Shown one piece after another: positions 1 through 64,000 of a stretch of 64,000 bases of DNA (the first letter of the stretch is position 1; every line of letters starts with the position of its first letter). Position numbers and translations under genes: made by a program. The stretch covers positions 1-64,000 of the forward strand of contig CANLND010000015.1 in assembly GCA_947492585.1 (NCBI GenBank). Direction: 5' to 3'. The notes under the pieces were generated by a model. The model was given only the letters and a program-made list of their open reading frames with translations, was not told where the DNA came from and did not search any database. Source of the stretch: an uncultured Paracoccaceae bacterium. GTDB taxonomy: Bacteria; Pseudomonadota; Alphaproteobacteria; Rhodobacterales; Rhodobacteraceae.

Positions 1-1730
<1,730 letters not shown>

Positions 1731-1745
1731 AAAACTCTTCTTCTT

Positions 1746-1934
1746 TTAGTGGACAGGTGTGTGGTGGGCTGCGGCGGCAACGGCTTCCTGTGCGACTTGC
1801 CGCGCGAGAATATGCACGAAGGCTAACAAGCGTGGATGTGGCGCGCGTGGCTTCTTCGCCAAAGAAAGTTTTGGGCCGGCTCGGTGGTTTGGCGGTGTGG
1901 ATTTGGATATTGGTCTCTTCTCTAAACTGATCAT
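1746..1934 (-). CDS. small basic protein upstream of the recombinase
   Basis: This possible 62-residue gene lies 15 bases upstream of the recombinase on the same strand. The product is basic and Pro/Lys-rich at its N-terminus (RAGPKLSLAKKPRAPHP) and has an amphipathic alanine-rich helix at the C-terminus (LLAFVHILARQVAQEAVAAA). I chose the internal ATG at 1934, preceded by AAAGAGACC, over an upstream alternative start. I do not recognise a family. Small basic proteins next to serine integrases can be directionality factors or simply conserved island genes, but nothing in the sequence proves either. The remaining bases up to 2183 contain no other convincing gene. Confidence 0.45.
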   Translation of the reverse strand: MISLEKRPISKSTPPNHRAGPKLSLAKKPRAPHPRLLAFVHILARQVAQEAVAAAAHHTPVH

Positions 1935-2183
1935 GCTCGTGGTCTCTTTTATGCCTTGCTGCGCGAGGCTCATTCCTATTCTGGCACGCGGTCGAAGTGG
2001 GACCTTGCGTGCTTGCGATGATAGAAATGTAAGAGGCGGCGAAGTCCGAACATAGAAGCCGCTCGACGAAACATGTGGATTACGGGAACGGGAAGCGGTC
2101 CAATCTGTGGATACGAGACGGATGTTAGGTTTCGAAGGATATGGTTCTTTTGGTGCTTGAAATCTGGCAGGGTAGCGTTTGAA

Positions 2184-4403
2184 TTATACCCCTGCCTGCA
2201 AAAGTTCTCGAATTTGTTCGCCGGACAGCTCTCGTTTCTTGCAGAGCGCTTTGGCGACAGTGTTCAAAAGGGACTTGTGGCTCCCGAGGATTTGCAGAGC
2301 GTGTTGTTCTGCATCTTTAAGAACCTTGTCCAAGCATTTTGTTGTTGTCCGGTCTTCCTTGTGAGCCTGAGAGGGAGCGAATACGAGTTGATCTCCCAGT
2401 CCCCATTCAAATTGCATTTGTCCGGCGAGGCGTGTCGCGAGTTCTAGGTCTGAGTTCTGCCCTAGGCCAGCACCATTGAGCGCTTCGCCAAAGATGACAT
2501 GCTCCGCCGCGCGGCCGCCGAGTAGGGCGGCAATGCGGTTCTTGGCGCTTTGAGCGCTTTCTAGCATTGGCGATGGGATGTCGACGAAACCACCTGTTTG
2601 TGTGATAGTTGCGCGTTCTGCAGGCGGCAAGCCCAGAACATGTGCGACGACGAGATGGCCCGCTTCGTGGATGGCGATACGCCAAAGGAGGTCTTGGTCC
2701 AAGACCGGACAAATTTGTGAAGCGACGGTTTCTAGGTGAGTTTGAGCCAGTTGTTTGTGTTCGGCGCGAGCGAGGCCCCGCGCTTCGCGGACAACAGCTG
2801 TGGCCTGCGCTCCGGATGAGCCAAGCAGTTGGTCTGCGATGCGAGCAAGGTCCATGCCTTGCACATCTTCGCCCAAGGCCAGTTCTAGGATACTTCGGAT
2901 GGACTGCCAGTCCGGAGTAGAAATCTCGATTCTGAGATCAAATCGGCCAGGCCGAGTGACTGCCGGATCGATCAAATCGAGGTAATTGGTCGCGCCGAGA
3001 ATGATAACGCCAGGAGTATCGTTCAGTCGTGTAAGGTGTTCGAGAATCCCGTTTACCACACCCACGATATAATCAGAGCCGCGGCTGGGGCGGTCGCGAT
3101 GGGTGAATGAATCCAGTTCATCGAGAAAAAACACCGACGGTGCAGATCGGATGGCTTCATCAACTTTACCGGACAAAGCCTTAAGCATGTCACCTTGGTG
3201 TCCGTGTTTTTGGCAATCGGAGTAGCTGGTCGCAATGAGGGGGATGTTGAGGCTTCCGGCAAGCGCTGATGCGAGAAGCGTTTTGCCATTGCCCGGTGGG
3301 CCGTGAAATAGCACCGAAGATGACACCTCGGCCCAATCTAGTTGTCCGGCCTTCCACGCGATCGTGTCCGCGACCAGGCGGTCAATTGGCGCGCGTGTGT
3401 CTGCGTTGAGAACGATGTCGCACAGTGTCGTTGCCGCCGGTGGCACTGTCCGGAAACGCTTCGCAGCGGTCGCAATGGCTTTGGCCACCTTGAGTGTGGT
3501 CTCTTCTAAGAATGCGGACTCAAAGACAGCGGCTGGAAGCGCAGCGATTTCGTTGTCCGGTGGCAGAAAGACTGCGATTGCATCTTCGGATAATTCACCT
3601 GTCGCGGTATGTGTCACACGCAGGATCTCAACGATCATTTGACCGGACAAAGTGGGCCAGTTTAGCACGCGCCCGCACATCGCGCGCGTGACCGGTGACA
3701 TAGAAGTTGCGTCCGGCGTGAGTGCGAGAAGCTTGTGACCGTTGCTAACGGTTGCTTCGACGGCTTCCTCAAAGTCCTCGCGCTGTGATGCGCTTCGACC
3801 TTTGGTCTGATTTGGCTCCACCGCAAGAACCGGCGTTTTGAAATCACGCCACGTGTCGTCGCTGTCCGCGCTTATATCGGCAAGCCGTTGCAGCACGTTG
3901 CAGAGGCTTTTCCAGGCCGCCTTGCGCTCGGTTCTTTCCGGGATTGTGATCATAGAGAAGGCGCGGGGCGCGGTGATGTCGAGAAGTAGGGTGGCATTTG
4001 AGAGCAGGGCGGCGAAGCGCGCGGCGGTCAGCATACTCGCGATGGGTGGTTGGTGAAGGAATGAGCTAACGTCAAAATTTGTCGTCTCTGCCCAAGGATC
4101 CTGACCGGTGGCAATCGCTGCTTCGATCTCATGTTGTGGCATGGACGAAGCGGCAGGCATTGCCTCGTAAGGCGCGTTCAAAGCGCGTTCGAGTTCGTCA
4201 AAAGCGGGTGTGTCCAGTTCAGGAGCACCCTCGACATCAATGTCATCGAACTCAAGCTCTGGATCGAGTGGTACGAGACGTGTCCGCTCGCGGTGCCACA
4301 TAGCGATGCTGCGGAGGAGGGGACGTAACAGCTCGAGAGAGTGTGGAGATAACGCAGGACTAGTGTGCGCGCTGGCGCGCTGGTTCAGTGATAAAGGGGG
4401 CAT
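2184..4403 (-). CDS. AAA+ ATPase with C-terminal M41 (FtsH-like) peptidase domain, no membrane anchor
   Basis: The protein combines an ATP-driven unfoldase with a zinc protease. An acidic N-terminal region of some 330 residues matches nothing I recognise. It is followed by an AAA+ core with Walker A GPPGNGKT (about residue 367), Walker B SVFFLDELDS, sensor GATNYLDLIDPAV and the arginine motif TRPGRFD. The peptidase part has the zinc motif HEAGH (about residue 577) and the FtsH-type third-ligand stretch NSDLELATRLA. True FtsH has two N-terminal membrane helices; none is visible here, so it is probably cytosolic. The start is uncertain: the open frame extends to a TTG at 4520, and I use the ATG at 4403. 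It may be co-transcribed with the GIY-YIG gene upstream. The substrate is unknown. Confidence 0.85.
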   Translation of the reverse strand: MPPLSLNQRASAHTSPALSPHSLELLRPLLRSIAMWHRERTRLVPLDPELEFDDIDVEGAPELDTPAFDELERALNAPYEAMPAASSMPQHEIEAAIATGQDPWAETTNFDVSSFLHQPPIASMLTAARFAALLSNATLLLDITAPRAFSMITIPERTERKAAWKSLCNVLQRLADISADSDDTWRDFKTPVLAVEPNQTKGRSASQREDFEEAVEATVSNGHKLLALTPDATSMSPVTRAMCGRVLNWPTLSGQMIVEILRVTHTATGELSEDAIAVFLPPDNEIAALPAAVFESAFLEETTLKVAKAIATAAKRFRTVPPAATTLCDIVLNADTRAPIDRLVADTIAWKAGQLDWAEVSSSVLFHGPPGNGKTLLASALAGSLNIPLIATSYSDCQKHGHQGDMLKALSGKVDEAIRSAPSVFFLDELDSFTHRDRPSRGSDYIVGVVNGILEHLTRLNDTPGVIILGATNYLDLIDPAVTRPGRFDLRIEISTPDWQSIRSILELALGEDVQGMDLARIADQLLGSSGAQATAVVREARGLARAEHKQLAQTHLETVASQICPVLDQDLLWRIAIHEAGHLVVAHVLGLPPAERATITQTGGFVDIPSPMLESAQSAKNRIAALLGGRAAEHVIFGEALNGAGLGQNSDLELATRLAGQMQFEWGLGDQLVFAPSQAHKEDRTTTKCLDKVLKDAEQHALQILGSHKSLLNTVAKALCKKRELSGEQIRELLQAGV

Positions 4404-4480
4404 GAGGGAAAGCCTAGGGAAAGTGATCAAAGGGCAGGGGGAACAGAGGGGCGCGGTAAGGTGCGACCTTCTGTGTCGCC

Positions 4481-5467
4481 TTAGGAAGCTGTATCTCTGA
4501 GAGATGTAAACTGTTGCCAATTGTCAGTCTGGTTCGGGTCCCAACCGTTGTTGGCCGCATCGATAAGAGCCAAGATAAGGGCCCGTCCACGCTCGTGATA
4601 AATCTCTGAAGTGGTCCTCAGGTGCTCATCGAAATGGACGCGTTCCACAATCAGATCTGGCCGATGTGTCTTGATGTAGCGGTGCATTGCTTTCTCCAGG
4701 CAAATGGCGTCGTGTCCGGTCTCGACGTCGATCTCTCGGTCCAATGTGCCGTGGGTCTCGGAAGGATCACGTTGCACTTGCCGCAACCGAAAGGTCGGGT
4801 TGTTGCTGTAGCCGAGTTTGATCACAGGCACATTCGGCAACATGAAGGACAATAGATAGATTTTGCTCGGCTTCGACGTCCAGGTCTCTCCACAACCGGC
4901 GCAATTTACATCGCCGGCCCGCATATTGGCCACGCCGACATCTTGCTTATGGCCACACTCATGTTCGTATTCTCTATAGCTTTGATTATTCCGCGCAGCG
5001 GGGCCAATGAGCTTCCAGCCATGGGCCTCAGCTTCAGAAGCGTGGAGCTCATTCGTGCAAATGTTACAGCTTAGATCGTGTCCGCCTTCGGCAGCCGTTT
5101 CAACGCGTGTGTGTTGGCGGCGATCAACATGTCCGCATTTGAATTGATACGTACCATAGTGACGATCGCCCTCGGGATCGGGCCCAAGAAGAGTAGCGCC
5201 AACTTTAGCAGCGGCCGCTTCACGGCGTTTACGGATGCAGTTGCCGCATTCCGGATTGTGCCCAAGCACCACGCTGATGCGCTTGAGTGTAGCGTCGCCG
5301 CAGGTTTTGCATTCCAGGACGACATGCAAGCGGTCCACTGCACGGCCAATGAGTGTAAATCCGTGCCTCCGTGCGGCCTCAGCCCAGTGTTCGTGTTTCT
5401 TTCCCTTAAATACTGGGTACATTTTGCGGTCGATTGGAAAGGCGTAGTAAGTGTCTGTGATAGGCAT
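4481..5467 (-). CDS. zinc-ribbon repeats plus GIY-YIG-like (T5orf172/MUG113) nuclease domain
   Basis: This is a probable DNA-acting protein of 328 residues. The first 200 residues hold at least three repeated Cys-rich units (CKTCG...CGNC, CGH...CNIC, CGH...CAGC), each resembling a small zinc ribbon with a G-W/F-x-L-I-G segment between units. The C-terminal part (IYLLSFMLPN, VIKLGYSNNPTFRLRQVQ, LEKAMHRYI) matches the divergent GIY-YIG group seen in phage T5orf172 and Mug113 proteins, with the catalytic Arg and Glu plausibly kept. A GGAG eight bases before the ATG at 5467 sets the start. The gene lies directly upstream of the AAA-M41 protease gene on the same strand, suggesting a two-gene unit. 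Its function in the island is not known. Confidence 0.72.
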   Translation of the reverse strand: MPITDTYYAFPIDRKMYPVFKGKKHEHWAEAARRHGFTLIGRAVDRLHVVLECKTCGDATLKRISVVLGHNPECGNCIRKRREAAAAKVGATLLGPDPEGDRHYGTYQFKCGHVDRRQHTRVETAAEGGHDLSCNICTNELHASEAEAHGWKLIGPAARNNQSYREYEHECGHKQDVGVANMRAGDVNCAGCGETWTSKPSKIYLLSFMLPNVPVIKLGYSNNPTFRLRQVQRDPSETHGTLDREIDVETGHDAICLEKAMHRYIKTHRPDLIVERVHFDEHLRTTSEIYHERGRALILALIDAANNGWDPNQTDNWQQFTSLRDTAS

Positions 5468-5599
5468 TGAAAAACTCCATAGCTCTACCGGCCAGTGCTG
5501 GAGCGGCACCAGAGATAGGCTCAAAAATGAAAGAGGGCATAGCTCCGCAGCCTGGCCAGAAAACCGGACAGATCTGCGTAAGTCTTTGTTACGAAATAA

Positions 5600-6073
5600 C
5601 TAGTTGTTCCAGTATGCGCGCATCATCTGGAGGTTCGAATTGTGAACCGTGTTAAGAGTGTGCGCATGGAAAAGCAGGTCATAAAGACCTTCATCAGAGC
5701 CAACAAAATGCGAATTGCTTAAGCGTTTGAGTTCGAGTTTGAGTACGTCGACCTCTGATGATACTGGATAGGAGCCAGGTGTTGTCTGAATGAGTTCCAA
5801 GGCTGCAGCGCGTAGATCTGGGTGCGCAGTTTCCAAATCTCGGACTTCACATAGGGCCTCAAAGCACAAGGACCATGCCTGCGCGGCATGATGGCTGTAC
5901 TCGAGTCTTTCCGGAGTGTCCGGCATCTTGCGACGCAGAAAGACTTGCCAGTCAGCAGTCAAAGCGTCTTGAAGATGGTCGAGAGCGCATCGAAAACTGA
6001 TGCGGTCAGGTGCGAGAAGCGGATTCAAAGCTGTTGCGCACGCCGACGGCGTGGTATTGGGGGAAGTAGTCAT
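5600..6073 (-). CDS. hypothetical protein, divergent from an RHH regulator
   Basis: The gene encodes 157 residues and has a clear AGGAG six bases before its ATG. The product is helical and mildly acidic, with no signal peptide and no membrane segment. Tryptophan and histidine are scattered through it (TADWQVFLRRK, HHAAQAWSLCFEAL). I do not recognise a family. It sits between the GIY-YIG gene and a small divergent ribbon-helix-helix gene and shares a roughly 100-base AT-rich control region with the latter. That layout would fit a locally regulated accessory gene, or a toxin-antitoxin-like pair read in opposite directions, but no toxin motif is visible. Confidence 0.7.
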   Translation of the reverse strand: MTTSPNTTPSACATALNPLLAPDRISFRCALDHLQDALTADWQVFLRRKMPDTPERLEYSHHAAQAWSLCFEALCEVRDLETAHPDLRAAALELIQTTPGSYPVSSEVDVLKLELKRLSNSHFVGSDEGLYDLLFHAHTLNTVHNSNLQMMRAYWNN

Positions 6074-6181
6074 GAAGATCTCCTAAGGATCGTTGTGATT
6101 AGCATGGCGAGAGAGTTGCCGCTCTCTCGTTCATGTGTCATATATATGATATCAAAAAATCAAAAGTCAATAAGTAATATC

Positions 6182-6352
6182 ATGAAATCACGCGGTCGAC
6201 CAAAAGTAGACACTCAGCCAGTGATGGTTCGTATGCCTACAGAGCTGATAGAACAGCTCGATGATGTGCGGCGCGCGGAAGCCGACCTGCCAAGTAGGCC
6301 TGAACTTATACGCCGTATAGTAGAAGAATGGCTTGCTAATCGACTGAAGTAA
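6182..6352 (+). CDS. small ribbon-helix-helix DNA-binding protein
   Basis: The 56-residue product has the layout of an RHH/CopG repressor or antitoxin. A basic arm (MKSRGRPKVD) is followed by a beta strand (PVMVRMPTELIEQLD) and two helices ending in PELIRRIVEEWLANRL. The frame is open upstream to 5888, but composition and the conserved strand place the start at 6182. The upstream region (6120-6180) is strikingly AT-rich (TATATATGATATC) and is shared with the divergent gene ending at 5600. RHH proteins of this size usually repress their own promoter. No partner toxin follows: the next 130 bases hold no gene. Confidence 0.75.
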   Translation: MKSRGRPKVDTQPVMVRMPTELIEQLDDVRRAEADLPSRPELIRRIVEEWLANRLK

Positions 6353-6483
6353 GATTTGCGAAAAATGGAACGTCTCTAGTCTAAGGGACCTGCCTCTATG
6401 TAGCTGAGGAAGCGATGGTCTGTAGCCTAAAAGCACCTAAGCTACGAACCGTTCTCCGAAAAGTGGCGGGCTCAAAGTTGGCA

Positions 6484-7107
6484 TCAGGACACGGCAAGTT
6501 TCTGTGTTTCGACTTTGGCTCGAATTTTGGCGTCAATGAATTTCTGATGCGATGCCTTTTCCGTGTCAGCTATTCTCAGTGCGGCTTTAGAGTGAGTTGT
6601 GGCTGAATGTTTCCGAATTGTGAGTGTCCAAATTGCAGACCAGAGGAATGAACAGAACGCCAACCCTGCTGCGATATTCAAATTCATGGAGCGCCCTTGT
6701 GCGAGCCCAGCTACAACTCCAATCAGGCAAGTCCACAGGAGACCTTGATTGATGCCCATTCGCGCAGCTCGCGTCCATTTTCTTGTATGATAGGGGCATC
6801 TTGCAAACTGCCAGCTCCTGTCCGAAGAGTGGTTTACTAACAGAATTTCGCAGCCATCGTCATCAAACACCGTGCTGACGACATCCCCAAAACCCAAGAA
6901 GTTTGCTGCGGGTATAGAGATTTTCTTGGTATTGTCGTTTGTGTCAATCACAGTGGCTTTCAGCGTGTATTCATTTCCAGAAAGTTCCGTCAGCACGCCC
7001 CTGCCAACGATATTTTCTTCTAGGTATCCTAGGTCATTGAGCGTCTCCCGCTTAATTGGGCGGTTTTCACCCTCAATATCAAGGATGACTCCGGTAATTG
7101 CCTTCAT
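6484..7107 (-). CDS. membrane protein with two transmembrane segments, divergent from a controller protein
   Basis: The product is 207 residues. The first 120 form a soluble, strand-rich region (GVILDIEGENRPIKRETL, NEYTLKATVIDTND, GCEILLVNH). Two hydrophobic helices follow (GLLWTCLIGVVAGLA and IAAGLAFCSFLWSAIWTLTI) and then a basic helical tail. I chose the ATG at 7107, preceded by GGAAGGGG, rather than the TTG at 7134. I do not recognise the family. The start lies 30 bases from two C-box-like repeats, so the gene is probably controlled by the divergent controller protein. A membrane protein with a sensory-looking soluble part could be an effector or immunity component; that is inference. Confidence 0.7.
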   Translation of the reverse strand: MKAITGVILDIEGENRPIKRETLNDLGYLEENIVGRGVLTELSGNEYTLKATVIDTNDNTKKISIPAANFLGFGDVVSTVFDDDGCEILLVNHSSDRSWQFARCPYHTRKWTRAARMGINQGLLWTCLIGVVAGLAQGRSMNLNIAAGLAFCSFLWSAIWTLTIRKHSATTHSKAALRIADTEKASHQKFIDAKIRAKVETQKLAVS

Positions 7108-7137
7108 GAGAATTCGTACCCCTTCCAAAATCAAATG

Positions 7138-7164
7138 TGACTATAGTGATTGTGACTATAGTCA
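7138..7164. promoter_or_regulatory. tandem C-box-like operator between the membrane gene and the controller gene
   Basis: The 12-base unit TGTGACTATAGT occurs twice in direct orientation with a 15-base period (7136-7147 and 7151-7162). Within it TGACTATAGTCA (7153-7164) is a perfect palindrome and the left copy differs at one position. GACT...AGTC is the core of the C-boxes bound by restriction-modification controller proteins. The site lies 36 bases before the controller start and 30 bases before the divergent membrane gene, so it could control both. Confidence 0.7.
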
Positions 7165-7200
7165 GTGGAGTGAGTTTTCAAGGGACTTAATACCCTTGGG

Positions 7201-7440
7201 ATGGATCAAAAAAACGACCTCTTAATTGAACGCTTCGCGCGCGCTCTACAGCTGCGCAGGAGGGAATGCGGCCTCTCACAGGAAGAGCTGGCACATTCGG
7301 CAGGTCTCTCAACCAGTTATATGTCCTTGTTAGAAACTAGAAAGCGACAGCCAACGCTGTCCGTTTTGGGAGCCTTGGCGAAAGCACTTGATCTCAGCTT
7401 GTTAGAGTTCATGGGAATGATCGGAGAAGACGACGGATAG
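7201..7440 (+). CDS. XRE-family controller (C) protein
   Basis: This is a 79-residue helix-turn-helix regulator of the size and pattern of C proteins that time restriction-modification genes. The HTH is GLSQEELAHSAGLSTSYMSL, followed by LETRKRQPTLSVLGALAKAL as the recognition and dimer helices. No strong ribosome-binding site precedes the ATG; C-protein genes are often leaderless. Two C-box-like repeats lie immediately upstream, consistent with dimer-pair binding and autoregulation. No methyltransferase or classical restriction enzyme gene is visible nearby. The genes within reach are the divergent membrane protein and, 306 bases downstream, the ABC-ATPase operon. Confidence 0.85.
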   Translation: MDQKNDLLIERFARALQLRRRECGLSQEELAHSAGLSTSYMSLLETRKRQPTLSVLGALAKALDLSLLEFMGMIGEDDG

Positions 7441-7746
7441 GCAATGGGATGCAGGACGGGGACCTTTAGTAATATCGCTGCCTCGGAGGCAGTTTGGGCG
7501 GATTGCAGACCTTCGCCGCACCTACACACACGTAGGTCAGATCTGGGGATAGCGGTCATTCACGACTCATCAGGCCGGGATTCCTATGCTGCGAGCTGCA
7601 TCAAGGATAGCAAAAGGGCAGGAAGAAAACCCTCAAAGCGTGCAAGGTAGGCGACATCCCTTCAACTCTAGTAGCCGCTAGCGGATTGACAAAAAATGAA
7701 AAAACCAGATCATGCCACTGCTTTAAGTTGATTTTTTGGTGACATT
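7441..7746 (+). promoter_or_regulatory. leader region before the ABC-type system; possible promoter at 7686
   Basis: These 306 bases hold no convincing gene. A short inverted repeat CCTAC/GTAGG with a six-base loop lies at 7521-7536. TTGACA at 7686-7691 is a perfect -35 hexamer, but only weak -10 candidates (around 7708-7714) follow at the right distance. Open frames here are short and lack family signatures. Confidence 0.35.
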
Positions 7747-8658
7747 TTGGAATTTAGATATCGAAGAGATTGGGACGGCAAGGAGTGGCAACGCTTTTCC
7801 AAGCAACTCGTTCAGGTCAGGCACCTACCCCAAAATGTGCAGGACGTCCCGGATGCAGTACAGGGGGATGCTGGACTAGAATTCATAACCAGTGATGGAT
7901 GCTGTTATCAGAGTTACGCCCCTGAAGAGACGTCTAATAAGGCAAAAGCCGCCAGTGCAATGAAGTCGAAGGGCGCGCGTGACTTACGCAAACTTATAAA
8001 CAATAGGGACAAAATTTCTGCCATCCTAGGTGACAAAAAAATTTCAAATTGGATTTTACTCTGCCCCTTTTTGGATAACAAAGATGTAATCTCTCACCTT
8101 CAAAAGGTCGCCAAAGAGGTAACAGAGGCTGGATTGCCATTTGTGGCATCTGATTTCTGTGCGCTTGTGCAGTGTCAGGATGACTTCGACACAGAGTTCC
8201 AACTGCTGCGCTCTAAGGCTGTGGGAGCTCCTTTGCCCATCAAGAAACCAAGCGCAGATCAGCTTGAAACAGCCGCTAGTCAGTTGGATCAGCGAGTAGA
8301 AGACAAGCTTAAACGAGCATTTCCCAGCGACGGCAACGCAAAGACTGAAAAGCGTAAGAAGAACTTCGTCTATGCACATGTCGAGCGAGAGAATGTGCTT
8401 TCGGACCTGAGAGATGAGTACCCTGATTTTTGGGAAGCCTCCAATGAGTGCATTGCCGCTGAAGAGCGACGTCTCGAGATGGCTGGTGCAGAGGGCGATA
8501 CGGCCTCTCAGCAGATTAACTCCTCCATGGATCGAGTAGAAAAAGCCCTCAAGAACCAAGTGCCTGGTCTTTCAGACAGGCAAGTTACCTCTATTTCTCA
8601 AGGCCAGGTAGGAACGTGGTTGCTAGAGTGCCCACTAGATTTTGAAGAACCGAATTAA
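7747..8658 (+). CDS. PD-(D/E)xK-like protein, first gene of an ABC-three-component-like system
   Basis: This 303-residue protein opens with a restriction-nuclease-like fold pattern. WQRFSKQLVQV is a first helix, and GDAGLEFITSDGCCYQSYAP is the core strand pair in which Mrr-type nucleases have GDxGxD...QxK. Here the second motif reads YQSY, so the catalytic lysine seems replaced. The middle is lysine-rich, and the C-terminal half is helical with an FVYAHVERENVL segment. It starts at a TTG with no good ATG nearby. The next gene begins one base after its stop. It may be an effector or a DNA-sensing subunit; activity cannot be claimed from sequence alone. Confidence 0.6.
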   Translation: MEFRYRRDWDGKEWQRFSKQLVQVRHLPQNVQDVPDAVQGDAGLEFITSDGCCYQSYAPEETSNKAKAASAMKSKGARDLRKLINNRDKISAILGDKKISNWILLCPFLDNKDVISHLQKVAKEVTEAGLPFVASDFCALVQCQDDFDTEFQLLRSKAVGAPLPIKKPSADQLETAASQLDQRVEDKLKRAFPSDGNAKTEKRKKNFVYAHVERENVLSDLRDEYPDFWEASNECIAAEERRLEMAGAEGDTASQQINSSMDRVEKALKNQVPGLSDRQVTSISQGQVGTWLLECPLDFEEPN

Positions 8659-8659
8659 G

Positions 8660-9145
8660 ATGAACATCGAACTTAATACTGACCGAAATTTTTCCTTCGA
8701 GCGTAAACCCTCCCCCGTTCCGGGCGACCTTCGAATTGGGTGGCGTTTACCCTTAACGCTTCTTATGTTGAACAGTTCACGCGGGAAAAGAGCTTCACTT
8801 GCGAAACTGAACTTGTTGAATGATGCGCTTCGCTCTGAACGTTCTCGAGAGAAGTTAAGCAAGATCATACGTGGTGAAACTGCGCTAATTGAGTGGCGAA
8901 TGCGTGTAGAGCCAGCCTTCGGGAGGAATGTCGATCTGATGACTGGTGGACAACTGGCTGAATGGAGAGTTGCTAACGGAAGGGCAGCGATCTGCCTTAG
9001 TGAAAAAGGTAAGAAAATCGCGAAGGTGCTTGAGAATGACAATAATAGCTTTGTTGTTGAGAAGGCATTCCTCAAGGAATTCTCGAACAAGGTCACCGAA
9101 GCGTTTGTGAACCAAATCCTTTTAGCCAACAAGGCGCCGTCATGA
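8660..9145 (+). CDS. small linker protein, probable middle component of the ABC-type system
   Basis: The product is 161 residues from the ATG at 8660, one base after the preceding stop; an upstream TTG at 8642 would add six. It has a winged-helix-like pattern: RIGWRLPLTLLMLN, a helical stretch with ASLAKLNLLNDAL, then LAEWRVANGRAAICLSEKGKKIAKVL as helix and wing. No catalytic motif is visible. Position decides the call: small winged-helix middle components sit between effector and ATPase in ABC-three-component conflict systems described by Aravind and colleagues. Its end overlaps the ATPase gene by four bases (ATGA), a sign of translational coupling. Confidence 0.55.
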   Translation: MNIELNTDRNFSFERKPSPVPGDLRIGWRLPLTLLMLNSSRGKRASLAKLNLLNDALRSERSREKLSKIIRGETALIEWRMRVEPAFGRNVDLMTGGQLAEWRVANGRAAICLSEKGKKIAKVLENDNNSFVVEKAFLKEFSNKVTEAFVNQILLANKAPS

Positions 9146-11205
9146 TCCATATTAACACGCTGAAGCTTAGGTCAATAACGGCCAAAACTATCTTTGGGGT
9201 TGATCTTGGTTTTACTTCCGGTCTCAACATCGTCCAAGCAAGCAACACCTCTGGCAAATCTACTTGCCTTCAAGCGATCATCTATGTGTTAGGTTTAGAG
9301 CGTTCATTGGGCACCAACTTGTCTGTTCCGCTGCCCTTTGCAATGCGGGAGCGGATCCAAGAGACCGAAGACGATGAGTACCAAGAAGTTCTGCAATCAT
9401 ATGTCGAAATTGAGATTAAAAATCAAACCGGCAAAAAGCTTCGAATCCGAAGAAGCATCGTCGGCGATGCAGACACAAAGTTGGTATCGACGTGGTCACT
9501 GGAGGACTCGGATGGCAACGGTCAGACGCGAGAGCGACAAAGAGATTTCTTTGTCCACGATCCCGGCTCGGCAACAAGAGAAAGTGGCTTCCATCACTTC
9601 TTAGCTGAGTTCTTAGGATGGACGCTTCCGTTTGTACCAAAGTTCGATGGGGCAGAATGCCCATTGTATCTCGAGACGCTTTTCCCAATGTTCTTTGTAG
9701 AGCAAAAACGTGGCTGGTCTACCGTGCAAGGGCCCTTGCCGACTCACTTCCGAATTCAAGACATCAACAGGCGAGTTCTAGAATTCATACTAAATCTGGA
9801 TGCTGGAAAAGTGCGCAGGGAACGGGCAGATCTCAATAAACGGATCGGCATTCTTGAGAGCGATTGGTCAGATAAGCGCCGTACGTTGGCAAGCGGAGGG
9901 GTTGACCTTATCCGATTTGTTGGCGTCCCCAAGTCGCCAACAGCTGAGTTTTCTCACCAAGCGACGATTTCGTTGGAGGTCTTCTTGGATGGTGAGTGGT
10001 TGCCTCTGGAAGTAGCTTCCAGGGAGTTGTCGGACGAGATCAAGGAGCTAAACAATATCGAATTGGTCTCTACAGAGGAGGCTGAGGCCAGCACACAAGA
10101 GGCTCTCAAAGTGGCCCAAGACAAATATGATGAGCTTGGGGCAATATTTGAGGTCGCGAGAACAGAGTTCCGCACGATACTTGAAGAAAACAGAGCACTG
10201 AATAAGCGCCTAGAGGCGCTGGATATTGATCTAAAACGACATCAAGATACCAAAAAGCTAATGATGCTTGGATCGGGGATCACAGATGTGGTTTCTTTCG
10301 AAAACTGCCCGACGTGCCATCAACATTTGACCCAAGAACTACTTCCGCCAAGTTCTTCCGGGGCAATGGCCCTAGACGAAAACATCGCATTCATAAAATC
10401 ACAGCAGCTTATGTATAAATCAGCGCTGTCAGCGACTGAGGAGAGGCTCGGAGAGCTACGTCTTCGCGGACGATCCATTGAGCAGGAATACAAAGAAGCT
10501 CAAAGCGAGCTGCGTAGCTTGAAGCGTGCACTCGTGCGCCCAGCATCCAGCGTCAATAGAACAACAATTGAAAAGTCGGTTCGATTGCAAGCCCGTCTGT
10601 CTAAATGGGATGAAATGCAGGAACGTGCAGATAGTCTTGTAGACGAACTGGTCGCTATTGCCAAAGAATGGGCGCAACTTTCAGCCCAGCTAAGGGCGTT
10701 GCGAACCGGGGATGATTTCACGCTTGACGACAAAAACAAGATGTCCCGCCTCCAATCTCTGGTCCAAGGGCATCTGAAGACGTTTGGCTTCCATTCTTTC
10801 CCACCCTCAGAAATCACACTAGCTAAGGATAATTTTAGACCACAGGTACTTGTGACTGATAAGGATTCGGGCAGTGAAATCGAGAAAGATATTGGTTTCG
10901 AAGCGTCAGCAAGCGACGGGATTCGTTTGAAATGGTCGTACTATCTCTCTCTTTTGGAGCTAGACGAAAACCACGACACAAACCACGGCGGGCTGGTCGT
11001 GTTCGATGAACCGGGGCAGCAAGCTGCCGATCCGGTAAATCTGAACAGCCTGTTTCAAGAGGCGGCCAAAATCAAACCGAACCGTCATCAGATTTTGATC
11101 GCAACCTCGGAGAAGGAACAGGCCATCAAGGAAGGGCTTGGTGACCGGCCACACAATCTGATCTCGTTCGATGGATACATCCTGAAGCCCTTACATAGCG
11201 CGTAA
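9142..11205 (+). CDS. SMC/Rad50-like ABC ATPase with zinc-hook motif
   Basis: This is a 687-residue chromosome-type ABC ATPase. The Walker A region is ASNTSGKST (residues 33-41), with alanine where the first glycycine usually stands, so it is a slightly degenerate P-loop. A long coiled-coil arm occupies about residues 220-240 and 310-530. At its tip CPTC (Cys389, Cys392) resembles the Rad50 zinc hook. The C-terminal lobe has the SASDGIRLKWSYYLSLLE signature and Walker B GGLVVFDEP (about residue 617). The protein belongs with ATPases of ABC-three-component or Rad50-like defence systems and should dimerise on DNA. It is coupled to the upstream small gene and followed by a DUF3800 gene 57 bases later. 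Confidence 0.82.
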   Translation: MIHINTLKLRSITAKTIFGVDLGFTSGLNIVQASNTSGKSTCLQAIIYVLGLERSLGTNLSVPLPFAMRERIQETEDDEYQEVLQSYVEIEIKNQTGKKLRIRRSIVGDADTKLVSTWSLEDSDGNGQTRERQRDFFVHDPGSATRESGFHHFLAEFLGWTLPFVPKFDGAECPLYLETLFPMFFVEQKRGWSTVQGPLPTHFRIQDINRRVLEFILNLDAGKVRRERADLNKRIGILESDWSDKRRTLASGGVDLIRFVGVPKSPTAEFSHQATISLEVFLDGEWLPLEVASRELSDEIKELNNIELVSTEEAEASTQEALKVAQDKYDELGAIFEVARTEFRTILEENRALNKRLEALDIDLKRHQDTKKLMMLGSGITDVVSFENCPTCHQHLTQELLPPSSSGAMALDENIAFIKSQQLMYKSALSATEERLGELRLRGRSIEQEYKEAQSELRSLKRALVRPASSVNRTTIEKSVRLQARLSKWDEMQERADSLVDELVAIAKEWAQLSAQLRALRTGDDFTLDDKNKMSRLQSLVQGHLKTFGFHSFPPSEITLAKDNFRPQVLVTDKDSGSEIEKDIGFEASASDGIRLKWSYYLSLLELDENHDTNHGGLVVFDEPGQQAADPVNLNSLFQEAAKIKPNRHQILIATSEKEQAIKEGLGDRPHNLISFDGYILKPLHSA

Positions 11206-11262
11206 TATTGGAAGCTGAACGAGAAGGGCGAGAACTGGCATTGGTTATGGGGATGAGTTCGA

Positions 11263-12384
11263 TTGCATTACTACGTTGACGAAAGTGGCCATACTGGCCT
11301 GAATTTGTTCGATGAACATCAACCCATATTATACTATGGTGTCCTTGGCTGCCGGTACAACTTAGATTTTGTTGCCGAGCCTCTTTTGCAGAAACTTCGG
11401 GTAAAATTGGGAGTTGATCGACTTCATGCAAACCAGCTTGGCGTTGGTCGATTGGTTGAAGTTGCTCCCTATCTAACAAAATTCAGCATCAAAAGAGATA
11501 TCCGATTTCATTTGTACAAGGTTGTCAAATCCGATCATTCTATTATTACATTTTTTGACCAAGTTTTTGATTGCGGGATGAATGATGCGGTTTCTTGGCA
11601 GCACTATTGGACGCCCTTAAGATACGCCCTTCTGTTCAAGGTAGCGTATTTGTTTGATGAGGAACTGGCCAAAGCAGCTTGGAAAGCGCGCACAGAACAG
11701 AATCCACATCACTGTGAAGCTCAGCTTGTTAACTTATGTGAAAAACTCTTGGAGCGAGTAGGTTGGCTTCCTGATTTACGATCACGTGAATTGGTTGGTG
11801 ACGCCCTAAAATGGGCCAAAGCGAATCCGGGGGAGATCAGCTATGGCTCAAGCAACCGTGAGAGTTCGCTGCAAATTTCACCAAACTTAGTGGGCTTTCA
11901 GCAAGTATTGCAGGGCATCGCTTTGCATTCGTCAAAAGTAGGAAGAAAGGTCAGCCGAATAACTGTAGACAGGCAAACGGAATTCAATGCTGCGCAGGCA
12001 GAGTTGGCCGACGTCTACGGCAGATTACGATCGCATAAAAGTAACATGGGTCCGGGAATGCTAACATTCGATTGGTCAAAGATGCCAGAGGCTAGTCCCA
12101 TCTTTCGTCCGGGCGACGAAAGTGCTGGGTTAGAATTGGTAGATGTTACTCTCTGGCTTATGAAGCGGTTGCAGGAGGGAAAGGAGCTCCCACGGGAGCT
12201 AAATGAACTTATTTGGGCCCAAACCCGACGCGGCGGGACAGACGAGGTTTCTTTAGCTGGATTAGATCGGCGTTGGCGTCACATAGCAGAGCTGCCTGAA
12301 CCCGACAAAAAGCTACCAGAAGATCTCGAACAGGCGCTAGCTGAAGCAGAGGTTCGTAGAAAGGAAGCGGTGATAGGGCTTTAA
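11263..12384 (+). CDS. DUF3800-like protein, fourth gene of the system
   Basis: The product is 373 residues and starts with YYVDESGHTG, the hallmark of DUF3800 proteins, which are predicted to have an RNase H-like fold. A second conserved acidic patch is VDRQTEFNAAQ (about residue 240), and another acidic site is near VDVTLWLMKR. These acidic residues could form a metal-dependent nuclease site. A TTG at 11263 is the only sensible start because the DESG motif begins three codons later. It lies 57 bases behind the ATPase gene with no terminator between them. DUF3800 genes are often found in defence islands; a role in this system is inferred from position. Confidence 0.75.
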   Translation: MHYYVDESGHTGLNLFDEHQPILYYGVLGCRYNLDFVAEPLLQKLRVKLGVDRLHANQLGVGRLVEVAPYLTKFSIKRDIRFHLYKVVKSDHSIITFFDQVFDCGMNDAVSWQHYWTPLRYALLFKVAYLFDEELAKAAWKARTEQNPHHCEAQLVNLCEKLLERVGWLPDLRSRELVGDALKWAKANPGEISYGSSNRESSLQISPNLVGFQQVLQGIALHSSKVGRKVSRITVDRQTEFNAAQAELADVYGRLRSHKSNMGPGMLTFDWSKMPEASPIFRPGDESAGLELVDVTLWLMKRLQEGKELPRELNELIWAQTRRGGTDEVSLAGLDRRWRHIAELPEPDKKLPEDLEQALAEAEVRRKEAVIGL

Positions 12385-12599
12385 AGAACTACTTTCGGCA
12401 AAGATGAAAGTGAATCCATTCTGGTGTATATCCTGACGACAAAGCGTAAAACTCAGCAACTTTTTCAACAAAACCTCCCGCAGTTCTGACCTTCGCCGAT
12501 AGAAAGTGTTGCGCGATGCCTGAATGTCCGCTTCGGGAAAGTTGCACTGCTGCACCGGAACCTTCGGTGAAAGACCGGTTTGGGCCGTGAGTGTATCTC

Positions 12600-13937
12600 C
12601 TAAAGTTCAGGCTCATCGGACACCGGCGTGATTTCGACCACGTTGCGCCCGTTATCAACTCTCTGGGCAATTAGTTTACAAAGTCGTCTGAATAGACCAA
12701 CCGTTCTACTTTCGTGAGCTTTCTTCCGAAATAGATGCTTGAGAAAGCGGGGTGGTTTCTGCATTTGGATTGCACCATTCAAAACGATCGCCTCACCGGT
12801 TTCTAATTGAGTGATGAGCGTTTCCATGGCGTCCAGCCCGTCGTCGAATTCTGCCTGCTTTTGGGATAAGTCCGTGAGGCTATTAGCGTGACATGCTTTG
12901 ATGTCTTCGACCATATCGATTTCCTGATCGACACGTTCGCGATCCCTTTCAATAGTCTCAATATCGGCAGCCAACCTTTGCGCGTTTTTCTGTCGTACCC
13001 CATATTCAACCGTGCTCAGGCGCTCGGCTTTGGGACCGTCCCGCAAGAGGCCGCAGGGTTTTCCCACCGCTTCATAATACCGATCTTGCAGCGCTTTCAT
13101 CGCTGCCGTGTAAGCATCCTTTTCCGGGATGGCGCCGCGTTGCTTGCGTGCGGATTTGAGGTGCGCAGAGTTGGCCGTGTTCCAGTTCGCCAGCAAAGTA
13201 GCATTGTGGGCTTCAACCTCCCGGCATTCCTTTTCCCACTTTGCCAGCTGCGCCTCTCGTTTGATTTTATTCTTGCGCTGCGTTTCGCGGTTCTTTGACG
13301 GGCGGGGTTGCTTGGGCTTCCTCGGGCGTTTCTGCAACTCAGGCTTTGGCAAGGCTGTTATCGCAGTTGGAACATCCAATGTGTGGCGGAGCTTTGCTGC
13401 CGCGGCTTTCCCGGTATGGTGCTTGTTTGCGTCCAGCTTCGGGTCCTTTGGATTGATCGCAAGGATATGGAAATGCACATGGCTTTCATCGACATGCATG
13501 ACCGCGGTCCATTCGATTTCCTCTGTCATCCGAGCCTGAAAATCCTCGAGGGCCAGTTTGATCCATTTCTGAATCTCGGGACCGTGGGTTTTCTTGTCCG
13601 CCAAAAACGTAGAGGTGGGCAGGGGATGCGAGTGGATTTCCGTATAGAGCGTCGCCGCATCCTTGCGCAGCTTTCGCTCATAGGTGCTGCCATCTTTGCG
13701 GGTGACCGTTTCCGTTAGGTCTTTCAGAAGGGCCGTGTGTCTTGCTTCAAGTTGGGAGACTGAATGTGTTCCCCCAAGCCGATAGACCTTTCCGACCTCA
13801 TCGACATGGCCAGAGTATTTGGGCACGCGTCTTGCCTCCCCGAAAACCTGAGCAGCGGAATTGAAATGATTGTCTGTACCCTTAACCTTTGTTTGGGCTC
13901 TCGAGTATGTTTCGATGTGAATGAATTGATAGGCCAT
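12600..13937 (-). CDS. MobV-like relaxase for mobilisation
   Basis: This is a 445-residue relaxase of the Mob/Pre type that would nick DNA at an oriT for conjugal transfer. The three-histidine metal motif is HVDESHVHFH (residues 148-157), matching the HxDExxPHxH pattern without the proline. An N-terminal NHFN at residues 23-26 could hold the nucleophilic histidine known from MobM; that is inference. Residues 210-265 are very basic and helical, followed by a long coiled coil (about 310-370). An AAGGA precedes the ATG at 13937. No coupling protein or mating-pair genes are in the window, so the island would be mobilisable, not self-transmissible. Hairpins upstream may form its oriT. Confidence 0.8.
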   Translation of the reverse strand: MAYQFIHIETYSRAQTKVKGTDNHFNSAAQVFGEARRVPKYSGHVDEVGKVYRLGGTHSVSQLEARHTALLKDLTETVTRKDGSTYERKLRKDAATLYTEIHSHPLPTSTFLADKKTHGPEIQKWIKLALEDFQARMTEEIEWTAVMHVDESHVHFHILAINPKDPKLDANKHHTGKAAAAKLRHTLDVPTAITALPKPELQKRPRKPKQPRPSKNRETQRKNKIKREAQLAKWEKECREVEAHNATLLANWNTANSAHLKSARKQRGAIPEKDAYTAAMKALQDRYYEAVGKPCGLLRDGPKAERLSTVEYGVRQKNAQRLAADIETIERDRERVDQEIDMVEDIKACHANSLTDLSQKQAEFDDGLDAMETLITQLETGEAIVLNGAIQMQKPPRFLKHLFRKKAHESRTVGLFRRLCKLIAQRVDNGRNVVEITPVSDEPEL

Positions 13938-14077
13938 CACAGTTCCTTTCTGTTGCATTTCAGAAAGGCTCGGTGAGGTTCATGAAAGTTCAAAACTGGA
14001 TTTCATACCCTGAGGGAATGGCGTGCAGAAAGCTGTGGATATCCGATCCGTCGGGGCGCGTTTTCTACCCATAGAGA

Positions 14078-14176
14078 CAGACTGTAGGTAGCTTTGAGAG
14101 CTACCTGTCTGCCACTTACGCCGTGGGGGCGCTCCGTCGTTTTGCAAGCAAAACAACTGCGCGGGGCCAAGGCCCC
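14078..14176. other. three clustered hairpins upstream of the relaxase, candidate oriT
   Basis: Three inverted repeats lie in the non-coding stretch 13938-14259. The first pairs AGGTAGCT (14086-14093) with AGCTACCT (14099-14106), extended by CAGAC/GTCTG across a three-base bulge to 14078-14111. The second is GTTTTGC-AA-GCAAAAC (14139-14154). The third is GGGGCC-AA-GGCCCC (14163-14176). Relaxase origins typically sit beside the mob gene and contain such hairpins. The nick site cannot be assigned by eye. Confidence 0.5.
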
Positions 14177-14259
14177 TTGCCTGATCGTTAACCAATTCTT
14201 GATTGTCGTTTAAACATATCTCGGGTGACGCAATTCTGTTCAGTTTTCTGGTATGCCCT

Positions 14260-14556
14260 CTAGTAAATCAGGAGAACCTTTTCCGCCCCTTCCTTTATCG
14301 CGATTGCCGTTCGCATGCTCGTATCCAATGGCTCCTTTGTCATTGATCGGGGTGTGGGGTGTCCCCAACCTAGCTCCTCAACCAAAGCGTGGTGGAGCGG
14401 CGCAACGCTCCAATTAAGGTCATCAAAAACGGCACTCAGGGGGCAATCGATTCGAAACGAAATTTTGAAGTCGCAACTGTATTCGCGGACATTCACTGTG
14501 AGTGCGAAGTCGTGTGATGTTACTCGGGGCTTTAACGTTTTAGTGGTGCGGATCAT
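14260..14556 (-). CDS. hypothetical protein overlapping the preceding gene
   Basis: This is a possible 98-residue gene whose ATG overlaps the last 17 bases of the upstream periplasmic-protein gene, with GGGG just before it. The product has alternating hydrophobic residues (HDFALTVNVREYSCDFKISF) and a charged C-terminus, with no signal peptide and no recognised motif. An open frame exists on the other strand as well, so composition does not settle the matter. The overlap geometry is typical of coupled genes; otherwise there is little support. Confidence 0.35.
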   Translation of the reverse strand: MIRTTKTLKPRVTSHDFALTVNVREYSCDFKISFRIDCPLSAVFDDLNWSVAPLHHALVEELGWGHPTPRSMTKEPLDTSMRTAIAIKEGAEKVLLIY

Positions 14557-15067
14557 CCCCAACGGCGATCTGTAAATGATGTGCTTGATGATGTGCGCCA
14601 ATGGTCATCAGACCATAAAAACCAAGTCCCGTCACCCGTGCCAGCTCGCTCTCAGAACTCACGGCTACACGCAGAACCGCTCCCGACGTGGTCTGGTCAA
14701 CGTCGACTTCCCAACCTGTCTCAGTTGCAAGCATTGGTGCATGGGCCGTTATCATTCGCTGAATTGCCCCAACAGCTTCGCCTTGGCCCGATACAATGAT
14801 CGCCACAGTCTTGTCGTTCGTTTCGACGGTGGCCTTGGTTCTGGTGGTCACAAGGTCCATATCTACGAGATGGTTTTGCAGCGCGCTGATATTCACTTTG
14901 CTCCAATCCGTTTCAGGATCATTCTGCAGGATTTCAACGATCTCGGAAATCGCGGCGAAGGCCGACTGTCCGACCTCTGTTGGCCCATCTGAGCGGTGGT
15001 GCGCGTGTTGAGCAAAAGCAGGAGAGGTGGCGAGCACGAGGAAAGCGCAAAGCGAAATTTTGAACAT
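14540..15067 (-). CDS. secreted periplasmic protein, function unknown
   Basis: The gene encodes 175 residues with a clear signal peptide (MFKISLCAFLVLATSPAFAQ). The mature N-terminus is HAHHRSDGP and the C-terminus is also His-rich (IGAHHQAHHLQIAVGDDPHH), which suggests metal contact at both ends. The middle is a mixed helix/strand domain (VNISALQNHLVDMDLVTTRT, AIIVSGQGEAVGAIQRMI). I do not recognise a named family. It is divergent from the Crp/Fnr-type regulator at 15142 and lies next to the copper-handling genes, so a role in metal stress is plausible. The intervening 74 bases contain an 18-base palindrome at the regulator's start. Confidence 0.75.
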   Translation of the reverse strand: MFKISLCAFLVLATSPAFAQHAHHRSDGPTEVGQSAFAAISEIVEILQNDPETDWSKVNISALQNHLVDMDLVTTRTKATVETNDKTVAIIVSGQGEAVGAIQRMITAHAPMLATETGWEVDVDQTTSGAVLRVAVSSESELARVTGLGFYGLMTIGAHHQAHHLQIAVGDDPHH

Positions 15068-15125
15068 GGCAGGACCGATTTATTGTTGAAGCTAGATCTG
15101 TGATAGACTATTCGCGCCAAACCAA

Positions 15126-15143
15126 ATATGATTGAAATCATAT
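15126..15143. promoter_or_regulatory. palindromic operator overlapping the regulator start codon
   Basis: ATATGATT-GA-AATCATAT has perfect eight-base arms and resembles the TTGAT-N4-ATCAA sites of the Crp/Fnr family. Its right arm includes the first two bases of the ATG at 15142. The site lies between the regulator and the divergent periplasmic gene, so it is likely an autoregulatory site controlling both. Confidence 0.55.
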
Positions 15144-15717
15144 GTTGCCGGAACCTTTTGATCTCTTGAATGAAGATGCAAGAACGCCCTTGATCCTTGC
15201 GAAGGGCGAGCATGTCTTTCGCCAGGGAGATGAAACACGCGGTGTGTTTTTTGTGGTTTCGGGAGCGATTTGCCTGACCCGTATGACCGAAGCGGGCGCA
15301 GCAGTGACCCTTCACAATGCCAAAGTGGGTGGCATGTTTGCCGAGGCGTCTCTTTATTCTGACCAATACCACTGTGATGCGATAGCAGTCGCGCCTTCAG
15401 AAGTTACTCGCCTCTCAAAGCGCTCTATTCAGACACGTCAGCGCGAGGACGCCGCATTTTCTGAAGGGCTCACAAGGCGTTTAGCGACACAGGTGCAAGA
15501 GTATCGTCAGCTTCTGACGCTTCATGCCGTAAAATCCGCGAATGAACGGGTTTACTTGGCGGTCGCAAGCGGTCGCCTGCGCGGATCAGTGACACAGCTT
15601 GCCAGCGAAATCGGCCTAACCAAAGAGGCTTGTTATCGGGCTTTGAAGGAGCTGACTGATCAGGGGGCATTGAAGAAGACAGGGCGGGGTGAATATGCTC
15701 TGCGAACGTCATTCTAA
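15142..15717 (+). CDS. Crp/Fnr-family transcription regulator
   Basis: The product is 191 residues. A cyclic-nucleotide-binding-like beta barrel covers about residues 17-105 (EHVFRQGDETRGVFFVVSG, GGMFAEASLY), followed by a dimer helix and a C-terminal winged helix (TQLASEIGLTKEACYRALKE, LKKTGRGEYAL). The N-terminal cysteine cluster that binds iron-sulfur in Fnr is absent, so oxygen sensing by such a cluster is unlikely. It is flanked by the periplasmic gene (divergent) and the YHS gene (convergent, 24 bases away). The ATG at 15142 has a poor ribosome site and is overlapped by a palindrome, which suggests tight self-control. The ligand is unknown. Confidence 0.88.
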   Translation: MLPEPFDLLNEDARTPLILAKGEHVFRQGDETRGVFFVVSGAICLTRMTEAGAAVTLHNAKVGGMFAEASLYSDQYHCDAIAVAPSEVTRLSKRSIQTRQREDAAFSEGLTRRLATQVQEYRQLLTLHAVKSANERVYLAVASGRLRGSVTQLASEIGLTKEACYRALKELTDQGALKKTGRGEYALRTSF

Positions 15718-15741
15718 GCGACACGTATTGCCACCAAGTAA

Positions 15742-16197
15742 TCATCCAAGAATGCCTGGCCAATTGCCTAAACCGGCGGCGATATTTCCCGGAACGTCCC
15801 GCAACCAAAGTTCCTGCGCACGCAGGCTCGCATTTAGATAAAGCTTGCCTTCATAGATGGTCCAGGCCTCTGGAATTGTTGGGGCGAGGTAGCCACGCGA
15901 CGCTGCAAAGGCACAGTAGCCACCGAACACCGGGGCAAAGGCCTCTGGGTTTGCAGCGAACATGTTGGCGTTGTCTTCATTGTCGAAGTGCCATTCTGCG
16001 CCATTCCAACGCCTTGCATGTGCGGCTTGGCCGGGCACAGGCGTTTGTTGCTCAAAATACGCGACAGGGTCGATGGCGTTTATCGCGACCGGGTTTTGAA
16101 AGACGTCTGGTTCACGCGCCAATGCAACCGACGGCAAAAGGGTGGCTGCGGCTGGCGTGACGGTCAGCAGGCCGAGCGTTCTCCGGCGTGTCAGCAT
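15742..16197 (-). CDS. exported YHS-domain protein
   Basis: This 151-residue periplasmic protein has a twin-arginine-like signal (MLTRRRTLGLL...SVALA). The YHS domain follows: AINAIDPVAYF, then WHFDNEDNANMFAANPEAFAP, then FGGYCAFAASRG with the conserved cysteine. YHS domains are found in metal-handling proteins and enzymes. It is the last gene of the copper series read leftward from 20954, about 100 bases behind the cytochrome gene. Its placement suggests it binds or delivers copper in the periplasm, but the metal is not determined by sequence. Confidence 0.85.
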   Translation of the reverse strand: MLTRRRTLGLLTVTPAAATLLPSVALAREPDVFQNPVAINAIDPVAYFEQQTPVPGQAAHARRWNGAEWHFDNEDNANMFAANPEAFAPVFGGYCAFAASRGYLAPTIPEAWTIYEGKLYLNASLRAQELWLRDVPGNIAAGLGNWPGILG

Positions 16198-16299
16198 GGT
16201 TTTATCTCCTTGTTTTGCCCAAGTTCATACATCACTGGGGCCAACATCTCAGCCAGGCTAACTCGAAAGTGATATGAAGTTGAGCCGACCCCAATTGCC

Positions 16300-16731
16300 C
16301 TACTCATGCGGTGGGTTTCGCGCAGCTTGGATGTCCTGAACACGTTCCGGCCAGGTCGAGCGGATATAGGCGAGAATGTCCCAAATCTCTTCATCCGTCA
16401 GCGTTTCGCCGAACCCCGGCATCCCGCTGGCAAACCCAGTGACACCACGTGCCGAAAGCGCAGCTTCCCCACCTAGCTTTGTGTATTCAAACAAAAGTTG
16501 ATTGTCGTGGTGCCAGGTGTGCCCTGTCTGGTCGTGCGGGGGCGCGGGAAGAACGCCATTTTCATCAGGCGTTCGCCAATCCGGTTGCCCTTCAAGATTG
16601 GCTCCGTGGCAGGCGGCGCAATGTTCCGCGTAGAGGCTTTGCCCGTTAGACAGATCTCGACTGTCCAGCTCGTGATCAGCGAGAACGCTCGTTGCGGCAA
16701 AGCACAGGGTGATAGCCAAAAAATGCCTCAT
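16300..16731 (-). CDS. small secreted c-type cytochrome
   Basis: The product is 143 residues with a signal peptide (MRHFLAITLCFAATSVLA) and one haem-binding motif, CAACH, near residue 39. The distal part (ASGMPGFGETLTDEEIWDILAYIRSTW) contains the axial methionine region of class I cytochromes c. The ATG at 16731 overlaps the stop of the multicopper oxidase by four bases, so the two are translationally coupled. An upstream in-frame start would add 22 residues without a signal sequence and was rejected. It probably carries electrons to or from the oxidase in the periplasm. Confidence 0.88.
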   Translation of the reverse strand: MRHFLAITLCFAATSVLADHELDSRDLSNGQSLYAEHCAACHGANLEGQPDWRTPDENGVLPAPPHDQTGHTWHHDNQLLFEYTKLGGEAALSARGVTGFASGMPGFGETLTDEEIWDILAYIRSTWPERVQDIQAARNPPHE

Positions 16732-18023
16732 AGAACCTCCACCCATGTTTTCATACCGCCCGCCTGATGGCTGAGCATATGGCAATGCAACATCCATTTG
16801 CCTGGGTTGTCGAAGACACAGACTATGTCCTGTGTTTCGCCCGCCTGTACCAGTGTCGTATCACGCAGATCACCATGGCTGCCGTCATCTCGCACCTCGA
16901 AGAAATGGTGCCCGTGCAGATGAATGCCATGCGGGAAGCTTGTATCATTGACGAGGCGGATCCGCGCGGTCTCACCTCGTTGGAAACTGGCAAAGGGCGC
17001 GGGTTGAAGGTCTGAGAGATCGTTGAAGGCCCAGATATTGTCGCCGCCATGCCTGCCGCCCATGGCTCCGCCCTGCATGGTTAAAACGAGGTCCTGTGCG
17101 ACATTACCCGGGTGCGGTACAACATTTGACGGTAGCGTTGGGATCGCAGAAGCGCGTGGTTCCACTTCGCCGTCAACTGCCAACTGACCAAGCAAATAGC
17201 TCCCCCCGCGTGTCGCCATCGCGATTTTCAGAGTGTCTTCCACGTCTGCGATAACATTGGCGCGTTGCGCTGGGGCCAGATCGATAGTTTCAAACTCCCG
17301 TGGTGACGACAGCGGCATGCCATCAAGCGCTACAACCATGCCTTTCAGACCCGTCAGAGTGAGCGGGAAAATCCTGTCAGTTGCGGCGTTGATCATCCGC
17401 AGACGGATGCGCTGCCCTTTCCTCAGTGACACGTCAGGCATACAGGCGCGCGCAAAGTTGCCCATTCGCCCAGCATGGGCCACATCGTGCATTGTGGCGA
17501 AATCGTCGGTCATTTGCCCGGTCTCATCCAGACGCCAATCGGCCAGCACGGCGGTAAAGTCATGATCAACATCTGGCGGGTTGGCCTCCTCGACAATCAA
17601 AGGCCCCATCAACCCGCGCGCGACCTGTTCGTGCGACAGGTAGTGCGAGTGATACCAGAAGGTGCCCGCGTCGGGAGGCGTGAATTGATAGGCGTGGGTG
17701 CTCTGGGGATCCACGATCTCCTGCGTCAGGATTGGCACCCCATCCATCTCATTCTGAAGACGGATACCATGCCAATGGACCGCTGTGCCCTCATTCAATT
17801 GGTTGCGCAAGAGAACGTCGAGGTGCTGGCCTTGTGGCACCCTGATTTCCGGCCCGGGCAAGCTGCCGTTAAAGCCAAATGAGCGCGTTGCCGCGTATTC
17901 GGCAGAGGGCAGGATCTGTGCCTCCACTGCTTCGGCAACCAGTTCAAATTGGCCTCGCGCGAGCGAGACGTTCGGGAGGGCTGCCGCCGCGCTCGCGGTC
18001 AAAAGAAAGTCACGTCTGTTCAT
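16728..18023 (-). CDS. multicopper oxidase of the CueO/CopA type
   Basis: This 431-residue periplasmic oxidase has a Tat signal (MNRRDFLLTASAAAA). The four copper-binding stretches of the family are all present: HWHG, WYHSHYLSHEQ, HGIHLHGHHF and HCHMLSHQAGGM. Enzymes of this group oxidise Cu(I) to the less toxic Cu(II), or other metals or phenolics, while reducing oxygen to water. The methionine-rich insert of E. coli CueO is not obvious. The gene lies eight bases behind copD and is coupled to the cytochrome gene, so it probably acts in a shared periplasmic copper pathway. Confidence 0.93.
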   Translation of the reverse strand: MNRRDFLLTASAAAALPNVSLARGQFELVAEAVEAQILPSAEYAATRSFGFNGSLPGPEIRVPQGQHLDVLLRNQLNEGTAVHWHGIRLQNEMDGVPILTQEIVDPQSTHAYQFTPPDAGTFWYHSHYLSHEQVARGLMGPLIVEEANPPDVDHDFTAVLADWRLDETGQMTDDFATMHDVAHAGRMGNFARACMPDVSLRKGQRIRLRMINAATDRIFPLTLTGLKGMVVALDGMPLSSPREFETIDLAPAQRANVIADVEDTLKIAMATRGGSYLLGQLAVDGEVEPRASAIPTLPSNVVPHPGNVAQDLVLTMQGGAMGGRHGGDNIWAFNDLSDLQPAPFASFQRGETARIRLVNDTSFPHGIHLHGHHFFEVRDDGSHGDLRDTTLVQAGETQDIVCVFDNPGKWMLHCHMLSHQAGGMKTWVEVL

Positions 18024-18031
18024 GATGGGCC

Positions 18032-18904
18032 TCAGTTTGGCAAAGTGAGCACACTGGTGAGCGTTGCAGTTGCTGCAAGCACCGCCAGCATGACCGCTGT
18101 CTCTATTTGAATCGATCGCGCCAGATGCCGCGCCGCGTTGGCGTCGCCTGTCTGCATGGCAGGAACAAAGCGGAGTTTATTTGCCGCCGCCAGCATAAGG
18201 ACCACGGCAACAAGTGCGAGTTTGACCATCAAGGCTTGTCCATAACCTGTACCGATCAAGACCGTCAGGGTGCCGGTTAGTAGCCACCCCATGACGAGAC
18301 CCGCGAATAAGAGAACCGGAACAATGACCATTGCCGCGAGGCCAAATAGATGCCCCAGACGCGCCGCTTGGCCAAGGTGATCTGGTTTGCGTGAGAGCCG
18401 ATGCAAGGGTGGCAAAACACCGATCCAGAAGGCGATCCCAAACAGATGCAACAACAATAGAAGGCGCACATAAAACGGGCCAATGTCTGTTACGTGGCCG
18501 ATTTGGGTAAAGGACCAAAGCAACAGCACGCAACCCGCCACCGCGACCCACTGACCAACGCGCGGCATCAAAGAACCGACGATAATCAGCGCCCCTCCCG
18601 CGAGCCGGTACAAAAGCGCATCACCAACAGGGGTCTGCCACAAGAGGCTCAGCATTTCCGGGTCTGTCATTCCATCTGCGCCGCCGGTCAGGGCCGCACC
18701 GCGCAGCATGAAGCCCAGAAGCGATGCCACCAACGCCAAAGCTGCGAGCGCAATCGTCTGGCTCCGCAAGCGTTGGGTCAGAGAAGAGGTCGCTTGGGCG
18801 AAAGCAACCTGAACGATCACCAACCCACTCGCCCCCAACGCCCCGACATACAATAATAGTTTCGTCAGGATTGCGGCCTGACCCCATATGTCAGGCATGT
18901 TCAT
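18032..18904 (-). CDS. copD: CopD-family inner-membrane copper protein
   Basis: This is an integral membrane protein of 290 residues with about eight hydrophobic helices. Conserved histidines and polar residues occur between them (IGHVTDIGPF, LLLLHLFGIAFWIGVLPPLH). CopD proteins act with periplasmic CopC in copper movement across the inner membrane. The ATG at 18904 overlaps the copC stop by four bases; the longer frame adds 20 arginine-rich residues that are antisense artefact. The pair is followed at once by the multicopper oxidase, the arrangement seen in many copper-resistance operons. Confidence 0.88.
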   Translation of the reverse strand: MNMPDIWGQAAILTKLLLYVGALGASGLVIVQVAFAQATSSLTQRLRSQTIALAALALVASLLGFMLRGAALTGGADGMTDPEMLSLLWQTPVGDALLYRLAGGALIIVGSLMPRVGQWVAVAGCVLLLWSFTQIGHVTDIGPFYVRLLLLLHLFGIAFWIGVLPPLHRLSRKPDHLGQAARLGHLFGLAAMVIVPVLLFAGLVMGWLLTGTLTVLIGTGYGQALMVKLALVAVVLMLAAANKLRFVPAMQTGDANAARHLARSIQIETAVMLAVLAATATLTSVLTLPN

Positions 18905-19242
18905 TCCACCGTGAACGAGAATTCGCCCTGCATCGCATGGCCGTCGATCCCGAGCCCGCGCCATTCGATACGATAGGTGCCACCCCCCATGCCTTCCAGA
19001 GGAAGCGTAAAGGTGCGATCAAAGCTCTTTTGATCGCCAAGCTCGAGTTGCACAGACGGGTGATCTGCATGGGTCATATCGACCCGTGTCAGGCGAATGT
19101 CATTGGCAAAGTTGAATCTCACTTCTTCCGGAGCGACCGCAAGCACCGCGCCATTCTCAGGCGTTGTCGTGTCCACTCGGGAATGGGCAAATGCACCAGT
19201 CGAAAGCGTAACAAGCAAAGTAACGAGGACAAGTTTTTTCAT
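18901..19242 (-). CDS. copC: CopC-family periplasmic copper chaperone
   Basis: The product is 113 residues with a signal peptide (MKKLVLVTLLVTLSTGAFA). The mature protein begins with His (HSRVDTTTPENGAVL), the residue that ligates Cu(II) in CopC. The fold is the expected beta sandwich (EEVRFNFANDIRL, GTYRIEWRGLGIDGHAMQGEFSF) with a second histidine in the DGH motif. It lies 11 bases downstream of a cytochrome c gene and is coupled to copD. The protein would bind periplasmic copper and pass it to CopD or the oxidase. Confidence 0.93.
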   Translation of the reverse strand: MKKLVLVTLLVTLSTGAFAHSRVDTTTPENGAVLAVAPEEVRFNFANDIRLTRVDMTHADHPSVQLELGDQKSFDRTFTLPLEGMGGGTYRIEWRGLGIDGHAMQGEFSFTVE

Positions 19243-19253
19243 AGCCGTATTCC

Positions 19254-19709
19254 TTAGTTAATCCCGTTGGCGCGTTGAATTTCGCGAATGTAGTCGATCA
19301 CCATGGCAACATCGCCACGTGTGAGGCCTTCGACCGGCGGCATATCTCCGAAACGCCAATGGTGTGCGCGAACGCCATGTGCGACGGCGCGTTGAAAGCT
19401 TTCATCGCCATGATGACTGGGTTCGTAGATTTTGTGAATGAGCGGCGGCCCGGCCTCTGCGTTGCCGACGCCCTGTGCGCCATGACAGGCCGCACAGATA
19501 TTTTCAAAGATGTTCTGGCCGATCGCCGCATTGCCGCTAATCTCCGGCATGGTAATCGCCACCATGGCCGTATCTGTGGACGTGACGGTTGCAGTTTGGG
19601 TGGCTGGATCGTCTTGAGTGACCTCCTGCGGTGGTTCTGAGCGAAGAAAGCCAAAGACGGCGATTGCGGCAGCGGCGCTCGCGCCAAGGAATAGGTATTT
19701 CGTGTTCAC
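19254..19709 (-). CDS. membrane-anchored c-type cytochrome
   Basis: The product is 151 residues. An N-terminal hydrophobic helix (YLFLGASAAAAIAVFGFL) acts as anchor or signal, followed by a Thr-rich linker. The haem motif is CAACH near residue 72, and the axial-ligand loop is FGDMPPVEGLTRGDVAMVIDYI. It is a class I cytochrome c similar in size to the second one in the same operon. Two cytochromes flanking the copC-copD-oxidase block suggest electron flow linked to copper oxidation. The gap to the next upstream gene is about 100 bases. Confidence 0.87.
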   Translation of the reverse strand: MNTKYLFLGASAAAAIAVFGFLRSEPPQEVTQDDPATQTATVTSTDTAMVAITMPEISGNAAIGQNIFENICAACHGAQGVGNAEAGPPLIHKIYEPSHHGDESFQRAVAHGVRAHHWRFGDMPPVEGLTRGDVAMVIDYIREIQRANGIN

Positions 19710-19808
19710 GTAGATTTCCTAACATGCTGATAGAGGTGCCGATTGCCCGAGAGGGCGCGGCAGGTCACACTTTGCCCGAATGCTTTGGGCAAAACTCGAT
19801 AGGCGTGA

Positions 19809-20156
19809 TCAGCTATTAGGTGGTCGTTCGGGTGTTCGGGGCCTGTTCACAGCGGCAAACTGGCCGATCTGCACCCATGAGGCCGAGCGAAGTCCGATCG
19901 GGTGATCCAGTGTCGGGAAATCGGACAGAGTTACAGCTTGGCAGAATATCTGGTCGCAACATTCGTGTGCCACCTGATCATCTTCAGAGCTGTCATGAGA
20001 GTGGCTCGAGGCGTTGGCAACATCGCTTGGCGCATGTTCATGGCAATGCGCGCCGACGCAATCAAGGGTTCCAGCATGCGCAGCGCTCTCGATCAGGTTT
20101 CCGATCAAGAGCATGGCAATCAGGATGATTGCGAGTATGCCGCGAAGTATTTTCAC
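19809..20156 (-). CDS. secreted His/Cys-rich small protein, probable metal binder
   Basis: The gene encodes 115 residues with a hydrophobic N-terminus (LRGILAIILIAMLLIGNLI) and a mature part full of metal ligands: CVGAHCHEH, SSHSHDSSEDD, HECCDQIFCQ. No catalytic motif is visible. Small periplasmic proteins with this composition occur in copper operons and are thought to buffer metal. It lies 48 bases behind the glutaredoxin-MauE gene and 100 bases before the cytochrome gene, on the same strand. It may belong to a broad unnamed family; I do not assign one. Confidence 0.75.
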   Translation of the reverse strand: MKILRGILAIILIAMLLIGNLIESAAHAGTLDCVGAHCHEHAPSDVANASSHSHDSSEDDQVAHECCDQIFCQAVTLSDFPTLDHPIGLRSASWVQIGQFAAVNRPRTPERPPNS

Positions 20157-20204
20157 ATCAAAAGCTTAGCCCAGGGTGGTTGGCGTTACAACTGCGACAG
20201 ACGT

Positions 20205-20954
20205 TCACAGTTTCGCCAACATCCACACCGCCATACCGACCATCATCAGGTTTTCTGTGAGGGAGATGAACCCAAGCGGCACCTTGCTGTCACCGCCAAC
20301 ACAGGCACATTTCAGCTCGCGTTTGTCGATATACACGGCCTTGAACACGCTGACCGCACCGATGCCCGCAACGATCAGAGCTGCTGGTGCGGAAAGCCAT
20401 GTCAAAACGCCTGCCATCATCAAGAGCCCGGCTCCTGTTTCGACAAATGGATAGACATACCCATAGCGCACCCAGCGTTGAGCAAGTAGATCGTAGTTCA
20501 AGAACATCGTCGCAAAGCGTTCAACGTCCTGCAGCTTTTGCAAACCAAGGAGCACCATGGAAATCGAGATGAACAGCTCGATCGTCCGGCCAATGAAGAC
20601 GGTTCCAAGGCCCAGCCAGGTCACTACGATGGCCAGCAGGGCAGCGATGGAAAACAAGGCGATGACTGGCTGGTACGTTGTGCCATCTTTCGCTTTGGTG
20701 GGTTTTCCTAGATGGGCACTGAGGTCATCGAAACCGCCAATGCGCTCGTCACCAATGAAAATCTGAGGGGTCGTCTTCACACCGTGTTGGGCCTTAAAGG
20801 CATCGACCTCTTCCCTGCTTTTGAGGTGCCTGTCTTCGACCAAAAAACCACTGCGTTCCAGTAGATCCTTTGCCTTGAGGCCATAGGGGCACATGTGATC
20901 ACTCATCACCATTCGGTAGAGCGTGGCGTGATTTTGCATCGTATCTTTTGGCAT
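20205..20954 (-). CDS. glutaredoxin-MauE (DoxX-like) membrane fusion
   Basis: The 249-residue protein has an N-terminal glutaredoxin domain (about residues 8-85) with the CPYG active site and TPQIFIGDERIGG substrate loop. Four or five membrane helices of the MauE/DoxX type follow (FSIAALLAIVVTWLGLG through MMVGMAVWMLAKL). A CACVGG segment sits in a loop near the end. MauE proteins work with redox partners in periplasmic cysteine chemistry. The start at 20954 is supported by AAGGATG eight bases upstream; the longer frame was rejected. It is the first gene after a MerR-type promoter, so copper or thiol stress probably induces it. Confidence 0.83.
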   Translation of the reverse strand: MPKDTMQNHATLYRMVMSDHMCPYGLKAKDLLERSGFLVEDRHLKSREEVDAFKAQHGVKTTPQIFIGDERIGGFDDLSAHLGKPTKAKDGTTYQPVIALFSIAALLAIVVTWLGLGTVFIGRTIELFISISMVLLGLQKLQDVERFATMFLNYDLLAQRWVRYGYVYPFVETGAGLLMMAGVLTWLSAPAALIVAGIGAVSVFKAVYIDKRELKCACVGGDSKVPLGFISLTENLMMVGMAVWMLAKL

Positions 20955-21009
20955 CGTTTTGCATCCTTGAGGTGACCACGACAGGCGGTCTTGCAATTTG
21001 GTTGGTGCA

Positions 21010-21040
21010 AACCTAATCTTTCCAGTGACTGGAAGGTCAA
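21010..21040 (-). promoter_or_regulatory. MerR-type promoter with 19-base spacer facing the copper genes
   Basis: On the minus strand TTGACC (21040-21035) and TAGGTT (21015-21010) are separated by exactly 19 bases. The spacer carries the dyad TTCCAGT-C-ACTGGAA. Over-long 19-base spacers with a central dyad are the signature of promoters activated by MerR proteins such as CueR/HmrR. The start of transcription would lie near 21003, about 50 bases before the glutaredoxin-MauE start. Confidence 0.8.
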
Positions 21041-21051
21041 GGAGGGTTTCC

Positions 21052-21288
21052 GTGAATATTTCATACGCCGCAAAGGCAGCTGGATTGCCAGTGAAAACAG
21101 TACGTTATTATGCCGACATTGGCTTGGTTGATGCCCCTTCACGATCTGAGGCAGGGTACAGAACCTATGACGATGCGTCAGTCCGAAAGTTGGCGTTCGT
21201 TCGAAGGTCGCGGGAGTTTGGATTTGGCATTGATGAGTGCCGTGAACTGTGGGGCCTCTATCAGGACAGGGAACGCACTAGCACCTAG
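21052..21288 (+). CDS. MerR-family regulator, CueR/HmrR-like but short at the C-terminus
   Basis: The protein starts at a GTG with AAGGAGG seven bases upstream. The MerR winged helix is clear: ISYAAKAAGLPVKTVRYYAD, then GYRTYDDASVRKLAFVRRSREFGF. The frame stops after LYQDRERTST, giving about 78 residues where copper-sensing relatives have about 130. The missing part would include the dimer helix and the metal-binding cysteine loop. No clear continuation of that region is visible after the stop. The operator 12 bases upstream fits a copper regulator. It may be a truncated, metal-blind version or a pseudogene. Confidence 0.72.
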   Translation: MNISYAAKAAGLPVKTVRYYADIGLVDAPSRSEAGYRTYDDASVRKLAFVRRSREFGFGIDECRELWGLYQDRERTST

Positions 21289-21442
21289 TAAAGTCGCGTC
21301 GAGGAGATCAGCGGCCAGATTGCCCGTTATGGATTACTTGGGATAGACCGCTGATCCGCATACAACGTCATGAATTGGGTTTCAGTTTTTGGTTCCTGTT
21401 AAATTATACATTTAGGTTCTGGTAGGCTCCGGCGGTTGTGCC

Positions 21443-21455
21443 CTCCCGCAACCAA
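21443..21455 (+). repeat. 13-base copy of the tRNA-fMet 3' end, candidate right attachment site
   Basis: CTCCCGCAACCAA here is identical to 65-77 at the left border, which is the acceptor-stem end of the tRNA plus one base. Copies of the tRNA end normally mark the far side of an element integrated there. It lies just after the copper cluster and just before IS remnants, at a plausible island boundary. Confidence 0.5.
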
Positions 21456-21529
21456 CACTCCTTGCGAGGTATGCGCAGACACGCAGCCCCCACCGGGGCT
21501 TGTTTGCGTTTTAACGCTAACACCTTGTT

Positions 21530-21765
21530 GCATAGGTTCAAGTTTGGAAAGCTCTGCTTTGACACGAAAGCTTTTTCAACCTGCTCAAACGTGAACGCAT
21601 TCGTCGCCGCACCTACAAGACCCGCGAGCAAGCCAGACAGGACATCTTCGACTACATTGAAATGTTCTATTGCCCAAAACGTAAACATGTCAGATACAGC
21701 GATGCTGTCGCCCGTCGACTTTGAAAACAGACAGCATAATGTGAACCAAGAAGGTGTCTACAATA
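21530..21765 (+). pseudogene. remnant of IS3-family transposase (OrfB C-terminal part)
   Basis: Plus-strand translation gives FFNLLKRERIRRRTYKTREQ and then DIFDYIEMFYCPKRKHVRY, the conserved C-terminal end of IS3-group OrfB integrases. After a stop near 21720 the matching tail MLSPVDFENRQ...NQEGV continues in another frame. The upstream catalytic part is missing. It is a decayed fragment. Confidence 0.75.
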
Positions 21766-22209
21766 CTACGGGCTATTCAGTATCTTCTGGTCGTCGCGTG
21801 AGCAGTATTGGCTGCCGCGATCCGTGGGATGGATGCAGCCTTTTGGCGGAGATCTGAACGCAATGGCCATGTTCTGCGCCCGGATCGCAAGATCGCGCTT
21901 TATTCGATTGCTGACGGACCAACCGTTAACGCGCCGGGTGTGCTGACCCAGGGTCCCGGCCAGATACAAACAGTCTTCGCGCGTCCATACGTAGCTGATA
22001 TCGCCTGCCTATCCACATCAGACATTGTACGCGATGGCGTGATTTTTTCGCGTCATGGACCGGGCCATCTGACGCGGCCCGTGCCAAGGTGTTTCCAGGA
22101 ACTGCTTGTGGGTGGTCTCAATGAAACGCAGGTCATCAGCGCTCTCGCCCTTCGGTTCACAATGCAGATTTGAACGCGACAAGATCGGCAACGCGCACGG
22201 CCGAGGCAT
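21766..22209 (-). pseudogene. remnant of IS3-family transposase (OrfB middle part), opposite orientation
   Basis: Minus-strand frames show pieces of an IS3 OrfB in order. QFLETPWHGPRQMARSMTRK (near 22110) is the N-terminal part; VNGWSVSNRIKRDLAIRAQN and then CIHPTDRGSQYCS (21790-21930) are the DDE core. Frame changes and stops separate them. The core ends where the oppositely oriented C-terminal fragment begins, so an inversion or nested insertion has occurred. Confidence 0.75.
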
Positions 22210-22283
22210 GCTCAGCTAGTGATCCTTGCTCATCATTATTACCTCGCATGCCAAGCAGTTTCTGCGAGGTGTCTGCCCAAAAA

Positions 22284-22297
22284 TTTGCGCGCGTCAA
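22284..22297. promoter_or_regulatory. probable operator upstream of the first LacI regulator
   Basis: TTTGCGCGCGTCAA matches the palindrome TTTACGCGCGTAAA at 23434 in 12 of 14 bases. A smaller perfect palindrome ATACGCGTAT lies at 22324-22333. Both lie upstream of the regulator start, which suggests autoregulation. Confidence 0.5.
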
Positions 22298-22358
22298 CTT
22301 AGAGTATTTAGTTAACGGTAGAAATACGCGTATACTGCCACGTAGACACGATCACAAA

Positions 22359-23402
22359 ATGAGCCCTGCTGCGATGAGCAAAAAAATAAAAAACATGGAG
22401 GAGTTCGCGGCAGTCAGCGGAATTTCACGTCCGACGTTGTCCAAATTTTTCAACGATCCAAACAGTGTCCGCACCTCGACAAAGCAGCGGATCGAGGCTG
22501 CGTTGGAGCGATACGACTATCAGCCCAACCTTTATGCGGTGAATCAAAATCGGCGTTTGACCAAAAATATTGGCATCGTTGTTCCGAATTTATCGGACCC
22601 CTTCTTTGCAAAAATCGCACGGGTTATCGAAGATCATATTTTGCAAACCAGTTTCCGGCCGGTCTTGCTTGGGTCACACGGGCGGCCGGAGTTAGAGATA
22701 GAAAATCTTGAGAACCTGCGCAGCATTAAACCTGCTGGCGTTTTGTTGGCGCCAATAGGGCGTGCGTCAGACAGACAGCACATCGAAGCCTTTTGCAAAG
22801 AGGTTCCAACCGTGCTGTTTGACGCCAATATCGAAGGGGTCGGTGAGGCCTTTGTTGGCTCAAACAATGAACACAGTATTGGCATTATGGTCGATTACTT
22901 GTGTCGCACAGGCGAGCCGCCCTCATTTTTTGAAATGAAATCGCCGACCAATCCAAACGCAATCAAGCGCCGCAATGCTTATATCACCGCGATGGAGGCT
23001 CTGGGGTACACGCCACATCTAGTGCAGGCCGAGGGTGAGGGGTGGGAGTTTGAAGACATAGGCTTCAAACAGGGGTTACGTGCGCTGCGCGAGGGGAAAT
23101 TCTCGACCAATACCGTTCTGTGCAGCAACGACCGATTGGCCATTGGTCTGCTTTCTGCTGCATTTGAAGAGGGGCTTCGGGTTGGGATCGATCCCAATTG
23201 TGCGCTTCGGATCGCGGGCCACGATGATCACCCATTTTCGCAATTCACCTGCCCGACGTTAACAACAGTTTCCCAAGATTATGAGGCAATCGCGAAACGC
23301 AGTGTTGAGGCCCTGTTCGACACAATAGACGCAAAAACATCCGGCGATTCGCGAGAGGAAACGCTTTTTGACGGGCGCCTTGTGATGCGATCGTCTGCGT
23401 AG
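22359..23402 (+). CDS. LacI-family regulator of the polyol operon
   Basis: This repressor is about 347 residues long, with an N-terminal helix-turn-helix (MEEFAAVSGISRPTLSKFFN) and hinge, then a periplasmic-binding-like sensor domain (NIGIVVPNLSDPFFAKIARV, VLLAPIGRAS, VLCSNDRLAIGLL). The frame is open to 22170, but family length places the start at the ATG of 22359 or 22374; neither has a strong ribosome site. It is transcribed in the same direction as the ABC transporter genes 114 bases downstream. Similar palindromes precede both its own gene and that operon. The inducer is probably a sugar alcohol, inferred from the operon. Confidence 0.88.
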   Translation: MSPAAMSKKIKNMEEFAAVSGISRPTLSKFFNDPNSVRTSTKQRIEAALERYDYQPNLYAVNQNRRLTKNIGIVVPNLSDPFFAKIARVIEDHILQTSFRPVLLGSHGRPELEIENLENLRSIKPAGVLLAPIGRASDRQHIEAFCKEVPTVLFDANIEGVGEAFVGSNNEHSIGIMVDYLCRTGEPPSFFEMKSPTNPNAIKRRNAYITAMEALGYTPHLVQAEGEGWEFEDIGFKQGLRALREGKFSTNTVLCSNDRLAIGLLSAAFEEGLRVGIDPNCALRIAGHDDHPFSQFTCPTLTTVSQDYEAIAKRSVEALFDTIDAKTSGDSREETLFDGRLVMRSSA

Positions 23403-23433
23403 GTGTTTGTTGTTTAATGAGGTTTGAATAATC

Positions 23434-23447
23434 TTTACGCGCGTAAA
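23434..23447. promoter_or_regulatory. perfect palindromic operator before the polyol transporter operon
   Basis: TTTACGCGCGTAAA is a perfect 14-base palindrome with the central CG typical of LacI-family operators. TTGACG at 23456-23461, just downstream, could be the -35 element of the operon promoter, so a bound repressor would sit at its upstream edge. Confidence 0.65.
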
Positions 23448-23515
23448 ATAATAAATTGACGCGCGAATTCCCATGGGGCTACCATACTTGCAGCATCGGT
23501 TATGGGAGGAATAGG

Positions 23516-24802
23516 ATGTTAATGAGGAACGCGCTTTGCGCAGCTACTGCTCTGTCGTTAATCACGGCGGGCAGCGTATCCGGCGAGACACTTACAATCG
23601 CGATCGTGAACAACGGTCACATGATCAATATGCAGAAAGTCGCAGAGGCCTACACCGCAGAGACAGGCGTCGAGCTGAACTGGGTGTCGCTAGAAGAAGG
23701 AGTTCTGCGCGAGCAAGTGACATCGGACACCGCAACCGGCGGCGGCCAGTATGACATTATCAATATCGGAATGCAGGAAGCGCCCATTTGGGGGGCTGCA
23801 GGCTGGATCGAGCCGCTGAATTTCTCGGCGGGCTATGATCTTGATGATATTTTGCCTGCCATGCGCAATGGCTTGTCGCACGACGGCCAATTGTATGCGG
23901 CGCCATTCTACGGCGAGTCGTCAATGGTCATGTATCGAAAAGATCTCGCAGACGCTGCGGGCGTTTCCATTTCCGACAATGACAGCTGGGACAACGTGAA
24001 AGCGGCAGCCGCAGCGATGCACGACCCTGAAAACGGTATCTACGGAGCCTGCTTGCGTGGAAAACCCGGTTGGGGTGACAACATGGCATTTATCACAACC
24101 GTGGTGAATTCCTTTGGTGGTGCGTGGTTTGACGCCGATCACCGTCCGGTTCTGGATAGTCCCGAATGGAACGCTGCGATCAACTTCTATGTTGATCTGC
24201 TCGGCAACTATGGTCCTCCGGGATCTGAAGGGAATTCGTTTAACGAAATTCTCGCGCTTTACAACGAAGGCAAATGTGGCATGTGGATCGACGCTACGAT
24301 CGCGGCCTCCTTTTTGGAAGTAGATGGCGTGGCATATGCGCAATCGCCAAATGCAGGTAATCCAGTTGGTGCAAACTGGCTGTGGGCTTGGGCGATGGCA
24401 ATTCCAGCTGGATCCCCCAACGCCGATGCCTCCGCTGCCTTTATCGAATGGGCGACGTCCAAAGACTATGTCAAAGCCGTTGGAAACCATCCTGAGTTTG
24501 GCTGGGGCTCTGTGCCAACGGGGCAGCGTGCGTCAACATATGCGATCCCAGAATTTCAGGCTGCCGCTGGTTTTGCTGCTGCCGAGCTGGCCGCGATTGA
24601 AAGTGCCGCACCGGGCGCGACAGATCTGAAACCCTACGTAGGTGTTCAGTTTGCCGCGATCCCTGAGTTCCCCGAAGTCGGCTCTGCCGTCGCGCAGGAA
24701 ATGGCAGCGGCACTGTCAGGTGCCAAGTCTGTAGAGGATGCGCTTGCGGCGTCTCAGAAAGCGGCGGACGCGATCATGAAAGAGGCGGGCTACTACGACT
24801 AA
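23516..24802 (+). CDS. smoE: polyol ABC transporter substrate-binding protein
   Basis: This periplasmic binding protein of about 428 residues has a signal peptide (MLMRNALCAATALSLITAGS...SG) and a family 1 solute-binding fold. Characteristic stretches are LTIAIVNNGHMINMQKVAEA, YDIINIGMQEAP, APFYGESSMVMYRKD and NWLWAWAMAIPA. The ribosome site GGGAGGA lies before the ATG at 23516. With the following two permeases, ATPase and mannitol dehydrogenase it matches the sorbitol/mannitol (smo) operon of Rhodobacter. The symbol rests on this operon layout and could be wrong in substrate detail (mannitol, sorbitol or arabinitol). Confidence 0.85.
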   Translation: MLMRNALCAATALSLITAGSVSGETLTIAIVNNGHMINMQKVAEAYTAETGVELNWVSLEEGVLREQVTSDTATGGGQYDIINIGMQEAPIWGAAGWIEPLNFSAGYDLDDILPAMRNGLSHDGQLYAAPFYGESSMVMYRKDLADAAGVSISDNDSWDNVKAAAAAMHDPENGIYGACLRGKPGWGDNMAFITTVVNSFGGAWFDADHRPVLDSPEWNAAINFYVDLLGNYGPPGSEGNSFNEILALYNEGKCGMWIDATIAASFLEVDGVAYAQSPNAGNPVGANWLWAWAMAIPAGSPNADASAAFIEWATSKDYVKAVGNHPEFGWGSVPTGQRASTYAIPEFQAAAGFAAAELAAIESAAPGATDLKPYVGVQFAAIPEFPEVGSAVAQEMAAALSGAKSVEDALAASQKAADAIMKEAGYYD

Positions 24803-24810
24803 GCCCCGTC

Positions 24811-24837
24811 GGAGAGCTCGGCGGTCTCGGGCTCTCC
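24811..24837 (+). other. intercistronic hairpin after the binding-protein gene
   Basis: GGAGAGC (24811-24817) pairs with GCTCTCC (24831-24837) around a 13-base loop, eight bases after the stop. It is not followed by a T run. Such hairpins often protect the abundant binding-protein message and lower expression of the permease genes; the effect here is inferred. Confidence 0.5.
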
Positions 24838-24951
24838 ATCAATTTCTTCGTTTGATTTTCAAATGTGTCTCGACAACGTCTAACATCCAAATATTCGCAA
24901 CCCCAACATCACATGCAGAACGCCAAAGGCGCTTTGCTTGGAGGATAGGAT

Positions 24952-25890
24952 ATGTCTGACAGAAAGCTTCCCCGGCTTCTTCAAACACCCGCAGTGTTAT
25001 TGCTTTTGATATGGATGCTGATCCCCCTTGGGATGACCCTGTACTTTTCGTTCATCCGCTATGTTTTGAATAGTCTGCGCCGTCCCGAATGGACCTCTCC
25101 AAGCCTGAGCAACTGGCGTGGTTTTGGGAACTACGAATTTGTTCTGAACTCAAAAGATTTCCTGTTTGCCATCCAAAACAGTCTGTTCATCGTCTGTAGC
25201 ATCCTGTTCCTCACAGTCGTTCTAGGTGTGCTGATCGCGGTGTTGATCAACAAAACCTTTCCGGGCCAAGGCGTCGTTCGGGTGCTATTGATCTCTCCGT
25301 TTTTTGTCATGCCGGCAGTGAACGCAGTTTTGTGGATCAACATGATTTTGGACCCTGTGTTAGGTCTGCAGGGGATTGCCGTCAGCGGCATCAACGATGT
25401 GATTTCGGGTCTACAGGACGCGCCTTTGGTGGGCTGGTTCTTTGGCCTGTGGCCCCAGTTCGAACCAATTTCATTCCGCGCCACACAGACGTCAGCTTAT
25501 GCCGTTATCACAATGGTAACGTGGCAGTGGACGCCCTTCGCCGTGCTGATTTTCATGACGTCCTTGCAATCAGAGGATCAACAGCAAAAAGAGGCCGCCG
25601 TTCTGGATGGCGCCAACAGTTGGTCCCAGTTTCGATTTCTTACGCTGCCGCATCTCGCCCGTCCCATCGCGATTGTTGTGATGATACAGGCGATTTACCA
25701 TCTGTCGCTCTACGCAGAAATCGAAATTGTCAGCCGCGGAAATGGCAACAAAAACTTACCATATCTGATCGGAGAATTTGCCAACAACAACATCGGAGCC
25801 GCCAGCGCCACGGGAATTTTCGCAGTCATTCTTGCCAATATCGTCGCAATTTTCTTGCTGCGAATGATTGGCAAAACCTTGATGGAATAA
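24952..25890 (+). CDS. smoF: polyol ABC transporter permease, first subunit
   Basis: This inner-membrane permease of 312 residues has six hydrophobic helices (LLLIWMLIPLGMTLYF onward). The EAA loop that contacts the ATPase reads EAAVLDGANSWSQFRFLTLPHL. It pairs with the next permease to form the channel. GAGG lies before the ATG. Its place between binding protein and second permease is standard for CUT1-type sugar transporters. Confidence 0.88.
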   Translation: MSDRKLPRLLQTPAVLLLLIWMLIPLGMTLYFSFIRYVLNSLRRPEWTSPSLSNWRGFGNYEFVLNSKDFLFAIQNSLFIVCSILFLTVVLGVLIAVLINKTFPGQGVVRVLLISPFFVMPAVNAVLWINMILDPVLGLQGIAVSGINDVISGLQDAPLVGWFFGLWPQFEPISFRATQTSAYAVITMVTWQWTPFAVLIFMTSLQSEDQQQKEAAVLDGANSWSQFRFLTLPHLARPIAIVVMIQAIYHLSLYAEIEIVSRGNGNKNLPYLIGEFANNNIGAASATGIFAVILANIVAIFLLRMIGKTLME

Positions 25891-25902
25891 GAGGGAAAGA
25901 CC

Positions 25903-26736
25903 ATGCCAATTGTTGCTAATGCCTCAAGGTTTTCGAAATTCGGCCGGCCGACGTTGGCTTGGATCGTCGGAATTTTGTTTTTCTTTCCAATCTTCTGGAT
26001 GGTTTTGACAAGCTTCAAGACGGATGCAGATGCCGTGAAACCGGAGCACCTGATCTTTTTCAAACCGACCTTCGATAACTATCTGAACATGACCGAAAAT
26101 TACGACTATTGGCGCTTTGCCAAGAACTCGGTCATCACTGCCGTTATGGCGACGGTCTTTACCTTGGTCGTGGGCATTCCGTGTGCCTACGCGATGGCCT
26201 TTAATCCAAGCCGCGCCACCAAAGATGTATTGATGTGGATGTTGTCAACAAAGATGCTGCCGGCTGCGGCGGTGCTTTATCCGATGACGTTCATTACCAA
26301 GACCGCCGGGCTATTTGATACGCACTTCCTCATTATTTTAGTGCTGAGCCTCATCAATATGCCGATCGTGATTTGGATGCTGTTCACCTACTTCAAGGAA
26401 ATCCCAAAAGACATCATCGAAGCGGGGCAAATGGATGGGGCAAATACATGGGGTGAAATCACGGAAATCCTTGTTCCGCTGGCCTGGGGAGGGATCGCGT
26501 CAACCGCGCTTCTTTGCTTCATCTTTTGTTGGAACGAAGCGTATTGGACCGTTCGCCTGACGACCACGGACGCAGCGACGCTGTCTAAACTTATCGAAGG
26601 CAACCGTGCCCCGGAGGGTCTCTTTTTTGGCCGCCTCTCTGCCGTCTCGGCCGCTGCGGTTGGACCTATCGTTGTGCTGGGTTGGTTTTGCCAAAAACAA
26701 CTGGTCCAAGGTTTGACCTTTGGCGCCGTTAAATAA
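25903..26736 (+). CDS. smoG: polyol ABC transporter permease, second subunit
   Basis: The permease has 277 residues and six helices (LAWIVGILFFFPIFWMVL at the start). Its EAA loop is IIEAGQMDGANTWGEITEIL. It begins 12 bases behind the first permease with AGGGAAAG as ribosome site. Together the two subunits would carry sugar alcohols delivered by the binding protein. It ends ten bases before the ATPase gene, so the operon is tightly packed. Confidence 0.88.
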   Translation: MPIVANASRFSKFGRPTLAWIVGILFFFPIFWMVLTSFKTDADAVKPEHLIFFKPTFDNYLNMTENYDYWRFAKNSVITAVMATVFTLVVGIPCAYAMAFNPSRATKDVLMWMLSTKMLPAAAVLYPMTFITKTAGLFDTHFLIILVLSLINMPIVIWMLFTYFKEIPKDIIEAGQMDGANTWGEITEILVPLAWGGIASTALLCFIFCWNEAYWTVRLTTTDAATLSKLIEGNRAPEGLFFGRLSAVSAAAVGPIVVLGWFCQKQLVQGLTFGAVK

Positions 26737-26745
26737 GGAAAGACA

Positions 26746-27753
26746 ATGGGACGTATTGTACTCAATAATGTGACCAAGAGCTTTGGTGACGTCGAGGTCA
26801 TTCCGCCATTGGATCTGACCATCGAAGACGGAGAGTTTACGGTATTTGTCGGCCCATCCGGGTGCGGGAAATCCACGCTGCTTCGGATGATCGCCGGGTT
26901 AGAAGATCTGACCTCTGGCAGCATCGAAATAGACGGTGCAGTGGCGACCAACGTGCCTCCTGCGCAACGAGGCTTGGCCATGGTGTTTCAATCCTATGCG
27001 CTTTACCCGCATATGAGCGTGCGTAAGAATATCGGTTTCCCATTGCGGATGGCAAAGATGGGACAGGCTGAAATCAAACAGCGGGTGGAAATTGCAGCGA
27101 AATCTTTGAACCTGATGGATTACTTGGACCGCAAGCCCGCGGACCTGTCTGGTGGTCAGCGTCAACGGGTTGCAATTGGCCGGGCCATCGTTCGTGAACC
27201 GGCCGCGTTTTTGTTTGATGAACCGCTGTCCAATCTTGATGCGGCCCTGCGCGTCGGGATGCGGCTGGAAATCGGCGAGCTGCACGAGCGTTTGAAGACC
27301 ACGATGATCTATGTGACGCATGATCAGGTCGAAGCGATGACAATGGCAAACAAAATTGTAGTTCTGCGTGCCGGTGTTATCGAACAGGTTGGATCCCCCT
27401 TAGAGCTGTATCATAAACCGCAGAACGTCTTTGTGGCGGGCTTTATCGGCTCCCCTAAAATGAACATTTTTTCCGGCTCCGAAGCTGCCAAACTCGGTGC
27501 GTCCACGGTTGGAATTCGCCCGGAGCATTTAGATGTCAGCATGTCTGGTGGTCGGTGGAAAGGCCGTGTGGGTGTTGCAGAGCATCTTGGATCAGACACG
27601 TTTATTCATGTCAGCGATACAAGTCTTGCTGACACGGTCACTGTGCGTATCACCGGGGACATCGCGGTAAAGCACGGCGACACGATCTATCTCATCCCGC
27701 AGTCAGACCAGCTCCACAAATTCGACCCACAGGGCATGAGAGTTGCGCAATGA
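26746..27753 (+). CDS. smoK: polyol ABC transporter ATPase
   Basis: This is an MsmK/MalK-type ATPase of 335 residues. Walker A is GPSGCGKST, the Q-loop region [12 protein letters not shown], the signature [15 protein letters not shown], Walker [13 protein letters not shown], and the switch histidine lies in [11 protein letters not shown]. The C-terminal OB-like domain ([10 protein letters not shown]) is typical of sugar importers and may bind regulators. The stop overlaps the dehydrogenase start by four bases, so transport and catabolism are coupled. Confidence 0.92.
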
Positions 27754-29246
27754 GTGCCGCTCAAAATATCAAACGTCTGCCGCTCTCAGAGGCGAACCTA
27801 AAGGCGGTAGCATCGTGCATATCTCGCCCAAATTATGATCGGCAGCAGTTACGGCCGGGAATTGTTCATATCGGCGTTGGTAATTTTCACCGGGCGCATC
27901 AGGCCTGGTATCTGCATCAGTTGATGCAGATGGGCCTTGCTCTGGATTGGGCCATCGTTGGCGCGGGGGTTCGGCCTTTTGATGCCACCATGCGTCAACG
28001 CCTAGTTGCGCAGGACTGTTTGACAACACTGATAGAACTCTCGGCGGAGGGCCGGTCGGCAGAGATCATCGGGTCAATGATTGACTATCTTCCGGTCGGC
28101 GATGAGTGCGCGGCTTTGATCCAACAAATGGCAGATCCGGCGATCCGGGTTGTGTCTCTCACCGTGACCGAAGGCGGATATTATATTGGACCAAACAACA
28201 GCGGGTTCGACACCGATCATCCCGATATCCAACATGATGTCGCGCATCCGGACACGCCACATACGGCGTTTGGGGCTATTGTCGCGGCATTGAACATCCG
28301 GCGCCAAACAGGCGATGGTCCGTTCACGGTTTTGAGCTGTGACAATCTGCGCGGCAACGGCACAATTACCCAACAAGCCATCGTATCATTGGCACAGCAA
28401 AGCAATCCGGATCTCGCCGATTGGATCGCAGCGCAGTGCAGTTTCCCAAATTCAATGGTTGATTGCATTGTCCCAGCGACCGGCCCAAATGAGCTGGCAT
28501 TGGTACAGTCTTATGGCGTCGACGACGCCGCTCCCGTGACGCATGAAAACTACCGTCAGTGGGTCATTGAAGATGAGTTTTGCGTGGGACGGCCCGAGTT
28601 CGAAAAGGTCGGAGTGATCATGGCCGCAGACGTTCACCGCTATGAGGCGATGAAAATTCGTATTTTGAACGCGGGGCATCAGGTTTTGGCGAACGTGGGG
28701 GAGCTTATGTCGGTTGAAACCATCGCACAATGCATGGCGCACCCTCTCATTTCTGATTTCTTCCGCAAAGTCGAACACGATGAGATCGTCCCATATGTTT
28801 CCCCGGTATTAGGGATGAAACCTACCGATTACGCGACGCTGATTGCGTCCCGTTTTTCCAATCCCGAGATCCGTGACACGACGCGCCGGGTGGCCTTTGA
28901 TGGATCGTCACGCCATCCTGAGTTCATTCTGCCTATTCTACGGGACGCGCTGGCGGCGAATGGGTCCATCGAAGGGTTGGCGTTGGTTGAGGCCTTTTGG
29001 GCCCGGATGTGCGCAGGCACCCGCGATGATGGTTCAGTGATCGAAAGCAATGACCCTGACTGGCAATTTCTGTCAGACGTCGCAAAGGCCAGTCAACACA
29101 GTCCGATGCGCTGGTTGCAGCAGCGTCAGATTTACGGCGACTTGGCGGATCATCCCTCCTTTGCCGCAACGTTTTGCCGGTGGTTAGATACGATTTGGGC
29201 GTTTGGCTGTGCCAAAACCATTGAAATCTATTTGGCCGACCAATGA
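27750..29246 (+). CDS. mtlK: mannitol 2-dehydrogenase family enzyme
   Basis: This NAD-dependent long-chain polyol dehydrogenase of 498 residues oxidises mannitol (or a related alditol) to the ketose. The nucleotide-binding part begins with [18 protein letters not shown]. The catalytic region has the family lysine in [19 protein letters not shown]. The gene overlaps the ATPase stop (ATGA) and is the last of the operon. A sorbitol dehydrogenase gene, present in the Rhodobacter smo operon, is absent here. The next gene is convergent, after 205 bases in which I see no gene. Confidence 0.9.
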
Positions 29247-29451
29247 CACTTCATCTCTATGGCGATGTATCATCGGTATATTGGCCGCATGTGTGACACC
29301 TGCTGACGCCCTCCAGGAACTCATCGGAGTGCGGCGCAGATTGGGACGCTGCGCTTGTGCCAGGAATGGTGTCACGTAAGGTCGTTATGCTGAAACCGTT
29401 GTGCTCCAAGCGGCCATAAACGCGCTCTGATTTTGACGGGCCTTAATTTGA

Positions 29452-30477
29452 TCAACGGCGTTTAAGGGTATCGCCGTAATCAATTGTTGGGGTTAGGGAG
29501 ATGTGTTTTTCGATCTCTGCGTCGGGAGAATCCAATTGGCTTGCAATGATCTCAGCCGCCTTGCGTCCGATTTCCTGTCGGCAGGCATCCATCGTGGCCA
29601 GCCGACGCGGCAGACCGTCCAGCAATTCAACTCCGTTAAATCCTGCCAGGCCAATTTGGCCAGGAATATCAATGCCCTGTTCCAGCAAGTACAGCAGACC
29701 ACCGGCACCAATCATATCATTGGAGTAATAGAGAAAATCCAGGTCCGGTGAACGTTCAAGCATCTGTTGGGTCATTTCGCGCCCTTTTGCCAAGGCAGAG
29801 CCACCGGAATAAAACGCGCGATCTTCGATTTCGACGCCTTCCTTGGCAAGTCCCTCGGTCAGGCCTTCAAACCGTTTGCGCGCGCGGTGGTCGAGCGGCA
29901 TTTTAGTGCCCATAAAGCCGATGTGGCGATAGCCTGCCTTGAGAATGGCCTTGGCCATTTCGCGTCCGGCGCGACGATGAGAGATGCCAACCATTGCATC
30001 GACAGGTTTGCCATCGGTGTCCATGATTTCAACCACCGGAATGCCAGATGCATTGAGCATCGCACGCGCGGATTCGGTATGTTCCAGACCTGCGATGATG
30101 ACGCCAGAGGGGCGCCACGAGAGCATTTCGTATAGAACTTTTTCTTCTTTTTCAGGCTGATAATCGGTGACGCCAACCACCGGTTGCAGTTCGGTGCTTT
30201 CGAGGACCCGGTTGATGCCAGTCAGCACTTCGGGAAACACCATATTGGACAGCGACGGAATGATGACGGCAACCAGATTGACGCGGCTGGAAGCCAGCGC
30301 ACCGGCGATTTTGTTCGGCACATAGCCAAGCTCTTTTGCCGCAATCAGAACTTTCTGGCGGGTTTTTTCGGAAACATCCCCACGGTTTCGCAACACGCGG
30401 CTTACGGTCATTTCGGATACACCAGTTGCTTCGGATACATCACGAAGCGTGAGCGGGCGTTGGCTGTCGGTTGTCAC
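29452..30477 (-). CDS. LacI-family regulator, GntR-like
   Basis: The product is 341 residues from a GTG at 30477, chosen because AAGGCG lies eight bases upstream; the frame is open to 30546. The HTH is TLRDVSEATGVSEMTVSRVL. The sensor domain shows the pattern of the gluconate repressor GntR: VAVIIPSLSNMVFPEVLTGI, EMLSWRPSGVIIAGL, GIPVVEIMD. It is convergent with the mannitol operon. A candidate target is the GTTAGCGCTAAC palindrome before the Entner-Doudoroff genes at 57.6 kb, since both concern gluconate-type metabolism; this link is inference. Confidence 0.85.
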   Translation of the reverse strand: MTTDSQRPLTLRDVSEATGVSEMTVSRVLRNRGDVSEKTRQKVLIAAKELGYVPNKIAGALASSRVNLVAVIIPSLSNMVFPEVLTGINRVLESTELQPVVGVTDYQPEKEEKVLYEMLSWRPSGVIIAGLEHTESARAMLNASGIPVVEIMDTDGKPVDAMVGISHRRAGREMAKAILKAGYRHIGFMGTKMPLDHRARKRFEGLTEGLAKEGVEIEDRAFYSGGSALAKGREMTQQMLERSPDLDFLYYSNDMIGAGGLLYLLEQGIDIPGQIGLAGFNGVELLDGLPRRLATMDACRQEIGRKAAEIIASQLDSPDAEIEKHISLTPTIDYGDTLKRR

Positions 30478-30569
30478 TGAAATGCGCCTTATGTTGCTGC
30501 TTGACCTCAGGTTATCCACGGCGTGGCCCAGATACAATGGGAACACTCATACCGTGGAATACGGATGGT

Positions 30570-30598
30570 ATGCAATCTTAGGGCAGATATGATTGCAT
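30570..30598. promoter_or_regulatory. inverted repeat upstream of the GntR-like regulator
   Basis: ATGCAATC (30570-30577) and GATTGCAT (30591-30598) form perfect eight-base arms separated by 13 bases, roughly 95 bases before the regulator start. It may be a regulatory site of this gene. The arms do not match the GTTAGCGCTAAC site, so another factor could be involved. Confidence 0.35.
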
Positions 30599-30717
30599 TC
30601 CGGTGAATAGATCTGTTCACGCGCACCCGTGTCAACACTTACGCCATTGTCTACTTGGGCTCCGGCAGATCGACGATAGGAGCAAATTTCTTTGCTGCTA
30701 TCATCTCGTTGACTGGC

Positions 30718-32874
30718 TTATGCGGTTGCCGCGCGTGGACTGTTTTCTTTGAGTTTTGCGATGTCCAGATGATCGGCAAACTGGCCCTGTTGCTGACGTT
30801 TCGCACAGGTTTCCAAGGCAAGTTCAAGGTCGCGAACCATGCCCGCCGTATCAAACAGGGCGCATATGTCGCGGTTCTGGATAAGCCGGGCTGTGACGGC
30901 CCGCCGCGCGGCATCATCCTGCGCCAGCGTCAGTAACTTGTGTTTGTATGCGCCGGGGCTGGTGGTGATGAGCTCTTGCAACCCGATCGCGCTGAGCAGG
31001 CTGGCGCCGATACGGGCTGAAAATTGCTTGCCCGCGCAGGTGACCACGGGAACCCCGGCCCACAGGGCATCCCGGGCGATATGGCACGCGTTGATCGTGA
31101 AACTGTCCAAAAAGAGATCGGCCAATCCCAAACGTGCAAGGCTTTCAGCAGGCGGCAGCGCATGTGCAAAAACCAAACGATCCTCAGAAATGTGACGCGC
31201 CGTGGCGGCATCCTTCAGGTTTTGATTTGCGATATTTCCGCTGTCGTGTAGCCACAAAACGCTGTTGGGCACGTCGCGCAGCAGGTCCATCCAAATGTCG
31301 AACTCCTCAGACGCGATTTTGTAGTTTTCCGCAAAGGCGCAGAACACAAGCCCGGTTTCAGGAAGACCACAATCACTGCGCGTGATCTTGTGATCCGTGA
31401 GGGCCGGGGTGCGATCGGTTACAAGATAGCTGTGAGGCATGCGGATTAGGAATTCGTCAAAGAAGCGCTCACTGCCGGGCGGGCAGGTCTGAGCATCGCC
31501 GATCAGATAGTCGTACAGCGTGCAGCCCATGGTCCCGGGGTATCCGAGATACGACATCTGCAAGGGGGCCAGCCGATATCCAAACAACTCGCTGCGCGTC
31601 GCGCCATCAAATCCGTTAAGATCAATTGCAATATCGAGCGCATCCCGCCGCATGTGCGCCACCACCTCGGTGTCGCCTTTTCCATGTAGGTCGTGCAGGT
31701 GGTCAACGGCATCCACAAGCCCGGGTGTCTCTGCGGCGCCGGGGCCATAGGTGTACACAAAGACTTCGAATTTGGATCGATCATGTTGGGCAAACACGCT
31801 GTTGATCAGCGGGTGGTGCAGGGGGGAGTTCAGGTCCGAAACAACATACCCGACCCGCAGGCGGTCGCGTGGCTCGGACGGAGCGAGTGGGTCGACGTTT
31901 TGGAATATCTGCGCGGCATAGGCCTGCGTGCGCAGGCGCAGCAGATCCGGATTGTCTTCCAGAGCCATCATATGCTGTGGTTGGCAGGGTGTTCCCTGCA
32001 GGCCAAGATGCCGACGTTGACGTTCGTATTCCGAGCGCCATTCCCAGTTGCACAGCTGCGCCATCGTATAAAATTTGCTGGCGCGGGCGCGGTCATTATG
32101 GGGTTCTGTGGCGCAGATCTGGTCAAATTGGCGCAGGGCGTCCTGATGTTGTCCCTCTAAGGTCAGCATATGCCCTAGATTGTAGCGTGCCGCAGTCATG
32201 TCAGGATCCGCTGCCACGGCGGCTTCATAAGATGCGCGGGCTTCGTTCAGCTGACCAGAACGGCGCAATGCGGTGGCCAGGCTGTAATGCGCTTTTGCAT
32301 CGTTGGGCGCGAGGGCACAGGCCGATTTGAGATGGGCGATACCCTCCGCGGATGTTTCGCGGCGCAGCAATAACTTGCCCAGTTCCTGTAGCGAGACAAG
32401 ATGGTCCGGCGTTCGCTGCAACGCCTTGCGATAAAGCGCGATGGCGTTGGTTTCATGCCCCTGGCGGTGGTTGACCTGTGCCATCAGTGCAAAGACATCG
32501 GCCTGAGCGGGATCAAGTTCCATGGCCTTGTTGAGGCAGGTGGCGGCCTCGTCCAACATGCCACGTTTCAGGTGGCAGTGTCCCAGCGTTGCCCACAGCA
32601 CATAAGATTTTCGATAGGTATTGAGTTCCCGCGCGCATTGGCTGGCCGCAGCTGAAAATTGCTCGGCGTCAAACTGCGCGCGGATCTGCGACAGCACTTC
32701 GGTTGGGGGTTCATCGATGTTTGCCATTCGTTCACGCAATGTCTCCAGTGCGTGACGCGCGTCAGTGTGCTCGGGGAACCGTGCCAGAATGTCGCCGTAG
32801 GCTTTGGCGGCGGCATCCAGCTTGTCGTCTTGTTCCAGGTGGCGGGCATGTGTCATCGATACAGAAACGGTCAT
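30718..32874 (-). CDS. TPR protein with O-GlcNAc-transferase-like (SPINDLY) domain
   Basis: The protein is 718 residues. About 290 N-terminal residues form tetratricopeptide repeats (for example VLWATLGHCHLKRGMLDEAA, ARYNLGHMLTLEGQHQDALR). The C-terminal half is a GT41-type transferase: VGYVVSDLNSPLHHPLINSV, the AIDLNGFDGATRSELFGYR to SYLGYPGTMG motif, and the nucleotide-sugar site near LADLFLDSFTINA. Bacterial relatives glycosylate proteins such as flagellin or work in surface polysaccharide assembly. It is cytosolic and stands alone on this strand, divergent from the GSCFA gene. The target is unknown. Confidence 0.87.
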   Translation of the reverse strand: MTVSVSMTHARHLEQDDKLDAAAKAYGDILARFPEHTDARHALETLRERMANIDEPPTEVLSQIRAQFDAEQFSAAASQCARELNTYRKSYVLWATLGHCHLKRGMLDEAATCLNKAMELDPAQADVFALMAQVNHRQGHETNAIALYRKALQRTPDHLVSLQELGKLLLRRETSAEGIAHLKSACALAPNDAKAHYSLATALRRSGQLNEARASYEAAVAADPDMTAARYNLGHMLTLEGQHQDALRQFDQICATEPHNDRARASKFYTMAQLCNWEWRSEYERQRRHLGLQGTPCQPQHMMALEDNPDLLRLRTQAYAAQIFQNVDPLAPSEPRDRLRVGYVVSDLNSPLHHPLINSVFAQHDRSKFEVFVYTYGPGAAETPGLVDAVDHLHDLHGKGDTEVVAHMRRDALDIAIDLNGFDGATRSELFGYRLAPLQMSYLGYPGTMGCTLYDYLIGDAQTCPPGSERFFDEFLIRMPHSYLVTDRTPALTDHKITRSDCGLPETGLVFCAFAENYKIASEEFDIWMDLLRDVPNSVLWLHDSGNIANQNLKDAATARHISEDRLVFAHALPPAESLARLGLADLFLDSFTINACHIARDALWAGVPVVTCAGKQFSARIGASLLSAIGLQELITTSPGAYKHKLLTLAQDDAARRAVTARLIQNRDICALFDTAGMVRDLELALETCAKRQQQGQFADHLDIAKLKENSPRAATA

Positions 32875-33113
32875 GGTATCCTATCTCATCGTCTTGCAGA
32901 ATACGCGGTCCTTTTGGGGGATGGGGAATCCGCGATGCCTCTACGGGTACGCGGCGAAAATTAAGATAAAATTGATGGCAGTTTCGGCGCGGGGTTCGGC
33001 GCTGGGTTCTGGTCTGGCAGCATCAGAACAAGAAAATCGTATCTGGATAAATTGAATCGAAGGACCCCGCAGCATAGGCTGTAGATCAAAATCGACGATC
33101 CAGCGGGCAGCCT

Positions 33114-34199
33114 ATGACACCTGAACACAACAACCCTTATGTCGATCTGCCCGAAACTGCGTTTTGGAAAACTGCGGTGGCCGCGCAGAATCCATTGCAG
33201 ATTTCTGATCTATGGCACCCAAAGTTCCCGATTGCGCCCAAACATGGGGTGATCACGGCTGGTTCGTGTTTCGCGCAGCATTTTAGCCGGGCTTTGGTGG
33301 CGCGTGGGCACAATTGGATTGACGCAGAACCGGCGCCCGAATTGTTGACCGACGCGCAGGCGGCCAAGTTCAATTTCGGTGTTTTTTCCGTTCGCACCGG
33401 CAACATCTACACCGCCCGTATGCTGCGCCAATGGCTGTCATTGGCCTTTGATACGGCGCAGGTTGATGCAGATATCTGGCGAACGGGTGCGCGGTTCTTT
33501 GATCCGCTGCGGCCCACAATTGAACCGGATGGTTTCATCAGCGAGGATGAACTGCTGCAAACCCGTGAGGCAACGCTGGAGGCAATGCGCAGGGCGGTTC
33601 AGGGGGCGGACGTGTTTGTCTTTACTATGGGGTTGACCGAATGTTGGCGAAACAAAAAGACCGGATTTGAATATGCCATGTGCCCCGGCACTGTTGCGGG
33701 GGAATTTGACCCCGCGCGTCATGAATTCGTCAACCAGCGCTACACGGGCATTGCCCGCGACATGCAGGCCTGTTTCAAACTGTTGCGCCGCGCGAATCCA
33801 GATCTGAAAATCCTGTTGACGGTGTCGCCGGTGCCACTGACCGCCACAGCCTCTGGTGCGCATGTGCTGACCGCCACGTCGCATTCTAAATCCACCCTGC
33901 GTGCGGTGGCCGGGGATTTGGCTGCGGACCATGAATTCGTTGATTACTTCCCCTCGTATGAAATCATCACGCACCCGGCCTATCGTGGCATGTTCTACGC
34001 CCCAAATCAGCGCAGCGTGATCGCTCAGGGGGTCGATCATGTGATGTCGCAGTTCTTTGCCTGCCAGCACAGGCAGTTCCCCTGGCTGGCCCGGCAGGCG
34101 CGTCGCCGGGCCAATGAAAACCCAAAGGGAGGGGAGCCACTGGCCGCAACCGCCCGCGCCGTGAAATGTGATGAGGAAATGCTCAATGCCTTTGGATGA
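33114..34199 (+). CDS. GSCFA-domain protein
   Basis: This 361-residue protein carries the motif that names the family, GSCFAQHFSRAL (about residues 50-61), followed by VFVFTMGLTECWRN and the LLTVSPVPLTAT block. GSCFA proteins resemble SGNH/GDSL hydrolases and are often near polysaccharide genes. No signal peptide is present. It is divergent from the O-GlcNAc-transferase-like gene, and its end overlaps the next gene by 14 bases. Together the three could modify a surface glycan or glycoprotein; substrate unknown. Confidence 0.85.
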   Translation: MTPEHNNPYVDLPETAFWKTAVAAQNPLQISDLWHPKFPIAPKHGVITAGSCFAQHFSRALVARGHNWIDAEPAPELLTDAQAAKFNFGVFSVRTGNIYTARMLRQWLSLAFDTAQVDADIWRTGARFFDPLRPTIEPDGFISEDELLQTREATLEAMRRAVQGADVFVFTMGLTECWRNKKTGFEYAMCPGTVAGEFDPARHEFVNQRYTGIARDMQACFKLLRRANPDLKILLTVSPVPLTATASGAHVLTATSHSKSTLRAVAGDLAADHEFVDYFPSYEIITHPAYRGMFYAPNQRSVIAQGVDHVMSQFFACQHRQFPWLARQARRRANENPKGGEPLAATARAVKCDEEMLNAFG

Positions 34200-34962
34200 T
34201 CGCCTGCGAATCTGTGTTTATGGCGACAGTCATATCGCCTGCATCAAGCGCGCAGTCGATGAAGGTCGCGTAGACCTGACCGGCATCGCGCTCGAATTCT
34301 GGGGCGCGCCGGGCCCGCGGTTTCGCGACATTCATTTGAAAAATGGGCGGTTGGCCCCCACTACGGATCAGTCACGGGCCATGGTGGCGCGGGTCAATGC
34401 GCAGGGGCGCGCCACTTTGGCGGCGCAGGATTTTGATGGATTTGTGTTTGTGGGCAGTCGTCTGCGTGCCTCGGCCTATCTGACACCTCTGCTGTACCGC
34501 GATGCGCAGCCCGACGGTTTCCTGAGCCAAGCGGTGCGCCAGGTGATGTTAGAGCGCTGGCTCAACAGCTGTCGGGCCTACCGGGTGGCGCGAGAGTTTG
34601 CACAGAGCGTGCCGCTGTGTTTCGCTCCGGCTGGTTTTTTGAATGATCAGGTTGTGCCCGAGGATGAGATTGCCGCATCCATTAATACCGCCGCGACAAC
34701 CGCCGCGCGGCGGCATCTGTGGGATGGTATTTCACAGGCGATGGCCACCGATGGCATCACGTTGCTGGCGCAGCCCGAATCCACGGTGACTCGTGGGGCG
34801 CTGACCCGGCTGGAATACGCCGCAGAGGCCGCCCGGGCCGACGGTGACACGGTGCACAAAAACGGGGCCTACGGCGCGCTGCTCTTGACGCAGGCTCTTG
34901 CGCACTTGCGCAAAACCCACACCGCCCCGACCCCGGCGCGTGCTGTTGCGGCAGGGACTTGA
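34186..34962 (+). CDS. SGNH-like hypothetical protein
   Basis: The product is 258 residues from the ATG at 34186, which has GAGGA eight bases upstream and overlaps the GSCFA gene. The first strand is RICVYGDSHIACI, a GDSH block as in SGNH hydrolases. FVFVGSRLRASAYL follows, but I cannot place the catalytic His-Asp pair with confidence. Translation is probably coupled to the GSCFA gene. Its function is likely linked to the same glycan or protein modification. Confidence 0.7.
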   Translation: MPLDDRLRICVYGDSHIACIKRAVDEGRVDLTGIALEFWGAPGPRFRDIHLKNGRLAPTTDQSRAMVARVNAQGRATLAAQDFDGFVFVGSRLRASAYLTPLLYRDAQPDGFLSQAVRQVMLERWLNSCRAYRVAREFAQSVPLCFAPAGFLNDQVVPEDEIAASINTAATTAARRHLWDGISQAMATDGITLLAQPESTVTRGALTRLEYAAEAARADGDTVHKNGAYGALLLTQALAHLRKTHTAPTPARAVAAGT

Positions 34963-35030
34963 AATTCATCGCCAGAGGGGGTAAATCCCAGACGATTAAC
35001 TTCTGTCCCACAGCAAAGAGACGCCGCCAC

Positions 35031-35225
35031 ATGGCCACCATCAACCCCGTCCAGTTCATCCAACAGGTCCGCGCCGAAGTTGCAAAGGTCGTTTGGCCGA
35101 CCCGTCGTGAAGTGCTGCTGACCACCGTGATGGTCTTCATCATGGCGGCGCTGACTGCTATTTTCTTTGCTCTTGTTGACCTGCTGATCCGCAGTGGGTT
35201 GCAAGGCGTTTTGGGGATGTTCTGA
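35031..35225 (+). CDS. secE: preprotein translocase subunit SecE
   Basis: This 64-residue short SecE has the amphipathic helix and conserved VWPTRREVL motif, followed by one membrane helix (VMVFIMAALTAIFFALVDLL). It clamps SecY in the export channel. Alphaproteobacterial SecE has only one membrane segment, as here. It precedes nusG by 218 bases, in which I see no tRNA or other gene. Confidence 0.95.
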   Translation: MATINPVQFIQQVRAEVAKVVWPTRREVLLTTVMVFIMAALTAIFFALVDLLIRSGLQGVLGMF

Positions 35226-35443
35226 TAAATCCACGCACCGCGCGTGTTTATCGACCTCAGATCTGGTGACCCTCTTGATCTCCCTCATGAGGCAGAGTAG
35301 GTCAGCCGCTAACCCCTGACATCGGCGTTGCGATTCTGAAATGACGCGGCTCTTGTGGGTCAGGATCTGGTTTTCGAACCAACAGTGATATTTAATTTCG
35401 ACGCGGCCCAAGCCCGTCTGGCAACACAAAGGACGATCAGTTC

Positions 35444-35977
35444 ATGGCGAAACGGTGGTATTCAGTCAGCGTTCTTTCGAACTTCGAAAAGAAAATCGCA
35501 GAACAGATCCGCGTTGCGGCGGCTGAGCAAGGCCTGTCAGACGACATCGACGAAGTTCTGGTTCCAACCGAAGAAGTGATCGAAGTACGCCGCGGCAAAA
35601 AAGTGACCACCGAGCGTCGCTTTATGCCCGGGTACGTACTGGTGCACATGGAAATGTCCGATCAGGGCTATCACCTGATTTCCTCGATCAACCGCGTCAC
35701 CGGTTTCTTGGGCCCGCAGGGCCGTCCGATGCCAATGCGTGACGCAGAAGTTCAGGGCATTCTGGGCCGGGTCGAAGAGGGCATCGAAGCGCCGCGCACG
35801 CTCATCACCTTTGAAATTGGTGAGAAGGTCAAAGTCAACGAAGGCCCGTTCGAAGATTTCGACGGCATGGTCGAAGGCGTCGACGACGAAGCGCAAAAGC
35901 TCAAGGTCACCGTGTCCATCTTTGGCCGCGAAACCCCGGTCGAGCTGGACTTTGCTCAGGTCACCAAACAGGGCTGA
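35444..35977 (+). CDS. nusG: transcription antitermination factor NusG
   Basis: The product is 177 residues. The NGN domain (WYSVSVLSNFEKKIAEQI, RRFMPGYVLVHMEM) binds RNA polymerase. The C-terminal KOW domain (IGEKVKVNEGPFEDFDGMV) contacts Rho or ribosomal protein S10. AAGGACG precedes the ATG. A strong terminator follows, so here NusG is separated from rplK, unlike the common uninterrupted order. Confidence 0.97.
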   Translation: MAKRWYSVSVLSNFEKKIAEQIRVAAAEQGLSDDIDEVLVPTEEVIEVRRGKKVTTERRFMPGYVLVHMEMSDQGYHLISSINRVTGFLGPQGRPMPMRDAEVQGILGRVEEGIEAPRTLITFEIGEKVKVNEGPFEDFDGMVEGVDDEAQKLKVTVSIFGRETPVELDFAQVTKQG

Positions 35978-36000
35978 GCCTGCCACACATTAGAATTTCA

Positions 36001-36036
36001 AAACGCCGCGCTGGAGATATCCCGCGCGGCGTTTTT
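36001..36036 (+). terminator. rho-independent terminator after nusG
   Basis: AAACGCCGCGC pairs with GCGCGGCGTTT around a 12-base loop and is followed by a T run. It ends the secE-nusG transcript. The structure is symmetrical enough that it might also work for the convergent gene at 36046. Confidence 0.9.
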
Positions 36037-36045
36037 TACTCCAGA

Positions 36046-37260
36046 CTAGTTCGTAATATCAGCAACTACATTTTCAAAATTTCCGTCGGCTAGGTCCGAT
36101 CGGGGCAGGGTCAAAACCACGCTGTACATATCCCCCCACATCGTCTCAAGAAGCGCGCTTGTTGGAAGTTCTAACAAAACTTCACGTGGTTCCTCAGTAT
36201 TGTACATGCTCTCGACTTCACCATGCGGCGTATGGCCTAGTCCGCCGCGTTCAAATAGAGTGTCATGGGCCCAAATCTGCTCAAAGCGCTTGCGACTTTC
36301 AGGCGGCAACATGTCTGGATTGGTCAAGCCTAGGCATCTTGCGCGGCGTTCAAGGAATCTTTGGTAGTCAGCTAGGTCTTCAGTGATCGGTAGGGTTTCA
36401 ACCTCAAGCATACGTTTGCCATCAGCTGTAGGGTCGAGGTATTTGGTGCTGCAGGTCGTCAGTTCATTGATTGCGGCAAAGGCAGATTGCCCATCTACCT
36501 TTGGGATGTGCCGCGCCAGGTCCGGGCTGAAAAAGGTTAGGTAAGGGGTCAGAGCATTTCGGATGGCATCAAAACGATGCTTTGAGGGGGCGAGTTTTGC
36601 CTGCTCGTGCTCAAGCCTATTGCGCATCGCTTCGGTAATTTTATCACTCTCGAGAGCGCGGTTTATCGGCCGTTCCCCCAAATCAAGTCGCGCCTGAACG
36701 TTGTCGACCAGTGCTGCAAGTGTTGGTGCGTCAAAGGGAAGATGTGCTGGGTTTGTGAAGTCGAGTGTCTCATTCTCATAGGGATGAAAAATGGGTTTTT
36801 GTGTTACTCGATTGTTGGGAGTTCCGCTTGGGGTCGGGATCTCCCCGCGATTCTCAAGAAGCGCAAACGGCCATTCGAACACGGTGCAATTCGTCGTGGG
36901 ACTAGGATCTTTTTGAGGCCCGAGCGGTCTTTGCGAAATCCAGTGGGGTGTTTGGGTAATAGGGTGTGCACGAGTTTGTAGTGCTCCATCAAAATGAAGT
37001 GCTTTCACTGCCAAGCTTACAGGGTTCATGAAAATTGCGAGATGCCCTAGTCGCGGCCCGGAGCCGGACCAAACCTGCGTTGGCACCTTTGCGAGATCTA
37101 TCTGTACAACAAAGTGCAGAGGTTCGCCTTCGATGTGTGGCCAGCCAAGGTGTTCTGGCAACTTTGGTCTGCCGTTGCACCATCCGGCTGCGTTCTCCGA
37201 AGATGAAGGGAGTAAAAGCTGAAGGATTGCGGATGGTTTTTCGTGTAGTCGCAGTTCCAT
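36046..37260 (-). CDS. DUF1963 (YwqG-like) protein inserted between nusG and rplK
   Basis: The protein is 404 residues from the ATG at 37260, or 414 from a GTG at 37290; neither has a clear ribosome site. The N-terminal third shows the DUF1963 pattern: RPKLPEHLGWPHIEGEPLHF then VVQIDLAKVP, and later LGHLAIFMNP. The middle is helical (ALVDNVQARLDLGE) and the end contains MWGDMYSVVLTLPRSDLADG. The biochemical role of the family is unknown. It is on the opposite strand to the ribosomal genes and more AT-rich than they are, consistent with acquisition. Confidence 0.75.
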   Translation of the reverse strand: MELRLHEKPSAILQLLLPSSSENAAGWCNGRPKLPEHLGWPHIEGEPLHFVVQIDLAKVPTQVWSGSGPRLGHLAIFMNPVSLAVKALHFDGALQTRAHPITQTPHWISQRPLGPQKDPSPTTNCTVFEWPFALLENRGEIPTPSGTPNNRVTQKPIFHPYENETLDFTNPAHLPFDAPTLAALVDNVQARLDLGERPINRALESDKITEAMRNRLEHEQAKLAPSKHRFDAIRNALTPYLTFFSPDLARHIPKVDGQSAFAAINELTTCSTKYLDPTADGKRMLEVETLPITEDLADYQRFLERRARCLGLTNPDMLPPESRKRFEQIWAHDTLFERGGLGHTPHGEVESMYNTEEPREVLLELPTSALLETMWGDMYSVVLTLPRSDLADGNFENVVADITN

Positions 37261-37290
37261 TTGAATCTCGTCTAAACTTTCCTGCGCCAC

Positions 37291-37711
37291 TTACCGACGG
37301 ATTTCGTTCAAATCGCTTCGGTTGAGGTATTGCAAATGAAACTGCAGTTCTTCTTTAAGTTGCGTTTTTGCTCTTAACGGCATCGTTTTGAATTCCCGAT
37401 GAATGTTGGAAATATAGATTGTGGATTAGGTGGGTTAGTTACTAAATTCTCAATTTGTCTGAATTGTCATGCCTCGCGAATATTGTGGTTCCGCCGGCGC
37501 GTTGCAAAGTACCGGCCGATCGAAAGCGGGGTGACTTTTCTTGGGTGGACGTGTCTTGGTCTTGAACGTAGTGAGTTTCCCCTGTAAGGCCCTCTCATCG
37601 TCTTCGGGCGAGATTCTCTCGTGGGAGACTCTTGGGTCGCGACCTAAGGTTCGGACCACGCAACATCGTACTGGGCATGACGCGTCATGTCCGAGTTGAA
37701 AGGAACACCAA
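37291..37711 (+). promoter_or_regulatory. leader and promoter region of the rplK-rplA operon
   Basis: This 421-base stretch has no supported gene. Its first part is AT-rich. A perfect palindrome CATGACGCGTCATG (37676-37689) lies 22 bases before the rplK start, just ahead of the GAAAGGAA ribosome site, and may form a leader hairpin. Such operons are often autoregulated by L1 binding the leader; I cannot show the L1 site by eye. Confidence 0.4.
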
Positions 37712-38137
37712 ATGGCCAAGAAGCTAGCTGGTACAATGAAACTGCAGGTTCCTGCAGGTAAAGCCAACCCTTCCCCACCAGTGGGTCCTGCGCTGGGTCA
37801 GCGCGGCATCAACATCATGGAATTCTGCAAGGCGTTCAACGCCAAGACGCAGGAACTTGAAGTTGGCGCACCTTGCCCAACCGTGATCACCTACTATCAG
37901 GACAAGTCCTTCACCATGGACATCAAGACGCCTCCTGCGTCTTATTACCTGAAGAAGGCCGCAAAAGTTAAATCCGGTGCAAACAACCCCTCGCGTGAGA
38001 TTGTTGGTTCCGTGACCGTTGCTCAGGTGAAAGAAATCGCCGAAGCGAAGATGAAAGATCTGAACGCCAACGATATCGAAGCGGCAATGCAGATCATCCT
38101 GGGCTCTGCCCGCTCTATGGGCATCGAGGTGAAGTAA
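37712..38137 (+). CDS. rplK: 50S ribosomal protein L11
   Basis: The product is 141 residues and full length. The N-terminal domain has [20 protein letters not shown], the site methylated by PrmA and contacted by thiopeptides. The C-terminal domain, with [13 protein letters not shown] and [10 protein letters not shown], binds 23S rRNA. It forms part of the GTPase-associated centre. GAAAGGAA precedes the ATG and rplA follows after one base. Confidence 0.98.
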
Positions 38138-38138
38138 G

Positions 38139-38837
38139 ATGGCGAAACTCGGTAAACGTACCCGCGCATCGCGCGAAGCTTTCGCTGGCAAAAGCCTGGT
38201 GACTGTTGAAGAAGCTGTGGCGCTGATCAAAGCAAACGCGGCAACCAAGTTCGACGAAACCATCGACGTTGCGATGAACCTGGGCGTTGACACCCGTCAC
38301 GCAGACCAGATGGTTCGTGGCGTTGTAGGTCTGCCAAACGGCACCGGCAAAGCCATGCGCGTTGCAGTGTTCGCACGTGGCCCCAAGGCTGACGAAGCAA
38401 CCGCAGCTGGCGCAGACGTTGTTGGCGCAGAAGACCTGATGGAAGCCATCCAAGGTGGCAACCTGGACTTTGATCGCTGCATCGCGACTCCAGACATGAT
38501 GCCAATCGTTGGCCGTCTGGGTAAAATCCTGGGCCCCCGCAACCTGATGCCAAACCCCAAAGTTGGCACTGTGACCATGGACGTGAAAGCGGCCGTAGAA
38601 GCAGCCAAAGGTGGTGAAGTTCAGTTCAAAGCGGAAAAAGGCGGCGTTGTACACGCGGGCGTTGGCAAAGTGTCTTTTGACGAAGCCAAGCTGGTTGAAA
38701 ACATCCGTGCCTTCATTTCGGCTGTGTCCAAAGCACGCCCTGCAGGTGCCAAGGGCGCCTACATGAAGAAAATCGCACTGTCGTCCACCATGGGCCCCAG
38801 CGTGACTGTTGACGTCGACAACGCCGTCACAGAGTAA
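38139..38837 (+). CDS. rplA: 50S ribosomal protein L1
   Basis: The protein is 232 residues with the L1 hallmarks [31 protein letters not shown] and [14 protein letters not shown]. It forms the mobile L1 stalk near the exit site and typically represses its own operon by binding the leader mRNA. It follows rplK after one base and is ended by a strong terminator. Confidence 0.98.
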
Positions 38838-38862
38838 TTCAGTCCCCGTTTGGGGCTGAAGA

Positions 38863-38893
38863 GGCGGCACCCTTTTGGGGTGCCGCCTTTTTT
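38863..38893 (+). terminator. rho-independent terminator after rplA
   Basis: GGCGGCACCC pairs with GGGTGCCGCC around TTTTG and is followed by TTTTTT. A smaller CCCC-GTTT-GGGG hairpin lies just before it. It ends the rplKA transcript. Confidence 0.92.
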
Positions 38894-38975
38894 GTGTCTA
38901 AATGAGGGAGGGTGACCCCTAGTGTTGGCGCAATTCGGCGCTACAAAAGGGAGAATGCAATTTTAGGTCGATGAT

Positions 38976-39911
38976 ATGGACGTGTCCCCACTTTGGCAGG
39001 TAGGAGCCATCCTGAACGAGCCCGTCGCGGCGACGCTGCGCTTTGTGGCCTGGTATCTGGAGCAAGGCGCGCGGCAGATTACGCTGTTGTTGGATGATCC
39101 CGAGGATCCCGTGCGGGACATTCTGGCCGATCATCCGAGCCTGCGCTGTCTTCCCTGTACAGCTGACTTTTGGGCAGCGCGCGGGATGAGCGACGAGCCA
39201 CGCTTTCCAAAACGGCAGAATGCAGCCCTGACCTGGCTGTACCATCAGTACGGCGTGGCCGATGGTTGGTTTTTGAACGTGGATGCGGATGAATATATGT
39301 ATGCCGGTGAGGGCGTCGCGTCGGGTATACTGGCGCGCTGCCCGGATGATGTGCTGTCTGTACGTGTCACAACCGCGGAGGCGGTGTCGGCTGAGGGGCA
39401 GGGCAATCATTTCCGTTTGCCGATGACGGGTGCGCAATGCCGCAGTGTCTATGGCGCCGAGGCGGAGTTGTTTGCCCGGCGGCGCATGGGGCTGGTTGGG
39501 CATCCGCAGGGCAAATCGTTTACGCGCTGTGGTCACGGCAATCTGCGCTTGCGTCAGCATTGGCCAGAGGCGCGCCGCCGCGGGCGCTTGCCCGAACATG
39601 TGTTGGACGCTGCGAGCGGTAGCTATCTTTTGCATGTGATTGGGGTGGATTACTTGCGGTGGCGGGAAAAGCTGGATTGGCGGCGTGGCTCCAGCGGCTT
39701 TGCGCCGGGGTTGGCGGCGCGCATAGAAGAGATTTTGCCCGGCCCCGATCCAGAGGTGGCATTGGTGGCGCTGCATCGGGCGCTGCATTGCGCGGATGCG
39801 GCGCTTTTGCAGCGCCTGCAGGCGGAGCGCTGTCTTTTGACGTTGGAACTGCGTCTAGATCAGCTGGTTGCGCGACACTTTGGTGCGCAAGTTGCTGCAC
39901 GATATCTTTGA
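38976..39911 (+). CDS. glycosyltransferase-like protein between rplA and rplJ
   Basis: The product is 311 residues with a GT-A-like pattern: VGAILNEPVAATLRFVAWYL, LNVDADEYMY with the metal-binding DxD, then HPQGKSFTRC and a C-terminal region rich in Arg and Leu. It resembles the family 2/92 type of transferases seen near surface polysaccharide genes. It has no signal peptide and no membrane helix. It lies between two ribosomal operons with its own strong terminator upstream, so it is separately expressed. Donor and acceptor cannot be told from sequence. Confidence 0.8.
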   Translation: MDVSPLWQVGAILNEPVAATLRFVAWYLEQGARQITLLLDDPEDPVRDILADHPSLRCLPCTADFWAARGMSDEPRFPKRQNAALTWLYHQYGVADGWFLNVDADEYMYAGEGVASGILARCPDDVLSVRVTTAEAVSAEGQGNHFRLPMTGAQCRSVYGAEAELFARRRMGLVGHPQGKSFTRCGHGNLRLRQHWPEARRRGRLPEHVLDAASGSYLLHVIGVDYLRWREKLDWRRGSSGFAPGLAARIEEILPGPDPEVALVALHRALHCADAALLQRLQAERCLLTLELRLDQLVARHFGAQVAARYL

Positions 39912-40059
39912 GACGCAATTGCCTCTTGGAAATCAGTTCAATTCGCACTATTCACACCCCTGTAGCTGAGCGTGCGATTCGTCGTGCGCTTTGTTGCATT
40001 TCGTCCAAGATGGTGGGTGACCTGTCGATCGGGTCTTAATTTCCCTCCTGAGACGGGTA

Positions 40060-40201
40060 ACGACCAAAAAGATCGAGGGATTTATACCCTCGGGTGATTT
40101 TGGCTCATCCCGTAAAACGGACCTGAACGCTGGGCTCTTTTCGAAGGGTCAAGCAAATCATGAGCCGGGGTGCCTTGGTGCCCCAAAACTTGGAGAGAAC
40201 T
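40060..40201 (+). promoter_or_regulatory. structured leader of the rplJL operon
   Basis: CGAGGG (40074-40079) pairs with CCCTCG (40087-40092), and GGGG (40167-40170) with CCCC (40181-40184) near the start of rplJ, extended by G-T pairs. L10 with L7/L12 is known to repress this operon by binding such a leader in many bacteria. The exact kink-turn cannot be confirmed by eye. Confidence 0.5.
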
Positions 40202-40720
40202 GTGGATAGAGCACAAAAAGAGCAGGTGGTCGAGGAACTCGGCCAGATCTTTGAAAGCTCTGGCGTTGTGGTCGTAGCCCACTATGCCGGTCTGACAGTT
40301 GCCGAGATGCAGGATCTGCGGGCGCGCGCAAGCGAAGCCGACAGCTCCGTGCGTGTTGCCAAGAACAGGCTCGCCAAAATCGCCCTTGAGGGTAAGCCGT
40401 GTGAAAGCATGTCTGACCTGCTGACAGGGATGACCGTGCTCACCTATTCCGAAGACCCCGTTGCCGCTGCTAAGGTGGCTCAGGGTTACGCCAAAGATAA
40501 CGACAAGTTCGAAATCCTTGGTGGCGCGATGGGTGAAAATGCACTGGACGCCGCTGGTGTTGAAGCCGTTTCCAAAATGCCTTCGCGCGACGAGCTTATT
40601 GCTCAGATCGCAGGCATGCTGGGCGCACCCGCTTCGAGCATCGCTGGCGCAATTGGCGCACCTGCAAGCAACATCGCAAGCATCCTTTCGACCATCGAAG
40701 AGAAGTCGGAAGCTGCATAA
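40202..40720 (+). CDS. rplJ: 50S ribosomal protein L10
   Basis: The protein is 172 residues starting with [17 protein letters not shown] from a GTG that has GGAGAGAACT directly before it; the longer frame to 40160 adds residues foreign to the family. L10 forms the base of the stalk that carries L7/L12. Its C-terminal helix ([14 protein letters not shown]) binds L12 dimers. rplL follows 83 bases later. Confidence 0.96.
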
Positions 40721-40803
40721 GCGGTTGGTACTGAATGACTGGCGTGGAGCTTTGCCTACACGTTGGAACACACATACACTTTTATACGGAAAGAGCTGAT
40801 AAA

Positions 40804-41175
40804 ATGGCTGATCTGAAAGCACTCGCAGAAAGCATCGTTGGTCTGACCCTGCTGGAAGCACAAGAACTGAAAACCATCCTGAAGGATGAGTATGGCATCG
40901 AGCCCGCAGCAGGCGGCGCAGTTGTCATGGCTGCAGCTGACGCCGGCGGCGCAGCAGCAGAAGAAAAAACCGAGTTTGACGTCGTTCTGAAGAACGCCGG
41001 CTCCTCGAAAATCAACGTGATCAAAGAAGTTCGCGGCATCACCGGTCTGGGCCTGAAAGAAGCCAAAGAACTGGTTGAAGCTGGCGGCAAGATCAAAGAA
41101 GGCGTTGATAAAGCCGAAGCAGAAGACGTTAAAGCGAAGCTGGAAGCAGCTGGCGCCGAAGTCGAGCTGGCCTAA
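40804..41175 (+). CDS. rplL: 50S ribosomal protein L7/L12
   Basis: The product is 123 residues. The N-terminal dimer domain ([17 protein letters not shown]), the alanine-rich hinge, and the C-terminal factor-binding domain ([32 protein letters not shown]) are all complete. It recruits elongation factors to the ribosome. A 283-base gap to rpoB contains a CCCTTTTT...GGGGGTTTTTT stretch that may act as a partial attenuator. Confidence 0.98.
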
Positions 41176-41458
41176 GCGCTTATTTGGGAGAAATTGCGGG
41201 TTTCAATTTCGTTCAGAAGTTGTACCACTGCTCCCAAGTTATTGGCTGGATCTGGGGAAACCCAGGTCCAGCCTAACCTGTCTCAGTAAGGGCCCTTTTT
41301 CACGGGGGTTTTTTCTAAGGCAAGGTTTTAGGATCGGGAGGCCGCCATTCGGGACGACGGCCATGAATTGATCCAACCCTGCTGTCTCGTATGGGCAAGG
41401 TGCCGGAGCCCGGCGGTACTCTTGTTCTGGTGAGAACACTCGAAAGGTGACATCTGAC

Positions 41459-45595
<4,137 letters not shown>

Positions 45596-45648
45596 GGGCT
45601 TTTGCCCTTACTTCCCCACTCCCTTCCGCACGAATTTGAGGTATCAAA

Positions 45649-48600
45649 ATGAACCAGGAAATCACCAACAACCCGTTCAACCCGCTGACGCCGCCAAAAG
45701 TCTTTGATGAAATCAAAGTCTCGCTGGCGTCACCGGAACGGATCTTGTCGTGGTCCTATGGCGAAATCAAAAAGCCAGAAACCATCAACTACCGTACGTT
45801 CAAACCCGAGCGTGACGGCCTGTTCTGTGCGCGTATCTTTGGCCCGATCAAAGATTACGAATGCCTGTGTGGTAAATATAAACGCATGAAGTATCGCGGC
45901 GTTGTCTGCGAGAAATGTGGTGTTGAAGTTACCCTGCAAAAAGTACGCCGCGAGCGTATGGGCCACATCGAACTGGCCTCTCCAGTTGCACACATCTGGT
46001 TCCTGAAATCGCTGCCCTCCCGCATCGGCCTGATGCTGGACATGACATTGCGTGATCTGGAACGTGTTCTGTATTTCGAAAACTACGTTGTCATCGAGCC
46101 GGGTCTGACCGACCTGCAATACGGCCAGATGATGACCGAAGAAGAATACATGGACGCCCAGGACCAGTTTGGCATGGATGCCTTCACCGCCAACATCGGC
46201 GCTGAAGCAATCCGTGAAATGCTGTCACTGATCGATCTGGAATCCGAAGCCGAAACCCTGCGTGCTGAACTTGCCGAAGCCACAGGTGAGCTGAAGCCCA
46301 AAAAGATCATCAAGCGTCTGAAAGTTGTGGAATCCTTCTTGGAATCCGGCAACCGTCCTGAATGGATGATCATGACCGTTATTCCGGTCATTCCACCAGA
46401 ACTGCGCCCGCTGGTGCCTCTGGATGGTGGTCGCTTTGCGACGTCGGATCTGAACGATCTGTACCGTCGTGTGATCAACCGGAACAACCGTCTGAAGCGT
46501 CTGATCGAACTGCGCGCACCTGACATCATCGTCCGCAACGAAAAGCGGATGCTGCAGGAATCTGTTGATGCATTGTTCGACAACGGCCGTCGTGGCCGCG
46601 TGATCACCGGCGCCAACAAGCGTCCGCTGAAATCGCTGTCCGACATGCTGAAGGGTAAGCAGGGTCGCTTCCGTCAAAACCTTTTGGGGAAACGCGTCGA
46701 CTTCTCTGGTCGTTCGGTCATTGTGACCGGTCCTGAGCTGAAGCTGCACCAATGTGGTTTGCCGAAAAAGATGGCGCTCGAACTGTTCAAGCCGTTCATC
46801 TATTCGCGTCTCGAAGCCAAAGGCCTGTCTTCCACTGTGAAGCAAGCCAAGAAGCTGGTGGAAAAAGAGCGTCCCGAAGTGTGGGACATCTTGGACGAAG
46901 TCATCCGCGAACACCCCGTGATGCTGAACCGTGCGCCTACATTGCACCGTTTGGGCATTCAGGCATTTGAACCCACGCTGATCGAAGGGAAAGCGATCCA
47001 GCTGCACCCGCTGGTCTGCTCGGCGTTTAACGCGGACTTTGACGGGGACCAAATGGCGGTTCACGTTCCTCTGAGCCTTGAGGCCCAGTTGGAAGCACGT
47101 GTTCTGATGATGTCGACCAACAACGTTCTGTCGCCTGCGAACGGCGCACCAATCATCGTTCCTTCGCAGGATATGATCTTGGGTCTCTACTATGTGACTC
47201 TGGAACGCGAAGGCATGATCGGTGAAGGCAAAGTCTTCGGCACCATCGACGAAGTTCAGCATGCGCTGGACGCGGGTGAAGTGCATCTGCACACCAAAAT
47301 CACCGCGCGGATCACTCAGATCGACGAAGAAGGCAACGAAGTCTTTGAGCGGTTTGAAACCACTCCGGGCCGTGTTCTTCTGGGCGCGCTTTTGCCGAAA
47401 AACGCCAAGGCGCCGTTTGAACTGGTGAACCGTCTGTTGCGGAAACGCGAAGTTCAGCAGGTGATTGACACCGTCTACCGGTATTGCGGTCAGAAAGAGT
47501 CCGTCATCTTCTGTGACCAGATCATGTCCATGGGCTTCAAAGAAGCGTTCAAGGCCGGTATCTCGTTTGGTAAAGACGACATGGTGATCCCAGACAACAA
47601 ATGGGACATCGTCGGCGACACCCGCGATCAGGTGAAAGACTTTGAACAACAGTACATGGACGGTCTGATCACTCAGGGCGAAAAGTACAACAAAGTTGTC
47701 GACAGCTGGTCAAAGTGTAACGACAAGCTGACCGAAGCGATGATGACCACCATTTCGACCACCAAGCGGGACGAAGCGGGCGCAGAAATGGAACCGAACT
47801 CGGTTTACATGATGGCCCACTCCGGTGCGCGTGGTTCGGTTACTCAGATGCGTCAGCTGGGCGGTATGCGCGGCCTGATGGCCAAGCCAAACGGCGACAT
47901 CATCGAGACACCGGTTATCTCGAACTTTAAAGAAGGTCTGACCGTTCTTGAGTACTTCAACTCCACCCACGGTGCCCGTAAGGGTCTGTCGGATACGGCT
48001 TTGAAGACTGCGAACTCGGGTTACCTGACACGTCGTCTGGTGGACGTTGCACAAGACTGCATCGTGCGCGAAGACGATTGTGGCACCGACCGCGCCATCA
48101 CTGCCGAAGCGGCTGTGAACGACGGCGAAGTTGTAGCCTCCTTGGGCGAACGCCTTCTGGGTCGTGTGGCCGCGGATGATATCTGCAAGCCAGGCACCGA
48201 AGAAGTGATCGTTGCGGCAGGTCAGATGATCGACGAACGCATGGCAGACGCCGTTGAGGCCGCTGGTGTTCAGTCCACCCGCATCCGTTCGCCGCTGACC
48301 TGTGAAAGCGAAGAAGGTGTCTGTGCCCAGTGTTACGGTCGTGACCTTGCACGCGGTACCAAAGTGAACGAAGGCGAAGCCGTCGGGATCATCGCGGCCC
48401 AGTCGATTGGTGAACCCGGTACACAGCTGACTATGCGTACATTCCACATTGGTGGCGTTGCGCAGGGTGGCCAGCAGTCGTTCCAGGAAGCCTCGCACGA
48501 AGGTAAGGTTGTGTTCGAAAACCCCAACATGCTGGAGAACGCCAATGGCGAAACTCTGGTTGTGGGCCGGAACATGAAGCTGATCATCCAAGATGAGCAC

Positions 48601-49890
48601 GGTGAAGAACGCGCCAGCCACAAGCTGGGCTACGGCACCAAACTGTTCGTCAAAGAAGGCCAGTCCACGTTGCGCGGTGACAAACTGTACGAATGGGACC
48701 CCTACACATTGCCAATCATCGCTGAGAAATCAGCGACCGCGAAATATGTCGATCTGGTTGCCGGTCTTGCCGTGCGCGAAGAAACCGATGACGCGACAGG
48801 CATGTCTCAGAAGATCGTGATCGATTGGCGTTCTGCGCCAAAAGGATCTGACCTGAAGCCAGAAATCATTCTGGTGGACGAGAATGGCGAACCCGTTCGC
48901 AACGATCTTGGCAACCCGCTGACATACCCCATGTCTGTGGACGCCATTCTGTCCTGTGAAGACGGTGATAAGGTTCAGGCCGGTGACGTTGTTGCGCGTA
49001 TCCCGCGTGAAGGCGCCAAGACCAAGGACATTACCGGTGGTCTGCCACGGGTTGCGGAACTGTTCGAAGCGCGTCGTCCAAAAGACCACGCGATCATCGC
49101 AGAACAAGATGGTTACGTGCGCTTTGGCCGCGACTACAAGAACAAGCGTCGCATCTCGATCGAAGCCTCGGTTGAAGGTGAAGAAACCGTCGAATACATG
49201 GTGCCCAAAGGCAAGCACATCCCAGTTGTGGAAGGTGACTTTGTCCAGAAGGGTGATTACATCATGGACGGCAACCCAGCGCCGCATGACATCCTTGGCA
49301 TCATGGGTGTAGAGGCTCTGGCCAACTACATGATCGACGAAGTGCAGGACGTTTATCGTCTGCAGGGCGTGAAGATCAACGATAAGCACATCGAGGTGAT
49401 CGTTCGCCAGATGCTGCAAAAATGGGAAATCTCGGACTCGGGCGAAACCACGCTGCTCAAAGGCGAACACGTGGACAAGCAAGAGTTCGACGCCGCCAAC
49501 GAGAAAGCAATTTCCCGTGGCAAGCGTCCGGCCCAAGGTGCGCCAATTCTGTTGGGTATCACCAAGGCGTCGCTGCAAACCCGTTCGTTCATCTCTGCGG
49601 CCTCGTTCCAGGAAACCACCCGCGTTCTGACCGAAGCTTCGGTTCAGGGCAAACGCGACAAACTGGTTGGCCTCAAAGAGAACGTCATCGTGGGTCGTCT
49701 GATCCCCGCCGGTACAGGTGGCGCAACCCAGCGCATGCGTCAGGTTGCGGTCACCCGCGACAACGTTGTTCTGGAAGCCCGCCGCGAAGAGGCCGCAGCT
49801 GCGGCAGCTTTGGCCGCACCGGTCATGGAAGACGATGTCATGGGCGGCGATTTCGACAATCTGGTGGAAACACCAGAAAGCCGCGATTGA
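45649..49890 (+). CDS. rpoC: RNA polymerase beta' subunit
   Basis: The protein is 1413 residues and complete. The N-terminal zinc site is [20 protein letters not shown] (about 70-89). The catalytic Mg motif [12 protein letters not shown] lies near residue 462, and the second zinc site includes [16 protein letters not shown]. It completes the polymerase with RpoB. A terminator hairpin follows at 49935. Confidence 0.99.
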
Positions 49891-49934
49891 TCTTTGATCT
49901 TGGGACTTCGGTCCTAAGTCAGTCTTGAAAATTT

Positions 49935-49968
49935 ACGCCTGTCCGATCCTATCGGGCAGGCGTTATTT
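49935..49968 (+). terminator. rho-independent terminator after rpoC
   Basis: ACGCCTGTCCGAT pairs with ATCGGGCAGGCGT (one G-T pair) around CCT and is followed by TATTTTG. It ends the rpoBC transcript 45 bases after the stop. Confidence 0.88.
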
Positions 49969-50029
49969 TGTGTGCCGTTCGTGTAAATATACTCTATGTT
50001 GATCGATCTGAAATCGGCAGAGGTATGGC

Positions 50030-50569
50030 ATGAAGTTTTTGGCACTATCGGGCAGCGCGCGTTCGGGATCCACGAACACCGCATTGCTGCAGGCTTTGGC
50101 GGCAGTTGCTGCGCCGGATGACATTGATGTGTTTGCGCAGGTGCACCATCTGCCGGTGTTTTCTCCAGATCTTGAATATGCGCCCCTGCCTGCGGCGCTG
50201 CTGGAATTTTTGTCCAAACTGGACGGTTGTGATGGGCTGATCGTCGCAAGCCCTGAATATATTCACGCCATTCCCGGAGGTCTGAAAAACGCGTTGGACT
50301 GGTTGGTGTCGCGCGATGAGATCATTGGAAAACCCATCGCGATCATACATGGATCCCCGCGTGGAGATGACATGTTGGCGCAGCTTCGCCTTGTGCTGTC
50401 CACCGTCAGTGCAGGCTTTACGCCCAAGATCTTTGCGCGGTTCTCGCTGCTGAAACAGTCACCAGATCAGGTGCGCGCGCAGATGGATTTACCGCACAAT
50501 CAACAGGCGTTGGTTGATTTTCTGGCACAATTCAGGGCGCATTGTCAGGCGCAGAGCGCGGACAGTTAA
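50030..50569 (+). CDS. NAD(P)H-dependent FMN reductase
   Basis: This is a flavodoxin-like reductase of 179 residues. The FMN phosphate loop is LSGSARSGSTNTALLQAL at the N-terminus, and ASPEYIHAIPGGLKNALDWL is the family signature of the NADPH-dependent FMN/azo/quinone reductases. It would reduce FMN, quinones or chromate in the cytosol. It stands alone after the rpoC terminator, and I see no clue to its exact substrate. Confidence 0.87.
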   Translation: MKFLALSGSARSGSTNTALLQALAAVAAPDDIDVFAQVHHLPVFSPDLEYAPLPAALLEFLSKLDGCDGLIVASPEYIHAIPGGLKNALDWLVSRDEIIGKPIAIIHGSPRGDDMLAQLRLVLSTVSAGFTPKIFARFSLLKQSPDQVRAQMDLPHNQQALVDFLAQFRAHCQAQSADS

Positions 50570-50739
50570 AATGCGAAGGACTTTTGCATCCCCATTGGGG
50601 CGCGCTTGCGAAAACCAGCCAAGATGGCAGAAATTGCCTGCGATTTTTTGCACACAGATGATAGCGCCACCGCCCTATCGGTTGAGTTAAACAGCAGCCC
50701 GGTTACAGTTGTCAAAGCAAGGGGCAGGAGCCAACATCG

Positions 50740-51927
50740 GTGACAGAATTTACGCTTACGCGGCAGGTGGAACTGCCAGATCGGCTGCGGGTGGCGCGCG
50801 CCAAAAACCTGCCCAATCTAGGGCCAAAACTGCTGTTTTTCAGTGGTGGGAGCGCGTTGAATGATATTGCGCGAACCCTGAAACACTACACGCATAATTC
50901 GACCCACCTGGTGACCCCGTTTGACAGCGGCGGCAGCTCGCAGGTCCTGCGCGAGGCCTTTGATATGCCCGCAGTGGGGGATCTGCGCAGCCGTCTGATG
51001 GCGCTTGCGGATGAAACTGTATTTGGCCAGCCAGACGTATTTCGCCTGTTCAGCTATCGCTTGCCGAACGCGGCGTCAAAAACCGAACTGGCGCAAGAAT
51101 TTGCGGCCTTGGTGTCGGGGGATCATGCGTTGATGCGGGCGGTGGTTCAGCCGATGCGCGGGTTGATCCTGTCGCAGTTGCAGTGTTTTGCACAGGCCAA
51201 AACAGACGGGTTTGATCTGGCGGGCGCCAGCGTGGGGAACCTGATCTTGACCGGGGGGTATCTGTCCCATGACCGGGCGCTGGAACCGGTGTTGTTCCTG
51301 ATGTCCAAAATGGTTGAGGTCAAAGGCACCGTGCGGGCCATCGTTGATCAGAACCTGGATTTGGGCGCGGATCTACAAGACGGCAGTGCCGTCATTGGGC
51401 AGCGTTTGCTGACAGGCAAAGAGGTGGCGCCGTTGCAGTCCGGCATTGAGGATTTGTTTTTGTGCAAAGACGGGCAGCGCCTATCGCGAGAGGCGGTGAC
51501 CCTGCCAAGGCGCAACATTGCTCAGATCGAAGCTGCTGATTTGATTTGTTATGCCCCCGGTAGCTTTTATAGCAGCCTGCTGGCCAACTTGCTTCCTGCG
51601 GGGACCGGGCGGGCGATTGCGCGGCGTCAGGGGCCAAAGATCTATGTGCCGTCACTGGGCACTGATCCGGAATGTCTGGGCCTTGACCTGCCGGCGCAGG
51701 TTGCGGCGTTGATTGCGGCACTGCAGGCCGATTTTGAGACGCCACAACCGGTGCACAGGCTGTTGTCTGCGGTTCTGTGTGACAGTCGGACGCTGACACC
51801 AGATGTGGCCTCCCGGATTGAAACGACACTTGGAGTGGCGTGCCTGCCATTGCCGTTAACCCTACCGGATACGCCAGAGCGCTACAGTGCCGCCCATGTC
51901 TGCGAGGCGCTGGTCTCGTTGGTCTGA
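50740..51927 (+). CDS. CofD-like protein (GAK-system type)
   Basis: The product is 395 residues from a GTG with GGGGCAGGAG nine bases upstream. The N-terminal loop LLFFSGGSALNDIARTL and the next block VTPFDSGGSSQVLRE are the CofD/YvcK-type nucleotide site; FDLAGASVGNLILTGGYL and LICYAPGSFYSSLLANLL follow. CofD enzymes transfer phospholactate in F420 synthesis, while YvcK relatives bind UDP-sugars. The version with this N-terminus has been named after the GAK system, whose other members (ATP-grasp, HPr-kinase-like) are not in this window. The reaction is unknown. Confidence 0.8.
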   Translation: MTEFTLTRQVELPDRLRVARAKNLPNLGPKLLFFSGGSALNDIARTLKHYTHNSTHLVTPFDSGGSSQVLREAFDMPAVGDLRSRLMALADETVFGQPDVFRLFSYRLPNAASKTELAQEFAALVSGDHALMRAVVQPMRGLILSQLQCFAQAKTDGFDLAGASVGNLILTGGYLSHDRALEPVLFLMSKMVEVKGTVRAIVDQNLDLGADLQDGSAVIGQRLLTGKEVAPLQSGIEDLFLCKDGQRLSREAVTLPRRNIAQIEAADLICYAPGSFYSSLLANLLPAGTGRAIARRQGPKIYVPSLGTDPECLGLDLPAQVAALIAALQADFETPQPVHRLLSAVLCDSRTLTPDVASRIETTLGVACLPLPLTLPDTPERYSAAHVCEALVSLV

Positions 51928-52147
51928 CGGTGCGTGCCAGTTCATGACCACGGGTGCACCGGGACAAACCGCGTGGGGATGGCAGCGACGCGCACCCGGT
52001 GCAACGAGACCTGAGCGTGCGTTGCAATGGTGCCCGAAGGGCAGCGCGGTTGGACTGGCCGGTCTGCCCGTGGTGACGGATGGACCTTTGCCCGTCACAG
52101 GTGTAACACAGTCCCAAAGATACGCCTGATGAAAGCATAGAATTCCC

Positions 52148-53185
52148 ATGCCGTTGTTGTCCCATGCCAGATCTGTTGCAGGGTATCTGGCGGCATGTGT
52201 CGGCGCCTTTGTGTTTCATCTCATTGGGTTTCCTGTGCCTGCGCTGACGGGGGCCGCGCTGGCGGTGTCTGTTGCGGGCCTGTTGGGAGCCCGCCTGCCG
52301 ATGCCGACGGCGGTGCGCGATGTTATCTTTTGTCTACTGGGCATCAATATTGGCGCGGGTGTCACCCCTGATATGTTGCGCAGCGCCGTTCAGTGGCCGC
52401 TTAGCATTGCCATTTTGGCCGGGGCGCTGGTGTTGTCGATGACGCTGGCACAGATCTCGCTACATCGCTTATTCGGATATGATCGCCGCACGGCGACACT
52501 GGCGGCAGCACCTGGGCATCTGAGCTATGTGTTGAGCATTGCAGCCAGTGATACGCGCCTTGATGTGCCGATGGTGGCGGTCAGCCAAAGCATCCGCGTG
52601 CTGTTTTTGACCCTATGCGTGCCGGGGCTGGTTACGGTGGTCTTTGGCGCGACGGGGCAGGTGGTGCTGCCGGATGATGTCATGACGCCGTTCGGAATAG
52701 TTGGGGTGCTGGCGGCGACGCTGGCGCTTGGCGTTGTTTTTGGATGGATGCGCCTGCCTGCGGCCTTTTTGCTGGCGGGGATGGCGACCAGTATGCTGGG
52801 GCATGGCAGTGAACTGACGCCTGGACGGTTGCCCGATTGGATGGTCGCCGTGTCGCTGATCGGCATGGGCGCGTTGATTGGCAGTCGATTTTCCGGGGTC
52901 ACCTGGGCACAGCTGCGCCGGGCGTTTGGCGCGGGGCTCTGGGTGACGCTGATCAATATTGTGGTGACCGTAGCCGTTGTGGCGCTGATCGCGTTCAGCC
53001 TTGACGTGCCCTTGGCGCTTGGCATCGTGGCCTTTGCCCCCGGTGGGGTTGAAGCAATGGCGGCCATTGCCATCGCGCTTGGCTTGGACCCGGCCTTTGT
53101 GGCGGCCCATCATGTGGCACGGCTGTTGCTGTTGACCGTATTGGTGCCTGTCCTGACAGCACGCGACCGCGAGAGCCGGTCCTGA
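52148..53185 (+). CDS. AbrB-family membrane protein
   Basis: The product is a hydrophobic protein of 345 residues with about ten membrane helices arranged as two similar halves (FPVPALTGAALAVSVAGLLGA and RLPAAFLLAGMATSMLG). It belongs with the family once called ammonia monooxygenase or AbrB duplication proteins, now thought to be transporters. APGHLSYVLSIA and APGGVEAMAAIAIALGLD are the repeated conserved loops. The substrate is unknown. The 220 bases before it hold nothing I can identify. Confidence 0.83.
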   Translation: MPLLSHARSVAGYLAACVGAFVFHLIGFPVPALTGAALAVSVAGLLGARLPMPTAVRDVIFCLLGINIGAGVTPDMLRSAVQWPLSIAILAGALVLSMTLAQISLHRLFGYDRRTATLAAAPGHLSYVLSIAASDTRLDVPMVAVSQSIRVLFLTLCVPGLVTVVFGATGQVVLPDDVMTPFGIVGVLAATLALGVVFGWMRLPAAFLLAGMATSMLGHGSELTPGRLPDWMVAVSLIGMGALIGSRFSGVTWAQLRRAFGAGLWVTLINIVVTVAVVALIAFSLDVPLALGIVAFAPGGVEAMAAIAIALGLDPAFVAAHHVARLLLLTVLVPVLTARDRESRS

Positions 53186-53197
53186 GCCTGCGCGCAC

Positions 53198-53233
53198 AAA
53201 AAACGAGGCCTCCTATTCAGAAAGGCCCCGTTT
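53198..53233 (-). terminator. terminator of the zwf-edd-eda operon
   Basis: Read on the minus strand, AAACGGGGCCT pairs with AGGCCTCGTTT and is followed by TTTG. It lies 31 bases after the eda stop. It may also work in reverse for the plus-strand AbrB-type gene. Confidence 0.8.
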
Positions 53234-53264
53234 CCCGTGATCGATACAACTGTCTGAGCAGAGA

Positions 53265-53915
53265 TTAGCCGTGTGCCAGCTGGCTGGCGGCGCGGGCGAG
53301 GGCGGTAATGCCTGCCCAGTCGCCGGACTCAACCAGATCTGTGGGGGCAACCCAACTGCCCCCCGCGCACACCACATTCGACAAGGACAGGTAGCTGCCC
53401 GCGTTCTGGGGGCTGACACCGCCGGTGGGGCAGAATGTGATTTGGGGCAGGGGCGCGCCAATGGCCTTTAACGCTGGGGCACCGCCCGAGGCTTCGGCGG
53501 GGAAGAATTTCAGCATGTCGTAGCCACGTTCCAACAGGCGCATGGCCTCAGAGGCGGTGGCCGCACCGGGCAGCAAGGGCAGCCCTTGGGCCTCGCAGGC
53601 GTCCAAAAGCGTATCAGTTGCACCGGGTGAGACACCAAATTTGGCACCTGCCGCAAGCGCGCGCGTCACGTCGTCGGGGGTGACGAGCGTGCCCGCACCA
53701 ACAACACCGCCGTCGACCTGTGCCATCTCTGCAATGACATCCAGCGCCGCAGGCGTGCGCAACGTCACCTCAAGCGCGGGCAGACCACCTGCAATCAACG
53801 CCTCGGCCAATGGGCGGGCATGGGCGACGTCATGGACCACCAGAACCGGCACAATTGGGGCCAGCTGGCAGATTTCACGCGCCTGTGCGCTGGCCTGTTG
53901 GGGGGTGATAGACAT
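53265..53915 (-). CDS. eda: KDPG aldolase
   Basis: This enzyme cleaves 2-keto-3-deoxy-6-phosphogluconate to pyruvate and glyceraldehyde 3-phosphate, the last step of the Entner-Doudoroff pathway. In the 216-residue TIM barrel the base Glu49 lies in LEVTLRTP and the Schiff-base Lys136 in MLKFFPAE. The phosphate site GGVSPQN is present. The start at 53915 lies five bases after the edd stop, so the two genes are expressed together. Confidence 0.96.
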   Translation of the reverse strand: MSITPQQASAQAREICQLAPIVPVLVVHDVAHARPLAEALIAGGLPALEVTLRTPAALDVIAEMAQVDGGVVGAGTLVTPDDVTRALAAGAKFGVSPGATDTLLDACEAQGLPLLPGAATASEAMRLLERGYDMLKFFPAEASGGAPALKAIGAPLPQITFCPTGGVSPQNAGSYLSLSNVVCAGGSWVAPTDLVESGDWAGITALARAASQLAHG

Positions 53916-53920
53916 GGGGT

Positions 53921-55729
53921 TTATACTCCAAATACGCTTGCGCCTTCATCAGCCGAGGCAACGCTGCGGCGAAAGGCGGTGAACAGATCGCGGCCGGTGC
54001 CAAATTCATTGGCTGACAGGTCCGCAGTGGCCGGGGCGCGGTCCAGCACCCCGTCGGTCAGGATTTCAAGAGCACCAGTGACCGCATCCAACCGTACGAC
54101 ATCGCCGTCTTGCAGTTTGGCAATCGGGCCGCCGTCCAGCGCTTCGGGCACCAAATGGATGGCGGCCGGCACTTTGCCCGACGCGCCTGACATGCGGCCA
54201 TCTGTGACCAGTGCCACCCGTTTGCCCTGACCCTGCAAGATCGCCAGCATCGGCGTCAGTGAGTGCAGTTCGGGCATGCCGTTGGCTTTTGGTCCCTGAA
54301 AGCGCACCACCACGATGGTGTCACCGGTGAATTCGCCCGCTTTGAACGCAGCTTTCACCGCAAGCTGATCGTGGAACACACGTACGGGGGCTTCGACCAC
54401 GCGGTGTTCTTCGGCGACGGCCGAGACTTTGATCACCCCGGTCCCCAACGAGCCGTGCAGGCGTTTCAGCCCGCCGGTGGTCTGGAAGGGATCGGTTGCA
54501 GGGCGCACAATCGCTTCGTTCAGGCTGCTGTCGGTGCCTTTGCGCCAAATCAGACCGTCGTCAGACAGGAAGGGTTCGTGAGTGTAGTTTTCCAACCCCT
54601 CTCCTGCGACGGTTTTGGTGTCTGGATGCAAATAGCCGGCCCCCAGTAACTGCCCGATCATATAGCCCAGACCGCCTGCGGCATGGAAATGGTTCACATC
54701 GGCCAGCCCGTTGGGATAGACCCGCGCCAACAGGGGCACCACGTCTGACAGCTCGGAAAAGTCCTGCCAGTCCAATATGATACCACCAGCGCGCGCCATA
54801 GCGACAAGGTGGATCAACAGGTTGGTCGATCCCCCCGTGGCCATCAGGCCCACGATGCCGTTCACATAGGCCTTTTCATCCAGAATATCGCAAACCGGCG
54901 TGTAATTGTTGCCAAGCGCGGACAGGCTCAGCGCGCGTTTTGCGCCTTCTTTTGTCAAGGCCTCGCGCAAGGGCGTGCCGGGGGTGACAAAGGACGACCC
55001 CGGCAAGTGCAGGCCCATGAACTCCATCAACATCTGGTTGGTGTTGGCAGTGCCATAAAATGTGCAGGTGCCGGGGCCATGATAGGCGGCCATCTCGGCC
55101 TTTAGCAGCTCATCGCGACCCACTTCGCCCTTGGCGAATTTCACTCGGGTCTGGGCCTTTTCGTCGTTGGACAATCCGCTGGTCATCGGTCCGGCCGGCA
55201 GGAACACCGCAGGCAGGTGGCCAAAGGACTGCGCGCCGATCACCAGACCGGGCACGATTTTGTCGCAGACGCCCAGATAGACGCTGGCATCAAATACGTT
55301 GTGGCTCAGCGCGACACCGGTGGCCATGGCGATCACGTCGCGCGAAAACAACGACAGTTCCATGCCGGCTTCGCCTTGGGTTACGCCATCACACATGGCC
55401 GGAACGCCACCTGCCACCTGCGCCGTGCCGCCGATGCTCCGCACGGCATCTCGAATTTTGGCCGGGTAGGTTTCAAACGGCTGATGCGCCGACAGCATAT
55501 CGTTGTAGGCGGTGACGATGCCCAAATGACCGCTGGGTTGCGTTGCCAGATGGCTTTGATCTGGGCCCGCCGCCGCATAGGCATGCGCCTGACCCGAACA
55601 GGACAGATGCGCCCGTGCGGGGCCTTTGGATTGGGCCGCGCGCATACGATCTAGATAGGTCGTGCGGCTGCTTTCGCTGCGGGCGATGATCCGATGAGTG
55701 ACGGCCGCGACTGTTGAATTCAGGGTCAT
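53921..55729 (-). CDS. edd: 6-phosphogluconate dehydratase
   Basis: This is an iron-sulfur dehydratase of 602 residues that makes KDPG from 6-phosphogluconate. The family blocks [37 protein letters not shown] and [13 protein letters not shown] are present with the cluster cysteines. The ATG at 55729 gives [14 protein letters not shown]; the longer frame is not in keeping with the family. It lies 49 bases behind zwf on the same strand. Confidence 0.96.
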
Positions 55730-55778
55730 GATCAAGCTGCCTTTGGAACATAGGGAGGGGCGAGGGGAGAGCGGCGGG

Positions 55779-57230
55779 TCATGAGCGGATTTCCCGCCAG
55801 CGCCGCTCGTCACGGTGCATCAGTAACAGAGAATCTTCGGGACCGGCAGAGCCTTGGTCGTAAGGCTGCGGCGCGGTTCCAGCGTCCTTCCAGCCTTTGA
55901 TCAAAGGGTCCGCCCAGGCCCAGGCGGCTTCCACTTCGTCGCCCCGCATAAACAGGGTCTGGTTGCCCCGGATCACATCCATGATCAGCCGTTCATAGGC
56001 ATCCTGCGGACGGCCGGCTTCGGGCAGGCTGTCGGCAAATGTCATGTCCAGCTTGGCTGTGGTCAGGCGCATACCGCCGGGGCCGGGGTCTTTGATCGTG
56101 GTGTGCAGAGTGATGCCTTCGTCGGGTTGCAAGCGGATCACCAGCACGTTGCCCGCCACGGGATTGTCCGCATCAAAGATGTTGTGCGGCGGATCGCGGA
56201 AGAACACAGCGATTTCAGATGATCGCGCCCGCAGGCATTTGCCGGTGCGCAGATAAAATGGCGTCCCCGCCCACCGCCAGTTGGCCACCTGAACCTTCAT
56301 CGCGATAAAGCTTTCGGTGGTGCTGTTGGGATCACAGGCGTGATCCAGATAGCTGTCATCCCCGTCGCTTTCGCGGTACTGACCGCGCGCGATTTCATTC
56401 GGGGCCACGGGTTTCAGGGCCTCGATCACTTTTAGTTTTTCGTTGCGCACCGCATTGGGCGTAAACCGCGCAGGGGGTTCCATCGCGGTCAGACACAACA
56501 GCTGCATTAGGTGGTTTTGCACCATGTCGCGCATGGCGCCGGATTTGTCATAATATTCGCCGCGCCCGGCCACATCGATGCTTTCGGCGACGGTGATCTG
56601 GACGTGGTCAATCTGCGAGGAGTTCCACAAAGGTTCAAACAGCGAATTGGCAAAGCGCAGCGCCATCAGATTCTGTACGGTTTCTTTGCCCAGATAGTGG
56701 TCAATCCGATAGATCTGATGTTCTTCGAAATGCGCGCCGAGGGCGGCGTTCAGCGCCTTGGCTGAGGCCAGATCATGGCCAAATGGTTTTTCCACCACGA
56801 TACGACTGTCTGGCGTGGCAATGCCGGTGGATTTCAGCCGTTCCGCAATATCGGCAAACAGGCCCGGTGCGACCGACAGGTAAAACGCCCGCACGACATT
56901 GTCGCGCAGCTTTTCGCCAAGACCCGCCCAGCCGTCATCTCCTCTGGCATCAATCGCCACATAATCGAGAAGGCTAACAAAGGCCGTGATGTCTTCGGGC
57001 GTGGTGTCGTCCGGATGGCCATAGGTGGTCAGTGCCTCGCGCACCAGATCGCGAAACGCCTCTTGGGTCAGATCGCTGCGGGACGCGCCAATGACGCGGG
57101 TGCCATCATCAAACTGGCCAATTTTATACCGGTGAAACAGGCTGGGTAGGATTTTCCGACGGGCCAGATCGCCAGTGGCGCCAAACAGCACCAGATCAAA
57201 GGGATCAACGGGAATAACGCGTGAGACCAT
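55779..57230 (-). CDS. zwf: glucose-6-phosphate 1-dehydrogenase
   Basis: The enzyme is 483 residues and oxidises glucose 6-phosphate to the lactone with NAD(P). The nucleotide loop is [18 protein letters not shown], and the active site is [21 protein letters not shown]. With edd and eda it supplies pyruvate through the Entner-Doudoroff route. A phosphogluconolactonase gene, often placed next to zwf, is not in this operon. The start at 57230 has no strong ribosome site nearby. Confidence 0.96.
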
Positions 57231-57832
57231 GGTTTGTGCTTACGCCTTTCTCAGGTTGGCAAGAGGAGGTCTAAGAGACGGTGGTCACCAGATGTATGCA
57301 CAACATGATTGCGCAACCGACGTGCGGCATCTGGCGTGTAATTGGCAATCCCAAACGGAGCAAGCACCGACATGGCGGCAGGCCGCCAGTGTCGACTTCG
57401 CGTCACAGCGCGACAAAGCCTGCGGTTTAGGCCGTTGCGCTGCGGGTTAGGCACCGCAAACACAGGCGCGGGTCGTATGTGGCTGGCTTGTCTCATCAGG
57501 TTTTGATGTTCCTTCGTACACGACACTTGTGAATGCAACGAATCGCAGTCTTTTCCAGCTTAACTCAGTTAGCGCTAACATACGTATTCGTAACCCTCTA
57601 ATCAAGAAACGAACGCCTGCAGGCAGGTTTTGCAGCGAAATTCCTAAATTTTAGGTTATTGTCATTGGTCTGCCCGCAGAAAGTACATATATGGGTTTCG
57701 CTGCGAAACGCGTTGCTACCTAAGCGTGCGCACTGATTGTCCGCGCTCTGGCCATTTATTGATAAACGGGTCATGTTGCATTTGTCGATGAACCGCCCCT
57801 GCGATGGGCCCCACCAGTACCAAATTTGGCCC
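57231..57832. promoter_or_regulatory. divergent control region between zwf and the DUF4178 operon
   Basis: These 602 bases separate zwf from the plus-strand DUF4178 operon. GTTAGCGCTAAC (57568-57579) is a perfect 12-base palindrome with central CG, typical of LacI/GntR-family operators. It would leave a leader of about 300 bases before zwf. I see no convincing gene in the leader. The right half, 57598-57832, holds the promoter of the DUF4178 operon but no clear hexamers. Confidence 0.55.
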
Positions 57833-58444
57833 ATGACCCAGCACCAGTGCCCCAATTGCGGCAGCCCCGCCCAGCCAGCCTTTGATGCGGTTAAGATGAT
57901 GTCCTGTGAGGCCTGCGGCACCACGTTGTTTTTGTCTGATGCGCAGACACGGGCCGCGGGAGAGCAGGGCGTGATGCATGAGGTGCCGATGCTGTTTGGT
58001 CTGGGCAATCAGGTGCGCATCGGGTTTGAAACCTATCAGATCGTCGGCCACGCCCGCTATTCATATGGGCGCGGCACCTGGGATGAATTTTGCACGGTTG
58101 ACGGGTACGGCAACACCCATTGGATTTCGGTCGATGAGGGCGACATCATTGTTCAGCGCGAATTGCACTCTCCTAAAGACTGGCCTCGCTATGATGGTTA
58201 TCTGAAACTGGGCACAGTGTTGGACCACAAAAAAGAGACCTTTACCGTGGTCGAAGACGGTAGCGCAGAGTGTGTCGCGGTGCGCGGCAGCTTTGACCAC
58301 GTGCTGACCGTCGGCCAGCGCTATCGTTTCGTGAACCTACAGGGAAATCAGGGACGGTTGTTGTCGGGCGAATTCGAAGGGGACAGCCGTACGTGGTATA
58401 TGGGCCAATGGCATGATCCCTTTGACGTAGAGGTGATCGCATGA
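57833..58444 (+). CDS. DUF4178 protein with zinc ribbon
   Basis: The product is 203 residues from the ATG at 57833. A zinc ribbon opens it (CPNCGSPAQ...CEACGTTLF), followed by the DUF4178 beta domain: FETYQIVGHARYSYGRGTWDEF, YGNTHWISVDEGDI. A longer frame upstream is not supported by composition. DUF4178 proteins commonly occur with DUF350, PspA-like and spermidine-synthase-like genes in membrane-stress operons; their chemistry is unknown. The stop overlaps the next gene by four bases. Confidence 0.82.
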   Translation: MTQHQCPNCGSPAQPAFDAVKMMSCEACGTTLFLSDAQTRAAGEQGVMHEVPMLFGLGNQVRIGFETYQIVGHARYSYGRGTWDEFCTVDGYGNTHWISVDEGDIIVQRELHSPKDWPRYDGYLKLGTVLDHKKETFTVVEDGSAECVAVRGSFDHVLTVGQRYRFVNLQGNQGRLLSGEFEGDSRTWYMGQWHDPFDVEVIA

Positions 58445-59721
58445 CACTGAATGCAGATCTCAAGGCGATCAATTGCACGGCGTGTGGCGCGGGCCTGGAT
58501 GTCCTGGGGGGCGGGCGCGTCACCTCCCATATCTGCTCCTATTGCGGCACCGAACTGGACGTGCTGGACGACTACAAAGCGCTGCGTAAATTCAACGATG
58601 TCGCACGCCCCAATACGCTTTTTCCAATCGGAACCACCGGCCATCTGCGCGGAGCAGACTACACGGTCATCGGCCTGTTAGAGCATGTAGAAAAATGGCA
58701 GGGGCGCAGCTGGGCTTGGTTGGATCATCAGCTCTATTCGCCCACCCATGGGTATGCTTGGCTGACGGTTGAAAATGGCCACGCGACGTTTTCACGCCGC
58801 TACCGCCGCCCAGTCTGGATGTCGCATAGAGACGTCGAGATTTCCGACCACCGGCCACAATTGAACGAGGCGGGTGAGACGTTCCAATACTACGAAACCT
58901 CGACCAGCACGATTTCTTATGCCGAAGGGGAATTCACCTGGTCACCGCAAAAAGGTGCACGCACGACGACGGTTTCAGCGCTCTCGGACACTGCAATGCT
59001 GTCCTTTTCCCAGACAAACCAAGAGCGGGAAGTCAGCCGGACCACCTATGTGCCAGCTGCGGAACTCGCGGCCGCCTTTGGCACGGATCTTGACCTGTCT
59101 CCTGCGCAAACGCACCCATTGCAACCCTTCGCAGGGCGGGAAAACGATGGCTTTTTGATCAAAGCTTCAGCCCTATGTGCGGTGATCTGTCTGTGTCTTG
59201 CGACTTGGATAGTGTCAAAGCCAAAGCACGAAGTTCTGGCGTATCAACGTCTGGATATTTCCGAACTGCCGCGCAGTATCACGCTCGAAATTCCTGAGCC
59301 AGATAAACGCGTTCAGGTCTCGTTTAATGGCAACTCAAGCAACAGCTGGACGGCATTGGGGGTGCACCTAGAAGACCCCAATGGCGAGGATGTGTTTGAG
59401 GTGGCGCGCACAGTGGAATACTACCATGGCCGCGATCGCGATGGCAGCTGGAGCGAGGGCCGAAATTTTGCCAGGCTTAGCTTTATCCCCAAAACCGTCG
59501 GGGCATATGTTCTGACCGTGGCGCATGAGGGGACCGGAACTGAAGGGCGCAGCGCCAAGCCGACGGAGTATGTGGGGCTAACGGCCCGCATGGGCAGCGG
59601 TGTCTCTGGCTACCTCTTTGGGTTGGCGTTTGCCTTTGCCGCGCTGATGGCTTGGCCGATAGCGCGCCGGTATACACATAAAACACGCCGTTGGCATGGC
59701 AGTGACTGGAGCGAGGACTGA
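58441..59721 (+). CDS. second DUF4178 protein with zinc ribbon and membrane helices
   Basis: This 426-residue paralogue of the preceding gene has a zinc ribbon (CTACGAGLD...CSYCGTELD), then the DUF4178 domain (WAWLDHQLYSPTHGYAWLTV, RYRRPVWMSHRDVE). A membrane helix lies near residue 245 (ALCAVICLCLATWIVS), a beta-rich extracytoplasmic region follows (LEIPEPDKRVQVSFNGN), and a last helix is at the C-terminus (GYLFGLAFAFAALMAWPI). It would place the shared domain at the membrane surface. It is coupled to its neighbour by an ATGA overlap. Confidence 0.82.
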   Translation: MTLNADLKAINCTACGAGLDVLGGGRVTSHICSYCGTELDVLDDYKALRKFNDVARPNTLFPIGTTGHLRGADYTVIGLLEHVEKWQGRSWAWLDHQLYSPTHGYAWLTVENGHATFSRRYRRPVWMSHRDVEISDHRPQLNEAGETFQYYETSTSTISYAEGEFTWSPQKGARTTTVSALSDTAMLSFSQTNQEREVSRTTYVPAAELAAAFGTDLDLSPAQTHPLQPFAGRENDGFLIKASALCAVICLCLATWIVSKPKHEVLAYQRLDISELPRSITLEIPEPDKRVQVSFNGNSSNSWTALGVHLEDPNGEDVFEVARTVEYYHGRDRDGSWSEGRNFARLSFIPKTVGAYVLTVAHEGTGTEGRSAKPTEYVGLTARMGSGVSGYLFGLAFAFAALMAWPIARRYTHKTRRWHGSDWSED

Positions 59722-59724
59722 GCC

Positions 59725-59883
59725 ATGAACTTGTTTCGGATCATCTTTATTCTGGCTGCCGGGGCGACGATCAGCGGCACCACCTATCTGTCTTATAACG
59801 CGGTCGGTGCCCAAGACCGCGATGTCAGCCATTCCATCCGCTCAACCAGCTTTGGCCGTGGCCTGGCTGGCAGCGTCAAATAA
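59725..59883 (+). CDS. 52-residue membrane-anchored small protein
   Basis: This short gene sits three bases after the DUF4178 stop and 11 bases before the DUF350 gene. The product begins MNLFRIIFILAAGATISGTT, a single membrane helix, followed by a short polar tail (YLSYNAVGAQDRDVSHSIRS) ending in GRGLAGSVK. Spacing and strand support a real gene in the operon. No family is recognised. Confidence 0.7.
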   Translation: MNLFRIIFILAAGATISGTTYLSYNAVGAQDRDVSHSIRSTSFGRGLAGSVK

Positions 59884-59894
59884 CGAGGCACGTT

Positions 59895-60119
59895 ATGGAT
59901 CTCTTTTCCGCTATTCAACTCCCCGAGGTGGTCTCCACCGTGGTGTTCACCATCATTGGCATGGCGCTGATGTTTCTGGTCTGGAAGGTCATCGACTGGA
60001 TGACGCCCTTCCCAATCCTGAAAGAGATTGAAAAAGATCAGAACGTGGCACTTGCGGTGCTGATCGGGTTCCTGTTCCTGTCGATCTCTATCATCATCGC
60101 GGCTGTCATCCTGTCATGA
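59895..60119 (+). CDS. DUF350 membrane protein
   Basis: The 74-residue product has two membrane helices (VVFTIIGMALMFLVWKVIDW and NVALAVLIGFLFLSISIIIA) separated by MTPFPILKEIEKDQ, the conserved DUF350 loop. E. coli YjfL is the best known member and lies in a PspA-like gene cluster. Function is unknown; it may support a membrane complex with its operon partners. Its stop overlaps the next start by four bases. Confidence 0.88.
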   Translation: MDLFSAIQLPEVVSTVVFTIIGMALMFLVWKVIDWMTPFPILKEIEKDQNVALAVLIGFLFLSISIIIAAVILS

Positions 60120-61681
60120 CCCCGCCCACCGGGGCGGCGCAGGCGACCCGCCTGCGCGAAGTCTGGTTGCTGGTCGCCACCTTTTTGGTGGCGGTTGCCG
60201 GTCTGATTTACGAACTGATCGCCGCCACGCTGTCCAGTTATCTGCTGGGGGATTCCATCCGCCAGTTTTCACTGGTGATTGGCATTTTCCTGTCGGCCAT
60301 GGGGCTGGGGGCTTATCTGTCGCGTTTTGTGGCGCAGGCGATGGGCGGTTTTGTCTGGGCGCAGATCCTCTTGGGCATTCTGGGGGGCTTTCTCGCCCCG
60401 GTGGTGTTTCTGGCTTATGCGTGGGTCGACAATGTGAGCCTGCCGCTGTTTGGCTTGCTGATCTCTATTGGTGTGCTTTCGGGCATGGAAATTCCGCTGA
60501 TCGCGCGGGTGCTGAAACAGATCGGCGCACCTGAATTTCGTTTTGAAAATGTGCTGAGCGTCGATTACGTCGGCGCATTGGCCGCCTCGGTGGCGTTTCC
60601 GCTGTTGATCGTGCCGCAGCTTGGGCTGATGTCAGCCAGCCTGGCCTTTGGTGCGCTGAATCTGGCGGTGGCGGGCCTGTCCTTGTGGATTTTCCGGGCC
60701 GAAATCTCGCGGGCGCAGGTTGTGGTCTGGGCGCTGGCCTTTGTGCTGACGCTGGGCGGATTGGCGCACTCGGAACGGCTGGTCGACGCCAGCCAGGCGG
60801 CCTTGTATGAAGACGACATTGTCCTGTCTGAGGCCACACCGTATCAGCAGATCACCGTGACGCGGTATCGTGACCGCACCCGGCTGTTTCTGGATCATTC
60901 TATCCAATTCGACACATTGGATGAACACCGCTATCACGAGAGCCTGGTGCATCCGGCCATGGCGTTGGCCCCCCGACGGGCGTCGGTGTTGATCCTTGGG
61001 GGCGGTGATGGCATGGCCGCGCGGGAGGTCCTGCGCTGGGCGGATGTTGAACAGGTGACGCTGGTGGATCTGGATCCGCGCGTGACTGAACTGTTTCGCG
61101 ATCACGCCGACCTGTCTGCGCTGAATGATCATGCCCTGCGTGATCCGCGTGTGCGCATCAAAAATCGCGATGCCTGGCAATGGGTCGAAGACAGTGACGC
61201 CGTGTTTGATGTCATTTTGATTGATCTGCCAGATCCCAAGACCCTGGCTCTGTCCAAGCTTTATTCGCGGAGTTTCTACGGCCTGCTCGGTGAGCGGTTA
61301 AGTCCGCGCGGTGTGATGGTCACGCAGGCCGGATCGCCGACCTATGCGCGCGATGCATTCTGGTCGGTGGCGCGGACACTGGAAGCTGCCCGCAACCCCA
61401 TCGCGCCGGGGCAGGGGCTGTATGTGCGCCCCTATCACACCTATTTGCCAAGCTTTGGCGATTGGGGGTTTTTGATGGCGACGCAGCAGGACTTTGCGCC
61501 GCGCGAGTTGGAATTGCCCCCCGCAGTGGCGAATAACCTGCGCTATCTCAACGCGCCGATGTGGCACGCCGCGCAGGTGTTTGGTGAGGACAGCGGGCCT
61601 ATACAGGTTGAGATCAACACCCTGCAAACCCATCCTTTGGTGGGCTATTATCTGGACGGTTGGGCCCAGTGGTTTGAGTAA
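60116..61681 (+). CDS. membrane-anchored spermidine-synthase-like enzyme
   Basis: The protein is 521 residues. About seven N-terminal membrane helices (VWLLVATFLVAVAGLIYELI onward, to about residue 215) precede an aminopropyltransferase-like domain. The latter has YRDRTRLFLDHSIQFDTLDE, the nucleotide loop VLILGGGDGMAAREVLRW and DVILIDLPDPKTLALSKLYS. True spermidine synthase transfers aminopropyl from decarboxylated SAM to putrescine. Membrane-fused forms such as this occur with DUF350 and DUF4178 genes. Substrate is unproven. The gene is coupled to DUF350 and ends the operon. Confidence 0.87.
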   Translation: MTPPTGAAQATRLREVWLLVATFLVAVAGLIYELIAATLSSYLLGDSIRQFSLVIGIFLSAMGLGAYLSRFVAQAMGGFVWAQILLGILGGFLAPVVFLAYAWVDNVSLPLFGLLISIGVLSGMEIPLIARVLKQIGAPEFRFENVLSVDYVGALAASVAFPLLIVPQLGLMSASLAFGALNLAVAGLSLWIFRAEISRAQVVVWALAFVLTLGGLAHSERLVDASQAALYEDDIVLSEATPYQQITVTRYRDRTRLFLDHSIQFDTLDEHRYHESLVHPAMALAPRRASVLILGGGDGMAAREVLRWADVEQVTLVDLDPRVTELFRDHADLSALNDHALRDPRVRIKNRDAWQWVEDSDAVFDVILIDLPDPKTLALSKLYSRSFYGLLGERLSPRGVMVTQAGSPTYARDAFWSVARTLEAARNPIAPGQGLYVRPYHTYLPSFGDWGFLMATQQDFAPRELELPPAVANNLRYLNAPMWHAAQVFGEDSGPIQVEINTLQTHPLVGYYLDGWAQWFE

Positions 61682-61870
61682 ATGCAGGGGGTGATGGACC
61701 CGTGTCCATTGAGGTCTGCGTGGCAACAATCCCGCAATGGGGCGTTATTGTTGCGCTTCGCCCACCAATTTCCCTGCCTTTGCCCCGGATTCGCCACAGT
61801 GATCCGCGTATAGTTTAGCGAGTGTTAACGGGCTTTGCGGCGTCCCTTGGGACCGCAGCCATAGTGCGGG

Positions 61871-62860
61871 ATGTTGGGTGTGATGGTCGAGCTGTCAGTG
61901 GTTGTGCCCTGTTACAACGAAGAAGAGTCGGTTCCCATGCTGGTGGCCCGGTTGGTTGAAGCGGTTGCTCCTTGGCAGGACCGGGCTGAGATTGTTCTGG
62001 TCGACGATGGATCCAGTGACGCAACATGGGCCGCCATCACGGCTGCACTACATGAACATCCCGTTGTGCGGGGTCTGCGCCTGTCGGGCAATCGCGGGCA
62101 TCAGGTCGCTTTGACAGCGGGTCTGGAAGCGGCGCGAGGCGCGCGTATTTTTATGCTTGATGCGGACCTACAAGACCCGCCCGAAGTGCTGCCCGATATG
62201 ATGGCGATGATGGATCAGGGCTATGATGTGGTCTATGGTCGACGGGCCAAACGGCAGGGGGAAACCCTGTTCAAAAAGGCCACCGCACATTTGTTTTACC
62301 GGGTGCTGAATCATCTCTCGGATGTTGAAATTCCCAATGATACCGGCGATTTTCGACTGGTCAGTCGGCGCGCGTTGGATGCGGTTCTGTCGATGCCAGA
62401 ACGGGCGCGGTTTATTCGCGGCATGTTTGCCTGGGCCGGGTTCAACCAGATTGCGCTGGAATACGTCCGGGATCCGCGCGTCGCGGGCGAAACAAAATAC
62501 CCGTTCAAAGCCATGTTGCGCTTTGCCACGGACGCGCTGACCGGGTTCTCGATCAAGCCGCTGCGCTTTGCCACACGTCTGTCCTTTCTCAGCCTGTTTG
62601 TGACAGTGTTGATGGGCGTTTATGTGTTTGGCTCTTTGCTGATGTATCAAACCGCACCGGGTTGGGCGTCGCTTGTGCTGGCGATCTCGTTTTTTTCCGG
62701 CATTCAGCTGCTGACACTCGGTATCTTGGGTGAATACGTCGGGCGGTTGTATGTGGAGACCAAACGCCGACCAATGTATTTTCTGGCCGAAGACACCGCC
62801 AATCCACAGTCACATGAGTTGGCGTTGGGAGGAGATCCTGCGCAGGTGGGCCAGTCATGA
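61871..62860 (+). CDS. GtrB-like family 2 glycosyltransferase
   Basis: The product is 329 residues; a second ATG at 61883 is equally possible. The GT2 domain starts SVVVPCYNEEESVPMLVARL with DDGSSD, and the catalytic site is LDADLQDPPEVLPDM. Two C-terminal membrane helices (LSLFVTVLMGVYVFGSLL, WASLVLAISFFSGIQLLTLG) mark the GtrB/DPM type that loads sugar onto undecaprenyl phosphate. It overlaps the GtrA-like gene by four bases. Confidence 0.9.
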   Translation: MLGVMVELSVVVPCYNEEESVPMLVARLVEAVAPWQDRAEIVLVDDGSSDATWAAITAALHEHPVVRGLRLSGNRGHQVALTAGLEAARGARIFMLDADLQDPPEVLPDMMAMMDQGYDVVYGRRAKRQGETLFKKATAHLFYRVLNHLSDVEIPNDTGDFRLVSRRALDAVLSMPERARFIRGMFAWAGFNQIALEYVRDPRVAGETKYPFKAMLRFATDALTGFSIKPLRFATRLSFLSLFVTVLMGVYVFGSLLMYQTAPGWASLVLAISFFSGIQLLTLGILGEYVGRLYVETKRRPMYFLAEDTANPQSHELALGGDPAQVGQS

Positions 62861-63273
62861 GCAAAAGCAGCGCAGCCCTTGCACACAACAACGGTGATCG
62901 GTGGCAAGCCCTGCGCTACTGTGTGGTTGGTTGCAGCATTGCCGGTCTTTATGTGCTGCTCTATGCGGGGCTGACGGCTGGGGGCTATGCCCCGATGGCG
63001 GCAAACGCCTGGGCTTTTGGTCTTGCGGTGATCTTTCAGTATATCGCCCAGACGGTGTGGACGTTTCGGCGTCCATTGGGCCTGCCGGATCAGATGCTGC
63101 GCTTTGTCTGCACCATTGCATTGGGGTTTCTCACAAGCGCGGTTCTGACCTCGGGTGTGGCGCCTCTGGTTGGTCTCAGTGCGTGGAGCAGTGCGGCAGT
63201 GGTTGCCGTCTGGCTGCCCGTGCAAAATTACCTCTTTTTTCGAATTTGGGTCTATGCGCCCTCCTCAGTTTGA
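62857..63273 (+). CDS. GtrA-like membrane protein
   Basis: This membrane protein of 138 residues has four helices (YCVVGCSIAGLYVLLYAGL, MAANAWAFGLAVIFQYIAQT, then two more). GtrA-type proteins are thought to flip lipid-linked sugars from the cytosolic to the outer side, using the product of GtrB. The ATGA overlap with the glycosyltransferase supports joint function in modifying a surface polysaccharide. No third transferase is seen before the window ends. Confidence 0.87.
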   Translation: MSKSSAALAHNNGDRWQALRYCVVGCSIAGLYVLLYAGLTAGGYAPMAANAWAFGLAVIFQYIAQTVWTFRRPLGLPDQMLRFVCTIALGFLTSAVLTSGVAPLVGLSAWSSAAVVAVWLPVQNYLFFRIWVYAPSSV

Positions 63274-63287
63274 AGGTCTGATCACAT

Positions 63288-64000
63288 ATGGCACATGTCT
63301 ACTCGAACGAATTTTATGATTACATTGATCTGGGGGCACGCCGGTCGGCGCAGGAAATGATCCGTGTCCTAAAACCCGCGCTGGAGCCGACGTCGGTGCT
63401 GGATTTGGGCAGCGGGCGCGGTGTTTGGCTGGGAGAATGGGCCAAAGCGGGGGCAACGGATGTTATTGGGGTTGATGGCGATTATGTGGATCGCGATCAG
63501 TTGGCCATCGAACGCCATCAGTTCCAAGCGGCGGATTTGACGGCCCCTCTTGCGCTTGGGCGGCGCTTTGATCTTGCTCAAAGTCTGGAAGTTGGCGAGC
63601 ATTTGCCCGAAGCCGCATCCGGCGGTTTGGTGGACACTTTGACAGGCCATTCCGATATCGTTTTGTTTTCGGCAGCGGTGCCGGGGCAGGGTGGAGAGTT
63701 CCACATCAACGAAAAACCGCTGTCTTATTGGCAGGACTTGTTTTCCGCGCGCGGCTTTGACGCCTTTGATTGCATTCGTCCGCAGGTGCGCACCAGCACC
63801 GAGATGGAGCCATGGTATCGATATAACAGCGTGCTGTATGCCAACGCGGCTGGGCAGGCGCGCCTGTCCAAGGCCATGCTGGACTGCCGGGTCACAGGTA
63901 AGGTGCCGTTGGCGGGCAGTTTGGGGTGGAGGCTGCGCCGCACTGTGGTGTCTTTGATGCCGCAGCCGATGGTGACCAAAATCGCCCAAGTGCAGGCCAG
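63288..64000 (+). CDS. SAM-dependent methyltransferase, cut by the window edge
   Basis: The open frame from the ATG at 63288 runs off the right edge after 237 codons. The class I methyltransferase motif I is SVLDLGSGRGVWLGEW, then DVIGVDGDYVD; LAQSLEVGEHLPE is motif IV. The stretch FSAAVPGQGGEFHINEKPLS resembles methyltransferases found in polysaccharide clusters. It starts 14 bases after the GtrA-like gene and probably shares its transcript. Confidence 0.85.
   Translation, partial: MAHVYSNEFYDYIDLGARRSAQEMIRVLKPALEPTSVLDLGSGRGVWLGEWAKAGATDVIGVDGDYVDRDQLAIERHQFQAADLTAPLALGRRFDLAQSLEVGEHLPEAASGGLVDTLTGHSDIVLFSAAVPGQGGEFHINEKPLSYWQDLFSARGFDAFDCIRPQVRTSTEMEPWYRYNSVLYANAAGQARLSKAMLDCRVTGKVPLAGSLGWRLRRTVVSLMPQPMVTKIAQVQA

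Follow-up and report, generated by a model that had tools for sequence, protein, structure and literature searches.

The operon described here was found in a 64,000-nucleotide stretch of a contig from an uncultured Paracoccaceae bacterium, which was analysed as a whole and is referred to below as the window. The features at and around the operon are as follows.

1–76, tRNA at the contig edge, anticodon CAT as read, the contig starting within it
33–1730, minus strand, large serine recombinase with Resolvase, Recombinase and Zn_ribbon_recom domains
2184–4520, minus strand, FtsH-like protein with AAA+ ATPase and M41 peptidase domains (profile match)
7201–7440, plus strand, XRE-type helix-turn-helix gene (HTH_3, E 1e-12)
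7747–8658, plus strand, lmuA (gene 1), 303 aa, TTG start
8660–9145, plus strand, lmuC (gene 2), 161 aa, ATG start
9142–11205, plus strand, lmuB (gene 3), 687 aa
11263–12384, plus strand, DUF3800 gene (gene 4, protein P0004), 373 aa, TTG start
12600–13958, minus strand, relaxase-like Mob_Pre gene (PF01076, E 6e-5, 23.5 bits, below the cut-off of 25.5)

A single base separates the TAA of lmuA from the ATG of lmuC, lmuC and lmuB overlap in ATGA as coupled genes and the DUF3800 gene begins on the same strand 57 bases after the end of lmuB, with no terminator-like site found in this gap. The four plus-strand reading frames, the one-base gap, the ATGA coupling and the 57-base gap all lie where the original prediction, which had suspected a new four-gene defence system, had placed them. 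The TTG start of lmuA is backed by DNA similarity to four relatives, the onset of which falls exactly at 7747.

Profile searches of the proteins against defence-system collections, as proposed with the original prediction, yielded PADLOC matches to Lamassu families for all of genes 1–3, in agreement with the predicted ABC-three-component kind of defence system composed of an effector, a middle component and a Rad50-like ATPase. Pfam holds domain families named ABC-3C, and at E values up to 1 neither gene 1 nor gene 2 matched the ABC-3C effector C-terminal or middle-component domains. A 2023 review places ABC-3C inside the Lamassu superfamily (PMC10586767).

Gene 1, which PADLOC assigns to a Lamassu family, combines a variable N-terminal enzyme domain with an LmuA C-terminal domain. 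In its predicted structure model, a PD-(D/E)XK/Mrr-type nuclease domain (residues about 4–159) matches nucleases of that type, bearing out the earlier description as nuclease-like, and is followed by a helical C-terminal domain (about 159–303) that matches solved LmuA chains. All 117 loci that could be scored have G40, G43, Q55, D79 and K82, and 116 of them have D41 and K75; the LmuA alignment (A5) leaves out, by choice, 10 of 76 usable rows. Gene 2 gives weak profile matches (E 0.27 and up) to diphtheria toxin repressor and IdeR chains at profile positions 88–130, a part that we take to be a winged helix; the earlier label of winged-helix-like retains this hint, and nothing stronger was found. 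The same gene matches LmuC (PADLOC PDLC03871, E 4e-19), whose presence is given as the mark of Lamassu type II (PMC8565338). Gene 3 matches LmuB over residues 7–683 (PADLOC PDLC03863, E 5e-107) and carries the predicted CPTC hook at residues 389–392. Of 120 related loci, 119 retain the cysteines of the hook, the Walker A residues and D622-E623; the exception each time is without that part of the gene.

The related loci were collected through LmuB relatives from plasmids (13 of 24 records read), genomes (the best 80 of 215 kept) and viral contigs (27), and were searched with A, B and C profiles; since L013 and L056 come from one plasmid and near-duplicates seem to exist among the viral loci, the 120 loci amount to fewer independent cases. 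The order A-C-B, with lmuC between its partners, is found in 13/13 plasmid, 78/80 genome and 27/27 viral loci, that is, a single conserved three-gene cluster in 118 of the 120. Both exceptions (L032 and L093) start at contig edges, and L093 seems to be the second half of the lmuB cut off in L024, which bears the same organism title. In the four nearest relatives (L020–L023; Tropicibacter, Pseudooceanicola, Salipiger and Mameliella), LmuB is 84–85% identical, and the DNA in common with the window runs from 7747 to 11189–11192, from lmuA to the end of lmuB; beyond these limits nothing is shared in the stretches compared (E 1e-5), and the similarity stops before the DUF3800 gene. In a sample of 390 genomes from the order to which the window belongs, four have an LmuB relative, in one case a 44-residue piece, and four a P0004 relative, the two together only in the window's own genome. 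Broken relatives were also seen: L002 (4649–6004), where an IS5-family transposase gene interrupts lmuC and which the LmuC alignment (A3) omits; L012 (4923–6994), where lmuB lies in two frames and which the LmuB alignment (A1) omits; and L147, where the lmuB match covers the first 44 residues only.

The closest known systems are those of Lamassu type II, such as DdmABC of V. cholerae and LmuACB of Salmonella, with which the window has in common the three genes in the order A-C-B, a Rad50-like LmuB with a zinc hook and the fold of the LmuA C-terminal domain. Two differences stand out against the 2023 review (PMC10586767). The N-terminal domain of the Vibrio system is given there as Cap4, whereas for that of the window the most similar among the matches listed is the Avs4 domain, and Mrr and PD-(D/E)XK effectors likewise appear in the review's list of Lamassu effectors. 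In addition, the Walker B motif of LmuB is described there as generally carrying glutamine, whereas glutamate (E623) is found here and in 119 of the 120 loci.

The fourth gene belongs to DUF3800, as predicted (PF12686, E 8e-7, 30.3 bits against a cut-off of 21), although its 373 residues far exceed the 149 profile positions. P0004 has a predicted RNase H-like fold, as is stated for another DUF3800 protein (PMC10910872), and judging by this model is probably a nuclease of the RNase H fold. The DUF3800 protein linked to Cas12a2 is described as having a TPR part (PMC10910872), whereas a Pfam scan of P0004 shows none.

The original prediction saw in this gene an accessory or effector of the system, and the neighbourhood survey proposed with it did not bear this out. 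Behind lmuB, where 108 of the 120 related loci hold at least 1.5 kb, the only intact P0004-type gene lies in L052 (10056–11105, minus strand), convergent with lmuB; L013 (7096–7455, minus strand) has a weak, short DUF3800 tail match, also convergent, which in this plasmid (L013/L056) is perhaps a short remnant. The remaining 117 loci, including the four at 84–85% LmuB identity, show no DUF3800 trace beside lmuB. A lack of the four-gene set in other genomes had been named beforehand as evidence against a four-gene system, and with one intact case in 120 loci such co-occurrence is nearly absent. None of 40 plasmid and virus records with LmuB (0 of 40) and 2 of 76 LmuB genomes hold a P0004-type gene, the genome count omitting L045 (same genome as L052), L031, L054 and L093 (organism title shared with L024). 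Conversely, no LmuA, LmuB or LmuC lies within 6 kb of the P0004 relatives read on plasmids (5 of 2187 records), and 20 P0004-type loci have no general shared partner, the biggest common neighbour family comprising four viral loci; the DUF3800 alignment (A6) omits L112, a fragment.

What stands behind lmuB is varied. A same-strand reading frame of at least 100 aa starts within 200 bases in 37 of 121 loci, the window counted; these frames were called mechanically and may include stretches that are not genes. Pfam assigns them to a variety of families, with Mrr and an IrrE-like peptidase twice each and DUF6088, AAA, FRG, PIN, an integrase core and others once each; DUF3800 appears once, in the window itself. 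In PADLOC, one AbiEi match and one Septu PtuA match were added, 25 of the 109 families being listed. In L020–L023, a 155–167-residue protein and an endonuclease of the GmrSD type (type IV restriction) form a pair 47–120 bases behind lmuB, in the slot held in the window by the DUF3800 gene, and without sequence match to the window at that place; the GmrSD Pfam match was run on L020, with which L021–L023 cluster. Such mixed content is the expected neighbourhood of a defence island. Within the limited collection searched, no paper was found that names both DUF3800 and Lamassu, an absence that does not by itself make a four-gene system.

It is accordingly improbable that the DUF3800 gene serves as a fourth, accessory component, encoding a nuclease of RNase H fold that would broaden or control the response and would often be gained and lost. 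Its same-strand position close behind lmuB with no terminator-like site in the gap, the second intact copy in L052, the L013/L056 remnant and the nuclease-like predicted fold would suit such a role, as would the DUF3800 protein reported to accompany some Cas12a2 systems (PMC10910872). However, the L052 copy is convergent with lmuB and thus not in one operon with it, 117 of the 120 loci show no trace of the gene beside lmuB and four of P0004's closest plasmid relatives (60–67% identical) have no Lamassu within 6 kb. A looser variant is equally improbable: P0004-type DUF3800 proteins, with their RNase H fold, would be loose and repeatedly acquired partners of this Mrr-type Lamassu lineage, would occupy a swap slot behind lmuB, where GmrSD or Mrr restriction genes are present in some relatives, and would contribute a second nuclease to the response. 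Most likely, the neighbouring DUF3800 gene is independent of the triad, which does not need it, and it would have reached its place by island reshuffling.

That gene 3 instead encodes an SbcC/RecN/SMC-type protein of DNA repair, in a cluster with a repair role, is very improbable: its weak matches to SMC_N (21.4 bits against a cut-off of 40), AAA_23 (25.9 against 27), ASRP and SMC models (TIGR02169, 24 against 729), a phage SbcC-like family and Rad50 N-lobes agree with the predicted SMC/Rad50-type ATPase, but the Pfam and NCBIfam scores fall under curated cut-offs and no curated SMC/RecN model tested is passed, so the housekeeping RecN/RecF/SMC assignment that would have counted against the original prediction did not emerge, whereas the LmuB match at 5e-107, the LmuA and LmuC partners, the plasmid and island settings and the patchy spread (4/390 genomes of the order) all speak against a repair protein.

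When positions 1–22000 of the window were compared with 13-kb stretches of two congeners, the match started only at 14544, and no LmuB relative was found in six congeners of the order sample; the triad is therefore placed on a mobile island. The earlier call of a mobilisable island holds as to the island, whereas the support for 'mobilisable' is a single relaxase match below the threshold. The serine recombinase directly adjoins the contig-edge tRNA, several copies of which occur in many genomes of the genus, perhaps at the ends of rRNA operons. The ATPase part of the FtsH-like protein matches PADLOC IetA models (4e-25), and the small reading frames between its gene and the triad are mostly without family. 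The XRE-type gene upstream is a possible regulator of the operon and lies outside the DNA common to the nearest relatives.

Collectively, these results make it very probable that the window carries a complete Lamassu type II (LmuA-LmuC-LmuB) anti-phage or anti-plasmid operon on a mobile island, with the DUF3800 gene as an independent neighbour; in the sequence, the support consists of three family matches, a conserved gene order and conserved putative catalytic residues. According to the review, LmuB is the likely sensor and LmuA the effector (PMC10586767); another paper lists DNA ends or hairpins as what Lamassu senses and cleavage of DNA as the result (PMC12904381), and Lamassu effectors are said to be activated by oligomerization (PMC12799240). 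The conserved parts fit this published scheme, from which we infer the same working for the present operon. By analogy with other Lamassu systems, LmuB, the presumed DNA sensor, would together with LmuC sense aberrant DNA, for example free ends or hairpins, upon which LmuA would be set free or activated and would oligomerize; the oligomer would then cut DNA and stop the infection, the cell probably being harmed or killed. The suspected new four-gene system is thus removed from the list and assigned to a known type, and data are added on a Lamassu branch with an Mrr nuclease that keeps the Walker B glutamate, as well as on a P0004-type DUF3800 group whose members occur on plasmids and viral contigs apart from Lamassu.

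Elsewhere in the window, the stretch 16683–18016 is absent at this place in the two congeners, inside otherwise shared DNA, and holds most of a multicopper oxidase gene (16728–18023) beside cytochrome c and CopD genes. The genome is probably of the Rhodobacterales, judging from the nearest relatives and from a Rhodo-rpoB RNA (Rfam RF03074) at 41331–41424 on the plus strand.
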